Assembly: GCA_020744425.1 (NCBI GenBank)
Contig: JAGMUV010000012.1
Span: 620,001 to 684,000 of the forward strand
Direction of reading: 5' to 3'
DNA from: Dactylonectria macrodidyma
Taxonomy: Eukaryota > Ascomycota > Sordariomycetes > Hypocreales > Nectriaceae
Length of the DNA stretch: 64,000 nucleotides
Position 1 is the stretch's first letter. Every line of letters starts with the position of its first letter. Shown here one piece after another: positions 1 through 64,000 of the stretch. The notes beneath the pieces were generated by a model that was not told where the DNA came from, did not search any database, and worked only from the letters and a program-made list of their open reading frames with translations. A program made the position numbers and the translations under genes.

Positions 1-1005
1 GCCAGCTCTCCGGATATCTAAGCCGGAGCTAAAGTCGCATCGACGTAAAATTTCATTATCTCTATTTCACAAAGCTTCTGCAACCGTCATATAATGGTAA
101 TGTTTGCGGAAACGCGACTAGCGACCCCTATTCGCATCATATGCCCAGTATGGATCTATATAACTGATGTGTCACTGTGGCATGCTCTAAGCTGAGCTGT
201 CGCTGAGCTTGGGCTGAGGATCCTAGAGCCGGGCTGAGCCGGGCTGAGCTTTGGGCTGAGGTGCCTGGAGGGCCCACTTTTTCTTTATCAAGCCAGTCAG
301 GCAAGAGTGGGGTACCCTCCACTACAAGCACTGCTGGAAGTAGGAACTGCCACACTTTTAGCCACTACGGCAAAAGGGAATGCACTCCGCTATTGCGAGT
401 GCCTATTACAGTGTATATTCCGTGCGACAGAAACTTATGACCTTGATACTCTTCAAGGGATGCAAGGACCAGGCGAAAATCCCATGAAAGTGCCCGTTAC
501 AGGGCACTGTTCGAGAAATTGTGGTCTCTATCCGGCATAGTCCAATTCAACACTAGCAAACCGGTCTCAAAGACCCGGATCCTTTAGATCCGGTCTTAAA
601 AGAACCTTATTGTAGCCCCTATGATGACAAGGGCATCTCTGTATAAAAAGGCCGCTGCGAGTCCTCTGTTAAAGAGAGAGGGGCGATACACATCACATTC
701 ACTCTAATATTTGACACATATAAGTGAGATATAGTCTTACCTTCTTCCATATGTCGACACTGCGGAAACAGTTATTACCAATGAGGCCTAGAACCAACCC
801 ACCCCACCTCTGCAGGATCGGCATGAATTCTTTAACACAGGGTCATTCTATCGTGATGATCTTCACGGAGTGTAGTGGTAGATCCATACATTGACCTACA
901 TAGATATCGTTGGCTTCCAAGCACGGAAGTAATCATGGCAGTACCTCATGGGATCTATTTATTCCCCACGATTAACACATGAAATCAGCGCACTTTCGCA
1001 GTTCA
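1..1005. other. No gene recognised; short GGGCTGAG repeats
   Basis: I see no convincing coding sequence here. Positions about 190-270 hold several imperfect copies of GGGCTGAG/GAGCTGAG, a small local repeat. The rest is unassigned. Confidence 0.4.
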
Positions 1006-1802
1006 CTAACAAACAATGTTGAAGCCAAGCCAATGAGCCCACCAATAGAAGTCAATGACCTGACCGGATGCAGTTCTCTCCGCCCAGCGGTCCGGCATGG
1101 CCGTAATTTTGAGACCTATATGAGGCTCAAGCTCAAGCGTGGCAGCCTGGAAAAGCCCCTCGACAGGAGCCTTTGCCGTTGCTTGTGCGCTTCTGGATTC
1201 CTGGAGGTTGGAGGTTAGCGCCACAGCGTACCCTATTTGGATTGCAGAGATGCTGTCAAAGGCCAAAAGGATGAACGCATACCGATAGCTAAGAATAAAG
1301 TCTTCATAGAAGATTCGCTTTGCACAATACATCATGGTCAGCGAAATGGAAATTGAAGGCAACAATGGGCATGATTGAGAAACGTACATAGAAGGTCTTC
1401 TCCTTAACAAACACGGGCGAATGATAAATTTCACGCACAGCTCCAGGACCTCACAAATGATAACTCATTAGGACCAACTCTAATAACTGTGCCTATTGTA
1501 ATGAGTAATCAATCATGATAAGTTAGGCCCGTGTTTAAGATCGAGTTACTTATCGGACTTAAGGTGGGCATTATGAATTCTCTCAGACTTGCGGCCCTTG
1601 AGGTTTCTAATTCGGCGCCCAGTCGAGACACACGAGCAAATGGCGGCCCAGGAAATTTACGCAACTGGTGGAGCAATAGATGGTACAATATCGAGAGGAG
1701 AAGCTGCATACAAGTAAAAGCTAGTCCACCAGCGCATAGCTGAAGCGTGGTGTTGGCAAGAGGTGCCGACAGAACAAAGGTATTATTCATATTTCCCATC
1801 AT
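1006..1802 (-). pseudogene. Cytochrome P450 N-terminal relic
   Basis: The open frame at 1802-1509 has a hydrophobic segment followed by a KFPGPPFARVSRL-like stretch, the proline-rich hinge after the membrane anchor of fungal microsomal P450s. The next minus-strand frame (1434-1006) ends in a segment like DFYWWAHWLGFNIVC, which resembles the region before the P450 I-helix where fungal enzymes read W...FDI. The two parts are in separate frames with stops. No haem-binding cysteine motif (FxxGxRxCxG) appears downstream. I read this as the 5' third of a decayed P450 gene. The family call rests on two short motifs, and the substrate is unknown. Confidence 0.5.
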
Positions 1803-2835
1803 TTTAGTAGCGTCTTCCTGCTCTCATGAACACCAGCAGAAGTACCGGGGATGTTGAGTCTCAACCATTTTTATTTACTATGGAAACCTGATCGGTGGTG
1901 GAAACGGAGATCTGACATGATCCGGGGAGATGCCGCGATTAAATGAGGTAGTTTGGTACTGGCGGGGCAGTCGGCGGGGAGGCTAGGGTAATTACTCCAC
2001 CCGCGGAGATAAATCTATACATAAAGGTGTTGCTAGAAACACGAAATGCCATCGCCAAGTCTAAAAGGAGCTCTCGTCTTAGGCGGCCTATTAGGGTTAT
2101 AGCTCGACAACTTCTCATCCATAGCACCAAGTTTCCCATCAGATAAGCCGATAAGCCCCTGGACAGCCAACTGCTCCTCTTTTGTCAAGTAATGACGTTT
2201 AATCTTTTCGGGTAGGTGGGTGTAGAGTGAGACTCGGCGCGATAATCCGTTGTGAGATGCGGCTGGGCAATCCGAAAGGTCCTCTTTATGCAAATCGACA
2301 ATTGGCTCCGCGTCCGTAGCTAAAAAGAAAGTTGTCGGACCCGAGACGGAACCCATGTTAAGTTTGAGTGGGGGTAGTAGACGGTTGCGAGCGCGGAGTA
2401 TCCGAGAGGTCGACACGTCCTAGCCGTCTCCATTTAGTCGTTAGCAGAAAACTCGAGGAGAGTATGAAAAGAATTTGTCCCGGGTAATGGCTGTTGTTCG
2501 AGAAACTTGGTGATTCTGTTCCCGAGCCGTAGCTGCAACGCAGTGCATATACTTCTATGGAACAAACAACATCGTTCTCTCTCAGACACATACTGAGATA
2601 AATAATATAAAGATATGTAGACACATACCGAATTTTCAATTTCAGGTGTGAATCCTTCACCATGTCGTGGGTGCCAATTACCTTGGCAATGTATAGGGAG
2701 GAGTCCAAAGAACCAACTGAAATTAATATGAAAATACTATCTCGATACAATAGTTGAGAATAATGATCAGATAATATGAAGTGAATATCGACACCTAAAC
2801 AACGCACCTTTTTCCATCGGACCGGATTATTATTA
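1803..2835. other. Unassigned stretch
   Basis: Minus-strand open frames at 2416-2033 and 2807-2358 show no recognisable domain and their composition is not clearly protein-like. I see nothing else here that I can name. Confidence 0.3.
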
Positions 2836-3560
2836 TTAATTTGTCACCTTGATAGTAGTGGCAACACTCGGTACCCCCGCCGAGTTCAGCACAAAAAGCA
2901 TCCAGTATCCCGGCAGAGCAATTCCCCGGTCATTCGGAATTTTGAATGAATACCTGTTTGTCCCAGCGTTCGCCAATGTCAGAGCAATACGTCGCTGGTC
3001 AGTGTTGACCGTGTGTGTCGCAGTCCCATATCGAATCAATGAAGCCCGGTTAATCGGACCGCTCGTGGTAAAATTAATAGTGCTGCCCACTTTCGCGGTC
3101 TTAGTTGAAGTGCTCGAGATTCTTGGTCGAGTTGCTAGGTTGCCGTTGTTATCGTAGAGATAATTCGGTGTGAAAATTTGAGCATCAAAGTGGTTTGTCG
3201 TACAAGCGCCACACAGTCCCCCGCCGCCATTGAATACCCTTCCATCCGGTAGCAGCAACGAGATACTATGGTATACTCGGATGATTGAATTTCTTTGCTG
3301 CTTGATGAAGGTATTAGAGGCGGGGAGGTATAGCTCGGGCTCAAGTTGGGGGGTCGAATCTGCAAAAGGCTGGGAATGTTGCTGGCCTCCGGTAATAAAG
3401 ACGGTTCCGTCAGGGAGCACAACTGAGGTGTGAAAGATGCGAGGATGTAATCCTTGGCCATTGCCGGCCGAAGCTGTTTGGGCGGTACTTCCAGGCTCGC
3501 CGATTGTGATGATGTGTGCATTAGCTGTGGAATCATGGGGCAGGCCACAGGGACTATCAA
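2836..3560 (-). pseudogene. Galactose oxidase, C-terminal fragment
   Basis: The minus-strand frame continues upstream of the first possible start (GTG at 3420) to a TAG near 3560, so this is a 5'-truncated gene. It matches the C-terminal third of fungal secreted galactose oxidase, a copper-radical enzyme that oxidises primary alcohols of galactose to aldehydes. Visible landmarks are TANAHIIT, FHTSVVLPDGTVFITGG (kelch blade), RVYHSISLLLPDGRV with the axial Tyr and the first His copper ligand, and GTATHTVNTDQRR with the second His ligand. The frame ends with the all-beta C-terminal domain and a TAA stop. The N-terminal carbohydrate-binding domain and the Cys-Tyr cofactor region are missing. Upstream, 3566-3754 carries only blurred similarity in another frame. 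The remnant cannot form the active site. Confidence 0.85.
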
Positions 3561-3979
3561 CGCGTCTACGCGTCTACGCGCCTGCCCGCTTTCTCTCTTT
3601 CCTCTCCATCGTAGTATCCTCGCAATACAGTAGCATTATCTCTTGAGTTGATCTCACCTGGCCCGTGACACCTAACATTGTTGTTAGCTCGCCTTCTGTA
3701 TACCCCGGAAAATTGGGACAAAGCGGAATGAATGCCAGGGATGGGACCGATCATTCAAATGCGAATGGACTCCACGACACTCGCACCATGATTGGGCATA
3801 GATAGCCGGAAGGTCTCGTTCCTCCACTGCTGTTGAAGCGCCCTTTTTTTTTTCCTTCCGGGATCTTGTTGAAGAAATCCCTTAAAAATCCCCTATCCCT
3901 AGGCCCCCCTTGATCCCCTGTCCAAATCTTCTCCTAGTCAACCGGCCGACGGTCGGTCCGCCCGGGGATAAAAGACAGT
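3561..3979. other. Upstream of the oxidase fragment
   Basis: This may contain degraded upstream galactose oxidase sequence in a shifted frame (3566-3754), followed by AT- and pyrimidine-rich sequence. No independent gene is seen. Confidence 0.35.
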
Positions 3980-4303
3980 CTACTGACGGTCTGAGATCCT
4001 TGTCATCTCTTTAGTAAAATCCTCCACTGTCTCCTCTTGAACCTCTGCCATTGCCAACAGGCAAGCCTTCTCAAATTGATCATCCGAGTGATTTTGCATG
4101 CCAGCTTGAAGCTTAGATTCATCTTCCTCCTCCCGAAGAATACCAGAATCGCATAGCTTTTCACCCACCCCTGCAACAAGTGGCTGTGTTGCTTGCCAGA
4201 CTTTGCAGTCTTCTATAACCCAACCCAAGGGCGTCCCCGTATGTTTCTCAAAGCTTTGTAGATAGTCGTCAAACATTTTTTCGGAAGGCATCTCAAAGCC
4301 CAC
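3980..4303 (-). CDS. Hypothetical acidic protein, 107 aa
   Basis: A minus-strand frame encodes a 107-residue acidic, helix-prone protein rich in Glu and Asp (for example EEEDESKLQAGMQ and AEVQEETVEDFTKEM). It has no signal peptide, membrane segment or motif I recognise. It starts with an ATG and has protein-like composition, but I found no promoter or intron support. It could be a fragment of a longer gene. Function unknown. Confidence 0.3.
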   Translation of the reverse strand: MGFEMPSEKMFDDYLQSFEKHTGTPLGWVIEDCKVWQATQPLVAGVGEKLCDSGILREEEDESKLQAGMQNHSDDQFEKACLLAMAEVQEETVEDFTKEMTRISDRQ

Positions 4304-4680
4304 TTAGAATGTTAGCTCTTTGACCTCAACCTGTTTCTCGATGATTCTTACGATATGGAAGGGCTTCCTCTGGCGTGTCTGGAAGAAGGGATGTAGGTAC
4401 CAATGCATAACCCAATTCGACAGTAATGGCGGTATGAATCTCAATATCGATATCCATTATGGGGCTTTCCCTGTCGATCTGGAACTCGGGTTCTTACAAA
4501 TGCTACCGAGAGAGCAACGGCTTCCATCTCGTTGCGAAAATGGGCTTCACCATGCGTAGAGGGATCCAGATGACTGGCAATAACAGTCACATATTCAGAT
4601 TGAACGGAAGACTGGGAAATAAGGTCCCGGAGATTTGTCTTATGACTTCTCCTGGCTTAGATAACGGCTTAAACACACGG
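4304..4680. other. Intergenic
   Basis: The open frames here look accidental (Trp/Cys/His-rich, no domain). This is probably the upstream region of the RING gene. Confidence 0.35.
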
Positions 4681-4688
4681 GTATATAA
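4681..4688 (+). promoter_or_regulatory. TATA box of the RING-finger gene
   Basis: GTATATAAG lies about 115 bp upstream of the proposed start at 4799, a plausible distance for a fungal promoter. Confidence 0.4.
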
Positions 4689-4798
4689 GCTGACGCCTCC
4701 CCAGGACCTGAGCTCATATAACTCTCTCCATTTCCACAACACCTTCGCGCCAGCAATTCTTCGCTACTACCTCCTTACGATCAAGACTCTCAATCAAC

Positions 4799-5415
4799 AT
4801 GTATCACAATGAAAACCAGATGGAGAAGCGATGCGGACAGTGCCTCACCTATCTCAATCCGGGCCCGAAATTACGCCGCTTGAACTCGGAATTTGTAGGG
4901 TTCACCTCAGCACCCAAGTTCTTCCGTTGACGATGCTATAGCTCCTCTGCGATGCCTGTGGAGATCTTCAGAGTTTGGAGGGTCACCTGATGGTTCGTCA
5001 GTATGACTGGGAGGGAGATTGCGCAATCTGTTACGAAGAGGATATTACTGTTGTCTTCCTTGCCTGTTGGAATGGTTCCTCGCCCACTCTTGTCGGCCAT
5101 ACACTATGCTATACCTGTGCGCATGGTCTTGGTATATATAGGACTGGCTCTGCATTGCTTCTTCCTGAGCAACCGGTCAAGTGTCCATACTGCGTCAGAG
5201 AAGTAATCCATGCTGTCCAGGCAGCCTCTGAGGTCGTGGTTTTGGACGAGCCCGAGGTTGTGGCTGTTTTGAAGGTGCTTCTCACACAAAGGGGACAGCA
5301 GCAAGTCAAAGCTAGGCTGATGGACTTGAACGAAATATGGATGGATCTTCAAGAGTTAGGAGAGACTCAGCAGAGGGTGGCAGTGCAGATGTTTGAGAAC
5401 AAGTACGGGATCTAG
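4799..5415 (+). CDS. RING-type zinc-finger protein with N-terminal CxxC pairs, 189 aa
   Basis: Exon 1 is 4799-4894. A 47-nt intron follows (4895-4941, GTAGGG...TTGACGATGCTATAG), then exon 2 at 4942-5415, and the reading phase is kept. The N-terminus has CGQC (about residues 13-16) and CDAC (about 35-38). These are followed by CAIC, a loop with FLAC, HTLCYTC and KCPYC, a C3HC4-like RING arrangement. The last 80 residues are helical and acidic. RING proteins usually act as E3 ubiquitin ligases by recruiting an E2 enzyme; substrate and location cannot be told. The intron is my prediction from in-frame splice signals. Without it the protein would start at a later Met and lose the first Cys pairs. 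A TATA box sits about 115 bp upstream. Confidence 0.6.
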
Positions 5416-6356
5416 TACCCCAGGTGCCTATGAAATGATATTTGATGCCACAATGTCTGTATCTTGCCTTCATGCTAGCAACTTGCTCACCCTTGATGAG
5501 CTTGAAGGTAGCGTGTTCCTTGGGGTTCCTGGCCAGACAAAAAATCTCATTGTCTCGCAAGCGGATGCGAGACATGTTGTACAGGCGTTCCTACGCTGTC
5601 AACTTTGACACGTTAGCAAGGATGTCTCTGACCCTAGAAAAGCCGCCTACAGCTTCGGCTCACGGCCCTCTTGTCTTCTTCGATCGGCTATCCCGAGACC
5701 TCCTGCCTGACCAGCAGATCTTCCCCTGACAAATATCGCCCCTTCACTTGCCTCAGAGGCGTGGCGTTTATTCTCTTCTCTAAAGTATCCAGAGCCTGCC
5801 TTATAATATTAAGGTATAATACCATAGTACTACTATGGTATGTCCAAGAGCCTTGGGCACGGAGGATCTAGGTTGTTGGATCGGGTGGCGCATCCATGAA
5901 TTTCCATTAACATAACATGCCTGTCAATAAGACATATTACCGGAGTATAATGTATCTGCCTTTTTAGGATTCGCATGTATTCAAACCGTACTAGTCCGCT
6001 CCTTCGGATCAGGAGGCCTCTCCATATACCACTTGGACCTACCAGCGCTACCTCATGGTATCAAGTTGTGCCGCCATGTCGGGACCCTATCCGTATAGGG
6101 CAAATATCCCTCTTCATATCTGTAGGATGCCTGGAGAGGCCCCTTCTCGATTCCTGCAATAGTTTGTGTGAGCAGCTGCTTGGTAACACACTTGGCTTGG
6201 CTTGTGGATCAAACTCTGGTCTGCTATCGATAAGGGGCTCATGTGACCCATTCTCCTTGCTCACTGACAATATAAACGGAGACCTCTCCATGCTTTGAGA
6301 TCATTCATCTCCATCCTCTACCATCAGCCATTTATCAATCACCAGCACCGTTCAAG
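5416..6356. other. Intergenic
   Basis: No convincing gene. The open frames here are antisense or out-of-frame and lack domains. Confidence 0.4.
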
Positions 6357-7324
6357 ATGATTCCCATCCAACCCTCCCTCAAGCATACATTGCTTAAGCG
6401 GGCCAGCTTCATTGACGCACTTCAAAAATCCATCACCGACCTCCATAATTTCAAAGACACAGAGGATGAAGTGATCCTCTCCTCGAGTATCTTCCCCCTC
6501 GGAGACTTTCAACCCGATAAAAGTGGCGCTCCAGATTATATCCCACAAGATAGCACTCTTCTCTCCCTCACTCCGCTACACATCGCCGCCTACTACGGCA
6601 AGGATAACATTATCGAACGGCTGTTGGTATTCTCAGAGGTCAACGCGGATACTAAATACGATATGGCTACTCCTCTTTTCCTATCTCTCATCAACGGGCG
6701 TCTCAGCACAGCCAAGTTGCTATTAGGATGTGGTGCTTCTTGTAACGGGTCAGGCCCACTTGGCTGGCGGCTCTGCCGCCAAGCCCGAATTCTTCTCCAC
6801 AGCGCCATCGAGTCGATTCTCGAATCTTCTATATTAAAGAAGATATAACGCTTCACGCACCCAGTTTGTATTTAGATTCTTTCCTTTCTTCACCTTGAAA
6901 GTAAACAGCATAGGGACTAGTTAGTTGAATCAACTCGCTAGAGGCCTTTCACACTTCTCCAGATGGGGAGTCTTGCGCAACCGGTCTACATGCTGCAGCA
7001 AGACAGGGGTTACTGGCCGAGATCTGCAATTTCGTCCAAAACTATCATGTGGAACCAGATATTGAAGACTCATATGGTGCGACACCTGTTGTGTATGCTC
7101 TTTATCTGCCGGAGGAGGAAGCTTTAAAGACCATCTCCCTCCTTTTCGATTTAGGGGCGAGGGCGGATGCGGTGGTCGGGGACTACGTTTGGGCATATGC
7201 CGATCTCGCTAGGGCTATGGGTAAGGAGGAATTGGCGTTTTGGCTTGAGAGCAGAGTAGATGGTTCTGATGCTCATACAGTTGGATTTGTGTATGCAGGT
7301 CGTAATATGAATATAGATTCATAA
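6357..7324 (+). CDS. Ankyrin-repeat protein, about 248 aa
   Basis: The first part (6357-6741) contains TPLHIAAYYGKDNIIERLL and ATPLFLSLINGRLSTAKLL, typical ankyrin helices. The second part (6963-7324) continues with GLHAAARQGLLAEI and GATPVVYALYLPEE...LLFDLGARAD. A 221-nt intron (6742-6962, GTAACG donor, CTTCTCCAG acceptor) joins them in phase and gives 249 codons. Without splicing the frame stops at 6846-6848. This intron is longer than the others in the window, so a decayed gene is the alternative. Ankyrin repeats bind other proteins and no catalytic domain is present. Partner and role are unknown. Confidence 0.5.
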
Positions 7325-7802
7325 TTATTTTAAATACCTATATTAAGGTTGACTTAAGGGTAGTGAAATTCGACATCTTAGCTATCTAATGGGGGAATAC
7401 CTTTATACACACCACACACCATCCGATCAAGACCTTAACGGCCTGGAAGCCAAGGAACACAGAGCAGAGAAAAGATCCAGCAGGCCTTAGAAGCGGTTCA
7501 CCTGCCCCTATCTAGGGCTACCTTTAGCTACAGGGGTGATAAGGTAGGCGGGGGTAGGAAACATTCCTGATATGCACATTTCCTTGCGCTGGATCCCGAT
7601 AGCACTGTGCTCCTGAGCAAGGGGGTCCATCACATTACATAATAGTATAAACTCTGCACTAATGATTCGGTCGATGATATAGAAACGCATGCAATATAGG
7701 CCAATTGCACCTTAAGCCTATAAAGCTAGCAAGCTGTAATCATTCAACCACGGTTATAGCAAGACCTTTTAACTTAATCGGCTAGGATTTAGTCTTTTCG
7801 CA
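7325..7802. other. Intergenic
   Basis: I see no gene or notable repeat. Confidence 0.4.
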
Positions 7803-8106
7803 TCAGTCAACCAGCAGCCTCGGCTTCTTCTTACTCAGCTTGCAGTTCGGCGTGTTGCCGTCCTGTGGCTCCTCCTCTTCGTCTGGCGCTTGATCGGGTT
7901 TTCATTGCGGCCGACTGGATCTTGGCCTTGTAGATGAACGTTACTTCAATCTATAGTTTCCTCCCTCCGCGGAACAAAGAGCTATAAGCTCGCAGCTGCT
8001 TCTCTACTTCCTCCCAGTTTATATTGAATTCGGGGTAAGATTTCGATAAACTCTGTTCAGCTCGGTCCGAGACAGATACGGCGACGTCAGTCTCCTCGGG
8101 TTTCAT
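7803..8106 (-). pseudogene. Remnant of an unknown gene
   Basis: Reading down from an ATG at 8106, the frame gives an acidic start, then a NWEEVEKQLRAYSSLFRGGRKL-like stretch, an in-frame TAG, and IEVTFIYKAKIQSAAMKTR. After a frame change comes an acidic and lysine-rich tail (PDQAPDEEEEPQ...SKKKPRLLVD) ending in TGA at 7803-7805. The pattern of a Trp-Glu segment followed by LFR-G-(K/R)KL and a beta strand resembles a module I associate with fungal repeat-linked proteins, but I cannot name the family. It has one stop and one frameshift, so it is non-functional as read. Confidence 0.35.
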
Positions 8107-8334
8107 AGCATTTAGTCGCTAGTATTTTCTTCTAGACGCGGCCCTCGACCTTTTACTACAAAGACCTGTTCTAGAACGCACCTGGCGCCAGCATAAGATC
8201 TTACTCGAGTTCTGGATTGTACATAAGCTTCATTAGTCTTCCTCCTTTATTTAAAAGTAACTTCTATTCGATCGAGTAGTGACTGCATGTCAGCGGGAAT
8301 TCGTTATATGCTAGATCTTTGTCTCAGTTACTAA

Positions 8335-8850
8335 ACTGGACATTTGACTAAAACTGGATATTTAACTAAAACTGGATATTTAACTAAAACTGGAGCCTTC
8401 AAATCTCAAGCTTGATTATCAGACTCCCAGGTTTAAGAGCCGCAGCAGTTTTAGTCAAAGATCCCTGTTTTAGTCAAACATCCTGGTTTTAGTCAAACAT
8501 CCCGGTTTTAGTCAAACATCCCGGTTTTAGTCAACCATCCCTGTTTTAGTCAAAGATCCTGGTTTTAGTCAAAGATCCTGGTTTGGTCAAACATCCTGGT
8601 TTTAGTCAAATGTCCAGTTTTAGTCAAAGATCCTGGTTTTAGTCAAACATCCCGGTTTTAGTCAAACATCCTGGTTTTGGTCAAATGTCCAGTTTTGGTC
8701 AAAGATCCCTGTTTTAGTCAAACATCCTGGTTTTAGTCAAACATCCCGGTTTTAGTCAAATATCCAGTTTTGGTCAAATGTCCAGTTTGCCAAACGTCCA
8801 GCTTTACCAAAACCCCAGTTTGTCAAATGTCCAGTTTTATCAAAGGTCAG
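8335..8850. repeat. 19-bp minisatellite with inverted arms
   Basis: Positions about 8445-8850 hold roughly 20 imperfect tandem copies of a 19-bp unit close to TTTTAGTCAAACATCCCGG, varying at the AAAGATCC/AAACATCC/AAATGTCC part. Before it, about 8335-8395, three to four copies run in the opposite orientation (TTTAACTAAAACTGGATA). A spacer of about 50 bp separates the arms, so the transcript or single strand could fold back. I see no gene inside it. Confidence 0.8.
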
Positions 8851-9546
8851 AAATGGATGTTGGGGTATCAGGAAACTCAGCCATAATGTGGTGATAAAGT
8901 TACTAGGCGACGGTATTTTGATGCTGTCAGAAAGAGTGGCCAGAGCGGATTAAGGAAGGTTAAAGAATTAGGGCAAAAGGCCAAGATACTCACTGCATTA
9001 TTCTTTTTTGACCCTATAGCCGGTGATTTCAGCGTCAGAGGCCATATCCCTAATAGTGAAACAATTCCGGATTTTAATCTTCTGGTATGCGTTATCACAC
9101 ATGTTAACATGCAACTACTGACGAACTACTAGTTCCAAGGGCCCCAAGCATATCCAAGACGACAGAGGCGTGTCGCATCTAGGAGATGGAAGTGATCATG
9201 TGTGTGAGAAGCTCTTGCTATTCTTCCTATCTAATGAGGGTCTTTGGGTCAGTCTTATAGGTGAAGAGACTGATGATGACCTCGGACAGCCAAGACGGTC
9301 CGGATGCTACGGACTATTTGACTTTATCTAGCTATCCTCCTGATCATAGCTTGTGACGAAGCTGATGACGAGGCCAGTGACGAGGAAAGTGGCTGTGGAA
9401 CCTTATGATGAAGGGCAGAAAGCTTGACTGTTGTCATAGCTGCAAAATCCGATATCCCGATATGTGACAAGGCGTTCAACGCGAAACGCATGGCGACAGT
9501 GCACCACCGTCCCTATTAAGATTAGAGGGCGAACTAAATCATGATA
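8851..9546. other. Unassigned
   Basis: Minus-strand frame 9110-8877 has no recognisable domain. Nothing else is supported. Confidence 0.35.
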
Positions 9547-10127
9547 CTAGATATTCACTAACCGAGTGGAAATATAGTGAGAACTCGTCAGCGAGAATCG
9601 ATTGTTATAGGCCTGTTCCTCATTTTCATGACTTCCATCCCCCTGGTTGTTTTCTTCAATCTGCAAGGCGTTTTGGGCTGCTGAGTTTTCCTGAACCATC
9701 AGATTGGATTCAATCATTCGAAAGAATAGCACGACGAGAAGATCTCTAATTCTGACCTTTAAATTAGCCTCAACCGTACTCTAAATATACTTAGTGCTAC
9801 TTACTTCTCGCGGTCCTTTGTAAGCTGTAGCTTCTGAGATGAAGTCTTCCCCCAGAAAGATTCGCCTTCCTGACGTAAAAGTCTGTTTGCTATTTCCTCC
9901 CGACAATTCCTATCGTGAAGGTGAGACCATCTCGAGGGGTTGGACTTTAAATCTTTGAAAAGCGGTCGTATGGCTTCGAAGAGCTTTGTTTTGCCAAGGT
10001 CATGATCGTAGCCGAGTTTCTGCAAGATCTCAGGGACCATAGGGGCATCTCTCATAGCGGTATATTTTGGGGAACGACCCCTAACTTGAGAATGAGAATG
10101 AGGAGAAGGAAACATTGAGAAGCTCAC
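9547..10127 (-). CDS. Hypothetical protein, two exons, 175 aa
   Basis: Exon 1 is 10127-9805 and exon 2 is 9751-9547. The 53-nt intron (9752-9804) has a GTAAGT donor, CTAAT branch and CAG acceptor, and it joins the frames exactly (528 nt, 176 codons with stop). The N-terminal half is basic and helical, with a motif like LGYDHDLGKTKLFEAIRPLFKDL followed by WSHLHDRNCREEIANRLLRQEG. The second exon has a hydrophobic start (IRDLLVVLFFRMIESNLM) and a low-complexity Glu/Asn stretch. I do not recognise the family. The clean splice signals and consistent frame argue for a real gene. Confidence 0.5.
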
Positions 10128-10694
10128 TTTTTGAATGTTTGTTGAAGATTTTGAAGAATGTAGTGTCTAGTAAAGGGTGTGGAAAGTATGTATATTTATA
10201 TGTAGCAGAACATCCCTGGGTTTGTATAAATAGAAGTGGAGTCTAGCACCCTACTCTACGTATGTTTCCAGCGCCCAATAGCAGCCATAGGCTACAACCC
10301 TGACGGTAGTCGCGGATCCAAGAGTCCTAGATCCGCCAACCAACTGCGAGATATGGGCTAGCACTTTTTCTAAAGAGCGTTGAACATGGAGGGATGTATA
10401 CTAGGGTACCCCTGGGGACATATTACCCTACACTATAGGCTTCAGGCTCAACTACGAATAGTTACCGTTGAGTTATCAAGGAGGTACTGAGAAAAAGAGG
10501 CTAGAAGAGCCAGAAGTAGACAAGTTGGAATTCAGGGCAACTCCATTTAGACCAATCGTATCCTTATTACAAACACGCCAGCCAGGCGGTATTCGGCACC
10601 GGCGTCGCATAAATCGATGAGTCCACCGAAGCAAATCAAGAGTTCCGCTAATACGATTACTACCACCCCTAGCCGCAGAGAAATGAGAAGGAGC
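10128..10694. other. Upstream region of the two-exon gene
   Basis: Contains TATA-like TATATTTATATG near 10189-10201 on the plus strand (reverse complement CATATAAATATA), a possible promoter for the minus-strand gene. No coding sequence seen. Confidence 0.3.
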
Positions 10695-10958
10695 CTACTC
10701 GCCGACAGTGACTGTAAGATAGACCTTGCCAGGGGGGATGTTCAAGCCGACACCGTCCAGAAGCTCTGTACCCTTCACATATGCGTTCTCGCCTGTGCCA
10801 TCGGCGTTGATGGTGGAGCATATCCCAGAGCTGCAAACTTTGAGGGCAGGAGTTTCGAGCCCATGACTAGCAGCAACAAGGCAGGATGCATCCGCACCAG
10901 ACCAATTGTCGTTGGACTTGTTGCCAAAGTCGAACTCGAGTTGTATGAATATGCATGA
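10695..10958 (-). pseudogene. 3' end of a secreted-protein-like gene
   Basis: On the minus strand, from about 10955 to a TAG at 10697-10695, an open frame without a start codon reads like a compact extracellular domain: QLEFDFGNKSNDNWSGADAS, a CSSGICSTI cysteine pair, and an ending LNIPPGKVYLTVTVGE. The upstream side runs directly into AT-rich sequence and the MITE at 11060, so the 5' part is missing or lies beyond an insertion. I cannot name the family. Small fungal secreted proteins with paired cysteines are the likeliest class. Confidence 0.4.
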
Positions 10959-11059
10959 ATATGGGTACGTAAGTACATATTATATTCATATATTATATGG
11001 ATATGAATATGAATATATTCATGCATATTCATATAAGACCTTATTTGAATATTCGTATA

Positions 11060-11488
11060 ACATATGATAAGCATGTGTCACAAAGTAAGTGTCACACCTA
11101 TACTGTACAGCTAAAAGTATAAATTTTAGATTTTCTAAAACGGGCTGTTTAATTAGTAGATTTTTGAAGAATTAATCCTAGATTCTTTAGTAAAAAGGTC
11201 ATAACGTTGTATTTTTTGTAAGATTTTAACTAATTTATTAAGTCTTTAATATATAAATTTAATTAAAAACACAGTGTAAATAAGCTTTTTCTTAATAACT
11301 TTATAAAATAAAATACTCAAAATCTATAAAAAGTCATTTTATATAATACTTTGCTTAAATAACCTTATTATAAGTTTTTAGCTATTTTAGATTTAATTTA
11401 AAATTTTAAAGAATTTCTTAAAATCGCGATTTAAGGTGAAAATCCGAATGTGACACATACTTGTCTGTGACATAAGCTTATCATATGT
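11060..11488. mobile_element. AT-rich MITE with TIRs, TA-flanked
   Basis: Left end ACATATGATAAGC-atg-TGTCACA and right end (reversed) ACATATGATAAGC-tta-TGTCACA form terminal inverted repeats of about 22 bp. A further subterminal TGTCACA copy lies on each side, extending the similarity to about 40 bp. Both ends abut TA, as expected for Tc1/mariner-type target duplication. The interior is about 80% A+T with no coding capacity, which could reflect RIP. No related transposase is visible in the window. Confidence 0.65.
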
Positions 11489-12335
11489 TAGCCATGTCTG
11501 GGGCGGCCCTGTGCCTCGATATTCTACTCGTCAACATCTCTCACGACTCTTGAGTTTCGTAGAGGAATGCATTTGTAAACACTATGCGTGCCCTTGTTGT
11601 CAGGCGGCAGAACTGACCAGCTGGACAGTCTCAGTCCAAGCTGATGCGTGCAACCTGGTCATGAGTCACGCCTTTTTCTCATTATCATGCACCGCAGCTT
11701 TCACGTCTCCTGCATCGGCTTCCCCGAAGTCTGCCTCGCCGGTGCTCGACGTATGAGCTTAGACTTCATGCATCCCGTTGCATTTAGGAGGAAGCAATGA
11801 GGCATTCGAAGGGAGTTTATGCCAGTGAGATGGCCTCAGTCCCCGAGTTGGTTATCCTCCTTCCTGTGTGGCCCGAGTCGTCCATTTGTTATGAAAATGG
11901 GTAAGGGCTCTAATATTAAACCTTCTCTTTCAAGTGAAAGAGGAATATAAGGGTGCTAGGCCAAATCACGACGCGTAAAAGTCCACTTTTAGTGAAAGTG
12001 AGGAACGCCATCTAGATGTAGATGCCAAATTCTTCCGGACTGCAGATCCGACCGAATCATCGTGGCACTGCACTCGAGCGGTTTTAATTATTAATTATTC
12101 CTTATGATAGTGAGAGGACTGGACCATTTGGTTGGTTTCGTGGATTATTATTTGCTATTGTACAAAAGAGCGCAAGCATCATACTAGTAAAGGCAAATCG
12201 ATATTCCATGTATTGGCAATCTCAGTAAAGACCAGTCAGTATATGATAGAAATCTGAGTTGTTCACATTCTTGATCCTGAGAAGATTAGAAAATAACGCA
12301 AAGCTGTCATGGCTTGGAATCTGCCCGTTGATTGC
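11489..12335. other. Intergenic
   Basis: A plus-strand frame at 11511-11756 is Cys/Ser-rich without a domain. AT-rich stretches lie near 12085-12105. Nothing firm. Confidence 0.4.
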
Positions 12336-12947
12336 TTAATTGATAGCGATGCGCTTCGACTCGTGCTTCTTAGCCTTGGGGACCAGAATGTTGAGGATGC
12401 CGTTCTTGAAGTTTGCGGTCACCGATTCCTGATCGACTTGAGTAGGGAAGTTGAAGCTGCGAGAAAACTCGCCGACGCTGCGCTCGGAGAGCCAGTACTT
12501 AGCCTTGTCAGACTTCTTGGTCTCGGGCACTTCCTTCTCGGTAGCCTCAGTGCCGGCCTCACGTGAGGCGGACTTGTCTTCGCCCTCACTGGCCTTCTTG
12601 CTCTCCTCGCCACCCTCAGTAATGGCACCGCCCCTGGTAGTGCCCTCGACGAGGCCTGCAGGAGGAGTACCGGTAGTGTAGGTGCGCTCGGTCCTGCCAC
12701 GGATGAGCATAGACTGGGGCTCGGTGAACTCGATTTGTACATCCTCCTTGTTGATGCCAGGGAGCTCGCCATGAAGCTCATATGCTTCCCCGGTCTCGCG
12801 GACGTCAAACTTGGGCTGCCAGCTGGGCATACCAGTGCGACGGCCACTTACTCCCCGGCGAGAGTAGTTATCAAAGTCGTCCAGAAGACGGAAGAGGGGA
12901 GTGAAAGAGGTGTCGGAGTCGTAAAGGCTTCGCGGGAAGAAAGCCAT
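12336..12947 (-). CDS. hsp30: Small heat-shock protein, Hsp30/Hsp20 family
   Basis: This intronless 203-residue protein starts MAFFPRSLYDSD and holds a WQPKFDVRETGEAYELHGEL segment, which opens the alpha-crystallin domain (about residues 43-70). A charged Gly/Glu/Lys insertion (about 105-150) splits the domain, as is usual for fungal Hsp30. It ends with FSRSFNFP...GILNILVP and a short IAIN tail resembling the I-x-I/V motif. Such proteins are ATP-independent holdases that bind unfolding proteins in the cytosol during heat or ethanol stress. Heat-shock elements and a TATA box lie upstream (13121-13360). The frame is intact and the length is normal. Confidence 0.93.
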   Translation of the reverse strand: MAFFPRSLYDSDTSFTPLFRLLDDFDNYSRRGVSGRRTGMPSWQPKFDVRETGEAYELHGELPGINKEDVQIEFTEPQSMLIRGRTERTYTTGTPPAGLVEGTTRGGAITEGGEESKKASEGEDKSASREAGTEATEKEVPETKKSDKAKYWLSERSVGEFSRSFNFPTQVDQESVTANFKNGILNILVPKAKKHESKRIAIN

Positions 12948-13120
12948 TTTGCGTGTTGGTTGATAGTAGGCCTGAGAACAAGGTGCTTCAGGTTTCGTGA
13001 AAGTGTTCGAGGAAGAGTAGATCTGCAGCGTGCAAAAGTTTGCTCATTTGATCATTCTTGCTTTCTGTATGTGTTGCGGAGAATGAAACGATTCGAGTTG
13101 ATAAGGATGTGATGCATTCC

Positions 13121-13126
13121 TTTATA
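13121..13126 (-). promoter_or_regulatory. TATA box of hsp30
   Basis: GAGTATAAAGG on the minus strand, about 175 bp upstream of the hsp30 start, suits a stress-induced core promoter. Confidence 0.5.
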
Positions 13127-13204
13127 CTCGGTCGGTTGGTAGAGTGGACATCAGATCGAAGGCTCCTATGTCTTCGCAAACCTCATAAAACCTGGCAACG
13201 GTGT

Positions 13205-13212
13205 TTCTAGAA
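13205..13212. promoter_or_regulatory. Heat-shock element
   Basis: TTCTAGAA is a perfect inverted pair of the nGAAn unit bound by heat-shock factor, about 80 bp upstream of the TATA box of hsp30. Another TTCnnGAA (TTCGTGAA, 12994-13001) lies in the presumed leader. Confidence 0.55.
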
Positions 13213-13352
13213 CGCACCTGAATAACCCAGTCCATACAGAATTACGCAGAAAAAGCATATTGAGGTGTTTTGGTAATACTGACGTTTGTACTGACCAATG
13301 AATGGTCTTGAGTTTCCTGGTGGGGGTTGCGAGAAACCACGTGACAGCTGTC

Positions 13353-13360
13353 GAAGATTC
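13353..13360. promoter_or_regulatory. Second heat-shock element
   Basis: GAAGATTC is a GAAnnTTC pair about 400 bp upstream of the hsp30 start. Alone it could be chance, but it accompanies the TTCTAGAA site. Confidence 0.35.
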
Positions 13361-14012
13361 TGGTAGTTGCCACAACTGCGTAATGACATTCCTAGTACCC
13401 CCTTGCCAACAACTCCAGGCCAAAATAGCTGTAATATGCACAACCAGACTGGAAGCTTCGAGAAATGCTGTTGTATTATTCGCACCGATGTTTACATTAT
13501 TTCGAAATCATTTGATGGATTAGAACCGTTACGTAGGTGTCGACGTGGCCACACCATGTGTTCGGCCGTGTCTGTTTCCAGATGACGTATTTTTTGTACA
13601 GCCAGGTGTGAGGCTTTAGCGAAAGCAGGGTTACGGAAAGTATCAAGATAGTTCTAAGTTAGTTGTTGTGGTGGGGTTGGACGACTCCCTTCCATCCGCC
13701 CGCTAAGGAGTGCCTGAGGCTCCAATTTACAGCCTGCCTCCGCCAATTCCCTTGCCTATTTTGGCTTTCGATGATGGGTCTTCAACGTTCCATTCATGGA
13801 TGGCAACCAGAATGATGATGAAGCGTAATTGACGTCAGAATCCTTCGGGTAAAGGACCCCGAACCCTCCAATTCCACCGCGGCCCATTCTTCTAACAAGA
13901 ACATATACGCCTGCCGGACATCGCTTCTCCTGTACTTCGCCATTGTCACAACGACATTCACCAAATCGGTCGGCTTTTGTTTCGTTGCTTCGCTCTCGTC
14001 TAGCGGTCACAA

Positions 14013-15908
14013 ATGTCGCTCGCTCAGCATGTAACTCAAGTTGAAGGCTTTGACTACGAAGGCCTTGCGAATCCAAGCAGTAATGGGAACCTCAACGGCA
14101 ACGATAGCACAGCCAACGAGCAGTGTTTGGGTGTTGGAGAAGACGCCAACAGATCGGAGTGGCGACGCATGAGCTTTGCGCCAGTTGAGATTACCCAGGA
14201 CGAAACTCACATCGCGGCATACAAAGTCTCGAATTCCAAGCGATACGGTGCGTTCAAGCTTTTTATCGTGAGAATGGCTGTCGAGATCTGACCAAGAATC
14301 TTCTAGCTCAGGCCGCGACGGCTGTAATAGCCTGCTGGCTTGCATCTGGCATTGTATTTGGCTTCGCGGCTCTCAAACCCGTCTTGATCGCTGAAGGTGT
14401 ATATCGTGAACTCTGCCGGAGCGACGAGACGACGGGATTTGACGATGGGCCGAGTCTGGAAGTTCCCTGCGCCGAGCAAGATATGCGCCTGAACCTCTTC
14501 TTCATCTCTGCCTCAATTACCACCAACATATCATCTCTTTTCGCCGGAACTGCCCTCGATCGGTTCGGGAGACGCGCATGCTGGAGAGCATCGTGTGTCT
14601 TTCTAGTCGTCGGCTCCCTTCTGATGGGATCTTCCTTCGCCATCCCGGAGTTCGATGGTTACCTTCTGGGCAATGTTCTTCTAGCTCTGGGGGGTACTTT
14701 CCTCTTTGTTCCTAGCTTTGAACTTGCCAATATGTTCCCCAAGCATTCGGGGCTGGTGGTTGCGCTCATCACTGGAGCGTTTGATGCCTCCGCAGCCGTT
14801 TTTCTATTATATCGCATGGCTTACGACGCGTCTGGTGGCAAGTTCTCACTGGAGAAATTCTTCTTTGGCTACCTTATCGTTCCAGTGCTAATATTTTTTG
14901 CCGAAATCTTTTTGATGCCATCTCATGCATACCACACCATGCCAGAACTTAAGAGGAAGATTGAAAAGGCCCAAGACCGTACTCGCGATGTCCACGACTC
15001 GGATGAAGATATCTCGGACGCGGGAGAGTTGACGCGAGTGCGGCGTGCTCGTGCCAATAAGCGTAAAGCTAAGCTTGAGACGATCGAAGAACTTGCCGGC
15101 GGTAACGAGCACCGAGAAGAGCGAATCAAGATTGAGGAAGAGCGCCAGGAGGCAAGCGGTGTCTGGGGGGTTCTCCACGGTGTCCCAGCCCACCAACAGA
15201 TGCTCTCGCCCTGGTTCATTCTCATCTTATTGTTGACCGTGTTTCAGATTCTTCGGATGAACTACTTCATTGCATCAATTAGAGCACAGTACAGATATAT
15301 GTTGGAGTCAAAGATTGCCGCTGCGGAGATCAACGAGTTCTTTGATGTAGCCCTACCCTTGGGGGGTGTCGCTTCTACCCCTTTCATCGGACTGCTACTC
15401 AATAACCTAAGTGTGCCTACCACGTTTGGAGTCTTGACGCTGTTCATCATCGTTATTGGAACTCTGAACTGTTTGCCTTTTCTTTGGGCAGGATATGCCA
15501 CCGTCGTGGCATTCGTCCTCTTCCGTCCCCTCTACTACTCTGCAATCTCGTAAGTGTGCCCATCAGGATGCCGATTCTCTTACCGACGCGCTTGCTAGCG
15601 ATTACGCCGTGAAGGTATTTGGCTTTGCTACCTTCGGTCGCATATACGGGACCATCGTCTGTCTCTCTGGAATAGTCAATTTCGTCCAGTCAGGCCTTGA
15701 TGCCCTTACCCATGGGCCTCTACATGGGAACCCCACTCCCATCAACGTTACATTGGGGGCTCTCGGAGGAATCATTGGCGTGACTCTGACCATATTTGTT
15801 AGGATTCGAGGCAGGGTATTCATGGACGAGAAGGCCGAGTTGGATGTCGGTCCAGAAAGACGACGTCTCTTGTCTGTTGCCCACGACGGCTATGTCGCGA
15901 GGAATTGA
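14013..15908 (+). CDS. Major facilitator transporter, Fmp42/SLC43-like, 595 aa
   Basis: Three exons: 14013-14248, 14308-15549 and 15599-15908. The introns (59 nt, GTGCGT...CTGAC...CTAG; 49 nt, GTAAGT...GCTAG) keep the phase and give 596 codons. The protein has a hydrophilic N-terminus, then about six membrane helices (from GIVFGFAALKPVLI onward). The MFS loop signature DRFGRRACW falls between helices 2 and 3. A charged cytosolic loop follows (KRKIEKAQDRTRD...EERQE, about residues 270-335), then six more helices. The large central loop and the opening segment resemble the fungal Fmp42 family, relatives of SLC43 amino-acid carriers. Substrate is not established. No damage is seen. Confidence 0.88.
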
Positions 15909-18073
15909 GCCTGTAATATAATTTCAGTGGTATGAGTGCCACGGCAGCCACAATAAACACATCGATACCTTTGTGTTAGAAACGCCCAACTTCGTACAAC
16001 TAATTAGACATATCAACTCTACAAAAGAAAGGAGTCAACGGTTTTGTTTGGTATGCTTACAAAGGAGTACAAACTCTCTCAATTTACAGTTTTATATACT
16101 TTGCACTACCCTTTGTAAAAGAACCCATTTTAGCCGTTATAATCGCCTCTTTAAATGAAGAAGACTGAATCTTGGTTTCCCACGTATTCAAAGGGTCCAA
16201 GCCATACCACCAGCGGTCATTGAAATGCAGCCTTGTCGAGGCCCAACCAGAACAGGGAGCTTCAATGGAAAGGAAATTGAAGCAATTCAGTAAAGTGCTG
16301 CCTTTAACATATGTGTCTATTTCAACCCATTCCCCTTGATTCCGATTCCAACAGATGTTTACTTATAATTTGGTGGGCGTATTTCCAAGCTTCAGAAAGA
16401 TATGGGCATCAACCAGCATGTGAAGTTGCCCGCATTCCTTGGTCGTACATGCACGTTCCAATGTGTAACCGTTCGCTTGGTCTGAAATTCAGAGTCGATT
16501 GTGTGGTTCGTATCTGCCTCGCTAGTGTAGCATAGTACTGAATGACTCTAGTTTGATATCATTACTCGCAAATGCGTGTGATAAATCCGCCGAGCGGGCA
16601 TTTTGCGTGTCAGCGTGTATATATTAGTATGTCGTACGAGCTAGCACAACCGTATGTGTCAATGTATTCATCTTGTCCAGATTTTTTTATGTGATTTTGC
16701 ATAACGCGGTTTGCCTGGGGGATGCAAATAAGTTTGGGATGTTTTAACCCTGATCGACGACGGTTTCATACATTGTAGGCTCAGATTCGATCATCGATGC
16801 AGTATAATCCCTTAGCCACAAGTGCACGGGGTCCATGGTAGAGCCGTTGTCTATCATACAGAGACTGTATATACCCGATACGCAGACAAAATATGGTGTG
16901 AGTCCGGACAAGCGCCATAGAGTGAAGAGGTCGTCATAGGATTAGCCAGCGCCAGGATGGATTGCGCAGTCTGCGCATATATATTATGAGTCTGAACGTC
17001 GAATTCATCTTGAACGAGGCTGAAGAAGGGCGTAAAGGCGCAGAGAACGCAGAAGTGGTAGTACACACTTCATATATTAGATCCCGACATCTTACTAGAC
17101 ATAGACTGGTACGCTCGGTGCGTAGCCCCGCAAGCCAGAGCGAGATCTTCGTACCTGAAAGGACATGTTGATGGGCAGAATGAAATCACAGAGTGGCGAT
17201 CCATGCAACGTCAATCAAGAGGTTGTCAACCAGGTTGATGTCAACCAACTTAACTTAACTCAACGGAGCCTATTCTTACTAATCAACCAACTCAATATCC
17301 TCATGATATTGTGTTGGTTGCGTGGACAAGGTTGATTAGGTATTGTAGCGATGTTCCCAGACTCCGGTGTGCCGGGTAGCTCAACCCAAGGCGGGGGCGC
17401 GCCGTTGCCGAGTTCGAGAAACAAAAGGGGAAGGTAATCGAAGTATTGAGAATGCACCTGCGTTGACACACATCTCGTTCGACGGTGGGAGATCGCGGAA
17501 TAAGCACGCTTTATATGGTGTATTAGCGATATATGTCCAACCTGGTCTCGCCCTCATGTATCTTACGAGTCCCCTTTCCTGACCGACTGCGAAGCTTCTA
17601 GATTGGATCTTCGGCAAAGAGCACGGCCACGGTTTTCAAAAAAAAAAAAAAAATAGATGAATCGCTAGGCGAAATCTTAGTTAAACCAGAGCGAAGTTAT
17701 CCGTCTGAGGGATACTAAACTTACACCTTGTTGTGTTCTTGGTGATGGCAATCGACGCCAATTTCCCTCGTGATATCATCCTCAACTGCAAAGCCATGAA
17801 ATCGGACAGCCACATATCATAAGAGCAAGAGAGCTAGTTGTTTGAGGTCCATATCCCACCAAGAGAGGAATGACAGAAAATGCCGTCAAACCCATAGCCA
17901 GAATAACTGATGTTATGCATAAACCCGTCCAGTCTCTGGTTGCATCTCTAGGGGTTGTCCGACCCAATCCTGTAGGGTATCCTTTTACTGGAAAAGCAAG
18001 TCTCGCCTGGCTGTAAGTAGGTGTGCGGTGTCACGTCATAAATGCAAAAGTGTAAAGGTCATAATTTCATAAA
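15909..18073. other. Long intergenic region
   Basis: No gene recognised over about 2.1 kb. There is a poly-A run near 17639-17653 and a short hydrophobic minus-strand frame at 17967-17782 that I cannot assign. Confidence 0.45.
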
Positions 18074-19233
18074 TCATAAGAAGGAATGGCCGGACGCCGA
18101 TTGCTGGTCGTTGTTCCAGGGAGAGTCATTGATGAATGTGTCCCAAAAGAACTCATCTGTAGAGTTATTCTGGTGGGCAATGGGGTCCCAATTCATCGAA
18201 TCCAGGCGGTTGCATAAGAAATCATCGTGAATATCCAGCACATTCTCTCCATTGGCGCATTCCAGCACCTCGTAAGAACTGTCTAGCCTCGTATCGCACT
18301 GCTGGTCGTACATGATCGGGTCAAACGTTTCGTGCTGGTCAAAACCTGTTATAAGCAACTTCGCCTCAAGCGGAAGCTCGGCGGTGAAAACTGATCCGTC
18401 AGAGTCGTAGTCCATGAAAGCGTCGGGTGGTATGGAATTCCCGGAAACCGACCCAACATTTGCCTGAGGTATCTCCGGGGAAGTTGTAGATTCGGGTGTC
18501 AGAGCTGACGGAGACAGGGCGCCGATATCCGCGCTGCCCAGTTGGGACTGGGAAACGCCCGAGGGTGATTGGTTCTGGGCGCCAGGGTAAGGCTCTTGCC
18601 CGCAGTTGACGGACTGGATATCCAACGCATGCTGGTGGTCGCCCTGGGCCTGCGAGGAAGTGGACGAAACAGAGAATCGAGGCGTGGCCCATCGTTTAGA
18701 TATGGTTTGATCAGCGTGATGGAAGCACTGAGCAAACTGCCGGTTGACCTCGTTCTCGCGCCAGTCCTTTTCTGTGGACGAGACCATCTGGGACATGAGG
18801 GCCTGGCTCTTCAGGTACGCATTCACCTTTGAGTTCATGTCGACCGACGGTGTCTGCAGGTGTTGTCCCAATATACGGTAGGATCGCAGGAGACCGTCGT
18901 CCTCTTCCTCGTACATTTCGTCCATCATGACTATCTCCTTGGACACTCGAAGTGCCTTACCGGTGCGGGTCTTGTGGACCTGACTGGCCATGCGGGCAGA
19001 CTGGACGCGGGCTTCGATACTGCGGTCGGATCGTCTCGAGGCGGCGACGTAGGCGCGTTCCTGGTTCTGTTGATGCGATCGTTGGGTCTGTGAAATCCAG
19101 TTAGTTGTGAATTTGGTGAAGCTTGGCAAGAGGTGTGATTAATTACCTTTTGGCGGAATGTGTGGGGAGTCATGATTGAGTTCATGGGTTCGACATTGAG
19201 ATATCTCTTAGGCATGAATACAGTGGACGGCAA
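18074..19233 (-). CDS. Conserved fungal protein of unknown function, 366 aa
   Basis: Exon 1 is 19233-19147 and exon 2 is 19087-18074. The 59-nt intron (19088-19146) has GTAATT, a CTAAC branch and CACAG, and keeps the frame (1,101 nt). The N-terminal third is basic and helical (TQRSHQQNQERAYVAASRR, then SIEARVQSARMASQVHKTR), followed by EEMYEEEDD-like acidic residues. The C-terminal half is Ser/Gln/Pro-rich then acidic with aromatic residues (for example MNWDPIAHQN, FFWDTFINDSPW), which resembles an activation region. No zinc cluster or other DNA-binding motif is visible. I believe this family is conserved in Eurotiales and Fusarium but cannot name a role. A later Met at 19215 is an alternative start. 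Confidence 0.65.
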
Positions 19234-20882
19234 CGGGGAATGCTCGTCAGTAATGTGTTTTAAGCAGTGTTAACGCTAGAGGGCGTGTTGTCGGATGCAG
19301 AGACTTGATCGAGACGGGGTCCAGAGGTATATTGGTAGGGTTTGTTTCTAGTCAGCATTGATAGTTCCAATTGATGAGTTCTAAAAACTGGCCCTTCGTA
19401 GCAAACTTATAGTTCACCTGTTTCCGTGTTGAGGCATGCATGACTTGTGAGCAGCTCGATGTATGCAGGTCAAAGTACGAACTCCCATCGAAGCGCTAGA
19501 CTCGGTTTAATCAGATCAGACTGATATGAGATCTACAGAGTATCCTCATAAAGTGCATCCGTACGAAGCACATCGATGTCATCTGCATTTATATTTCGTA
19601 CCACATAATGACGTACTGTGCCGTGGCGGGCCACAAACACACCGGGTTGTCTTCTCCTAGCGTGACGCTGTGACCAATCATGTACTTGTACGCCCATGTA
19701 AGGAAGCATAGTGTGTGCAGACGCACGGAAAATCCTCTCATTCCTGGGGTGATTATTCGACCCCACTACCCCGCCTTGCCACAAATAGCTTTTCAAGCCT
19801 GTTTCTGAAGCCTGCTTCCGAGGCGAGGCGTCCCGAACCAGGCTTTCCACTGGATAAAGGGAGCGGGGCTTCAGCTCCGTGGCGTGGGCAACCAGTATGC
19901 CAGATTTGCCTGGCGCTAACAGAGCCCTGACGGGGATTAGTCGTCATACCAACCATGCACAGTCAACAACAGATCGACCATAGAATTTGGGTCTAGGCTA
20001 CGTTTTGACTACAAGGTTTTTTTTTCTATTTCTTTTGCTGCTCTACTATCCATTCCCCTACGCCACCAGGTACGCCACTCGGCCAAACACTCCGCCACTG
20101 GCTCCAAATACTTGTTCTGCCCAGGCTAGATTCGGAATTACCCGTTACTAGGTACTGCTAGTACTACGTGATACTAAGTGTGTAGGACAGTACGAGGGAC
20201 AGTCATCTAAGTCCAAGCTCCTGAGGCCTGAGGAATGCTAGGAGCCACATCCGGCAATGGGGACTCGCGCCAGGAGAATTGACTCCAGCGAGTGCTACCA
20301 CAGTAACCACAGAAGGAGGCACCCAGAACCACCGGCACGAATGCTCCGCACTGCGACTAAAGCTCCTTGGCTCTCCTGGCTCCCCTGCTCTGCAGGCTTG
20401 CAAACAAATAAATCAAATCAAATTTAGCCTTCAATTTGATTTGATTTGGATACAAAAATGAGCGATTTGATTTGATTTGATTTGATTTGGATACGATTTA
20501 TTTGTTTGCAAGTCTGCTGCTCTGTGTCTGTCTGGTTTCTCACCCAGCTGAGACTTTGAAGACACTGACACGGGGGTTCCGAGACATCCTTGTATCAGGC
20601 CTCTGTATCAGGCACTGCATCATTAATTTTCCGGAATTTCCCTCCACCCTTTCTCAACCGCGATGCAACATATGTCAGCGTGACATATGGCAGTTTCGTC
20701 ATTATGAATCACGCCCTGTCATACAAACTCCGAGAACACGAATAGTGAGTGAGTGACAGCTGATGTCCTAATCGACACTACTAGCAAGCTCAGCAAACTC
20801 AAGTCCTGTTCCGGTCTCCCATACAATCCTAGCGTCAATGAAGTAACCAAGACAAAAATCCGCCTGAGATGCTACAGTGCTG
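19234..20882. other. Intergenic with a TTTGA microsatellite
   Basis: No gene recognised. Around 20415-20490 there are repeats of TTTGATTTGA and related AAATCAAATC tracts flanking a cluster of short inverted copies (TTTGTTTGCAAG on one side, CTTGCAAACAAATAAA on the other), so the block could fold back. Confidence 0.5.
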
Positions 20883-21014
20883 TTATGCCACAATCATCAC
20901 ATCGTCGTAATCATTATCCCTTTGACCGTCGTAAGGGCCATGGTCATCCTCCTCCTCATCGTGCATGTCATCGGAACGATCGCCAGTGTCAGACCATTGA
21001 GCATCGTAGTCCAT
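20883..21014 (-). other. Small acidic open frame, possible last exon
   Basis: A minus-strand frame of 43 codons (MDYDAQWSDTGDRSDD..., then a run of Glu/Asp, ending DDVMIVA) has strikingly protein-like composition. It is preceded by GATTTAAG, a possible splice acceptor. A basic frame just upstream (MPSVARKYGASAEEMTRR, near 21075-21022) could be a preceding exon. I cannot identify it. Confidence 0.25.
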
Positions 21015-21675
21015 CTCTTAAATCTCACTCTTCTAGTCATTTCTTCCGCGCTGGCTCCATATTTTCGGGCTACCGACGGCATAAAATCACATGTCAGGTT
21101 TCCCGCAGCACAAAACCGAGGGGGGGGCCAAAGGAGCGGTTCCCGCCACAGAACTGGACATCGACCACACAACTCCGGCGAGATTGATTTTGCGAAACCT
21201 TGGGAATCCCCAAAGCCGTCATCAGCCGCTCATCACCGTGGACCAGGTGAGAAGTTGGTTCAATGCTCGGAGGCATGTGCTCAACACTTCAAGAGAAACC
21301 GGATTGTGGTTGAGCTGAGATTGAAACATCGGGACAGTGTGCAGTGATTGATTGTGCAATGACGCCGGAGGTGAGCACTGAGATGGTGATCATCGAAAGC
21401 GACCCACAAACGATCATTCCGTCAACGGATCGCCGTGCCTCATCAGAAATATACTTCTACATTAGCACACAGTTGCAGTCGATGTGCCGCAGAAGCTGGG
21501 ATTTGAGATAGAAGATCTCGGTGGACAGCTCCTCAAAGCACCTCGAAAGATACTGCTGACTGATTCTGCTCTTCATCTCTGGACCTCGCGGAATGCTCAA
21601 TCGCCTTCCACGTTGCATTACGGAAATGCTAAGATAACAGTCTCAATTCGATTTATCGATAATTGGACTGTCAAC
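21015..21675. other. Unassigned
   Basis: Apart from the possible short exon noted at 21022-21075, nothing is recognised. Overlapping open frames in several phases are uninformative. Confidence 0.3.
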
Positions 21676-22294
21676 ATGAGCACCGATACCACTGCTTCGG
21701 ACGAGGGCGTGTCTCCTGCACCACTGGAATATGTTTGGCTGCTCTTGCTCGGCGCCGAGTTCATCATAGCCCTGACATTCTCCCTGCCTTGGTCCGTTCT
21801 CTTCCCGCGCCAATGGCTCACCTTTTTGTATTACCCTTTCGATAATTAACAGAGGCCACAGGTATTTGTTATGGCGACTGGAACGCGAACGAGTCGGCGT
21901 CCACCAAGATGATCTAGAGGATGCCAGACGTCCCTTCTCAGTCGAAAATCTAGACCACGCAGATCCAGCCCGGCCCTACAACAAATGGAAAACCGAAATG
22001 AAAGATGCTGGGGGCGTCCACTGAACGGTCCTGCCCAACATGTGCTTAGGCTCTAACTCCACACCTAGCGTCATTTGCCTGGAGTCGTTGCAGGACAGGA
22101 ACATGGTCCGTCACTTACCGTGCCACCACATCTTCCATTCAAATTGCCTCACGAAGTGGTTCCTGAAACAGCACGACACCTGTCCTGTTTGCAAACTTTG
22201 TTACATGCCTCACATAGCCAGTAGCTTGAGGCAATCGTTTCTAGCGGAGAGACGCGATCCATCTAGGGTCCGAGAAACTCCCATAGTTCCATAA
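21676..22294 (+). pseudogene. Membrane RING-H2 protein, broken
   Basis: From ATG 21676 a short acidic start leads into a membrane segment (YVWLLLLGAEFIIALTF). Next comes a cytosolic stretch in another phase (YLLWRLERERVGVHQDDLED, 21862 onward) and an in-frame TGA at 22022-22024. The same frame then continues into VICLESLQD...LPCHHIFHSNCLTKW...CPVCK, a RING-H2 domain. The expected first zinc ligand is Ser (PSVICLE where the family reads C-x-x-C). Joining the first two parts would need a 34-nt intron, very short for a fungus. A stop, a missing ligand and a doubtful junction together suggest a decayed ubiquitin-ligase gene. Confidence 0.6.
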
Positions 22295-23228
22295 CGGACT
22301 CCAGGGTTGCAAGAAAATTATCTTATCCACTTCCTTATCGCCAATATGTCCACTCAGCATCATAACGGCCTTCACCGACCACCTCCTCATAACATCTGTC
22401 ATCGATTTATAATTATAGATAGATATATCACCCTGCAACCGCCACCGCCCCCGACAATGGCGGGTTCCAAAGTAGAGCTCTCTGGCCTCGGGGCCATATG
22501 CTGCAAAGCTACCAGTTGGGCTGGCATTCTTCGATAAATCTCGTCGATAGCTGAGGAAAGGCACATCCCAAAAGTCTCGCGTCGCTCTCTTCCTCAACGT
22601 CGACCAAATATAGCCGGTGACATATCCATCATGTGCGAGTGCATGCTCCTGCTCTGCCCTGCTCCATTGCGACCATCATCTGCCTCATTGCCGTCCCATT
22701 TGTCCCCCCACCCCGGAGTTTGACCGTACACTGCCTCGGCAAACATGCGAAGCTGCATGGTCGACCTAGTTCTCAATGATGTCGCTCTCATGCACAACGC
22801 TTCGCAGGTCGTACCACTACGACGGAGTCATACCAGGTAGCTCGTAATCCGTCTTCTTCTTGGCATCCCACCACCACGGTGGCACTCAGTGTTCCACCTA
22901 TAATTAGCCCAACCCTCAACACCTCTTTCCCCGCCCACTGGTTTTAGCGCTTTTTGCTGACGAGTGCTTGCTTCATCTTCTGGTACGACTTGCCTTGTTG
23001 CTACCTCACCCAAATGATGCCGTGCCTTCTCTTGACTTTAGCATGCCAATCCGAACAATTTTGAAACTGACGCTGCGACCATATATCTTATGCCACTAAG
23101 CTAGAGTCAATTCCGGTTCTTTGGTAGGAACTTTGCCCCCCCAATGCACCTTACAATTTCACATTCTTCCTCGTCGACGTCTCAAATTGCTTGCTGACTT
23201 TGAATTCAGTACGCTGAACGACAGTACT
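22295..23228. other. Intergenic
   Basis: No gene recognised. Open frames on both strands have no domain. Confidence 0.4.
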
Positions 23229-23823
23229 ATGTCTGCTCATCCAAGCCCTCAAGTAAGAGTAGCCGCCATTATCACGAACTCCGAGGGGCAAGTTTTATGC
23301 AGCAAACGCTTGAATAGTCACGGTTCGGGTATGTACATCCCGTCTTGCTTTTCGCTGCCTAGTGATCCTGGCGTTTTGTATTCACATGATCTGCTACTGA
23401 CGCAGTTGCAGGAACATGGCAGCTTCCTGGTGGCCACCTCGAATACGGCGAGTCCTTCTTCTCTTGTGCTGAACGCGAGGCCTGTGAAGAAACGGGTCTT
23501 GGGGTCCGCGGTGTCAAGGTTGTAGCCGTCACCAACAGTATCTTCAGAGAGTTGGGAAAACATTAAGTCATGATCTTTGTGAAGTGTGAGAGGATGAATA
23601 AGGAAGCTCAGCCACAGGTACGTCTGCTTCCTTTCCCTCTCAGTCTTATGCGATATCCTCATTAGCAGCATAGGTAATGGAGCCCGATAAGTGTGGCGGT
23701 TGGTTTTGGAAGACTTGGGACGAGCTCAAGAAGGCCAAGAACGGCAGCGACGGGGATAACGAATTGTTCTTACCGCTGGTGCGATTGTTTGAGGAGTACC
23801 CAGATATTGCAACGCTCATGTAG
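23229..23823 (+). pseudogene. Nudix hydrolase with one in-frame stop
   Basis: Exons at 23229-23328, 23412-23617 and 23674-23823 are joined by introns of 83 nt (GTATGT...TTGCAG) and 56 nt (GTACGT...CATAG), 152 codons in all. The complete Nudix box is present: GHLEYGESFFSCAEREACEE then TGL, matching GX5EX7REUXEEXGU, which binds metal and hydrolyses nucleoside diphosphate-X substrates. After RELGKH comes TAA (23564-23566). The frame then continues without fault through VMIFVKCER and PDKCGGWFWKTWDELKK to a TAG. Relatives have an aromatic residue at this place, so TAC/TAT to TAA is the simplest change. The truncated product would keep the catalytic box but lose the C-terminal third. Confidence 0.8.
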
Positions 23824-23841
23824 ATTCGTTGCATTGAGTGC

Positions 23842-24276
23842 TTAGATTTGCTGAATAGCACGTGCTACCTGTAGAGCTGACGGATCCCCCAATGAAGGAG
23901 AAGTTGATGTTACAGCCGACTGCGGCAGGAACAACGAGTCAAGGTTGAGCCTCCTAGGTGAAATGACTTGGTTGTTTACAACCTCGCTTCTCAGTGACTC
24001 AATAAGCCTCGCTTGTATGTGAATTATGTGTTGTTGGTATGTCACCTGTTGAACGGTTTGATGTTCCAGCACCTGCTTCTCGTGGATGAGGTTACTAATC
24101 TCCCGGTCCTGCAGCTTTACACATTCCTGATAGTGCGTTAATTCATTGATAATCGCAGTCACCCACCAGAGAGTCTGGGGATGTGGGTTTGCCCCCCAGA
24201 GGTTGTTCGTCGTCATCATGAGTGTGAGTGGCGGAGTCGGTAGTATGGTCTGCAAATACCTCGGTTGATTTAACAA
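23842..24276 (-). CDS. Hypothetical coiled-coil protein, 144 aa
   Basis: Convergent with the Nudix gene, 18 bp apart. The central part is predicted coiled coil (LQDREISNLIHEKQVLEHQT, then IQARLIESLRSEVV). No DNA-binding or catalytic motif is seen. Its regular heptads argue for a real protein, perhaps the C-terminal piece of a longer gene. Upstream, 24328-24143 is open in another frame. Function unknown. Confidence 0.4.
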   Translation of the reverse strand: MLNQPRYLQTILPTPPLTLMMTTNNLWGANPHPQTLWWVTAIINELTHYQECVKLQDREISNLIHEKQVLEHQTVQQVTYQQHIIHIQARLIESLRSEVVNNQVISPRRLNLDSLFLPQSAVTSTSPSLGDPSALQVARAIQQI

Positions 24277-24623
24277 GAGCTATTTGTACCCTTTCCAATG
24301 CGACCCTTCGAATCTTTATTGGTCTCAAGGGGCGAAAGGATTCAAGGCCCTAGAGAATATGGGATCAAATCCGGTCGTGGACTACCTACAGATACAGCAG
24401 GAGTACAGTACTGTACTGTAACAATGGTGTCTTGGACAAACCAACTGTCAGTCCAAGTTATGGCTTAATTCACCCAGTGCTTCAAGTTTGCAACCAACCA
24501 GCCGCTCCTTTCGATTTGTCTAAGAAAAGCGCGGGAAAGGTCAGCTTCCTGCTTCCAAATTGCCACAAGGCTGCGCTGAGAAATGCAGTGTTCATTTTTA
24601 CTCTTCTAGGTACTGTAAGCAAG

Positions 24624-24633
24624 TATATAAATA
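24624..24633 (+). promoter_or_regulatory. TATA box
   Basis: TATATAAATA lies about 70 bp before the ATG at 24696. Confidence 0.45.
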
Positions 24634-24695
24634 AAAGAAGTTCTTTGATATCACGCCATCTATTTCAGAGCTTCTATCTACTTTTATTTTCAAAT

Positions 24696-25162
24696 ATGAG
24701 TGATCATACCGACCAGATCACAGTGAACCCTCTCGATATGGTACAGGACAGGCCTATTGTCGATGAAAGAAAGGCAGTCAGAAGAAGTTGTAGAACATTG
24801 CTTGCGGCTCATATCAGTCAGATACCCCCACCATCCCAAAGAATATTGACTAACTATTCATAGAGGATAGCACTGGCTTAACAATCGAGCCTGAAAATGT
24901 TCGACTGGTAACCAAGAAGAGTGATGGGTATTCTTGGATGCTACACTCATCAGAAGACGGTTACTTATTCTCTAAGAACCTAAGTGAGCACAGCTTAAGT
25001 GCCTATAGAGCACTAAGCTCAGGGGTTGGCGAAAGATTCTATGCTGTTCCCTTCATTGACCCAACAGATATGCAACTTCTTCTCGAAGAACCGCAGAGCT
25101 CTGGCCCTTCGTCGTCGCCAGAGTCTTCGGACGATTACCATGCGCCACCCCCCTTTCGGTAA
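24696..25162 (+). CDS. Unknown gene cut by a Pogo-type terminal repeat
   Basis: Exon 1 (24696-24816, MSDHTDQITVNPLDMVQDRP...) joins 24864-25162 across a 47-nt intron with a classic CTAACTATTCATAG end but a weak GTCAGA donor. The phase is kept. The second part reads STGLTIEPENVRLVTKKSDG and then YSWMLHSSEDGYLF. I do not recognise the family. The host reading frame appears to end at the TA at about 25138, where a Pogo-like terminal repeat begins (CCATGCGCCACCCCCC). The last residues HAPPPFR are therefore encoded by transposon sequence and the native C-terminus is lost. Confidence 0.45.
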
Positions 25163-25600
25163 CCCCCCCCTTTCGGTAACCAAAAAAATCTCCTTCCCAT
25201 ACAAAACTCACCAAGTTCACTTACATAGATTTCAGTCCTTCTTGAACCTATTCGCAAGTCGTCGCCTTCAACAGATAAAGAAATGGCTAGAGTTCACTTT
25301 TCAAGATCAGCCGGTCATGTGGGGTCCGTGGTCCGTGGTCACCCTGCATTTCAAAATTTGCAATTCAGCGTCGTAATCTCCTCCTGCCTCCTGATAATTT
25401 CTCCTCTTGCTAGTCCTCCACAATTCACCTAAAATGGCTTCAAAACGGCCTCGGAGTGTTTATACAGAGGATGACATGGCTGATGCCATACTTGATATCA
25501 CAGAAAACGGCTTATCGCAAAACCATGCCGCCCAGAAACACGGCATACCTCAGCAGTCCATTTCCGACAGATTCCATTTCACGATTGAAAGGCCCTCGCC
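25140..25600 (+). mobile_element. Pogo/Fot1-type element, 5' fragment (copy 1a)
   Basis: Starts after TA with CCATGCGCCACCC and two copies of CCCCTTTCGGTAACC, the same layout as the complete element at 60150. The transposase start (ATG at 25434) reads YTEDDMADAILDITENGLSQ and then NHAAQKHGIPQQSISDRF. This is the psq-type helix-turn-helix that binds the terminal repeats and is homologous to the 60446 protein. Similarity stops near residue 45 (about 25590). The rest of the transposase and the right terminus are missing, replaced by a piggyBac tail. Confidence 0.7.
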
Positions 25601-25649
25601 GAACCCGTCCGATATCCCCTGTGCGATCCCATCAACCGTCCATCTCCTT

Positions 25650-26047
25650 GAGTGCGCGAAGGCGCATTGGATGTATCGGACATGGATCTGATCCAATTAA
25701 AACCGCGAAAAAAATAGTGACATTAGCTAACAGGCATTTCTTGCCTATGATAGAAGTACCAACATTTAGACTTTTTACAAATAGCTACGTTACAAGTCAG
25801 ACAACCCCACATTGTTGATGTACGTATCATTTTAGGGGCCCTTTGTCGGGCCCGGCTGTTGATGCTATTCGCATCTAGCTGTTGCAACGGGCCCTGTTTT
25901 CTAGGGCGTTGAACACTCTGACTTCTAGGGCCGATTTGAACACCCTGACAGGCCAGACATCGGGCCTGTTTTTTCCTATTGTCAAAGATATGCTCTTCAA
26001 ACGGCGTGGTGGTGTTCCCAGCACGATATCTTTGTCTGGATGAGCCT
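25650..26047 (-). mobile_element. piggyBac-type element, 3' fragment (copy A)
   Basis: Nearly identical to 62938-63345. The minus-strand frame (stop at 25723) encodes the Cys-rich tail: ARCLACQG, NSINSRARQRAPK, MWGCLTCNVAICKKSKCWYF. This zinc-binding tail follows the catalytic domain in piggyBac transposases. Similarity with the copy at the window end begins at SSRQRYRAGN (about 26047) and continues past the stop codon to about 25650, which should be close to the element's 3' end. The catalytic domain is absent, so it cannot move by itself. It lies between two Pogo fragments. Confidence 0.65.
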
Positions 26048-26189
26048 ACAAGGAAATCGCGGTCCGGGACGTTAAACGGTTCAAATTGGCTGCCTACGGC
26101 GTCTGTAGGATTGATATCTGGTCTGTAGGTGCTATCGGCGTCTTGCTCACGGCGGCTCCTAGATACCTGTAGCTGCATTAGATACCATC

Positions 26190-27300
26190 CACGACCACTT
26201 AATGGGCACCCCCACTTAATGGGCCACCAAAATTTCGGTCCTCCCATACAAAATCTAAATTTTGGTGCACATAAAAACGGACCACGTTGTCAATCAAAAT
26301 CGAAGTTAGTAAAGAGACTCTCCATAAAATTGATCAAATTTTACTCTCTGCGTGGTTTTTTGACCTCCCGGCCGCTCCGTGTGCGCTGGCAGTGCTTTGT
26401 TACCACCATAAAGTCCTCACTTTCGTCCTCTAACCCGACACCCACCTCAATCACCGACTCAGCCTCCTCATCCACATCCACTTCTATTTCTGCCTTCTTT
26501 GAGTCAGGAAAAGCTTCTCCAGCCGCGAGAGCCTCCGCTAGACCCATGAATCGTCGGTTCGGGTTCGGTACCGCCTTTCTTTTCTTCCCTCGCCGCACCT
26601 GGGCCATCTGCTCTTCGAGGCCAGTAATCCGCGCATTCTGAACGGCCACCTTCATCTATAAAGCTTCCAACACCTTTGCGATCTTACTGTACTTCTGCCT
26701 AGTCAGACCACTTCGGTGTTTGGCCATATCCCTCACTTGCCGGCTCGTTTTCGGCGTATCATCTGAGTGCAGTTGAGGAGGGCTCGGCGTATTGAACTCT
26801 TCCAGCAGTTTTTCTTTGTCCGGTTGAATTTCCGGATGTGTTAGAGCTTTGTGACGGTTAATAGGCCAATTTCCAGTAAATCTCCAGCCGGATAAGATAA
26901 TCTCCTTCCTCATGCCCGCCTCCCTGGCTTTCGCGTATGCCCGAATAAAGTTGGCTTTATCAACCGGCGCAGAATCGGTCAAACTAGCCAGCTTTTGGAG
27001 TTCTTTCCGATACGCACCTTTGACTACATTAAAAATTCCATTATCTAACGGTTGCAAACCATGGGAACAATGTGCTGGTAGGTAACAGCAGTAGATGTTG
27101 TTCAGAAAGCACGTGGCTATCCACTCGTCCTGACTGCTCTTTAGCGACCCTATAGCGGGTGACTCCGCGGCGAAAACACCAAAGGCTCACCTGCGCATGG
27201 CTCCCGTGACCGTCAAGGATAATAAGTCTCGCATCCGATGCATCACGAGGCTCCGTTTGAGGTAGATAGACATCTTTCAACCACTCGAGAGCTATAGTTA
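26190..27300 (-). mobile_element. Pogo/Fot1-type element, 3' part (copy 1b)
   Basis: The plus-strand left edge reads TA then CCATCCACGACCACTTAATGGG, with the CCACTTAATGGG motif repeated 16 bp on. This is the same duplicated-motif layout as the other Pogo-like ends but a different sequence, so a distinct subfamily. The element carries the C-terminal half of its transposase and breaks off at about 27295 in TATATATA sequence. The 5' terminal repeat is not found. Confidence 0.7.
26341..27295 (-). pseudogene. Pogo/Fot1 transposase, C-terminal half (DDE_1)
   Basis: Reads LEWLKDVYLPQT, then LIILDGHGSH with the second catalytic Asp. After a 61-nt intron (27130-27190, GTGAGC...CAG) come DEWIATCFLNN, CCYLPAHCSHGLQPLDNG with the third catalytic Asp, and the arm FTGNWPINRHKAL. 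An in-frame TAG (26656-26658) interrupts KVLEAL/MKVAVQN, where the copy at 60150 has Gln, so CAG changed to TAG. The tail RRGKKRKAVPNPNRRF matches the other copy. The DNA-binding domain and the first catalytic Asp are missing. Confidence 0.85.
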
Positions 27301-28171
27301 TATATATATACTCAAATTTATTATAGTGTCAATGCCTCAGATATTGCAGTTTGAGTTATGTTTTTATTGGTCTTTGGTGTCCATTGGTGCTGCTGACGGC
27401 ATCCGTTCAGTGAGCTGATACAAGATTTTCCAGCTGAGTCTGGATCGTGAAATTTCGCCTCCGTGTGAAGCATCTGCAGGTTCCAGACCCATTTCCGTGT
27501 TAGGGTTGCCTTTTGCCCCATAAATCGGCAGCCTCCGCCGGGGGTGGTTCAATCCGACCCTTCACAATGCCGAGCTTGCTTGGGCCACGTACGCACTCAA
27601 CTAATGCGCAGTGCGATAATGACGTGTATGCTGAATGTAACTAGTGGCCGGCTTCCTCATCAGCGTGCTCTTTTGGAATCCAGCTTTTGCGAAGACCCTC
27701 CACATAGTCATAGTGGAGATGTTGAAACCTTCCAATATCAGCACAGGATTTTTCCCTTCCGTAGTGATCTTGGGATACCTTGGCGATAACTTGTTATTCG
27801 GCCTAACCAGTCCGCTTGCTAGGATGGCCAGAGCGAGGAGCACCTTGCACAAATTCATCCCGAATAGTAACAAGCCACCAAGAGTTCAATGGCTCGGGCA
27901 TAGATACAGTTAACCTGCCGAATAGAAATCCCAGTTAGGCCATGAACCTTACAACTAGACCTCGAGTCGAAATATCCGTATAAGGAACTTAAGCGTCCCA
28001 GCCGATCTCGACCATGGATCTCTGCGTTTACAATGGGAATGGCATATTTTGTAGGTTAGTACATTAGAATTCCGAATCTCACCCAATATTAATGGAAATT
28101 GATGGATTCGATACGGTCAATTCGATCAGACTGATAGGGGATCAATGCATTGTGAAGTCCAAAGACGGTGA
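27301..28171. other. Unassigned; possible secreted-protein frame
   Basis: A minus-strand frame at 27873-27601 begins with a hydrophobic stretch (MNLCKVLLALAILASGL) like a signal peptide, followed by 65 polar residues with no motif. Sequence at 27552-27321 is open in two frames without recognisable content. No gene is firm. Confidence 0.3.
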
Positions 28172-28559
28172 TTGTATTGTCTAGGATGCCTCCGGCCCCC
28201 TCTTTTTATCCCTTTGCAACAGCTAAGGCAGACTGGCCGTACCGATCCACCTTCTTCTCCACTATTTAATCTCTATTAGAGTAACAGAAGTGATACCATC
28301 ATCAGTGGCGAATAGCGCCTACAGGCTGTAAGTGCAATGTTGCGATCGGTACTCTGGGATAGTGCAGAGACTTCTGTTCTGACTAAATTTTGGTGAGAGA
28401 TGATGTACCTTACCATGTAGCGTATCATAGTAGCTAGAAAACTAGGAAAAGAGGATCGGTACGCCCAGTCTGCCTTAGCTGTTGCAAAGGGATGCAAATT
28501 CGGGTCTTATGCCGCCACGCGAGGGGTCAACCTAACAGATAGTATTGATCTAGGATGCC
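28172..28559. repeat. Fold-back repeat bounded by direct repeats
   Basis: Direct repeats GTATTGTCTAGGATGCC (about 28174-28190) and GTATTGATCTAGGATGCC (about 28542-28559) bound a segment with about 40-bp inverted arms. One arm contains CCTTTGCAACAGCTAAGGCAG (about 28210) and the other CTGCCTTAGCTGTTGCAAAGG (about 28470-28490). The right part also contains TCTTATGCCGCCACGCGAGGGG, which recurs inverted near 38530. It has no coding content. It may be a small non-autonomous element or the relic of a recombination. Confidence 0.5.
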
Positions 28560-28560
28560 C

Positions 28561-28734
28561 TGTCACGAGCGTTTGTCGTGTGTGGCACCTGATTGGGTGT
28601 GTGTATGTTCTTGATTGTGTCAAGTCCCCGCTCTGAGTCCCTGTACACCCTTTATGCTAAAATAGCTAGAAGGATATTGCTATAGCAGGCACACGCCATA
28701 TACACGCCCTGCTACCCAAATACACATCGTGACA
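28561..28734 (-). repeat. Copia 3' LTR
   Basis: Starts TGTCACGA and ends TCGTGACA, an 8-bp inverted pair around the TG...CA ends. It is 98% identical to the LTR at 33751 (three mismatches by eye). The inner side is bordered by the purine tract AAGGGGGTG on the minus strand. Confidence 0.93.
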
Positions 28735-28769
28735 CACCCCCTTAGCCGAGGCCATTACCAAGGACTTGG

Positions 28770-31700
28770 CTACCCTATAAATTGTCTTTTGGGTCTCTGC
28801 CCTCCTTGATATCCGAGTCTTGCCTCCTTATCAGGGCTGTTGCCTTCCTTCTGGCTGCGTGTTTTCGCAATCTGGTCCTTCATAGCTTCCATTCGCTGTT
28901 CCAGGGCAATCTGGTGTGAAATGTCCTCCATTTGAAGCATCTTAATGAATGTTGCATGCCGTTGCTTGGGCAGGGCCTTTGTCATCCCGTCTGCAATCAT
29001 CTTCGATGTTGGGACCCAGCCGAACTCAACTCTCTTCTCCCTGTATTCTTGTCGTAACCAGTGTCGATGAATATCCACATGCCGAAGCTTCGTAGTCAAC
29101 TTGGCTGATTCCTCAGTCAGGAGCCTAATTGTCTGGGCATTATCGCATTCAATATGCAATGGTCCGTCAATCTGAACTTCCAGCTCCTTAAGAATCCTGC
29201 TTGCGAAGATAGCTTCCTTAGCTGTCTGAGACAAAGCTAGCAATTCAGCTTCAGTGCTTGACGTAGTGACTGTGGACTGTTTTGTTGCTTTCCAGGCAAT
29301 TGGTCCTCCAAACAGCATCATCACATAGCCTTGCGAGCTCTTCCTGTCTATTGTATTGTCTGCATAGGAAGCATCGCTTGCACATAGGAAGCTCTTGAGG
29401 AATCTTGTTCCTCCCAGCCTGATTCCCAGTGAACGTGTTCCATACAAATACTGCAAGACTCGGTCTGCGGCCTTATGATGTGTCTGGTCTGGATTCTGAT
29501 TGAACCTCGCTAGCCTTGCGGCTGCGAATGCAACATCGGGTCGTGTTGAGATTGATGCGAACAATATCGATCCGACTTTCTTCAAATATTTCTCGATTGA
29601 ACGCCAGTCGGCTTGGCAGGTTGCTGGTAACAATTCTTCCTCTGTCATCGGAGTCTCGGGAACCTTGGTCTCTAGATCGATATCATACTGGTAAGCAATC
29701 TTATCGATATATGCATCTTGAGTCAGCCAGATAGATCGCTTAGCTCTGTTTCGTATGATGTGAATTCCAAGAAACCACTTCGGTTCTCCCAGCACGGTCA
29801 TGTTATAGGTCTGCTGTAGGCCTTCCATAGCCTTCTTTGCCCTGTCTGCCTTCTCCTTCTGGTATGCCCAGATAAGATCGTCAACAAAGAAGAAGACAAT
29901 CACTCCATCTTTAAGCATCACACAGGGTTCGTCGGGAACAGTCCTGAAGCCGAGGTCTCGGAGGGTTCGTGTCAGGTCTTGTTGCCATAAGAACGGAGAC
30001 CTCCGTAGTCCGTAGAGCGCCTTCTGGAGCTTTAGAACTCTGCCGTACTTTTGGAATCCCGGTGGCATTCTCATGAATACCAGCTCATCTAGCTCGCAGT
30101 GTACGAAAGCATTTACAGCATCCATCTGCACGAGCTCCAGATCGTATTCTGCCGCTATTGCCATAAGCGCCCTGAAAGACATGCTTGCAAGCGTTGTCGC
30201 TCGAGTCGGCAGATCTCCCCTAGCCTGTTGATTGCCGCAGACAACAAGACGGGCTTTGCACTTAACCAGGTATCCATGCTTGTCTGTTTTGTAGGTAAAT
30301 ACCCACATACAGCTTAGCACCTGTTGTCCTTTTGCCTGACGCCATGGCACTTCCACGAACGACTTCATCTGTTGGTGAGATGCCATATGTTCTTCTTGTG
30401 CTTTGCGGAACTGTTCTTTAAACGGGTGGTTGTCGAGATCCCTGAGAGTCTTCGGCTCCTCTGGTAAGTTTCGCTTATGTATCTTCTCCGGCTTGAACTT
30501 CATTCTAGCGACGAAACTCCCATGATAAGCTGTCTCGATTGGAACTGGGACAAAGTCTTCCAAGCAGCTTTCTACGACTGCAATTAGCGGAATATCTGCT
30601 CTCACCCCCTCAGCTCCAGCGACTGGTAAGAAGACTGAAAGCGCTGCATCTTGCTCCTGGTCTGGTTCAGTTGGTGGAGGTGTACATAATGCTTCCTCTA
30701 AAGCTCTTGCTAGTTCGTAGTCTTCTTTGTCCGCTTGGTCGTCCTGATATTCTTCTGGATCATTTTCTGGAACCATTTCTTCCCCGTCGTCACCCTGGTC
30801 TTCTTCATGGTTGCCAGATTCAAAGACTGGCTCATCTTCTTCAAGTACAGCTTGGTTGTTCAGCTGGCTTGGCGGAATAGCGACCTTCTCGACCAGGTCA
30901 TCAACGCTATCAATGAGTTCCTTTTCCGTACATTTGCCGTCAAAGAATGTGTCTTCGTCAAAGATAACGTCTCGAGTTGATATGACTTTTCCTTTGTGCG
31001 GGACCCAAACACGAAAGATGTTTGTCGAGTCATAGCCAACAAGATAGCCGATGTGCGCTCTTGGGTCAAGCTTGCGGAGCTTCTTTCGTTTGAGTTGCGC
31101 TCGTGAAGTCATGGCGTAGGCCCTGCAGCCATATGCCTTCAAGTGCGATAGGTATGGCTGTCTTGAGTAGAACAACTCATAAGGGGTCTTCCACTCATTC
31201 GACTCTCGCGGTGTTCTGTTCTTCAGGTACACGGCTGCGCTGATTATTTCTCTCCAAAGACCATGCGGTATGTTGGCTGTGATTCTCATCACTCGGCTCT
31301 TCTCAATTACCGCACCCCCTGAGCGCTCAGCTCCTCCGTTCTGAGCTTGCGTATTTGGCGCTGATGGTTTCCCAATAATGCCTCTCCACATCATCCAGTA
31401 TTTAAACTTCTTAGTGAAGAGCTCATTGTCTGAGCGAACCACTTTAACCAGATAGCCATAGTGGATCTTCATCCAGTGATAGAAGTGTCTCACTATCTTG
31501 CCGCTCTCTCGTCTGTCATACGTCTTGGTATAGTATGGAAAGACCATACCAGACCAGGCGTCTGTGATAAACATGGCTCGAATAAAGCCCTTCGCATCTT
31601 CATCGATGTCGGTCCAGTCAATCCAAATTTCGTAACATGGCTTGTCTTTTTCTCGGTCTGGTGGCCGTCGAGATATCTGCCGATGTATCTTCCCTTGGCT

Positions 31701-32366
31701 GCAGCCTGGACACTGCGTTGTCTTTGGTCCACGGAGTCGTATCCCTAGGGAATTCTTTCCCAAGTGATGCAATACTAACGGACTTGGATGTCCCATTCGA
31801 AGATGCCATAAGGATCCAATCGCTACTGCTGGTGCCCTTGGATTTCGCGATGTTCTTCGCCTGTATTGCGTGCTAAAGATAGCATCCTCAACGTCGCGCG
31901 AAATCTCTCGATACTGCAGTACGAATTGATTATGCATCTGATGGACGATGCATATGGTTGAGCCGTCCCTTCGGATTAGGAGGTTGTTGATAGTATCCCA
32001 AAAGATTCCGTTTTCTCGAAGCAATTGAAAGGATACTAGGTTCGTGCTGAAATCGGTACAATAGGTTGCGTTCCGTAGGCGCAAAATTCCAACTTTCCCT
32101 TCTGGAAGTGTGACCTCTAGGTCAACTCTTCCAAAACCTAGGATTGGAACTTCTGATGCTCCTGCAATAACTGCCTCTCCGTCTGCTGCCTTACGGAAGG
32201 TCTTAAACCTAGTCAGATCGTTAAAAATATGCAACGTTGTACCAAAATCCAAGATTGTTGATAAACGTAGCGGATACACAGTAGTTGCAGAGGTAAAGGC
32301 TGATCGTAGGTGCGCTGTGTTCGCCGCTCCTATGATCTTCACTCTGGCCTTTCTCTCCTGTAATTG
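28770..32366 (-). CDS. pol: Copia Pol: protease, integrase, RT, RNase H
   Basis: The frame is open directly after the gag UGA (32367-32369) to 28770. The first in-frame start-like codon is GTG at 32342, so translation by readthrough is more likely than a new start. Protease: LDFGTTLHIF. Integrase: HLRMGH...CPGC zinc site, then WIDWTD, RSDNELFTKK and NGGAERSGG for the DDE triad. Reverse transcriptase: KARLVVCGNQQ, QMDAVNAFVHCELDE, and FFVDDLIW for the YxDD box (FVDD). RNase H: CASDASYADN, SSTEAELLAL, and HIECDNAQ. About 1,198 residues with no stops. The integrase-before-RT order defines Pseudoviridae/copia. The product copies genomic RNA into cDNA in virus-like particles and inserts it. Confidence 0.95.
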   Translation of the reverse strand, partial: QLQERKARVKIIGAANTAHLRSAFTSATTVYPLRLSTILDFGTTLHIFNDLTRFKTFRKAADGEAVIAGASEVPILGFGRVDLEVTLPEGKVGILRLRNATYCTDFSTNLVSFQLLRENGIFWDTINNLLIRRDGSTICIVHQMHNQFVLQYREISRDVEDAIFSTQYRRRTSRNPRAPAVAIGSLWHLRMGHPSPLVLHHLGKNSLGIRLRGPKTTQCPGCSQGKIHRQISRRPPDREKDKPCYEIWIDWTDIDEDAKGFIRAMFITDAWSGMVFPYYTKTYDRRESGKIVRHFYHWMKIHYGYLVKVVRSDNELFTKKFKYWMMWRGIIGKPSAPNTQAQNGGAERSGGAVIEKSRVMRITANIPHGLWREIISAAVYLKNRTPRESNEWKTPYELFYSRQPYLSHLKAYGCRAYAMTSRAQLKRKKLRKLDPRAHIGYLVGYDSTNIFRVWVPHKGKVISTRDVIFDEDTFFDGKCTEKELIDSVDDLVEKVAIPPSQLNNQAVLEEDEPVFESGNHEEDQGDDGEEMVPENDPEEYQDDQADKEDYELARALEEALCTPPPTEPDQEQDAALSVFLPVAGAEGVRADIPLIAVVESCLEDFVPVPIETAYHGSFVARMKFKPEKIHKRNLPEEPKTLRDLDNHPFKEQFRKAQEEHMASHQQMKSFVEVPWRQAKGQQVLSCMWVFTYKTDKHGYLVKCKARLVVCGNQQARGDLPTRATTLASMSFRALMAIAAEYDLELVQMDAVNAFVHCELDELVFMRMPPGFQKYGRVLKLQKALYGLRRSPFLWQQDLTRTLRDLGFRTVPDEPCVMLKDGVIVFFFVDDLIWAYQKEKADRAKKAMEGLQQTYNMTVLGEPKWFLGIHIIRNRAKRSIWLTQDAYIDKIAYQYDIDLETKVPETPMTEEELLPATCQADWRSIEKYLKKVGSILFASISTRPDVAFAAARLARFNQNPDQTHHKAADRVLQYLYGTRSLGIRLGGTRFLKSFLCASDASYADNTIDRKSSQGYVMMLFGGPIAWKATKQSTVTTSSTEAELLALSQTAKEAIFASRILKELEVQIDGPLHIECDNAQTIRLLTEESAKLTTKLRHVDIHRHWLRQEYREKRVEFGWVPTSKMIADGMTKALPKQRHATFIKMLQMEDISHQIALEQRMEAMKDQIAKTRSQKEGNSPDKEARLGYQGGQRPKRQFIG

Positions 32367-32369
32367 TCA
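32361..32369 (-). promoter_or_regulatory. Leaky stop UGA-CAA-UUA between gag and pol
   Basis: The minus strand reads AAC TGA CAA TTA CAG. The six bases after the stop fit the CAR-YYA readthrough context known from tobamoviruses, and pol lies in the same frame. This suggests that a fraction of ribosomes produce Gag-Pol. A plain nonsense mutation cannot be excluded from one copy. Confidence 0.6.
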
Positions 32370-33590
32370 GTTCCCTTTCTGTTCTTGCAAAGCATCAACC
32401 CTTCTCTGCAGCTCGTGGTCGTCTTCCAGCGCCTTCTTAGCCCTTCGCATACGACGATCGTTGCGAGGCATGCCCTCCGGTCTCTTATCTTCGAACACAC
32501 ACCAGCAGTCAGATAGGTCATGCCCTCTCATACCGCAGGCTGGGCACGTAAGTGCTGGCCTCTTTCCAGAGCGTCCTCCGGAGCCAGACTTCGTCCTCTT
32601 CCCACCCTTTGGCGTGGATGCCTCCTCACTGTGGTCACTCTCCTCGTTGCCTCCCTCTGTGTGGAACGCCCCGCCCCTCACGGTGTTACCACTCGTGGGC
32701 CTCTTGCGGGATGCCCATTCACGCATTGTCGAGGCAACCTCTTGAGGTGTCCAAACCTTTGAGCCATTGGGAGCAGGTCGCTGTACGCCCGATGCAATCA
32801 GGTCAATACCTCCTGGTCTAGATTGGGAATCTGATTCTAAGGTTTCACTCCCACTGCTTGTGTGGAGTCGTCGCTGCTCAGCCGCTTCTGCTTGGGCAGT
32901 CTGGTGGGCGAGCGCATCTTGGAGGCGTCTTCTCTGAAGAACTGCTTCGGCATCTAGAATCTTGGCCCCCTCCGTGAAAGCTGTTGCATAGCTTTGATGG
33001 ATTGGTTCAATTAGGTCAGCGAACTCTCGAAGCCATTGACCGGTCTCAGTCTCTGCTAGGTGATACTTCTTTGCCTTGATCATCATCGATTCCCACGATT
33101 CAAGCCATTGTGGGAAGGCTTTCTGATTCTTAAAGCCTTTCATCACGGCAATATATTCGTCTTTCACCTTAGCCATCATGAAGCCTTCTGATGGAGCAGC
33201 AGAGCTCTTGAGCAGCTGCATCCACTCTCGCAGTGTGTCTTTTCTGTCGAGCGGTTGCCTGAACTTTGTCGAAACTGTCTCCAGGATAGTATCGTATACC
33301 GTATTGATCTCTGTCTCCTGCTTTCCGAAGTCCCGCTTCCTGACTTCCCATTGCCTAAACACAGCATCATACGCTCGCTGCTGCGACGGTGATAGCTGGG
33401 TATAGTCTGTAGCAGTAGTGTTAAAGTCGCTATACTGAGGCTCTCTTGGTTCTTGCAAGAGTTCCCCAATAGGGTGATCAGGGTGCATGTAAGACCATAT
33501 CTTCCTTGGAGTCTTGGCTGACAGGGACTGAATCCACGCATCCCATTTTTCCTTCCCAGTCAAGATCACTCTCTGGTCTTTTGACGTCAT
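32367..33590 (-). CDS. gag: Copia Gag nucleocapsid, 407 aa
   Basis: Starts at ATG 33590 (MTSKDQRVILTGKEKWDAW) and ends in LQEQKGN-UGA. The N-terminal part resembles the UBN2/retrotrans_gag fold of copia elements (W..W..., long helices). Near residue 350 is one CCHC zinc knuckle, CPACGMRGHDLSDC, which binds the element RNA. The Ser/Gly-rich linker before it is typical. The stop is followed in the same frame by CAA UUA and pol, see the separate feature. It forms the shell of the virus-like particle. Confidence 0.9.
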   Translation of the reverse strand: MTSKDQRVILTGKEKWDAWIQSLSAKTPRKIWSYMHPDHPIGELLQEPREPQYSDFNTTATDYTQLSPSQQRAYDAVFRQWEVRKRDFGKQETEINTVYDTILETVSTKFRQPLDRKDTLREWMQLLKSSAAPSEGFMMAKVKDEYIAVMKGFKNQKAFPQWLESWESMMIKAKKYHLAETETGQWLREFADLIEPIHQSYATAFTEGAKILDAEAVLQRRRLQDALAHQTAQAEAAEQRRLHTSSGSETLESDSQSRPGGIDLIASGVQRPAPNGSKVWTPQEVASTMREWASRKRPTSGNTVRGGAFHTEGGNEESDHSEEASTPKGGKRTKSGSGGRSGKRPALTCPACGMRGHDLSDCWCVFEDKRPEGMPRNDRRMRRAKKALEDDHELQRRVDALQEQKGN

Positions 33591-33739
33591 ATTCGGATCG
33601 GCCGGAACGGACGGTATCGATCGATTTTGACCGCGTCACGACGTATTCTATCTGAACAACGATGGATATCGGCCCTTCGAGGTCTGGCTCGATGCAAATC
33701 GTGTTGTTGCTGTCTTTTTCAATGGAATTGTCGCGAACC

Positions 33740-33750
33740 GGGCTCATAAC
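33740..33750 (-). promoter_or_regulatory. Primer-binding site for an initiator-tRNA half
   Basis: Directly inside the 5' LTR the minus strand reads GTTATGAGCCC, complementary to GGGCTCATAAC, the anticodon stem-loop of initiator tRNA-Met up to about nucleotide 39. Drosophila copia uses exactly such a cleaved 5' half of tRNA-iMet as primer, rather than the tRNA 3' end. Confidence 0.7.
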
Positions 33751-33924
33751 TGTCACGAGCTTTTGTCGTGTGAGGCACCTGATTGGGTGTGTGTATGTTC
33801 TTGATTGTGTCAAGTCCCCGCTCTGAGTCCCTGTACACCCTTTATGCTAAAATAGCTAGAAGGATATTGCTATAGCAGTCACACGCCATATACACGCCCT
33901 GCTACCCAAATACACATCGTGACA
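33751..33924 (-). repeat. Copia 5' LTR
   Basis: 174 bp, TGTCACGA...TCGTGACA, acting as promoter side of the minus-strand element. Three differences from the 3' LTR. Confidence 0.93.
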
Positions 33925-34230
33925 GTTTCAAGGCAGTATGCTCTTAAACAAGATAAGCTTACGGAGGCGTTTTAGGCGACATCATGCGAGCGTCTCAATT
34001 CAATAGCGGGGCGCGTTACCACTCCTACTTAGGGGTTAGCCCATAAAACGGTTGTATGATCTCCTTGGATACTGTCATATCATGGCTGTATACTTGGTAC
34101 GTACCAGTCGTCGCGCCTTTCACTGTCAACCCCGCCTTCCCACCATTTCAACGTTGTCTTTTGTTCTCACACGCTGAATAGACTTATCTCATCGGCGTCT
34201 AATAACCACAACTGCTGGATTGAGCTCACC
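33925..34230. other. Upstream region of the beta-tubulin gene
   Basis: The copia element ends 306 bp before the tubulin ATG. No clear TATA box is seen; pyrimidine-rich tracts near 34140-34190 suit a fungal transcription start. The LTR may influence this promoter. Confidence 0.4.
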
Positions 34231-35976
34231 ATGCGTGAGATTGTGAGTCCGCTTCCAATCCGCCTTGGAGGCTCTACAAATTAATTTTGAGCTCCCTCTT
34301 CTCTATAGGTGCATCTCCAAGTTGGCCAATGTGTGAGTATCACACCTTCTTGTTGCATGTGTTTCTTCTCTCATGCCATGTGTTGACCTCAACAGGGCAA
34401 CCAAGTCGGCTCTGCCTTCTGGCAGACCATTTCGGGCGAGCATGGTCTGGATAGCAGTGGCGTGTAGGCGACCCATTCGAATCGCCACCCAACATCCCTC
34501 CTTCTCACGCATCAATCTAGGTATAATGGAACCTCCGATCTCCAGCTCGCGCGCATGAACGTCTATTTCAACGAGGTGCGCGATATTGTGTGACCCATGC
34601 CAAACTATCCTCGGTCTCTGATCGAGCTCGCATAGACATCCAGCAACAAGTACGTGCCGCGCGCCGTGCTCGTTGACCTAGAACCTGGCACGATGGACGC
34701 GGTGCGCTCCGGTCCGTTTGGCCAGCTTTTCCGCCCCGACAACTTCGTCTTTGGACACTCGAGCGCCGGCAATAACTGGGCTAAGGGCCACTACACCGAG
34801 GGCGCCGAGTTGGTTGATCAGGTGCTGGACGTGGTCCGTCGCGAGGCCGAAGGCTGCGACTCGCTCCAAGGCTTTCAAATCACCCACTCGCTCGGCGGCG
34901 GTACGGGCTCCGGCATGGGCACGCTGCTGATTTCCAAGATTCGTGAGGGTGAGATTGATATTACTGATGTGATGCACATTTCGATGCATTGTCTCTCACG
35001 GTTCTAACAGCCTATTTAGAGTTCCCGGATCGTATGATGGCTACCTTCAGTGTAGTACCGTCTCCCAAGGTATCCGATACCGTCGTGGAGCCGTATAATG
35101 CCACGCTCTCGGTCCACCAGCTGGTTGACAACTCAGATTCGACTTTCTGTATCGATAACGAGGCTCTGTATGATATTTGCAAACGTACCTTGAAGCTGTC
35201 AAACCCTTCGTATGGCGACCTTAACCACCTAGTGTCAACCGTCATGTCCGGCGTGTCAACTTCGCTGCGCTTCCCCGGACAGCTAAACTCTGACCTTCGC
35301 AAGATGGCCGTTAACATGGTAGGAAGACTCCTCTCATCCAGACCTATATCGCCGTCATCGAAGAACGTTAGGGCTGAGCATTTCCCCTCTTCTCATCTAG
35401 GTTCCCTTCCCCCGCCTGCACTTCTTCATGGTTGGCTTTGCGCCCCTCACTAGCCGTGGCTCGCACTCGTTCAGCGCAGTCTCTGTCCCAGAGCTTACCC
35501 AGCAGTTGTTTGACCCCAAGAACATGATGACCGGCTCTGATTTCCGAAACGGTCGCTATCTGACCTGCTCTGTCATCTTTCGCGGAAAGGTATCTGCGAA
35601 GGAGGTGGAGGATCAGATGCACAAGGTTCAGCAGAAGAACTCGGGTTACTTTGTTGAATGGATTCCTAATAACGTGCAGACGACTCTATGCTCTGTCCCC
35701 CCGCAGGGGCTGGAGATGTCGTCCACTTTTGTCGGCAACTCGACCGCCATCCAGCAGATCTTTAAGCGCGTCGGCGAGCAGTTCACCGCTATGTTCCGCC
35801 GCAAGGCCTTCTTGCACTGGTATACTGGAGAGGGCATGGACGAGATGGAATTTACGGAAGCCGAGTCCAATATGAATGACCTGGTGTCGGAGTACCAGCA
35901 GTATCAGGACGCAGGCGTCGACGACGACGACGTCTATAGCGAGGAGGTTTATGGCGAGGAGGAAATCCCCCAATAG
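34231..35976 (+). CDS. tubC: Divergent beta-tubulin (second-paralogue type), 448 aa
   Basis: Seven exons: 34231-34242, 34309-34332, 34396-34463, 34521-34575, 34636-34948, 35020-35318 and 35401-35976. All introns are GT-AG and total 449 codons. The product starts [17 protein letters not shown], with the MREI tetrapeptide that guides beta-tubulin mRNA autoregulation. It has the GTP loop [10 protein letters not shown] at about 140-149 and an acidic tail ending YGEEEIPQ. It polymerises with alpha-tubulin into microtubules. Two substitutions stand out: Ser at 198 (SDSTF; normally Glu) and Ser at 239 (STSLRFPG; normally Cys). Both sites affect binding of benzimidazole or colchicine-site drugs. His6, Phe167, Phe200 and Leu240 are unchanged. 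It differs from the main fungal beta-tubulin at many positions, so a tubC-like paralogue is likely; the symbol is tentative. Confidence 0.92.
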
Positions 35977-37018
35977 TCACAGAGTCCTTGGGCGAAATTA
36001 CGAGGATACTTGATGTCTCCACGGATATCGCCGATAGCGTAGTGGAATTGTGTTTATAAGGCTGCTACTAGTTTACATATGAGCATTCGTCCTTGATAGA
36101 CCGAATGTACGTTTCACACCTGCCGCGCTGCGAGGGAATGAATAAAGTGTCTGAGTGCATCCCCTTTCTCTCCGTGCCCACTGCTCTTTAATCGCCAATA
36201 TATAAGCAACATCGCAGATCTCGCATTGCAATCCAGAATGAGCTGCTTAGCATTTCGCACGCACGATTGGAATCATATACAGATGACCGGGGAGAAGGTC
36301 ACTTGTGAGTTAGACAAGAAATTCTTTTGGTTTCCTATCTAAAGGATGAGAATATAGAAGGAGAAGGTCAATCTATCCATTAAACGTCATTTTGTACAGT
36401 GTGATGCACTTAACGGGTCTGTTTCCCTTTAGTAATAGCGTCCAGATCGCCTCGAAATGTTGACCTAGATAGTGCTTTTTGTCACATACTAATGGTATTC
36501 ATAACCTTGGCTACTTCTGATGGGTCTTGGACTTGTTCTCATGGGTGATCTGATCCATCTTGCCACTAATAGAGTCGCTGGCAGAAGGCGCACTATGGAA
36601 CTGTAAGTAAAGTGGGATGAATGACACGGGGTGGTTATCCTTACCAAGTTCCAACATTGTCGTTGCTGTCCGTCTCGATCTGCTTGCTATCACCACTGGT
36701 TGTGAGGGAACGATCATGTGGCTTTCATACTTTATGAATAGTCTCACTTTATGAATATTGTATAAATAGCTTTAAGTCAGAGCTTTCCTTAGGAATCTCT
36801 TTCTCTCCTTGTAAACAATCATTTTGCCCAAGTCGCACTCGACCTCGTTCGTGCTCTTGTCCCGTCACACTGGTGTCGTTCTGGTGAGATTCCGTGGTTT
36901 GAAATGAAATTAATCATCTAGATCCAGTTGTCATACGATACCTAGTCAATGGTTTCTCCTCCTTGTGATCCCCAACTTAATGAACACACGATATAGCTTC
37001 CGTGCGAATTTCTATCTC
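35977..37018. other. Intergenic
   Basis: Tubulin 3' region and unassigned sequence. A TATA-like TGTATAAATAGC occurs at about 36758-36769, with no gene recognised after it. Confidence 0.4.
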
Positions 37019-38023
37019 TCAAGAACGTTTTCGTTTGGTTCCCGCCCGAGCCCCATTGGTTGGCCGAATCGAGTTGGCTAAAGTGATTGTGATTTGCGAC
37101 GGTCCTGAAGCTAGTGTAGCCGTGGCCGAAGATGTCAAGGCCATGGGTTGGGCTGTCCTTCGACAATGAAGGTGGCGACTCATCTGGCTTTCCGAGTGGC
37201 TGCCTCTAAACTCGGCCTGTTTGGCGAGCTGTTTAGCAGGTAAACTCTCTTTGGGGCGTACTCTCTCATTATATGCAGTTTCATTCCCACACTCCGCCGT
37301 CTCTAAAGTCTTGGAATCGGGCATCGTCGACGTGTCATCACCAGGTCGCGTCATTTCTTCGCCACGGTCGACATGTGAGCTAGATTCTTGAGGTGGAAAG
37401 CGCGCAGGCTCTGAAGAGGGAAAGAGCACCGCCGGGGCCACGGTATTCACAGATTCATTCCACTCAACAGGCCGGTCTCTCGCTGGAGTGCCGGATAAGC
37501 CGGGCGGGAGTATCGAGGATAACGGAGAGGGTCGCCACCTTGTACCGCTGGGGTCGTACGTTCCGGTGCGCTCATACTCCTTGTCTGGTAAATGGGGCAT
37601 GAGCTCAGTGCTGCTGGTGACAGGAGTAGAGGCATGACACAACGGATGCCAAAGGTGGTCGGTGGGGAGGTAAGAAGCGAAGTAGCGAACAAGGGAGTCG
37701 AAGGAATTTGTACGAAAGAGTTGGACAGCATGTTGCCACTGAGGCGAACTGACAAGACTCGGGTTTGCGATGATCTCCAGACTCGCAGATTCAAGAGCGT
37801 CGTTCAATTCGCGGAGGCGTTGTTGCCTGCGATTATTGGCCAAATGATGAAATTCGGTAGCGGAGTTGGCTTTGTGGGAGATTTCGAAGATATCGTGGTG
37901 GAAGGCATCAGGGTCTTGAATGGGGGATGGATAGGTGTTATACTGGTCGTGAAGCTTGGTGAATAAGTCCCCTCTCTTCATGTCGAACTTCCAGGCCGGC
38001 CACGCCCAGGATGGGTCATCCAT
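37019..38023 (-). CDS. Conserved fungal protein of unknown function, 334 aa
   Basis: Intronless, from MDDPSWAWPAWKFDMKRGDL to a C-terminal TKRKRS that looks like a nuclear localisation signal. The first about 120 residues are the ordered part: PIQDPDAFHHDIFEIS, RRQQRLRELNDALESA, then PQWQHAVQLFRTNSFDSLVR and YFASYLP. The rest is Pro/Ser/Glu-rich and probably disordered. I believe the N-terminal block is conserved across Eurotiales but cannot name a domain or function. It shares no regulatory features with the tubulin gene. Confidence 0.7.
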   Translation of the reverse strand: MDDPSWAWPAWKFDMKRGDLFTKLHDQYNTYPSPIQDPDAFHHDIFEISHKANSATEFHHLANNRRQQRLRELNDALESASLEIIANPSLVSSPQWQHAVQLFRTNSFDSLVRYFASYLPTDHLWHPLCHASTPVTSSTELMPHLPDKEYERTGTYDPSGTRWRPSPLSSILPPGLSGTPARDRPVEWNESVNTVAPAVLFPSSEPARFPPQESSSHVDRGEEMTRPGDDTSTMPDSKTLETAECGNETAYNERVRPKESLPAKQLAKQAEFRGSHSESQMSRHLHCRRTAQPMALTSSATATLASGPSQITITLANSIRPTNGARAGTKRKRS

Positions 38024-38312
38024 GCCGTACGGATCACGTGTTATGTTGATAAGATCTGCGCGAGGTTGAAAATAGCGAGTTTGTAAATGGCAGGATAATG
38101 GAAAATAAAACCACTACCAGAGAGGATGAGAGGGAAATCTTTGCAAGAGAAAGTGGGCATGGGCGTAGCAACTTTTGGCTGTGGCAGCGCGTCGATCCAC
38201 ATTGCCTGGCTTAAATCAGGTTATCCCGCCACCCACTACTGCCTTTCAACCAACGGGTGGGCGTTAAACCCGCCAGGGGGCAACCCATGACTTTAGACCC
38301 CTGTGCAAGTCG

Positions 38313-38487
38313 TGTTACGAGCTCTTATTGTGTGAGGCATCTGATTGGGTGTGTGTATGTTCTTTCTTGCATCAAGTCCCCGCTCTGAGTCCCTGTACAT
38401 CCTTTATGCTAAAGTAGCTAGAAGGATATTGCTATGGCCGTCACACGCCATGTACACGCCCTGCTACCCAAAATACACATCGTGACA
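38313..38487. repeat. Copia solo LTR with 5-bp target duplication
   Basis: 175 bp similar to the copia LTRs but more diverged (for example TGTTACGAGCTC at the start and CTTTCTTGCATCAAG inside). It is flanked by AGTCG on both sides (38308-38312 and 38488-38492). This is the usual product of LTR-LTR recombination after an older insertion. Confidence 0.9.
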
Positions 38488-38515
38488 AGTCGGTTGTTAG
38501 ATATCTAGTCATGTG

Positions 38516-38562
38516 TTGGATTGACCCCTCGTGTGGCGGCATAAGACTCGAATTTGCATAAA
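38516..38562. repeat. Dispersed repeat shared with the 28.5-kb locus
   Basis: TTGGATTGACCCCTCGTGTG followed by GCGGCATAAGACTCGAATTT closely matches the inverse of about 28495-28535. At both places a copia LTR lies within about 30 bp. Confidence 0.55.
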
Positions 38563-39108
38563 CCTCTGATACACCGATATCCTAGCCTTAGTCAGATGAC
38601 TAGAAAACCTACGATGTAGTATTCATATTGGGTATGACAAGGAATGCGCGAAATGAGTGATTAATAGTCAGCTGGGAGAGAATTTCTTGAACAGATTACA
38701 TGTGGGATCGGGATGGGCCTAGCTGATTGGATCATGTAACTTCACTTTGTAACCTAGCCTGCTTCATTCAACATCTCCGGAATGAGTTGAAGCTGAAATA
38801 TACAATTATAATGCATACTAAGGAGCAACAGTTTGATATATATATCATACGCATGTGTTTTTTAGGAAGCGGCAAGTGATGTTGCAGACCAATGTCGAGA
38901 CTAAATAACTGTTTTGTCCCGAGTGGTTAGTTCACCAGATAAATCTGGTCAATTAAAGAATATATCACATATGCAACTTAAGAGGAAGGCACTACTCAAT
39001 ACAGCCCCAGGCTGGGGCTGACAAAGTCCCACAGCCAAGAGCTAGTATCACGAGCGCGTTCTAACCAAGCCCAGCCTCTGAAATGGTGAAAAAGACGGTC
39101 TTCGAGGT
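38563..39108. other. Unassigned, AT-rich
   Basis: No gene. The short palindrome GCCCCAGGCTGGGGC lies at about 39004-39018. Confidence 0.4.
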
Positions 39109-41879
39109 CAGTGCTGCATAGACACGCTATGAAACTGAAACTGGGGTGAGTTTCAGTTTCATGAAACCGGACGCCAGTGTAGTTTCAGTTTCATATGAAA
39201 CCGGTTTCAGTTTCATATCAATCAATATCTAATTCCTTTGTTTTCTTCCCCCTCTCTTTAGCAAGCTCGGACCCGATATACACCTTACCACTAGGCACCT
39301 CAAAGATGTCTAGCATTGCCTACCTACCTATGCTACCAATTCGCTAGCCTCGCCATCGCTTTCTTCCCCCCTTGCCCATCTCTATATCTTCTTGGAGTAT
39401 CCTTACAGCCGCGTCGATATCATCCGCTCCCCTAAACACCCCTGCAAGAAGCGGCCTGCTTTTCCCCTTTGGAACACTTATCCAGCTTTTAATGCACTCA
39501 CATGCCTCTACCATTTTGGCAGACATGCTACTTCTATCCCATGTAACCTGCCGTCTTGCGCCTGAGAAAATTCGCTCTGCTTCCGTAGACATCGGAGGGA
39601 TGCAGAATATGTCAATGGCCATACGGCAGAGGAGGGGAAAATTCTCTCGCTGGGTCGGTTCAAGCCACCACTGCAAGGCCGTGTGTTGTCCAATCCCAAC
39701 TTGTGAGCCCTGCGAAGTATCGTCAAAACCTGGCCATTAGGTAGAAGGCTTCAAATTACTTACATAAATAAAGCGGTCGAATTCATCCTTCACCTCGCTC
39801 GCTGTGCTGTACACCTTCTGCCTCCAGCGATCGAACTCGTCGAGTTCTTGCCCTTTCTCCTGTTGTTGATCTTGGAGCTGGTAGCTCTTGTACTCTGTGG
39901 ACCAAATCTTTCTGACAGATTTCACGGCATTGCTAACCCAGGCTGGGTTTCTCTTCCACTGCTCACTCAGATAGCTCTTTCGGAGTGCTGGGTGGAGGAG
40001 AATACCGGCCACGTACACGGGGGCCTGTTCGGTAAGCTGGTAATACTTCTCGAACTTTAGCCAAGCCACGTGAAAGCGGGCGTAGAAGCGTGGGTTACTG
40101 AAAGCCTTGTCTTTAGCCTGCGTGAAGTGATGATGGAGGAAATCCATATGAGATAGAACTTCATCGAGTGTGTTCTCCCGGCCTTGGCGTACCGAGATCT
40201 GGTGAAATGGTTGTAGAAACGCATGGATATCTCGGAGCTCGTTCCAGTCGTTGTGGTCCAGTGCATCTTTCTCGATCTTGGCATGATTTTCTTGAATCCA
40301 ATCCATGAGCTTTGCCCGCCTCTCAATTGCCACGTCAATAAGACGAAACCATGAATTCCAGCGTGTATCATTGTCCCTCGGCAAGGCCCTGCCAATCTCG
40401 GCCTTGAAGTCGTTGCAGATGCTGGTAGAGCTCCTTGAATACATGCACAAGTTGTGGAGCTTCCCCAGAACATTAAACTCCCGCCATTCCTCGGTGGCTT
40501 GTGCCTTCGTAATGACGCCCCCTTCTTCTTTTTCGGATAGCCTGCACAGTCGCTCATACGCCTCATCAATCCCCTCTTGCTCATCCTCCTGGATCTTCTT
40601 TGCCTTACCGGTACTCCGAAAGAGGAAGGCTTGAACGATGAGGTTCATGATGTGGCCACTGCAGCGTAGTCGCCTGGCAACCGGATCTAAACCATCAATC
40701 TCTTTTGCGATATCGTCAAGCATAGTATCGTTGGCATCGTGATTATCCATCGTAAAGTAGCCAACCTTTCCGCCGAGGTCGTACTCTTCGACAACATCCA
40801 GGAAAGCCTTGGCTTGCAATTTCCCGTTGTGGCTTCCTTTGAACTCGCGCAGTGACAATAACGCTTGAGCGACTTCTCTCGTCTCCGCATCTACAAAATG
40901 GACCACGATTGCCTGGTATGCCGCCTTCTGTTCCGATGAGGTCCACATGTCAATGGTGAAGTGGACCATGGATGAGAGAGAATTGTGAAGCTTCTTGACG
41001 AGGCCTTGTTTGTGTTGAGCGAAAGGCTTTTCGAGAAGCTTCGGCACCGCACTGCGGCTGCGTAGGAGGACGTCTCGGGCCATATAGTTACAGGAGAGTA
41101 TAACAGCATGAAACTCGGGGTATTCGATGAATGTGTGGGCGATATTGCGAACCGCAAGAAGCCTGGCGAGTGCTTCCTCGAATGCAGGAATATTAATAGC
41201 GTTTGCCAAATATTTTTCCTCATTAAGGTCTCGATTGGCTTGACGTTCCTCCTGGCTTCCAAACCAATCCGTAATGGTGCCATGTTGCTGCTTCTTCAGA
41301 TCCGACCTTTCTACATGCTCGATAACCCGGATGCCATGAAAGTCCCGCAGGTGCTTGCGGGCTCGGCTCAGGTTCGTCGTTACCGAATTAGGCTTTTTCG
41401 TGGAGTCGCAGTGCTTGCAGTACCAAATTTCGTGGTATGAGGTATCGCGAGCTTTCTCTCCTCTCTCTTCATAAGGGTCACGCGCCTCGTTCCAAGTGCT
41501 TTTGTTTGTACGGCCTTTGGCGCGCTTGCCAGCCCGATCAGAGGGAGAACGATGCAATGCGCGCTTGGCGGGAACGGGAGAGTCAGGCGAAGCAGGTCCC
41601 AAGACCTCGTCAGAAGGCTCCGATAACAAGGGAGCGGGCGAAGCTGATGACATATTTACTGTTAGCAAGTTTCTAACTGCGTTGAAGGCATTTGGTTTGC
41701 GAAATTTTCTTGGTTAAGTACTAAGACATTTGGGTCTCATCGGGCGTATATGAAACATATGAAACCGACTGAAACATATGAAACTGGGAGAGTTACAGTT
41801 TCGTATGAAACCGGGTCCAGGGACTGTTTCAGTTTCATATGAAACAGTATGAAACAACACGCGTGGCTATGCAGCACTG
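39109..41879 (-). mobile_element. hAT transposon, complete-looking
   Basis: The 13-bp ends CAGTGCTGCATAG / CTATGCAGCACTG are of hAT type. The subterminal regions are packed with GAAACTGAAACTGG and TTTCATATGAAAC motifs in both orientations (39120-39220 and 41745-41860), likely transposase-binding sites. The interior has one full transposase gene. The 8-bp flanks (TTCGAGGT, GCCCCAGG) do not match, so no target duplication is visible. Confidence 0.85.
39344..41668 (-). CDS. hAT transposase, 756 aa
   Basis: Exon 1 is 41668-39764 and exon 2 is 39709-39344. The 54-nt intron (39710-39763, GTAAGT...CGCAG) gives 757 codons. A BED zinc finger lies near residues 80-115 (WYCKHCDSTKK...ARKHLRDFH). The RNase H-like catalytic core includes VHFTIDMWTS (first Asp), GYFTMDNHDAND (second Asp) and RLRCSGHIMNL. 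The C-terminus carries the hAT dimerisation domain: FPLLCRMAIDIFCIPPM, then STEAERIFSGARR. All expected parts are present and no stop is seen, so it may be active. A Met five codons later (MSSAS) is an equally good start. Confidence 0.92.
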
Positions 41880-42902
41880 GCCCCAGGTAGGCGTCGATAC
41901 ATGGAATGGAGCAGCGACTAGGCTCCAGGTCAAATAGCACTAAGGAGCAAGGCCCACGTCACGGCTAGGCAAAATGCTCGCACCACCATCGAGGCTTTGG
42001 TTCCGATCGGAGATGCAGTCAAGCCACGCTAAGCCTTTTACTTTGCGTCCATCCCACCACACCCTCCCAAACCTGGAGTCACCAAGGAACATGTCCGTGC
42101 GCACAAGCGATGCTCCAGGAGCCCAGGCTGATTCGTCTGGGCGACTTCGCTGTCGTCTCAAGGTTGAAAAGAGGCCGGTATTGAGGATGTCACCCAGGCC
42201 TCGCCCTCCGGCTTTGGCCACGAGGTTCGGGGAGGCCAAATGAAACCTGAGCAAGCACAAGGACGGGCGAGCTCGTTCTTAGTGATCACTCTCGCCCTCC
42301 CGGTCGCGCTCAGATCATTTGACGCACGCCATGACGCTTGAGGTTAGTGGGCACTGGGCACCTCGATAGGCTGCCGTAGAATACGGAGGCACCTCTCAAA
42401 AGTTCTCGGCCACGCTAAGGACGCCACGCTCCTCGATCCTTGCTAAGTACTTGACGATACATTGTTAATTATTGAGCTGTGAGCAGGCATCCACTAAATG
42501 CGCTATAACTTTAGGGGTATTAAGGGCATGGTACTGATGGCTAGTAGACTGAGTACGCTAAAATATAGGGCTCTTTATAGCGCTGTAATTCGTAAGATGT
42601 ACTTAATGTTCTTTCTGGAAGAAAAAGCAATGTGTGGCTTTTTCTTGGCCGAAGACTTTTGGGAGCTACCTCCGTACCCACGAGAGAATTTGGAGACATG
42701 ACTGCCATTCCCGGTCTATACCCTTGCGAGGCCCTATGAGGTTAGTCCTCCTGGGCGGAATAAATTTCATTCAATAAATTTCATTCATTCATGCGAACCC
42801 CTTCAAAGTCCACATTATTTGCATCACCACCCCTGACAGTCACAACTTTGGTCACGCCGACGACAACAGAGCAAGATCGATTATACCAAAGCTCAGATCG
42901 CC
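41880..42902. other. Intergenic, MCM5 promoter side
   Basis: Open frames at 41940-42260 on both strands have no domain. A direct repeat AATAAATTTCATTC occurs at about 42760-42785. No ACGCGT cell-cycle box is seen near the MCM5 start. Confidence 0.4.
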
Positions 42903-45234
42903 ATGGATCGCCAATCTGTTTATTCTGCGCACGTCTTTGACCCGACCTTCGGCGACAATGGCGACAGCAGACTGCAACTGCAGACCCAACTCGAGACCTT
43001 CATTCTTGACTTCCGACTCGACAACAACTTCGTCTACAGGTTTGCGCATTCAGCTCCAACCCCACAGCATTGTGATGCTAATCCGTCGTGCAGAGACCAA
43101 CTACAAGAGAATGCGCTTTTGAAGAACTACTATTGTGATGTCAACATCAACGATCTGATCAACTTCAATGAAGAACTGGCGCACAAATTGGCATCAGAGC
43201 CCGCAGAGATTATCCCGCTGGTGAGTATGTCGTAATCTCCCCCTTGACACACTTGCTGATTCTCCCGGAATAGTTCGAGGGTGCCCTGAAGAAGTGCACG
43301 CACGGAATTGTCTTCCCACACGATCCAAAGGCCGAAATCCCAGAGCACCAGCTCCTCCTTCACTCAGACGCCGAAGATGTATCGATCCGAAACCTCGACT
43401 CAACGACTATCGCACGCCTAGTTCGAGTGCCAGGCATTGTAATTGGTGCTTCTGTAATGTCCTCCAAGGCGACAGAGCTTCACATTCAGTGTCGGAATTG
43501 TCAACACCAACAGCCTATCCCGATCTTGGGTGGCTTCACTGGTGTTTCTTTGCCTCGGGTATGTGCTCGTGTGCGAATCCCGAACGACCCCACGCCGAAG
43601 TGTCCGTTGGACCCATACTTCGTGGTGCATGAGAAATCACGCTTTGTAGACCAGCAAATCATTAAGCTCCAGGAAGCCCCTGACCAGGTCCCCGTCGGAG
43701 AACTCCCGAGGCATGTTCTCATCTCTGCAGACAGGTATCTAACCAACCGAGTTGTCCCTGGGTCGAGATGTACTGTCATGGGCATCTTCTCGATTTATCA
43801 GAACAAAACCTCTAAGAACTCGTCTACTGGTGGAGCTGTGGCTATCCGCACACCCTACCTCAGAGCTGTCGGCATCCAGACTGACCTAGATCAGTCGGCC
43901 AAGGGCGCTGCCACTTTCACCGAAGAGGAAGAGCAGGAGTTCTTGGAGTTGAGCAGACGACCGGATCTTTACAACATCATGGCAGACTGCATTGCCCCCT
44001 CTATCTACGGAAAACGCGACATCAAAAAGGCAATTCTGTGTCTCCTGTTAGGAGGCTCAAAAAAGATTTTGCCAGATGGAATGAAGTTAAGGGGTGACAT
44101 TAACGTTTTGTTACTTGGTGATCCCGGAACTGCCAAGTCTCAACTATTGAAGTTTGTGGAGCAAGCGGCTCCGATTTCCATCTATACTTCCGGAAAGGGT
44201 TCCTCTGCTGCCGGTTTGACGGCTTCGGTTCAACGAGACCACTCAACCCGGGAGTTCTACCTCGAAGGTGGTGCCATGGTTCTTGCTGATGGTGGTGTCG
44301 TTTGTATCGACGAGTTCGATAAGATGCGAGATGAAGACAGAGTGGCCATTCACGAAGCCATGGAGCAGCAGACCATCTCCATTGCCAAGGCTGGTATCAC
44401 GACGATCCTCAACGCTCGAACATCTGTTTTGGCGGCTGCCAATCCCATCTTTGGTCGTTACGACGACATGAAGACCCCTGGAGAAAACATTGACTTCCAG
44501 ACGACCATTTTGTCTCGTTTCGACATGATCTTCATCGTCAAGGATGAGCATACTCGTGAGAAGGACGAGCGAATGGCGAAGCACGTCATCAGTATCCAGA
44601 TGGACGGCCGGGGTGCCGAAGAGGTTACCGAGTCCGAGATTCCTATTGATCGGATGCGCAAATATTTGACCTATTGCAAAACGTATGTTCCCCTAATCTG
44701 GCATCTTCCTTTCTTTCGTCCGAATCACTCACAGAGATTAGTCGATGCGCTCCCCGGTTAAGCCCTGAGGCCGCCGAGAAGCTGTCTTCTCACTTTGTTT
44801 CCATCCGACGGCAGGTCCACGCCGCCGAGATGGAAGCCAACGCGCGTTCCTCCATTCCCATCACGGTCCGTCAGCTCGAGGCCATCGTTCGTATCACCGA
44901 ATCCCTTGCCAAGCTCACTCTCTCTACCATTGCAACCGAGGCCCATGTGGACGAAGCCATCCGTCTGTTCCTCTGCTCCACCATGGACGCTGTCAACCAA
45001 GGCAGTAACCAAGGCAGCCGAGAGCTCAACGAAGAAGTCAACCGCATCGAGGCGGAGCTGAAGCGGCGACTGCCCATCGGCTGGAGCACCAGTCTGGCGA
45101 CGTTGCGCAGGGAAATGGTTGAGGGTAAAGGATACAGCGAACAAGGATTGAATCGGGCATTGATGATCTTGCAACGGAGGGATACCATCGGATTCAGGAA
45201 CCAGGGTGCACAGGTGTATCGAAATGGAGCGTAA
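42903..45234 (+). CDS. mcm5: DNA replication licensing helicase subunit MCM5, 721 aa
   Basis: Four exons: 42903-43039, 43094-43220, 43274-44682 and 44742-45234. Introns of 54, 53 and 59 nt keep the frame (2,166 nt). The N-terminus matches Mcm5 ([20 protein letters not shown]). A zinc site includes CRNC at 161-164. The AAA+ core has Walker [10 protein letters not shown] (about 370), Walker B CIDEFDKM (about 432) and the arginine finger SRFD (Arg503). MCM5 is one of six subunits of the MCM2-7 ring loaded at origins and acting as replicative helicase with Cdc45-GINS. The length is normal and no damage is seen. It is an essential core gene sitting between a hAT element and a LINE fragment. Confidence 0.96.
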
Positions 45235-45785
45235 AGAGGTTCATTTTCTGTGTCATGATATAACGGTCGGTAATTGTAGGCAGTCTGTCGATTTAGATGG
45301 TGCTATGAGTCATGAGTTGAGAGCAGACAACCATATTTTTCCTTAAACTTGCACATCGGTACAGTCTTAGGCCAAAAGCCTCCGTATACTACCAGTTCTA
45401 CTCCAAAGCTCAACACCTCGATTGAAGCCTTGATATAAATGAGGCCTAAAATTTGAGTGTGTTATGGAGAGCTTTAGTAGTTTAGGAATACTATATAATT
45501 GACTAGATCTTAAATACATAGTTAACTATTTCTTCACAGATCGTATTTTGCTACTCTAAACGGGCAGTGTGCGGAGACTTTTGGCCCAAGATTGTACATA
45601 TGTTATTCAACTTGGAAGTTTCAACGTTAGACTAATGAGTATATGTATAGACGCACGGAAAGGTTGACATTTGGTCCCTGGAGATACGCCGAATACCTCT
45701 CGGTAGTCACACCTGAATTCTGCATGGCGTTTCGGCACCTTTGTTCTGAGCAAGTGAGTTGTCGTTTCTCACGGGGCTAAGGTAG
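45235..45785. other. MCM5 3' region
   Basis: No gene. AT-rich sequence between MCM5 and the LINE tail. Confidence 0.45.
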
Positions 45786-46446
45786 TAGTAGTAGTAGTAG
45801 ATTTATTATGCCCAGGAGAACGGATCTCATAGGGCCATGGAACGCGCTATGCTATTTACATTTCTGCCACGTCAATCCTGACTACAAAGTAAAGCCCCAC
45901 TTTCTCTCCCTGAATCGCTTTCTTTTGGCCTCGCTTGACTCTCTCTGACAGGCCTGCTTGAAGGCCAATTTCTCCAAGTGTTCAGCATCCTATCCTCAGC
46001 AGCTGAAGCATGGTCTGTCAAAATGAGGCTGCATTGTGTTAGTATTGTGTCAATGTTTCCTGGTTCCGGTTGTTAGTACGTCCCATTCTCCTACTTCACT
46101 CCCAGTCTTCCCGTCTTCATCACAAATTTGATCGTTGCTCGCACCGCCTGTAATTAGGTGACCACTTCGGTCCGTCCAATGCCGACTTTCCTCTCAAAAA
46201 GAACGACAGGTTTCCCATCTCGCTTTGCCCGATTTGTCTTATGCCTTCGCGTTGTGCATCCCACTTGGTGCATCGAAAGAGAAAATGTTCCATTGTCTCG
46301 ACTGCCCGTCCACAGTCGCACAACTCTGGTTCCACCGCGCCGATCCTCGACAGGTACCGGTAGCTATTGATCCTCGCCATTCCCGTGCGTAGCTGTGAAA
46401 GCGTGTCTGCTTCACACCTCTTCAGTCCGTCGTATAGCATCTTTGT
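45786..46446 (-). mobile_element. 5'-truncated LINE (Tad1-like), 3' end
   Basis: The minus-strand frame from about 46440 reads LSQLRTGMARINSYRYLSRI, then EPELCDCGRAVETMEHFLFRC. This Cys/His segment closes the reverse transcriptase ORF of Tad1-type fungal LINEs (after RT/RNase H). After SALDGPKWSPN a one-base frameshift near 46155 leads to LQAVRATIKFVMKTGRLGVK and a TAG at 46091-46093. The minus-strand 3' end finishes in a TAC/CTA triplet run (45786-45805), a simple-repeat tail instead of poly-A. The 5' end stops at AT-rich AATTAATAAAA sequence. Non-functional fragment. Confidence 0.75.
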
Positions 46447-46679
46447 GGGGAAAAAATTAATAAAAAATTAATAAAAAAAATTAATAAAAATTGGTATTGG
46501 GTGCCAATACCAGTGGTAATTGGTACAGTAGTAAGAACAGTCATGGACTGGCCCGTCACACCCACATGCAATCCTGTAACGAGATCAAAGACTCATTGAC
46601 GATATCATTTGATGAAATCCTGTTCCCATGCCTACTGTAGTCCTCCAAACGCCTGCGCTCGTCATATGTTTCCCAGCAA

Positions 46680-48275
46680 TTAACCATCTACGTGTTCTTC
46701 CACCGCTAACTCTTGCATTTCAGCCTCAACCTCGGCCCCAGCCTCATCTCCTTGCTCAGATTCGGCACCAATCTTCAGCACATGTAACTTATACCAAGGC
46801 CAAAAGATGTCCACCGACCACGCGCGTAACTTGGCCATGCCTGTCATGATCTGGAAGACACCAAATTCCGTTTGCGATGAGCCGATAGACCGTTCTTTCC
46901 ACAGAATCTGGCACATGTCAGTAAAAGACCAAAGTGCCAGGGGCAAAGGTCAGAACTGTACCGTCTTGCCGTCCTTGTAGCTTGTAGCCACAAAGTTCCA
47001 CTGATGGCCGAAGACAAGGAGGCCCGGTAGAAACTCCAGAGTCTCCATGGCAGCTGAACCTGCCAGCTGTTCCAAAGCTCTCCACTGCGCCGCTTGCCAG
47101 ACACCCATTTGGATGTTTGCGTTTTTTTGACTCTCGTCATGTCGTTTTGTCTCGATGCTGACTGTCACAGGGCGTTTTTCCAGGGGTTGGAAGTCGGTGT
47201 GATTGATGGATCCTCCTCGGCTTTCGAATAGTGCCTCCACAAGCTCTGTGGCATCTGGATCGAACTTGGGATCGATGAAGAGTGTAAAATCGATCTTCTT
47301 ACCAGGCATGTTGTCAATGCGGTACCAGGGAATGATACTGGCTGTCGTACTAGCAAAGAATAAAGGTAAGTCAGCATCCATGAAGAAGGGAACGATAAGC
47401 ACCAACCATGAATAGAAGCCCGCCAACTGCTTCCCCCAGGGCCCACGTCCATAGAGGGCCGTTTCAAGCAGTGGCGAATGCACATGGTTATTCCAACCTG
47501 CCTCGTCCATGCCACAATTCAGACACTCCGTTGCCTTGTCCACAATTCGCAAAATGTCAACTAGAATGCTGATGTCTGTCGCTGGCGTCTGGGTATCTGG
47601 TTGGGAAGTAGTAGGGGCATAGACATGAGGGTAAAAGCGTTTGAGAGACCGTCGATTTAGTGCGAGGCGAGATATCTCTGGCTGGTGGCCCGTGGGAATC
47701 AGCAGGGTAGTTATAATGTCGTGCCTCTCTGTTCTTCTTACCTCTAGATAGGCTGGGACAATATGGAGTCCGGTGGCAATGTTTTCTATGTCTGGAATGA
47801 AGTTTTGCAAGGAGAGGGGCATATCTTCATCGTTAACATCCATTGTCTTGACCAGGACACCTTTGGGTTGTTGTCGCAGTTCGTCAGCCAGACGAGTCGG
47901 GGATATTTGACCAGACGCGACACTATTAGAACGTGAAGTCAACGACGGTATCTCCGAGCCAGTGACAGATACCGAGTCGCCCTGTCGCGGTGTTCTCTCC
48001 GTGTCTGTGACATTCTTGTTCAGTCGTCGCCTTTTCGGCGTTTGGGTCGGCTGTATTTCCATGCGATTATTGGATGTCAAAGGCCTCTTCAACGACGCCG
48101 GCGGAGAGGGCAAGTCAGATATTTCCGGCCCCTTTCTCTTGAGTTTGGCCGATTCGAGGTCCCGGTGCTGATACTGTTGACCTGAAGCTATAGTTGCGCT
48201 GACGTTATTGAGCGACTCGGGCTCTAGTATGACAGACTCCAGCCAGAGATTAATCCGGTCATGGAATAATTCCAT
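46680..48275 (-). CDS. Fungal PD-(D/E)XK nuclease-like protein, 513 aa
   Basis: Exon 1 is 48275-46962 and exon 2 is 46907-46680. The 54-nt intron (46908-46961) has a GTACAG donor, CTGAC branch and CCAG acceptor, and the frame is kept. Residues 1-150 are disordered with basic KRRRLNKN and Ser/Thr-rich segments. The second half carries the fold: WNNHVHSPLLETAL, then KKIDFTLFIDP (metal-binding Asp) and VSIETKRH (E-x-K). QMGVWQAAQWRALEQ and GVFQIMTGMAKLRAW...FWPWYKL complete it. This order matches a large fungal family (Pfam PDDEXK_12 type) found in many subtelomeric and repeat-rich loci. Biochemical role is unproven; nuclease activity is inferred from the motifs. Confidence 0.8.
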
Positions 48276-48494
48276 GTTAGACTGGGAGGTCTTGAATGGA
48301 ATACTGAAAGGAAACTAAATTGCGAGTGCGGAAGCTCCTTGGTTTCGGGATGGTGGTCTTGAAGGCGCAGTGTGTTGGTTGAAACAGATTAGAGATGGTG
48401 TGTTGTTGTCTTGCCGTACATGGCTTAGCGCTGTCGCTAAGGTAACCAGACCACCAAGTCTGAACTCATGGCTTCACAGCGGCGGCCAATACAT

Positions 48495-48536
48495 GGGCGC
48501 CCGGGCGCCCAAATAAAATTGCGCGCCCGGGCGCGC
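48495..48536. repeat. Paired 16-bp GC palindromes
   Basis: GGGCGCCCGGGCGCCC (48495-48510) and GCGCGCCCGGGCGCGC (48521-48536) are both perfectly self-complementary, share the core GCGCCCGGGCGC or CGCCCGGGCG, and are 10 bp apart. They lie about 220 bp upstream of the PD-(D/E)XK-like gene. Confidence 0.7.
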
Positions 48537-49559
48537 CGCCTGCCAACTAACCCCGCGCCCATTGGCCCATCCAACACACACTCTGTAAACTTACAAGGAC
48601 GGTCTCGAGCTAACAAGTCACTGTGAGGGTCCTCACTGATCCGAAACAGGCAGTCGTCACGCTCCATGTTTCTTGCTCTCAAGACCCATCAGTCCGACAG
48701 CAACCTACAATAGCAACAAAGGTGCAATGGCGATAAGAATAAATTCCCATGTAGTTTAGGCAATAAAGGTCATTCAGCCCGAAGGGCGTGCCTTTCGGTA
48801 CGAAAGGTCTTCTTAAGCTCTGGGATGCCTTGAGGAACGAAGAGAGGAACGAACGAAGTGACGAGAGGTCTTATGCCGTTGCCCCCGAACTTAAGAGCTT
48901 CGCTCTGATTGGCCCGCTCGTCGTCTTCGAATTGGCAGAGAGCCCCCTTAGTCTTTAACGTCTTCCTATCCTCCAATCTGATTGGTGGCGGGTATGCCTC
49001 GAGCTCGCTTTATACCTATATTGGCCGCTCATAATCTCCCTTCCGTGGGTTGTTGGATTGCACAGGGATGATGAGTGCACTTTGATAAAAGGTGTTGCAT
49101 ATGCCTCTACCCAGATTGTCACAAGAGTGCACCACGAGAGTCAGAGTGGTGTTACAGATCTGTTGCAGGTTCGGCAGGTCTAGTATCACAGCCTCGTCTC
49201 GTCGAATATAATGAGGACGAGGAAGGAAGAAGACGACGAGACAGAGTTGAATCAATCACTGATCTGTTCTTCATTCATCTTGACTTACCACCCTCGTATC
49301 CGACAAAAGGCAGTTCTTCTTGTAGAATGATTGTAATTATTCACGGTTAAATTATTATGATCGCAATGAGAGGCCCTTGGGGCCTTATATCTTTAAGTGA
49401 TCGTAGCTAGGACTTTAAACTTTAATCGTAGGATTTCAAACTTTAATCTTAGTCCTGAAACTGAGGGGGAACTCTCGGTTCTTCCAACACCGTGTCCTTA
49501 CTATGTTTGGCTCGTGCGCTCACGATCTCTACAAGAACCCTACTACTTTCTATTCTTCC

Positions 49560-49579
49560 CGCATAGTTTCTCTATGCGC
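49560..49579. terminator. Hairpin downstream of the Helitron gene
   Basis: On the minus strand CGCATAG-AGAAA-CTATGCG forms a 7-bp stem with a 5-base loop, 140 bp after the RepHel stop. Helitrons carry a hairpin shortly before their CTRR 3' end. Here no CTRR follows at the usual 10-12 nt, so the assignment is open. Confidence 0.25.
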
Positions 49580-49717
49580 TACTCATAATTGCTTTGTGAA
49601 TGCTGGGAACGAACACTGTGTTTATTTTACCATACGTTCTATTTAACCAAGCCCCTTTTTTTTTTTTTTTTTTCCCTTCTTCCTAGCCCACCCCAATCAT
49701 ATAGGTCGTATACGTTA

Positions 49718-52700
49718 TTACCCATCCAACCAGCTTAGAGCGTCTCCGACAGTCTTCTCACTGAGCACCTCAAGCCGAGCCTCCGCAGCTGCCATGTCGG
49801 TGGGTATCTTATTGCCAACTACATCCCTCTCCCGCACCTTCGATACGAGCATGATGCCGTCGAGCGATGGGCAGCGTGACAGCTGCACATATAGGCTGTA
49901 TGGGTCGCACTGGCTGGGCAACCCCTCACCATCGATGTTAGTTGTCCTGGTCCCCCGCAGTTCCAGTGCCACCCGGCTCAATGTTCTCCCCTGGACCTTG
50001 TAGTCGGTGCACGCGAAGGCCGGTGTGCACGGCAGGCCCTTCCGAGTGACGTCGTGCTGCTGCCACGGCCGTTTCCGCTGGCATTCCACCTTGATGCTCA
50101 TTGGCGTCAGCAGGATCGTCCCGGGCGGCATGCCGACGAAGTGGAAGTCCCGAGTCGTCTCGGACGCCAGGAGGATCCCCGCCGGCGGGCCGAAGTGGAG
50201 TATCGTATCAGCGGAGATCTGGTGTCCCGGGTATGCCTTGTCGACGATGACGTCCAAGGCCGTGTAGCTGGCCCCGTTGACGAGCTTCAGGCCCTGGTGC
50301 GTGTTATTGTTGACGACTATGGGCATGCCGGGAACGAACATGAAGACGGCCGGCACTGGGATGGCGCTGTCGTCGCCGTGGTTGAGCATCATGAGGGCCT
50401 CCTCCTCCGTCGGCTGGCCGTCCTTCCACTTGTGGTCGGATATGAAGATGCGCAGTGTTGCTTTATGTTGCCGTTGGAAGGCCAGAGTGGCTTCCATGTT
50501 CAGGTTCCACCGGTTTCTGTTGAGTGGTGTCACCACCGTGATGCCCGACTCCCACGGGATCCGCCTGCCTTCCTGATAGCAGCGAGCGTTGAGCAGGTCG
50601 ACATCCGACTGGTCCTGGATTCCGAGCCGAATCCGCGCCAACAGCCTTCGCAGTTCCGGGTCGCCGGCGGCGCGGACCTGCTCATCCAGCATGACGACGG
50701 TGGTGAATTTCTTCCATAGGGCATGTGCCTTGTCGTGCTGGTGTCTGTGCTCCACCTTGAAGGAATCCTGTTCGAGCCACGAGATGGCTGAACTGGGGAG
50801 CAGGATTGACCTCTCCTGCACGGGACGGAACTGGTGAAAATCGCCGCAGAAGAGGACTATGGGGATACCTCCAAAATCCTCTGGGGACCCTCGAAGCCTG
50901 CACAGCTGCTCGTTCACCATGTAGAGAGTGCGCGCTCCGAGCATGCTGACCTCGTCGACGATCAGCAGGTACTTTTCCCGCCAATCCATTCGCGCTGGGC
51001 CATTGACGTAGCGATCGGATGAGTTGGAGGACCCGATCCCGTCGCTGCCTTTGTCTAAGCTGGCGCTCATTCGCGATGCGTCCTTGGAGAACTTGCAGGC
51101 CGAGTGGATTGTGATGCCGTTGATGCGAGCCGCTGCAGTCCCCGAGGTCGCTGTGGCCAGCAGGCGATTTAGGATCCCCTTGCCTGCAAAGAGCTCGACG
51201 AGCGCCTCGATGACCCGCGATTTTCCCGTTCCGCCTTCGCCGCCGATGAACTGGCATAGCTGGGGAGCAGGTTGGCCGTGCGTGCTCTCGCCACTATGTG
51301 CTAGGTCAAGCTGGCGGCAGACTAGCAAAAAGGCGACCGACTGCTTTGTATTGAGTGTGAAGCGCTCTGTGTCGCATATCAAGCCCCGGCCCCACTAGAG
51401 CAGCTGCCGTCGAAATGAGGCAAGGATCACGATCATCGTGAACAAGTTCACGATGAGAGTGAACGACCATAATTAGCGCCAAGCAGCAGGCTGCTGCCTA
51501 AACAGCCAACGCTTTCATTTGTGTATAAAAGAGCTGCACGGCTCAGTGCATCTTGTCATTGAGTTCTTGCTCCTTAGATAATTCTCATCAATTGACCGAT
51601 GCCAACAATGATCCCTGTGGAACCAAGTGTCTGACACTCTGCTAGTTGCCTCCCCGCCGCCAGGAAGGATGTCGATGGCCCGAACCGGACGCCTACCGTT
51701 GGGCCGTGATCTAGCATGCTCTCCTCAGTGTCTGCAGCGGTCAGCTGGACGTCTTGCTCTCCGAACCCGCTCAGTACAGCGTCTACGGCTGCGTCGCGAC
51801 GCGTTGCGTTTCTGTTGCTCAGACCCTGGATCCCCTGGATCATCTTCTCTGTCTCTCTCGAAGCGCTTGTCTGCTGTGACTTGATAGACTTCAGCAGCCT
51901 CTGTGCTGGGACCTCGGCCCCGGTGAACGGTCCTCCCGGCAGAGACACGGTTCTTACGCCCCGTTCGGCTGCTATCTGGGCACGCAGCTCGGCCGTTGAG
52001 CCCAAAGCGGCGTACTGGAATCGGCAGAGCTTCTGTGTCATCTCCGAGAGCTCCTTCGAGCCGGCCATGATCTGATTTGCATCGCCGGCGCTCCTCAAGA
52101 CATCGATCAGTCGCGTGGCACTCCCGATGTTATCACAGCGGTACGCGGCTCGTGCTTCTTCGTCTCTGTCGCTCACGCGTCCATCACCATCTCCTGACTC
52201 CATAACACCGATCGTGCGTTCGTCATCTCCGGAACACGCAGCCCACTGTTTGGCATCGCGCTTTGCATCTTCCGCTGATCGCCTGAGCAGTTGGATGTTG
52301 CCGAGTATAAATAGGAGCCTCCGGCTCAGCGCCGCCTTCTGCCTCGTCCATATATCGTTGATGTCACCCGAAGACTCGGATAGGAAGCACTCCCATGGCA
52401 CGAACAGAGCTAAGTGTTGCACAGCAGCCCTAGAATAGCAGAGTCAGCTGAGGAGGAGGAGGAGGAGGAGGAGTGAGGTTATTTGAATTTTGAGGTTCAA
52501 ATGGTGTAGGTACGCTGTACGAACCTCCGGTGGCATGGCCCATCAACGTCATCCTGAGAGAAGTCCATGCTTAGGTATCCGTCCAGACAGACCACAGCAT
52601 GCTTGCCTGGCCGGCGCAGACTCTGCACCCATTTGTCCGAGAACGGCGCAGCGTCTCGGAAAGGTATCTCACCCCATGCGGCGGCGGATGCTCCTGCATT

Positions 52701-55700
52701 GGCCCTGCGCTTCAGCGTCACGAGCGACATGTAGTCGTACAGGCACAGGCCGCGGAGCATCTCTCCGCGATAAGGGTATGCCTCAAAGTAGGATATTCTC
52801 TGACCTGCCTGCTCCACGAGCACGGCGTCGTTCATTGGTTCGCCGTCCGCAGCCTCCTCGCCGCTCGCATGGCGCAGGTGATGCCATCGTCGGAAAACGT
52901 GCCAGTATAGCACGGATACGTTCGCGAACGTCCACGCGGCATTGCCGGAGAAGTCGGTTTGGTATCCAAGCAGATGCGCGGCGACCTCGACCTGTGACAG
53001 AGGTCGCTCTGTGAACACCCGGTTGGCCACCTTCATCAGGAACTGTCTGGCCACGCTCCCCGAATCCGTCGCATGATCTTGCCCATGCTCGCCGCCCAGC
53101 GCATGCAGCATCTCGGTTGCGGCCGCTACCCGCTTCCACACCGGATCTTCAACTTTGGTCGCGTAATTCGTCAAGTAGTAGACGAGCGCCATGGTCTTGC
53201 GCTGCGTTGCGATGAATGAGATGTCATGATTGTGCCGGAGCCCTACGGCAATTGCCTTGTTCCACCGGTTCACCATGCTGTGCGTGCGTCGGATCCGCAA
53301 CACTCCGTCCGGGTCGAATGCCGTCTTCTCGACCAACTTCCACGGAGCCTTAAAGCGGCAGAGGTCTCTTTTTCCTCCGCGCTTTCCCAACGAGTACTTC
53401 ACGCACGTCGGGCTGTGCGTATGGATCTGTGTTGCTCCGGCGCAGAAGTTAGCCTCTTCGTCAAAGGACGCAGCGAACTGTTGACTATCCTGCACCAGTC
53501 GTGATATGTCTGACGTTACCGATCTGTCTGCTCGAACGGCGTAGAAAGCCTCCTGATCGAGATCCTGCTTGTTCACATTGCGAAACCGTTAGCTTAGGGG
53601 GGAGACTATCTTCGCTAGAAGGGGGGCTGGGGGCCGCGCTCGGCCGTTACTGTAATGATGGCGAGAACGTACCTCGGAGAAGACACTATCCACATACTCG
53701 ACGATACGGTCACGATACGAGGCTCCCTCCTCGCCTCGCACGTCCGCCAGAACCGAACTCAGTTGCATGTTTCCTTGCAGCCACAGCAGCCCGTGGACGT
53801 GGAGCGCCCCGCGCTCGTTGGTCTCGACGGCCCCGAAATACTGGCTGACGCGGCCAAAGACCGACTCCTCTCCTACCTTGACGTAGTGCTCGAAGAACAG
53901 TGAGATTTCTCTGTGGAAAAAGATGGCCGAGCTCACCGGGTCGGAGATGGCCAGTCGCGCCCGCTTGTAAGCCATGTCCAAGCTTCTCAAGAAAGCCTCA
54001 GCCCCTTCTGGGTCGTGGGTTCGGTATGCAGCCAGTCGTAGCTTGACCGGGCTGGTTATATCGTTCGGGTTGAGCGTGAACCAGATGGCGGGGATGCCGT
54101 ACCGGATGATGAGAGACCTGATTTTGCGTCGCAGGCTGAGGCGATGCGCCCTCGACATCGGCTGCCGGAAGCCGTATAGCGAGAGGCTTTTGAGCAGCTC
54201 CTTGATGCCCTCATCCGCGGTCTGACCGGAAAGCTCGAGCTCACGCTGAGCCAGCTCCAACCTCTCCCGGCCCAAGGAGCGCACCATACGTTCCACGGCG
54301 GGAAAATCTTTCCGCGACACACTCAGCATGCTCACCCGGCGATTCCTCGACCTCACGCCCAAGTTGAAAACGAGGAAGGCGAAGACGTGGTGGGTTGCAA
54401 AGCGGCCGCCATGGCGCCTCAGTACCGCCTCAGCCCATGCAGTGAGGCTCATGTTCCGTGATGACAGGAGACTCCTCGCAGACGCCTCAGCGCCTTCCTC
54501 GATGCCGGCCTCTGCCACGCCTCCGGCGATGATGGTGCTCTCCTCTGCAAGCCGGGGGCCGCCTGTGCCAAATGGGAACAGGCTCGGGAACGTCTTTGCA
54601 AAGAAGAAGGGGTCGGATGAGTCGGCGAAGTCGTCGCCCCGAGACACAGAAATATATGGCTCCAGGCCAAGACCTTGCCGTACAGATGCCGATCCTGCCC
54701 AGCCCCCCGTTCTCCTCTGCTCCCCGGCTGCGTGCCCTGCTTCTTGTTCTTCGTCCTCGCCCACAGCTTCCCAGGCAAATCGTAGCCTTTCCACGTCCGC
54801 AACATCCGGCTGGGCGTCGAGCGCAAACATCCCGGATGAACTGACTTCGTGGATAACCGCCTCCGGGCTTTCGAGGTGAGCGCCCCGACGGTCTCCGTTC
54901 GCTGCGCCGTTGTCTCCGTCACTGGACAGTGCTTCATTGCTTCGGCTCGCTTCCTGATCACGACACTCGGCCTCTTCTTGTTGCTCCCGCCTCAGCATGG
55001 CTATGACTTCGTCGATGTCCACAGCGTCCTCATCATCTATCCCGCGCTCCGCAGGCGGCACGATCTGCGCTGTGCGCACCTTTTCCCAGGCAGACGGTTC
55101 GTTACGCTCCATGCGCTGAAGGATCTGCGACGGCACCCCGTGAGGCGGAGCTCCCCAGCTGTCCATCTCGGCCCCGCTGATTTCAATGTCCCGATAGTGC
55201 GGGTTATTTCTCTGCAGCCAAACCAGCGCCCTCTCGACAACCCGACGCCGCACGGACAGAAGTCTCGCCAAATCGCTCGGTCCCGGCTTCTGCGTACCGT
55301 GCCACGCCACATGTATCTCGTCCATGACCTTGACGAGGGGATGAGGCAGGACCTTGGTGACCAGCTCCTGGACATTGTTCGGGAACACCGTGATGTGTCC
55401 CTTGACGTGTTTGGGGTATGTGACACCCTGACGCTGCCCATCCACGACGTTATACTTCGTGATGAAGCCGTAGCATGAATTGAGGCTGATGAGTTTCTCC
55501 TCAACCGGGGTCAGGCCTTTAAGTTCCTCTGGGAACATGTGCTCACATCCCAAGCGAACGTGCAGCCGGGCAGTGGTTGACAGACAACCTCTCATGAGGT
55601 AACTTATGCATTCCGGGCAGGCCAAAACTTCGCTGCCGACGGGGAAGCATTTGCGGCAGGAAAGGGGCGAGGAGGGATTGTCGCTGTTCTCCGTGAGCCT

Positions 55701-57538
55701 GGACAGCCATCGGTCCCATTTTATACTTTCCAACTCTCCTTTCCCGCGCTTCCGATAGCACACCATGCATATCCACAAGGGCAAAGTCTCGGCGTCATGA
55801 AAAGCTTTGTAGAACGCCTGCGCCGTGGACCAGCGTTCTACATAAGTAAAGTAAGTAAATTTTTCAGGCTTACTTACTTACTTACGAACGAAATCCTTAC
55901 TTACTTGCCACCCCGAACTATTTACTTACTTTACTCACTTACTTGCAAGTAAAGTGGATCCATGTACAATAGCCAATCACCGTAGAGCGTGGTATCCCGA
56001 TCCACCCTGGGCTTTGCCCAGGAAATCTTTCTGAGGCATTGCAATGCCTCCGCAGTAACCCCGTGCAAGGCGTTCCTTTGTGAAGATATGGTGAGCTTTG
56101 CGGCACTGAAAACACGGTCATTTTCGCTGGGCATGTCTGAGATAGAAAGTAAGTCCATAGCCATATTGAACAACCGGAGGAACTGAGTCTTGCGGCCAAG
56201 TCACCATTGGAGCAATTACGACCCAAAACATTCATTAACTTACTGCTGTAAAACCACCAGGGCGTGATGGGCGGGGCTTGCGGTTTCGCCCCACTTACTT
56301 AGATCTTACTTACTTACTTGGTTCTTGGAGGCTTTACTTACTTACTTGGCTGCCGGGCTTACTTACTTACTTATTACTTACTTACTTGGTTACTTACTTG
56401 CAATTACTTTACTTATGTAGAACGCTGCCGTGGACACCTTCCTCTCGTGCGGGACTGGCGTACACCACTCCCTGTTGTGGGACAGCCGCTCCTTCTCGGC
56501 GAATTCTTCATCTAGGCAGCGCAACACGCTGGCAAGATCCTCTCTCCTCTCTTCTTCCGTTCTTTCCTTGCGGACGCCTGACCGAACCCGTTTCACTGAT
56601 CGCCCTTCTCCGGCGGCCTGATTCGTCGTCGTCCTCCTCCTTCGCCGGGATGCATTCGAGGTCGATGTTATCTCTAACTCTGGGACGGGTCCTGGCACTG
56701 TCACGACCTCCCGTGACGCCGGTGACGTCGCCGGGGCGATGTGTCTCCATGCCTGTTGTTCTGGCGCTCCTCCCAGCCGCGCACCGCGCCGCCTAGACCC
56801 AAACGGCGCTGGGGGAGTATCAGCTGGTCCCCGATGCAGGCCTGCTCTCTCCGGGTCAAGCTCCCTAGGTCGTAGGGTCCGCAGGGCGCCTCCCCCAGCA
56901 ATGAATGCCTGAGTTCGGATACTCGGTTCTCCAGTGCGTCGGTTAGAATGGTTCCCCTTCTCGTCCGCCGGGTCGAGATTCTTCTGCGTGCCATCACGGC
57001 CAGGTTCAGCGGGTGCGTCAGCCTCTTGGATTCGTTGAGTCGGCCCAGGGCTTGGGTAAACAAGCTCTCCAGTTTCGGGGAACCCGGTGGTTGCCTTTGG
57101 CTGGATTGGCCGCAGCGGAGCCCTGGTTCGGTCGACGCCGCCATCACGTTTTCCATCACGTCCTCTATCACGTCCTCCATCAGTCCTCGCTGTTGAACGA
57201 CCTCGCCTGATCCTGGTGCGACGGACGAGACCGGGGATGACCTGCCGTTTGTGTCCGTGGGACCACTCCTCGCGGCAATCACCCAATCCCGCCCCTGCTC
57301 CTCCTCCTTCATCTTCACCTATCCTCCGCGCTTCCTTTGGCAAAATAGACCGAAATGTCGAGGCTGAGGCAGCCTTTGCTGTGTGAGGCTCCTGTTGCCT
57401 CTCATCATCCTCGGCTGCATTGCCTGATTCGATACGATGCCTCTCGTCTGCCTCCTCAGCCGAGCTGCGGACGTTGACCCCATCGGGCTCTGCAGGTGTG
57501 AGAACCCCGGTCTCTCGGTCTGCATCATGTCCCATCAT
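49718..57538 (-). pseudogene. Helitron RepHel transposase, split by a hAT insertion
   Basis: Coding segments on the minus strand: 57538-56428, 55822-53673, 53564-52525, 52429-51597 and 51366-49718. Removing the 597-bp hAT element with one target copy and introns of 108, 95 and 230 nt gives 6,783 nt, exactly 2,261 codons without a stop. Order: Arg-rich disordered N-terminus; CxxC zinc pairs (CMVC, CRKC, CPEC); Helitron_like_N with FPSLFPFGTGG; the HUH motif ALHVHGLLW (about residue 1040). Then comes the two-tyrosine motif YLTNYATK (about 1214) and a Pif1-type SF1 helicase with Walker A GGEGGTGKS, LLIVDEVSM, LFCGDFHQ and YVQLSRC. Rep nicks and rejoins single strands; the helicase drives rolling-circle transfer. 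As it stands the hAT insertion breaks the gene. The 52,524 donor and the 230-nt intron are the least certain joints. Confidence 0.88.
55831..56427 (-). mobile_element. Internally deleted hAT element in the Helitron gene
   Basis: Terminal repeats CAGCGTTCTACATAAGTAAAG on both ends, 8-bp target duplication CCGTGGAC (55823-55830 and 56428-56435). The subterminal regions are rich in CTTACTTACTTAC. The interior retains the end of a hAT transposase on the minus strand (56173-55931: MAMDLLSISDMPSENDRVFS, then LHGVTAEALQCLRKISW), the dimerisation domain, while the catalytic core is gone. Non-autonomous. It differs from the hAT family at 39109. Confidence 0.92.
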
Positions 57539-58678
57539 TGCGTTCCCTGCTCTTCCAATTCCAATCCTTTCAGCGAGGCGAGAAGGGACCCCTTACTAGC
57601 TGTGACCTCACAATTGCCTGAGTCTGATGCTCTCTGCTTGTGTCCTATGGTCCTGCTACGAATATGTGCGCTGTGTTTTACTCTATCCTCCTCTATTAGC
57701 ATTCAGACCTCTATTTATTCTCACTCCTATGTCATGCTTGACCTGCCTACCTTCTGACCTGAGACACACTATCGCATCCATCTTCTAGACCCCGCCTTCT
57801 TCTATCATCTGCTCCTCTCTCCAGGATTCTAACTGTCTGCACCTATGCATGCGGGGATATCTCCGCCAGTTACTCACCGTCCTTAAGCGTCTCCAGACTA
57901 CTCTCGGGACAGTTTGTGTTGCTGTTGAAGCTGCACCCGCGACCGAGCACCAGGCCCGTATCCAATAGCGAATGTCCATCAGAGACAAAAGCTCACTGAC
58001 TGGCTCGCCTAGGTGATGTCACATCCAACAGACTACAAGGTCATACATTTAATCAAACCGGAAGGGAGGTCTTCCAGCTGTTCAGACACGCTGTTCAGAC
58101 CGGCAATCCAGAAGTCCGGACTTCCAGTCAGAGGTTGGTGTCATCTATGTCTCCCAAAAAGCAAGTTCTTCAACACAACGGCCCTGGAGGCCAAATTCAT
58201 CTTATGTATAAAAAACCGACCCTTCTTCACTCACTAGATAGAAAAATCAAGAGCTTTTATCCCGATGATCCAGATCCATCAGAAATTGTAACAGGTGAAC
58301 TTTCTTTTTGTCCTCGCCGTGTAGATTTCGGTTTCCCTCCAGCTCTCCTGCTAGATTAATTTTTCCCCTCGTTTTAACCTCCTCCTCGACGACTAACCGC
58401 AACTTTAACTTTGCTTTAACTCCTGCCCGCTATGCCGACATCGTCAGTCGTCCCCGTCTTCTCTTGTCTTCTTCTTTTCCCCTGAACTTTGACTTACACC
58501 GACTCTCTTCTTCTCCTTGCACTTATCGACAACCCAACCCACGTCTCTCGATGCCTGGCAAGGTAGACTCGTGAATAACCAGCCAGTATCTGTGAGAACG
58601 TCTGCGCCTATTACATCGACCGATGGACCGCCGCATGCTCGCAAGCCGCTGGCAAGCCAGAGGAGCGCTGGCGGCGAC
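57539..58678. other. Divergent region between RepHel and its plus-strand neighbour
   Basis: About 1.1 kb between two genes that point away from each other. Pyrimidine-rich stretches before 58679 (CTTCTTCTCC, CTCCTCCTCG) look like fungal leader sequence. No clear TATA box. Open frames at 57988-57785 and 58013-58237 have no domain. Confidence 0.4.
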
Positions 58679-60149
58679 ATGTCCATCATGTTCTTCGTTC
58701 AACCCGGCTGTCCTTCGAGATTTGCCTCGTCAGACCAGCATCGCGTAAAGGGGCTGAATGCAGAGACCATCGCGAGGGTCATCCTCCCGGCCCCTCCATG
58801 GCTTACGGCTCCTGATTACTCACCCTTGCGTACCGATCCTGCCGATCCGTCTCCCTCCATCTTCTTCAGCCTCAACTTGTCCATATACAATCAACAGATT
58901 GTTCCTGAGGACTGGCTCGACCAGTGGTTTTTCATGGCTGGTCGTGTCCACCCATTTGCGCTGACCTGGGAGGTCGAGCGTCAAGATGGCCTGGAGGAGT
59001 CTGTGGATAGCGGTCTCCTTGCATACACCATCCCGGCTCTTATCGTGCGCGACCAAGGCTATCAGCCGTATGTTGTATTCGTCCCGCCCGCTTTCCGTCG
59101 TTCTTCCGTTTTTCTCTGACTTCTCTGCCCGTAGGATATTGCCTCGGAGTCTATCTGCGACCGATCAGTTTCCTCTTTCATCCCCAATTGTCAGTTTCAC
59201 CGGCCCTGTCGTGGGCCCCGGCCCCGCCCTCCTGCACAAGGAATTTGTGCCCGCCCTGGACGATGTCCAGCTCAAGTGCTGCGGCTTCGTCCAGCTGACC
59301 ACATTTCTCGCCCCCGGAAATCCTGGCAAAACACCGTACAGAGGTTTCCATCCCTTCCAGGTCTTTGTCATCTTCCCGATCCGCGCGAATCTGTGGGTCT
59401 CGCTTTGCAAGAAGATGGCAGAGAGGCGAGACACCCAGTTCCAGAGTAATGTTTTGCTGACCTGCACCGGCAAGGTGGCCGGCCTTCTTGGTCATCATCT
59501 CATGGTGCAGCCGCCGACCCTCGAGCAGGACTACGTCTTCATCGTCGTTCCTGACTCCTGGACCTTTCTCGACAAGGGAGTTTCCGGGCCTGCCTAACCA
59601 ACACCGCCGCCGGGTGCTGCGACACCAGCGGTCCGTTCATCATCCTCTAACCATACTCCGTTCGAGGAGATCAAGGCCAAATTCACCGCGCGCAGACCTG
59701 CTGCCTCGCCAACTCCTCTTCCCGCTGCAACCCCGGCTTCAGCTTCGACCCCGGGCGAATCGATGCCATCTGTCACCTCTACACCATCTACACAGTACCA
59801 CTACTTCCCCGCCTCGCCGACGCCGACGCCGAAGCGACCAGCTTCAGGCGTCGATTACGCATCGCCTGCGAAGAGACCGCGCCAGTCGCCGACGTCCCCA
59901 ATCGTCATCCCTTCCTCGGCACATCCTTCCGCCGGAAGCTCGAGCTCACAGGAGACTGTTAACGAGCCCGGAACATGCCACGGTGGGAATCAGGCCCCCG
60001 TCGCGTCCTTCATGAGACACATCGCGCCCGCGACTCATCCAACCGCGCATGCACACGTCCTTGATACCATCACAGCTTCTGTGTCGGAGTCCTCCAACCG
60101 TCCAAGCCGGAGTCGCCACCCTCCTAAGAACAAGTATTTGGAAGAGGTA

Positions 60150-62364
60150 CCATGCACAACCACCCTTTCGCCAACCCCACCCTTTCGCCACGCAAAAAAA
60201 AAAAAGCACCACCAAAACTCGTCAATTTCACTTACACGAAAGTCGGCCAAAATAAATAGCTACCTAAAAGAAATTACCTCTATTAATTATAGAAATGATT
60301 GGAGGTAATTGTTTTGACTCTGTAAGGCTGTGCGCAGTATGCGATATATGCTGGCCGTGCTATTGAAATATTGTCAGTTCAGTCACCAAGATCCTCACCG
60401 CTCTTTCTCATGTTTTTTAGTCTTTGTCTTTAACAACGACAAAAAATGCCTATCTCGCGGCTTCGATGGGAATATACAGAGGACGACATGGCTAAGGCTA
60501 TATTAGATATTACTGATAATGGCTTTTCACCCTCTCAAGCGGCTCAGAGACGGGTAGTGCCCCGAAGGACTCTAATCGACAGACTTAACGGCCAGACAGC
60601 CGTGAAAGAGCAGATTCAGCCTCGTCGACGTTTGTCCAAGAATCAAGAGGACAGATTGGCTTTCTGGATACTCCGCCAGGAATCCTTGGGCTATGCTCCG
60701 TCCCACAATCAGATCCGCGCTTGCGTCATGGGCTTGTTGAGACAGCAGGGCGAACATTCCGAGTTAGGACGCAATTGGGTGACCAGATTTATCAACCGCC
60801 GCACAGACCTGAAGACCAAGATGGGCAGACGTCAAGAAGCCAAAAGGTTTGACTCTTTCACACCTAAAGCAGTTCATTAGTACTTTGATATCAGGGAGGG
60901 CCAGTATGGCTGGATCAAGCCTGAAAACACCGTCAACGTTGACGAAGGGGGTATTATGACTGGTTTTGGCAAGCATCTATCTGTATACCTTGTCAGTGTT
61001 TGAAATTTGACCGACTAATCCTTTTTATTTAGGCTTAGATAGCCTGGTTGTTGGAAGCGCGGACCCAAAACGGAAGGCATTTCTCAAGGGACCACAAACC
61101 CGAAATTGGACTTCATTTATCGAAGCTGTCACTGCTGACGGCCGCGCCTTAATCCCCGGCATAATCTTCAAGGGGAAAGAACTCCAGAAACAGTGGTTTC
61201 TTGAGGAATTCAAGAAGATAGCAGACTGGTATTACATAACTTCGCCTAACGGGTAGACTGACGACCACATTGGCGTTGAATGGCTTGAAAGAGTCTATCT
61301 GCCCCAGACCATGCCTGCCGACGACTCTGACGCGAGACTGATCATTTTAGATGGTCATGGGAGTCATGCAACGGTATGTTCTTCGTTTCCTTCGGCTCAA
61401 GATCACTACTGAGCGACGGAAGGATGAATGGATGGCCACGTGCTTTTTGAACAACGTTTATTGTTGCTATCTGCCAGCACACTGCTCTCATGGGCTCCAG
61501 CCGTTGGACAATGGAGTATTCAATGCCTCCAAAGCCGTATATCGACGAGAGTTGGAAAAGTTCGCTTCGTTGACTGATTCCACTCCAATGGACAAGGTTA
61601 ATTTCATCAGGGCCTACGCCAAGGCTCGTCGAGTTGGAATGACTGAGAAGAACATACTCTCTGGCTTGAGGGTTACTGGGAATTGGCCGATCTCACGTGC
61701 CAAAGCGTTGCGGCACCCTGAAATCCAAGAAGATAGGCCAAAAGGCAGCCCAAGAGCGACTCCCGAACCCACGCCGTATTTTGACTCGGACGATACACCA
61801 AAGACGAGCCGTCAAATTCGTGATCTTGGGCTGAACAAAACACCAAAGACACGAAGGCGGTACAACGTAATAGCCAAGGGCTTTGAGGCTCAACAGCAGA
61901 CGGTAGCGGCGCATACTGTGAGGATTGCTAGCCTAGAGGAGGAATTAGCTCGCCTGAAGAGAGGGAAGAAGAGGAAGGCGGTGCCGAATCCTAACAAACG
62001 TTTTATGACTCTTGGTGAGACTCTAGCTAGTGGAGAAGCCATACCAGAAGAGGAGACTGAAAATATGCCTGTTGTGGTGGAAAGTGGCTATTCAGGCGAG
62101 CAGGAGTCAGAATCGGAGGCTGGCTCGGTCATTAAGGTCAGAGAGGAAACCATACCCCATCAACCAACCACGCGATCGGGGCGGCTTATCAAAAGACCCA
62201 GGATTCAATAGATATGTGCAATTATTATTTATAAGACGGACAATTTTGCGTATATCTATCATTTTAGTCAAGCTCTGTGTAAGTAAAGTTACTGATTTTT
62301 AGTAGTGCTTTTTTTTTTTTGCGTAGCGAAAGGGTGGGGTTGGCGAAAGGGTGGTTGTGCATGG
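60150..62364 (+). mobile_element. Complete Pogo/Fot1-type transposon (copy 2)
   Basis: 2,215 bp between TA dinucleotides. Terminal repeats of about 50 bp (CCATGCACAACCACCCTTTC...) differ by one base by eye and hold two copies of CACCCTTTCGCCA each, followed by an A/T tract. It carries one transposase gene with two nonsense codons. Inserted in the 3' end of the Helitron-linked gene. Confidence 0.93.
60446..62211 (+). pseudogene. Pogo/Fot1 transposase, 550 codons, two TAG stops
   Basis: Exons 60446-60968, 61033-61373 and 61423-62211 sum to 1,653 nt. The first intron (64 nt) appears to be of GC-AG type (GGCAAGC...ACTAATCC...TTTAG). The second (49 nt) is GTATGT...GAAG. The psq helix-turn-helix (YTEDDMAKAILDITDNGFSP) is followed by a CENP-B-like domain (RLSKNQEDRLAFWILRQESLG). 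The DDE_1 core has VNVDEGGI, LIILDGHGSH and HGLQPLDNG. TAG codons at 60878-60880 (KAVH/YFDI) and 61254-61256 (SPNG/TDDH) both stand where TGG is expected. The transposase would bind the duplicated terminal motifs and cut at TA. Inactive here. Confidence 0.88.
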
Positions 62365-62378
62365 TATCTAAAGTTTGA

Positions 62379-62934
62379 TGAATGGAAAGTCTGATCGGTA
62401 TGTCATCGTCATTCGCCGTCAATCAGAGTGTGCACATGAATGAGAAATTGTTTTGACTTTGTGTATTTTGTATCTAAGTAGTACAATTAAGCTCTGGCGC
62501 CTTCGTCGATAGTTGTGAACACCCTACTTCTCCCCATCCTTGGCACTCACGCACAATTTCTTATGAACCCTGAAGCCCACTTTTTAGTGCTCTTCCCACA
62601 GTACCTTTAGATGTGGTGAAATAGTTATTTCGATAACAATTGGGTCCATTCACGTCGAATCATCTCAACCATGCATGATTCGAAATGCGAGACGTTCTAG
62701 GGTAGGACCCGAGCCACACCACGTGCTGATTGACGAAGCAGCGCCTTCTAGCACAACTTGCTGCAAACCATTTTACAACACTCAAGATTCAAACTTGGAA
62801 TATATCACCAGAGGCGATGAAGGAAGTCGGAATAAGCCATATAAGCCATAGCCAGCTTCGTTCCTCAAGGCTCCTTTGCGCAAACCGCGACCGGTTTGCC
62901 TCTCCTGTTGGAAGTGCGGCGCATTTCCACTCTA
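62379..62934. other. Unassigned; possible Helitron 5' side
   Basis: No gene recognised. If the neighbouring gene belongs to the Helitron, its 5' TC end should lie here, but I cannot place it. Confidence 0.35.
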
Positions 62935-62937
62935 TCT

Positions 62938-64000
62938 CCTTGAGTGCGCGAAGGCGCGCATTGGATGTATCGGACATGGATCTGATCCAATTAAAACCGC
63001 GAAAAAAATAGTGACATTAGCTAACAGGCATTTCTTGCCTATGATAGAAGTACCAACATTTAGGCTTTTTACAAATAGCTACATTACAAGTCAGACAACC
63101 CCACATTGTTGACGTACCTATCTTCTTAGGGGCCCTTTGTCGGGCCCGGCTGTTGATGCTATTCGCATCTAGCTGTTGCAACGGGCCCTGTTTTCTAGAG
63201 CGTTGAACACTCTGACTTCTAGGGCCGATTTGAACACCCTGACAGGCCAGACATCGGGCCTTTTTTTTCCTATTGTCAAAGATATGCTCTTCAAACGGCG
63301 TGGTGGTGTTCCCAGCACGGTATCTTTGTCTGGATGAGCCTATCTGGCCATATGTCTTGAATATCTCGTCCACCAAAGCTTGTTGCCAACGGCTCTGTGA
63401 TCTATAGGGTGTCCAAGCCGGCTGGCCTTTTAGCTGCAAAAGGAAGCTATTAGCAAGGGCCGTTGCAAGGAGGAAGGACCACGTTAGAGCCCTAGCCGGG
63501 CCCGGCGTTGACGATGGTCGGAATGCATATTTGACCTTAAATGATCAGCTATATCAATAGCGTTCATTTTATCGTTATAGTGGGCAGCTATAGATGGAAG
63601 AGATAGCTGTAGGACGCTGTGGCTACCGAATTTCTGCTTGGTCGAACGGGTATACGGCTGTGTTGAATTGGGCCTCTTCCTTTTCCGTATGACCGTCTCA
63701 GGGCCTTTATAAACAGTGGATAAAAATAAGACTAGTGTGTTGGGCAGGGGGACAAGAACAACACCACCACCCAAAGTAACTGCTGCAATAGGGTAAGTGG
63801 ACGTGAGAAGGACAAGGACTAGCAAAACAAAACCAATAAAACGAAGGCTAGGGCTACAACAGTGAGCCTAGCTAAGAAGGGAATCAGGTAAACCAATTGA
63901 TCAAATAATTATCATCATAAAGACATCAATAAATCCATTCAAAAGTTCAAAATTCAGTGCAAAAGAAGGGCTTGATTCCTGTATCTAGGTCTGGGTTCTG
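62938..64000 (-). mobile_element. piggyBac-type element, 3' part, runs out of the window
   Basis: Shares 62938-63345 with the fragment at 25650. The 3' boundary of similarity (TCTCCTTGAGTGCGCGAAGG) is the same in both, suggesting the element end. No TTAA is seen beside it. The 5' end lies beyond 64000. Confidence 0.7.
63017..64000 (-). pseudogene. piggyBac transposase, C-terminal half, frameshifted
   Basis: The minus-strand frame 63825-63484 contains LSTVYKGPETVIRKRKRPNS and LPSIAAHYNDKMNAIDIADH, then LRSNM. This is the segment around the last catalytic Asp of DDE_Tnp_1_7 (YN..M..VD.aD). After RARLG the frame is lost. One extra base would continue as ALTWSFLLATALANSFLLQL into the next open frame (63439-63017). 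That frame ends with the Cys-rich domain CLACQG...WGCLTCNVAICKKPKCWYF. A single-base deletion near 63490 therefore separates catalytic and Cys-rich parts. The N-terminal half is outside the window. Confidence 0.78.

Follow-up and report, generated by a model that had tools for sequence, protein, structure and literature searches.

Two copia elements in which a UGA separates gag from pol have been described in fungi, Tca2 of Candida albicans and VdLTRE5 of Verticillium dahliae, and both were reported to lack the CARYYA hexamer of type I readthrough signals (PMC3441728). In the Ty1/copia element Tca2, gag, UGA and pol share one frame, Pol is derived from the gag-pol RNA, and a purine-rich spacer and a potential pseudoknot were noted (PMC2194720). 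VdLTRE5, a Ty1/copia element with 159-bp LTRs from a filamentous ascomycete, likewise has an in-frame UGA between gag and pol; CARYYA was sought there by its authors and reported absent (PMC3441728). The fission yeast elements Tj1, Tcry1 and Tosmo1-3 carry an in-frame gag-pol UGA in the leaky context GAA-UGA-CU (PMC10085805). Outside fungi, murine leukaemia virus produces Gag-Pol by readthrough of the stop in gag-UAG-pol (PMC2194720), tobamoviruses express their replicase through UAG-CAR-YYA (PMC3542737), and stop suppression has been described for the envelope-like protein of SIRE1 (PMC2829016). The main text of a survey of Copia diversity in filamentous ascomycetes contains none of the terms 'stop codon', 'readthrough' or 'UGA' (PMC5445492). 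Among the literature matches listed, no title or abstract opening names a fungal copia element with CARYYA; the recoding survey of Gao et al. 2003 might hold one.

Here we analysed a Ty1/copia element, family A, in a 64,000-nucleotide stretch of the Dactylonectria macrodidyma genome (hereafter, the window). Judged by layout and from the published descriptions, family A resembles Tca2 and VdLTRE5, with gag and pol in one frame on either side of a UGA. It differs from both in the hexamer CAA UUA after the stop. The same six bases occur in the tobamovirus signal, where they follow UAG instead of UGA and serve a viral replicase instead of a retrotransposon Gag-Pol (PMC3542737). The gag-pol UGA in a leaky context is shared with Tj1, Tcry1 and Tosmo1-3, but those elements are Ty3/gypsy and their UGA-CU context is instead that of families C, D and F of the present genome (PMC10085805).

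A UGA followed by CAAUUA separates gag and pol of a Ty1/copia element

The features of the window copy are collected in Table 1. On the minus strand the junction reads ...GGG AAC, TGA (32369-32367), CAA TTA (32366-32361), CAG GAG.... The original prediction had described a gag UGA followed by CAA UUA and about 1,190 in-frame codons of copia pol, and had named Candida Tca2 as having a UGA between gag and pol. The arrangement was confirmed with a count of 1198 pol codons, the Pfam matches below identified the downstream frame as copia pol, and the statement on Tca2 agrees with its description (PMC2194720). Pfam recognised in Pol, in order, Pol_BBD (residues 37-119), gag_pre-integrs (183-225; 28.2 bits, just below the cut-off of 28.4), SH3_retrovirus (399-474) and RVT_2 (677-895), with no match to an integrase core in the window-copy Pol protein; Gag of this copy gave no significant Pfam match. 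An RVT_2-type reverse transcriptase downstream of integrase-side domains is the Ty1/copia order, and LTRs ending in TG...CA with 5-bp target duplications, found in 12 of the 15 close copies, also place family A in Ty1/copia. The sequence GTTATGAGCCC next to the 5' LTR presumably is the complement of the initiator tRNA-Met anticodon arm and was taken as the candidate primer-binding site. Half-tRNA priming is the mode of copia and Ty5.

Table 1 Features of the family A copy in the window.
Feature	Position	Strand	Basis or remark
Ty1/copia element, family A window copy	28561-33924	minus	paired 174-bp LTRs
5' LTR, 174 bp, TGTCAC...GTGACA	33751..33924	minus	direct repeat, 98% identity to 3' LTR
Candidate primer-binding site GTTATGAGCCC	33740..33750	minus	adjoins 5' LTR; sequence read directly
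gag ORF, 407 codons	32370..33590	minus	ATG at 33590; zinc-knuckle-like CPxCxxxGHxxxxC near end, named by eye
In-frame UGA ending gag	32367..32369	minus	sequence read directly
CAAUUA hexamer, fits CAR-YYA	32361..32366	minus	adjoins stop; sequence read directly
pol ORF, 1198 codons, in gag's frame	28773..32366	minus	ORF scan and Pfam
3' LTR, 174 bp	28561..28734	minus	direct repeat

A protease-type motif lies at pol codon 40. It reads LDSG in 13 of the 15 close copies and LDFG in the window copy, whose motif is damaged (DFG for DSG) and which has no target duplication. Pol has its first AUG at codon 144 in all close copies but L015, where it is codon 94 (14 of the 15 against one); since codon 144 lies beyond the motif, an ordinary AUG start after the stop would lose the protease.

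The CARYYA hexamer directly follows the in-frame stop and is itself followed by a conserved coding region, as in type I signals, here with UGA as the stop. When stop triplets were counted on both strands and in any frame of the window, CARYYA followed 7 of 5120 of them, and 4 of 2304 TGA triplets, the junction included, giving a chance of about 0.2% after any given stop in the window. RNA folding near the family A stop was ordinary (z -0.37 and -0.53). Across six stretches, two from family A and the others from C1, C3, D and F, downstream folding gave z values from -1.50 to -0.08, counting nested folds only, and none was exceptional. This lack of an exceptional nested fold fits type I signals, which are stimulated by the six bases (PMC3542737). 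Murine leukaemia virus differs in having UAG followed by a spacer and a pseudoknot.

Recently mobile copies share the stop

A scan of the genome (77.3 Mb in 77 contigs) for the junction region matched at least 18 places. AAC-UGA-CAA-UUA was present in all 15 close copies, the window copy included, and UGA-CAA-UUA was retained in L023, which is 84.5% identical. Two decayed relics read UGA-UAA-UUA (L024, 75%) and UAA-UAA-UUA (L025, 72%), as C>T/G>A decay would yield. When a 21-base junction pattern was searched with up to three mismatches, it was matched exactly at 15 places, with two changes in L023 and with three changes at one more place; this last match is probably due to chance, because a reversed control pattern gave three matches.

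A sense codon at the stop in other copies would have marked the UGA as a private mutation; the 18 junction-bearing copies found include no such case. The expectation in the original prediction that UGA-CAA-UUA is kept across copies was borne out in 15 of 15 close copies, but with low power: 485 of 904 in-frame nine-base windows were invariant among 13 copies, in which 198 of 2721 columns varied. Nine-base conservation among close copies is therefore weak evidence alone, and we rejected it as the main proof.

Perfect 5-bp target duplications flank 12 of the 15 close copies (all except the window copy, L014 and L015), and both LTRs are identical in 10 of the 15; duplications and LTRs were read with an LTR of 174 bp, the 175th base given by the script being the first internal or first flanking base. 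The perfect duplications and identical LTRs show that stop-bearing elements transposed recently. Both gag and pol are open in 10 of the 15 close copies. Among nine intact copies gag had a pN/pS of 0.15 and the first 1497 nt of pol one of 0.12; the values for all copies were 0.21 in gag (n=14) and 0.15 in pol (n=13, L012 being dropped owing to a rearrangement). L009, a near duplicate of the window copy, was left out throughout. For pol codons 1-143, upstream of the AUG, pN/pS was 0.13-0.14, and codons 1-30 showed no nonsynonymous difference among 13 copies, both counted over codons with a single difference; with all differences counted, codons 1-121 gave 0.26 among 14 copies. These values indicate that pol is under purifying selection, also upstream of its first AUG.

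Gag relatives end at the same position

Five of six Gag relatives in the protein collection end at the same alignment position, and the stop is thus old. They include P0121 of Ilyonectria destructans (407 aa, 95% identity) and P0123 of Purpureocillium lilacinum (405 aa, 61% identity). P0122 is frame-shifted near its end, and its protein permits NGA-YAA-YCA, which includes UGA-CAA-UCA among others. The Gag and Pol relatives, P0121-P0126 among them, are represented by proteins only, and the CAR-YYA context was read in this genome only; a viral contig collection scanned for relatives with DNA yielded none. The nearest named relatives come from Ilyonectria, Purpureocillium, Metarhizium and Hirsutella, which we take to be Hypocreales.

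The Pol search matched 657 proteins. Among the best 120 of the 657, 113 were at least 1000 aa long, and in 57 of these 113 the protease motif was matched by a regular expression. In 52 of the 57 the predicted start lies no more than 28 residues upstream of the motif, and five carry Gag; these counts also reflect the starts chosen by gene callers and the shortness of contigs. In many of these relatives gag and pol thus seem to be separated by a stop or a break in the frame. The junction is shortened in the fused models P0022 and P0118, as though the predictor had skipped a stop; P0013 and P0015, which run smoothly through the junction, may be true single-frame elements. Gene predictors may therefore conceal gag-pol stops of this kind.

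Other copia families of the genome carry gag-pol stops in CU contexts

Further copia families were found by a gag search, among the listed matches of an RVT_2 search and with junction pieces; the junction was read in a selection of the copia copies. An in-frame stop between gag and pol is also present in families C, D and F. Family C comprises C1 with UGA-CUC-UAU (three copies: L056, L057 and L069), C2 with UAA-CUA-UAU (five copies: L058, L059, L064, L065 and L066) and C3 with UGA-CUA-UAC (one copy, L068); family D has UGA-CUC-AGA (three copies, L060-L062) and family F has UGA-CUA-GCC (two copies, L074 and L076). Apart from the relics L024 and L025, C is the next base after every gag-pol stop read, and in the families other than A the next two bases are CU, against a background of 24% C after TGA in the window (556/2304). 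Type II contexts have CUA or CGG after UGA; family A has CAA at this place, C2, C3 and F have CUA, and C1 and D have CUC. Over about the first 200 Pol residues, C and D are 34-36% identical to family A; the families were sorted without a tree and are not claimed as independent origins.

Each of the five C2 copies, which have UAA, is also defective elsewhere in gag or pol: L064 and L066 contain a further stop in gag, and L058, L059, L065 and L066 have a pol stop or shortened pol frame (pol read from the RVT_2 matches listed). That this UAA arose by decay of UGA is only a guess, and a weak one, because three of the four UGA copies of family C also have a shortened or interrupted frame, L056 alone showing none.

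Single-frame families are present as well, namely family B (24 matches, 1657-aa frame), one with a 1756-aa frame and others in which the frame spans about 1400-1440 aa. L070 represents a separate family; the 1201 bases read there show no gag-pol stop. L071 has a stop inside gag and L072 one in the pre-integrase region; both look private, and L073, close to L072, is open there. Within L056-L069 the junction could be read in all except L063 and L067. Nor could it be read in the gag relics L042 and L044, in which the match stops at codons 299 and 301; L075 looks frame-shifted, L081 begins past the junction, and L080 was left out.

Readthrough of the UGA as the favoured explanation

We consider it highly probable, from comparison of these sequences, that Gag-Pol of family A is produced by translational readthrough of the UGA. 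Gag would result from normal termination at the UGA, and a minority of ribosomes would decode it with a near-cognate tRNA and continue into pol. The type I sequence CAA UUA on the 3' side would weaken termination, and the Gag:Pol ratio would presumably be set by the frequency of readthrough. Readthrough is favoured because gag and pol share one frame, the stop is both old and mobile, selection constrains pol right after it, and leaky contexts of this kind are documented. Natural type I cases mostly have UAG, and CARYYA is reported to stimulate readthrough of UGA as well (PMC3542737). In an OPRL1 reporter it gave about 15% readthrough with UGA and UAG alike (PMC4132726). UGA-CU has been described as the core leaky motif in Ustilago maydis (PMC4207609). 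Counted against readthrough is Tca2, which has the same layout without CARYYA and in which a 300-nt segment containing the UGA supported no readthrough when placed in yeast (PMC2194720). Frameshifting was rejected, as no single shift joins two frames that are one and the same.

The original prediction had proposed readthrough in a plant-virus-like context. Recent transposition, selection on pol before its first AUG and the CU stops of other families speak for the readthrough, but the CAAUUA hexamer was seen in family A alone and so is not the rule in this genome.

The main rival is regulated splicing, in which unspliced RNA would give Gag and an inefficiently spliced RNA without the UGA would give Gag-Pol, the reverse of the Drosophila copia arrangement. 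The stop sits in CTGAC-AATTACAG, which resembles a branch site and acceptor of a fungal intron, with AACTGAC followed by TTACAG|G at the junction, and 19 frame-keeping combinations of donor, acceptor and branch were found in family A, for example a 123-nt intron GTATGC...CTGAC...ATAG. The branch-like CTGAC is, however, partly a consequence of the stop itself, and the 123-nt intron would delete codons downstream of the stop that, by eye, look like those of a related Pol (VKIIGAAN versus RKIIKGEAN in P0005). One D copy and both F copies had no candidate intron and three C copies had one or two, in scans that covered about 310-350 nt upstream of the stop for C and D versus 600 for family A. Moreover, spliced RNA should sometimes be reverse transcribed, but all 18 junction-bearing copies retain the would-be intron; these copies were found with a junction-spanning query, and a separate gag search also gave no close copy with such a gap. 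For Tca2, splicing was considered and thought unlikely (PMC2194720). We regard splicing as improbable in family A, and it is not the simplest account of all families.

Still less probable is separate synthesis of Pol, whether through re-initiation or internal ribosome entry, from a promoter at the junction or from a non-AUG start codon past the stop. A weak junction promoter has been reported in Tca2 (PMC2194720), and Pol-only predictions are common, as in the 52 of 57 motif-bearing proteins (best 120 of 657) noted above. In 14 of the 15 close copies, however, no pol-frame AUG precedes codon 144, which lies past the protease motif (codon 40), and the pre-AUG region is under purifying selection. 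In families C and D the motif (codons 28-29) likewise precedes the first AUG (codons 34-81).

The view that the family is dead and its stop a nonsense mutation, degenerate or RIP-born, with CAAUUA beside it by coincidence, is largely refuted and very unlikely indeed: C>T and G>A are in excess (129 of 201 departures from the most frequent base among 13 copies), three diverged relics are heavily mutated in this way and the window copy has the two defects described above, but the stop is present in all 15 close copies, including the 10 with both frames open and recent insertions with identical LTRs, and in five of six Gag homologues the protein ends at the same position.

Discussion

Comparison well supports the view that family A is a genuine fungal Copia family that moved recently and has a type I readthrough context at its UGA. 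Four families of one genome have a stop between gag and pol, with UGA-CAA-UUA in A, UGA-CUC or UGA/UAA-CUA in C, UGA-CUC in D and UGA-CUA-G in F. We give even chances to a broader view, in which Gag-Pol expression through a leaky stop would be common and old in the Copia of filamentous ascomycetes, elements would have swapped one leaky context for another, and family A would provide the first report of the tobamovirus type I hexamer, used with UGA, in a fungal Copia.

Reporter work on Tca2 found no local signal and left open how fungal Copia passes the gag stop (PMC2194720). The family A hexamer is compact, CARYYA is active in Saccharomyces cerevisiae (PMC3609751) and the tobacco mosaic virus signal also acts in human cells (PMC2194720), so that the question can be tested with a short reporter. 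Several families with different leaky contexts in one genome would also form a natural series in which to ask what level of readthrough a retrotransposon requires.

Condition of the window copy and its relatives

The window copy of the element and its near duplicate L009 carried LDFG at the protease motif of pol (codons 40-42, window 32241-32249), whereas the remaining 13 of the 15 close copies carried LDSG, suggesting that the protease motif of the window copy is probably damaged. The two copies are 99.9% identical. Despite this identity, a 5-bp target duplication was present around L009 and absent at the flanks of the window copy (28555-28560 and 33925-33930), and the LTRs of L009 were identical while those of the window copy differed at 3 of 175 positions. 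Because of the missing duplication and the differing LTRs, the window copy is a possible recombinant.

The old, diverged copies L023, L024, and L025 were dense with C>T and G>A changes and held 34-43 stops in gag, the signature of repeat-induced point mutation. These two classes made up 129 of 201 changes even when only the 13 close copies were compared.

Other features of the window

The third LTR-like copy in the window is apparently a solo LTR. Pieces of a presumably beta-tubulin-like gene lie less than 1 kb from the 5' LTR of the element.

Features in the window other than the element
Feature	Position	Strand	Description
Third LTR-like copy	38312-38486		82% identity to the element's LTR
Gene pieces	34636-35976		Presumably beta-tubulin-like
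Open frame, 658 aa	39737-41713		Resembles hAT transposase with BED-type zinc finger
Series of frames	49718-57592	minus	Resembles Helitron; presumed PIF1-like helicase and replication parts

Stops between gag and pol in other copia families

The gag-pol stop was UAA-CUA in one subfamily of another copia family (L058, L059, L064, L065, and L066). All five of these copies had another stop or a shortened frame in gag or pol, but such defects were also present in most members of that family whose gag-pol stop is UGA. In a distant copia family, both copies read (L074 and L076) carried UGA-CUA-G at the gag-pol junction, a known strong context for UGA readthrough.
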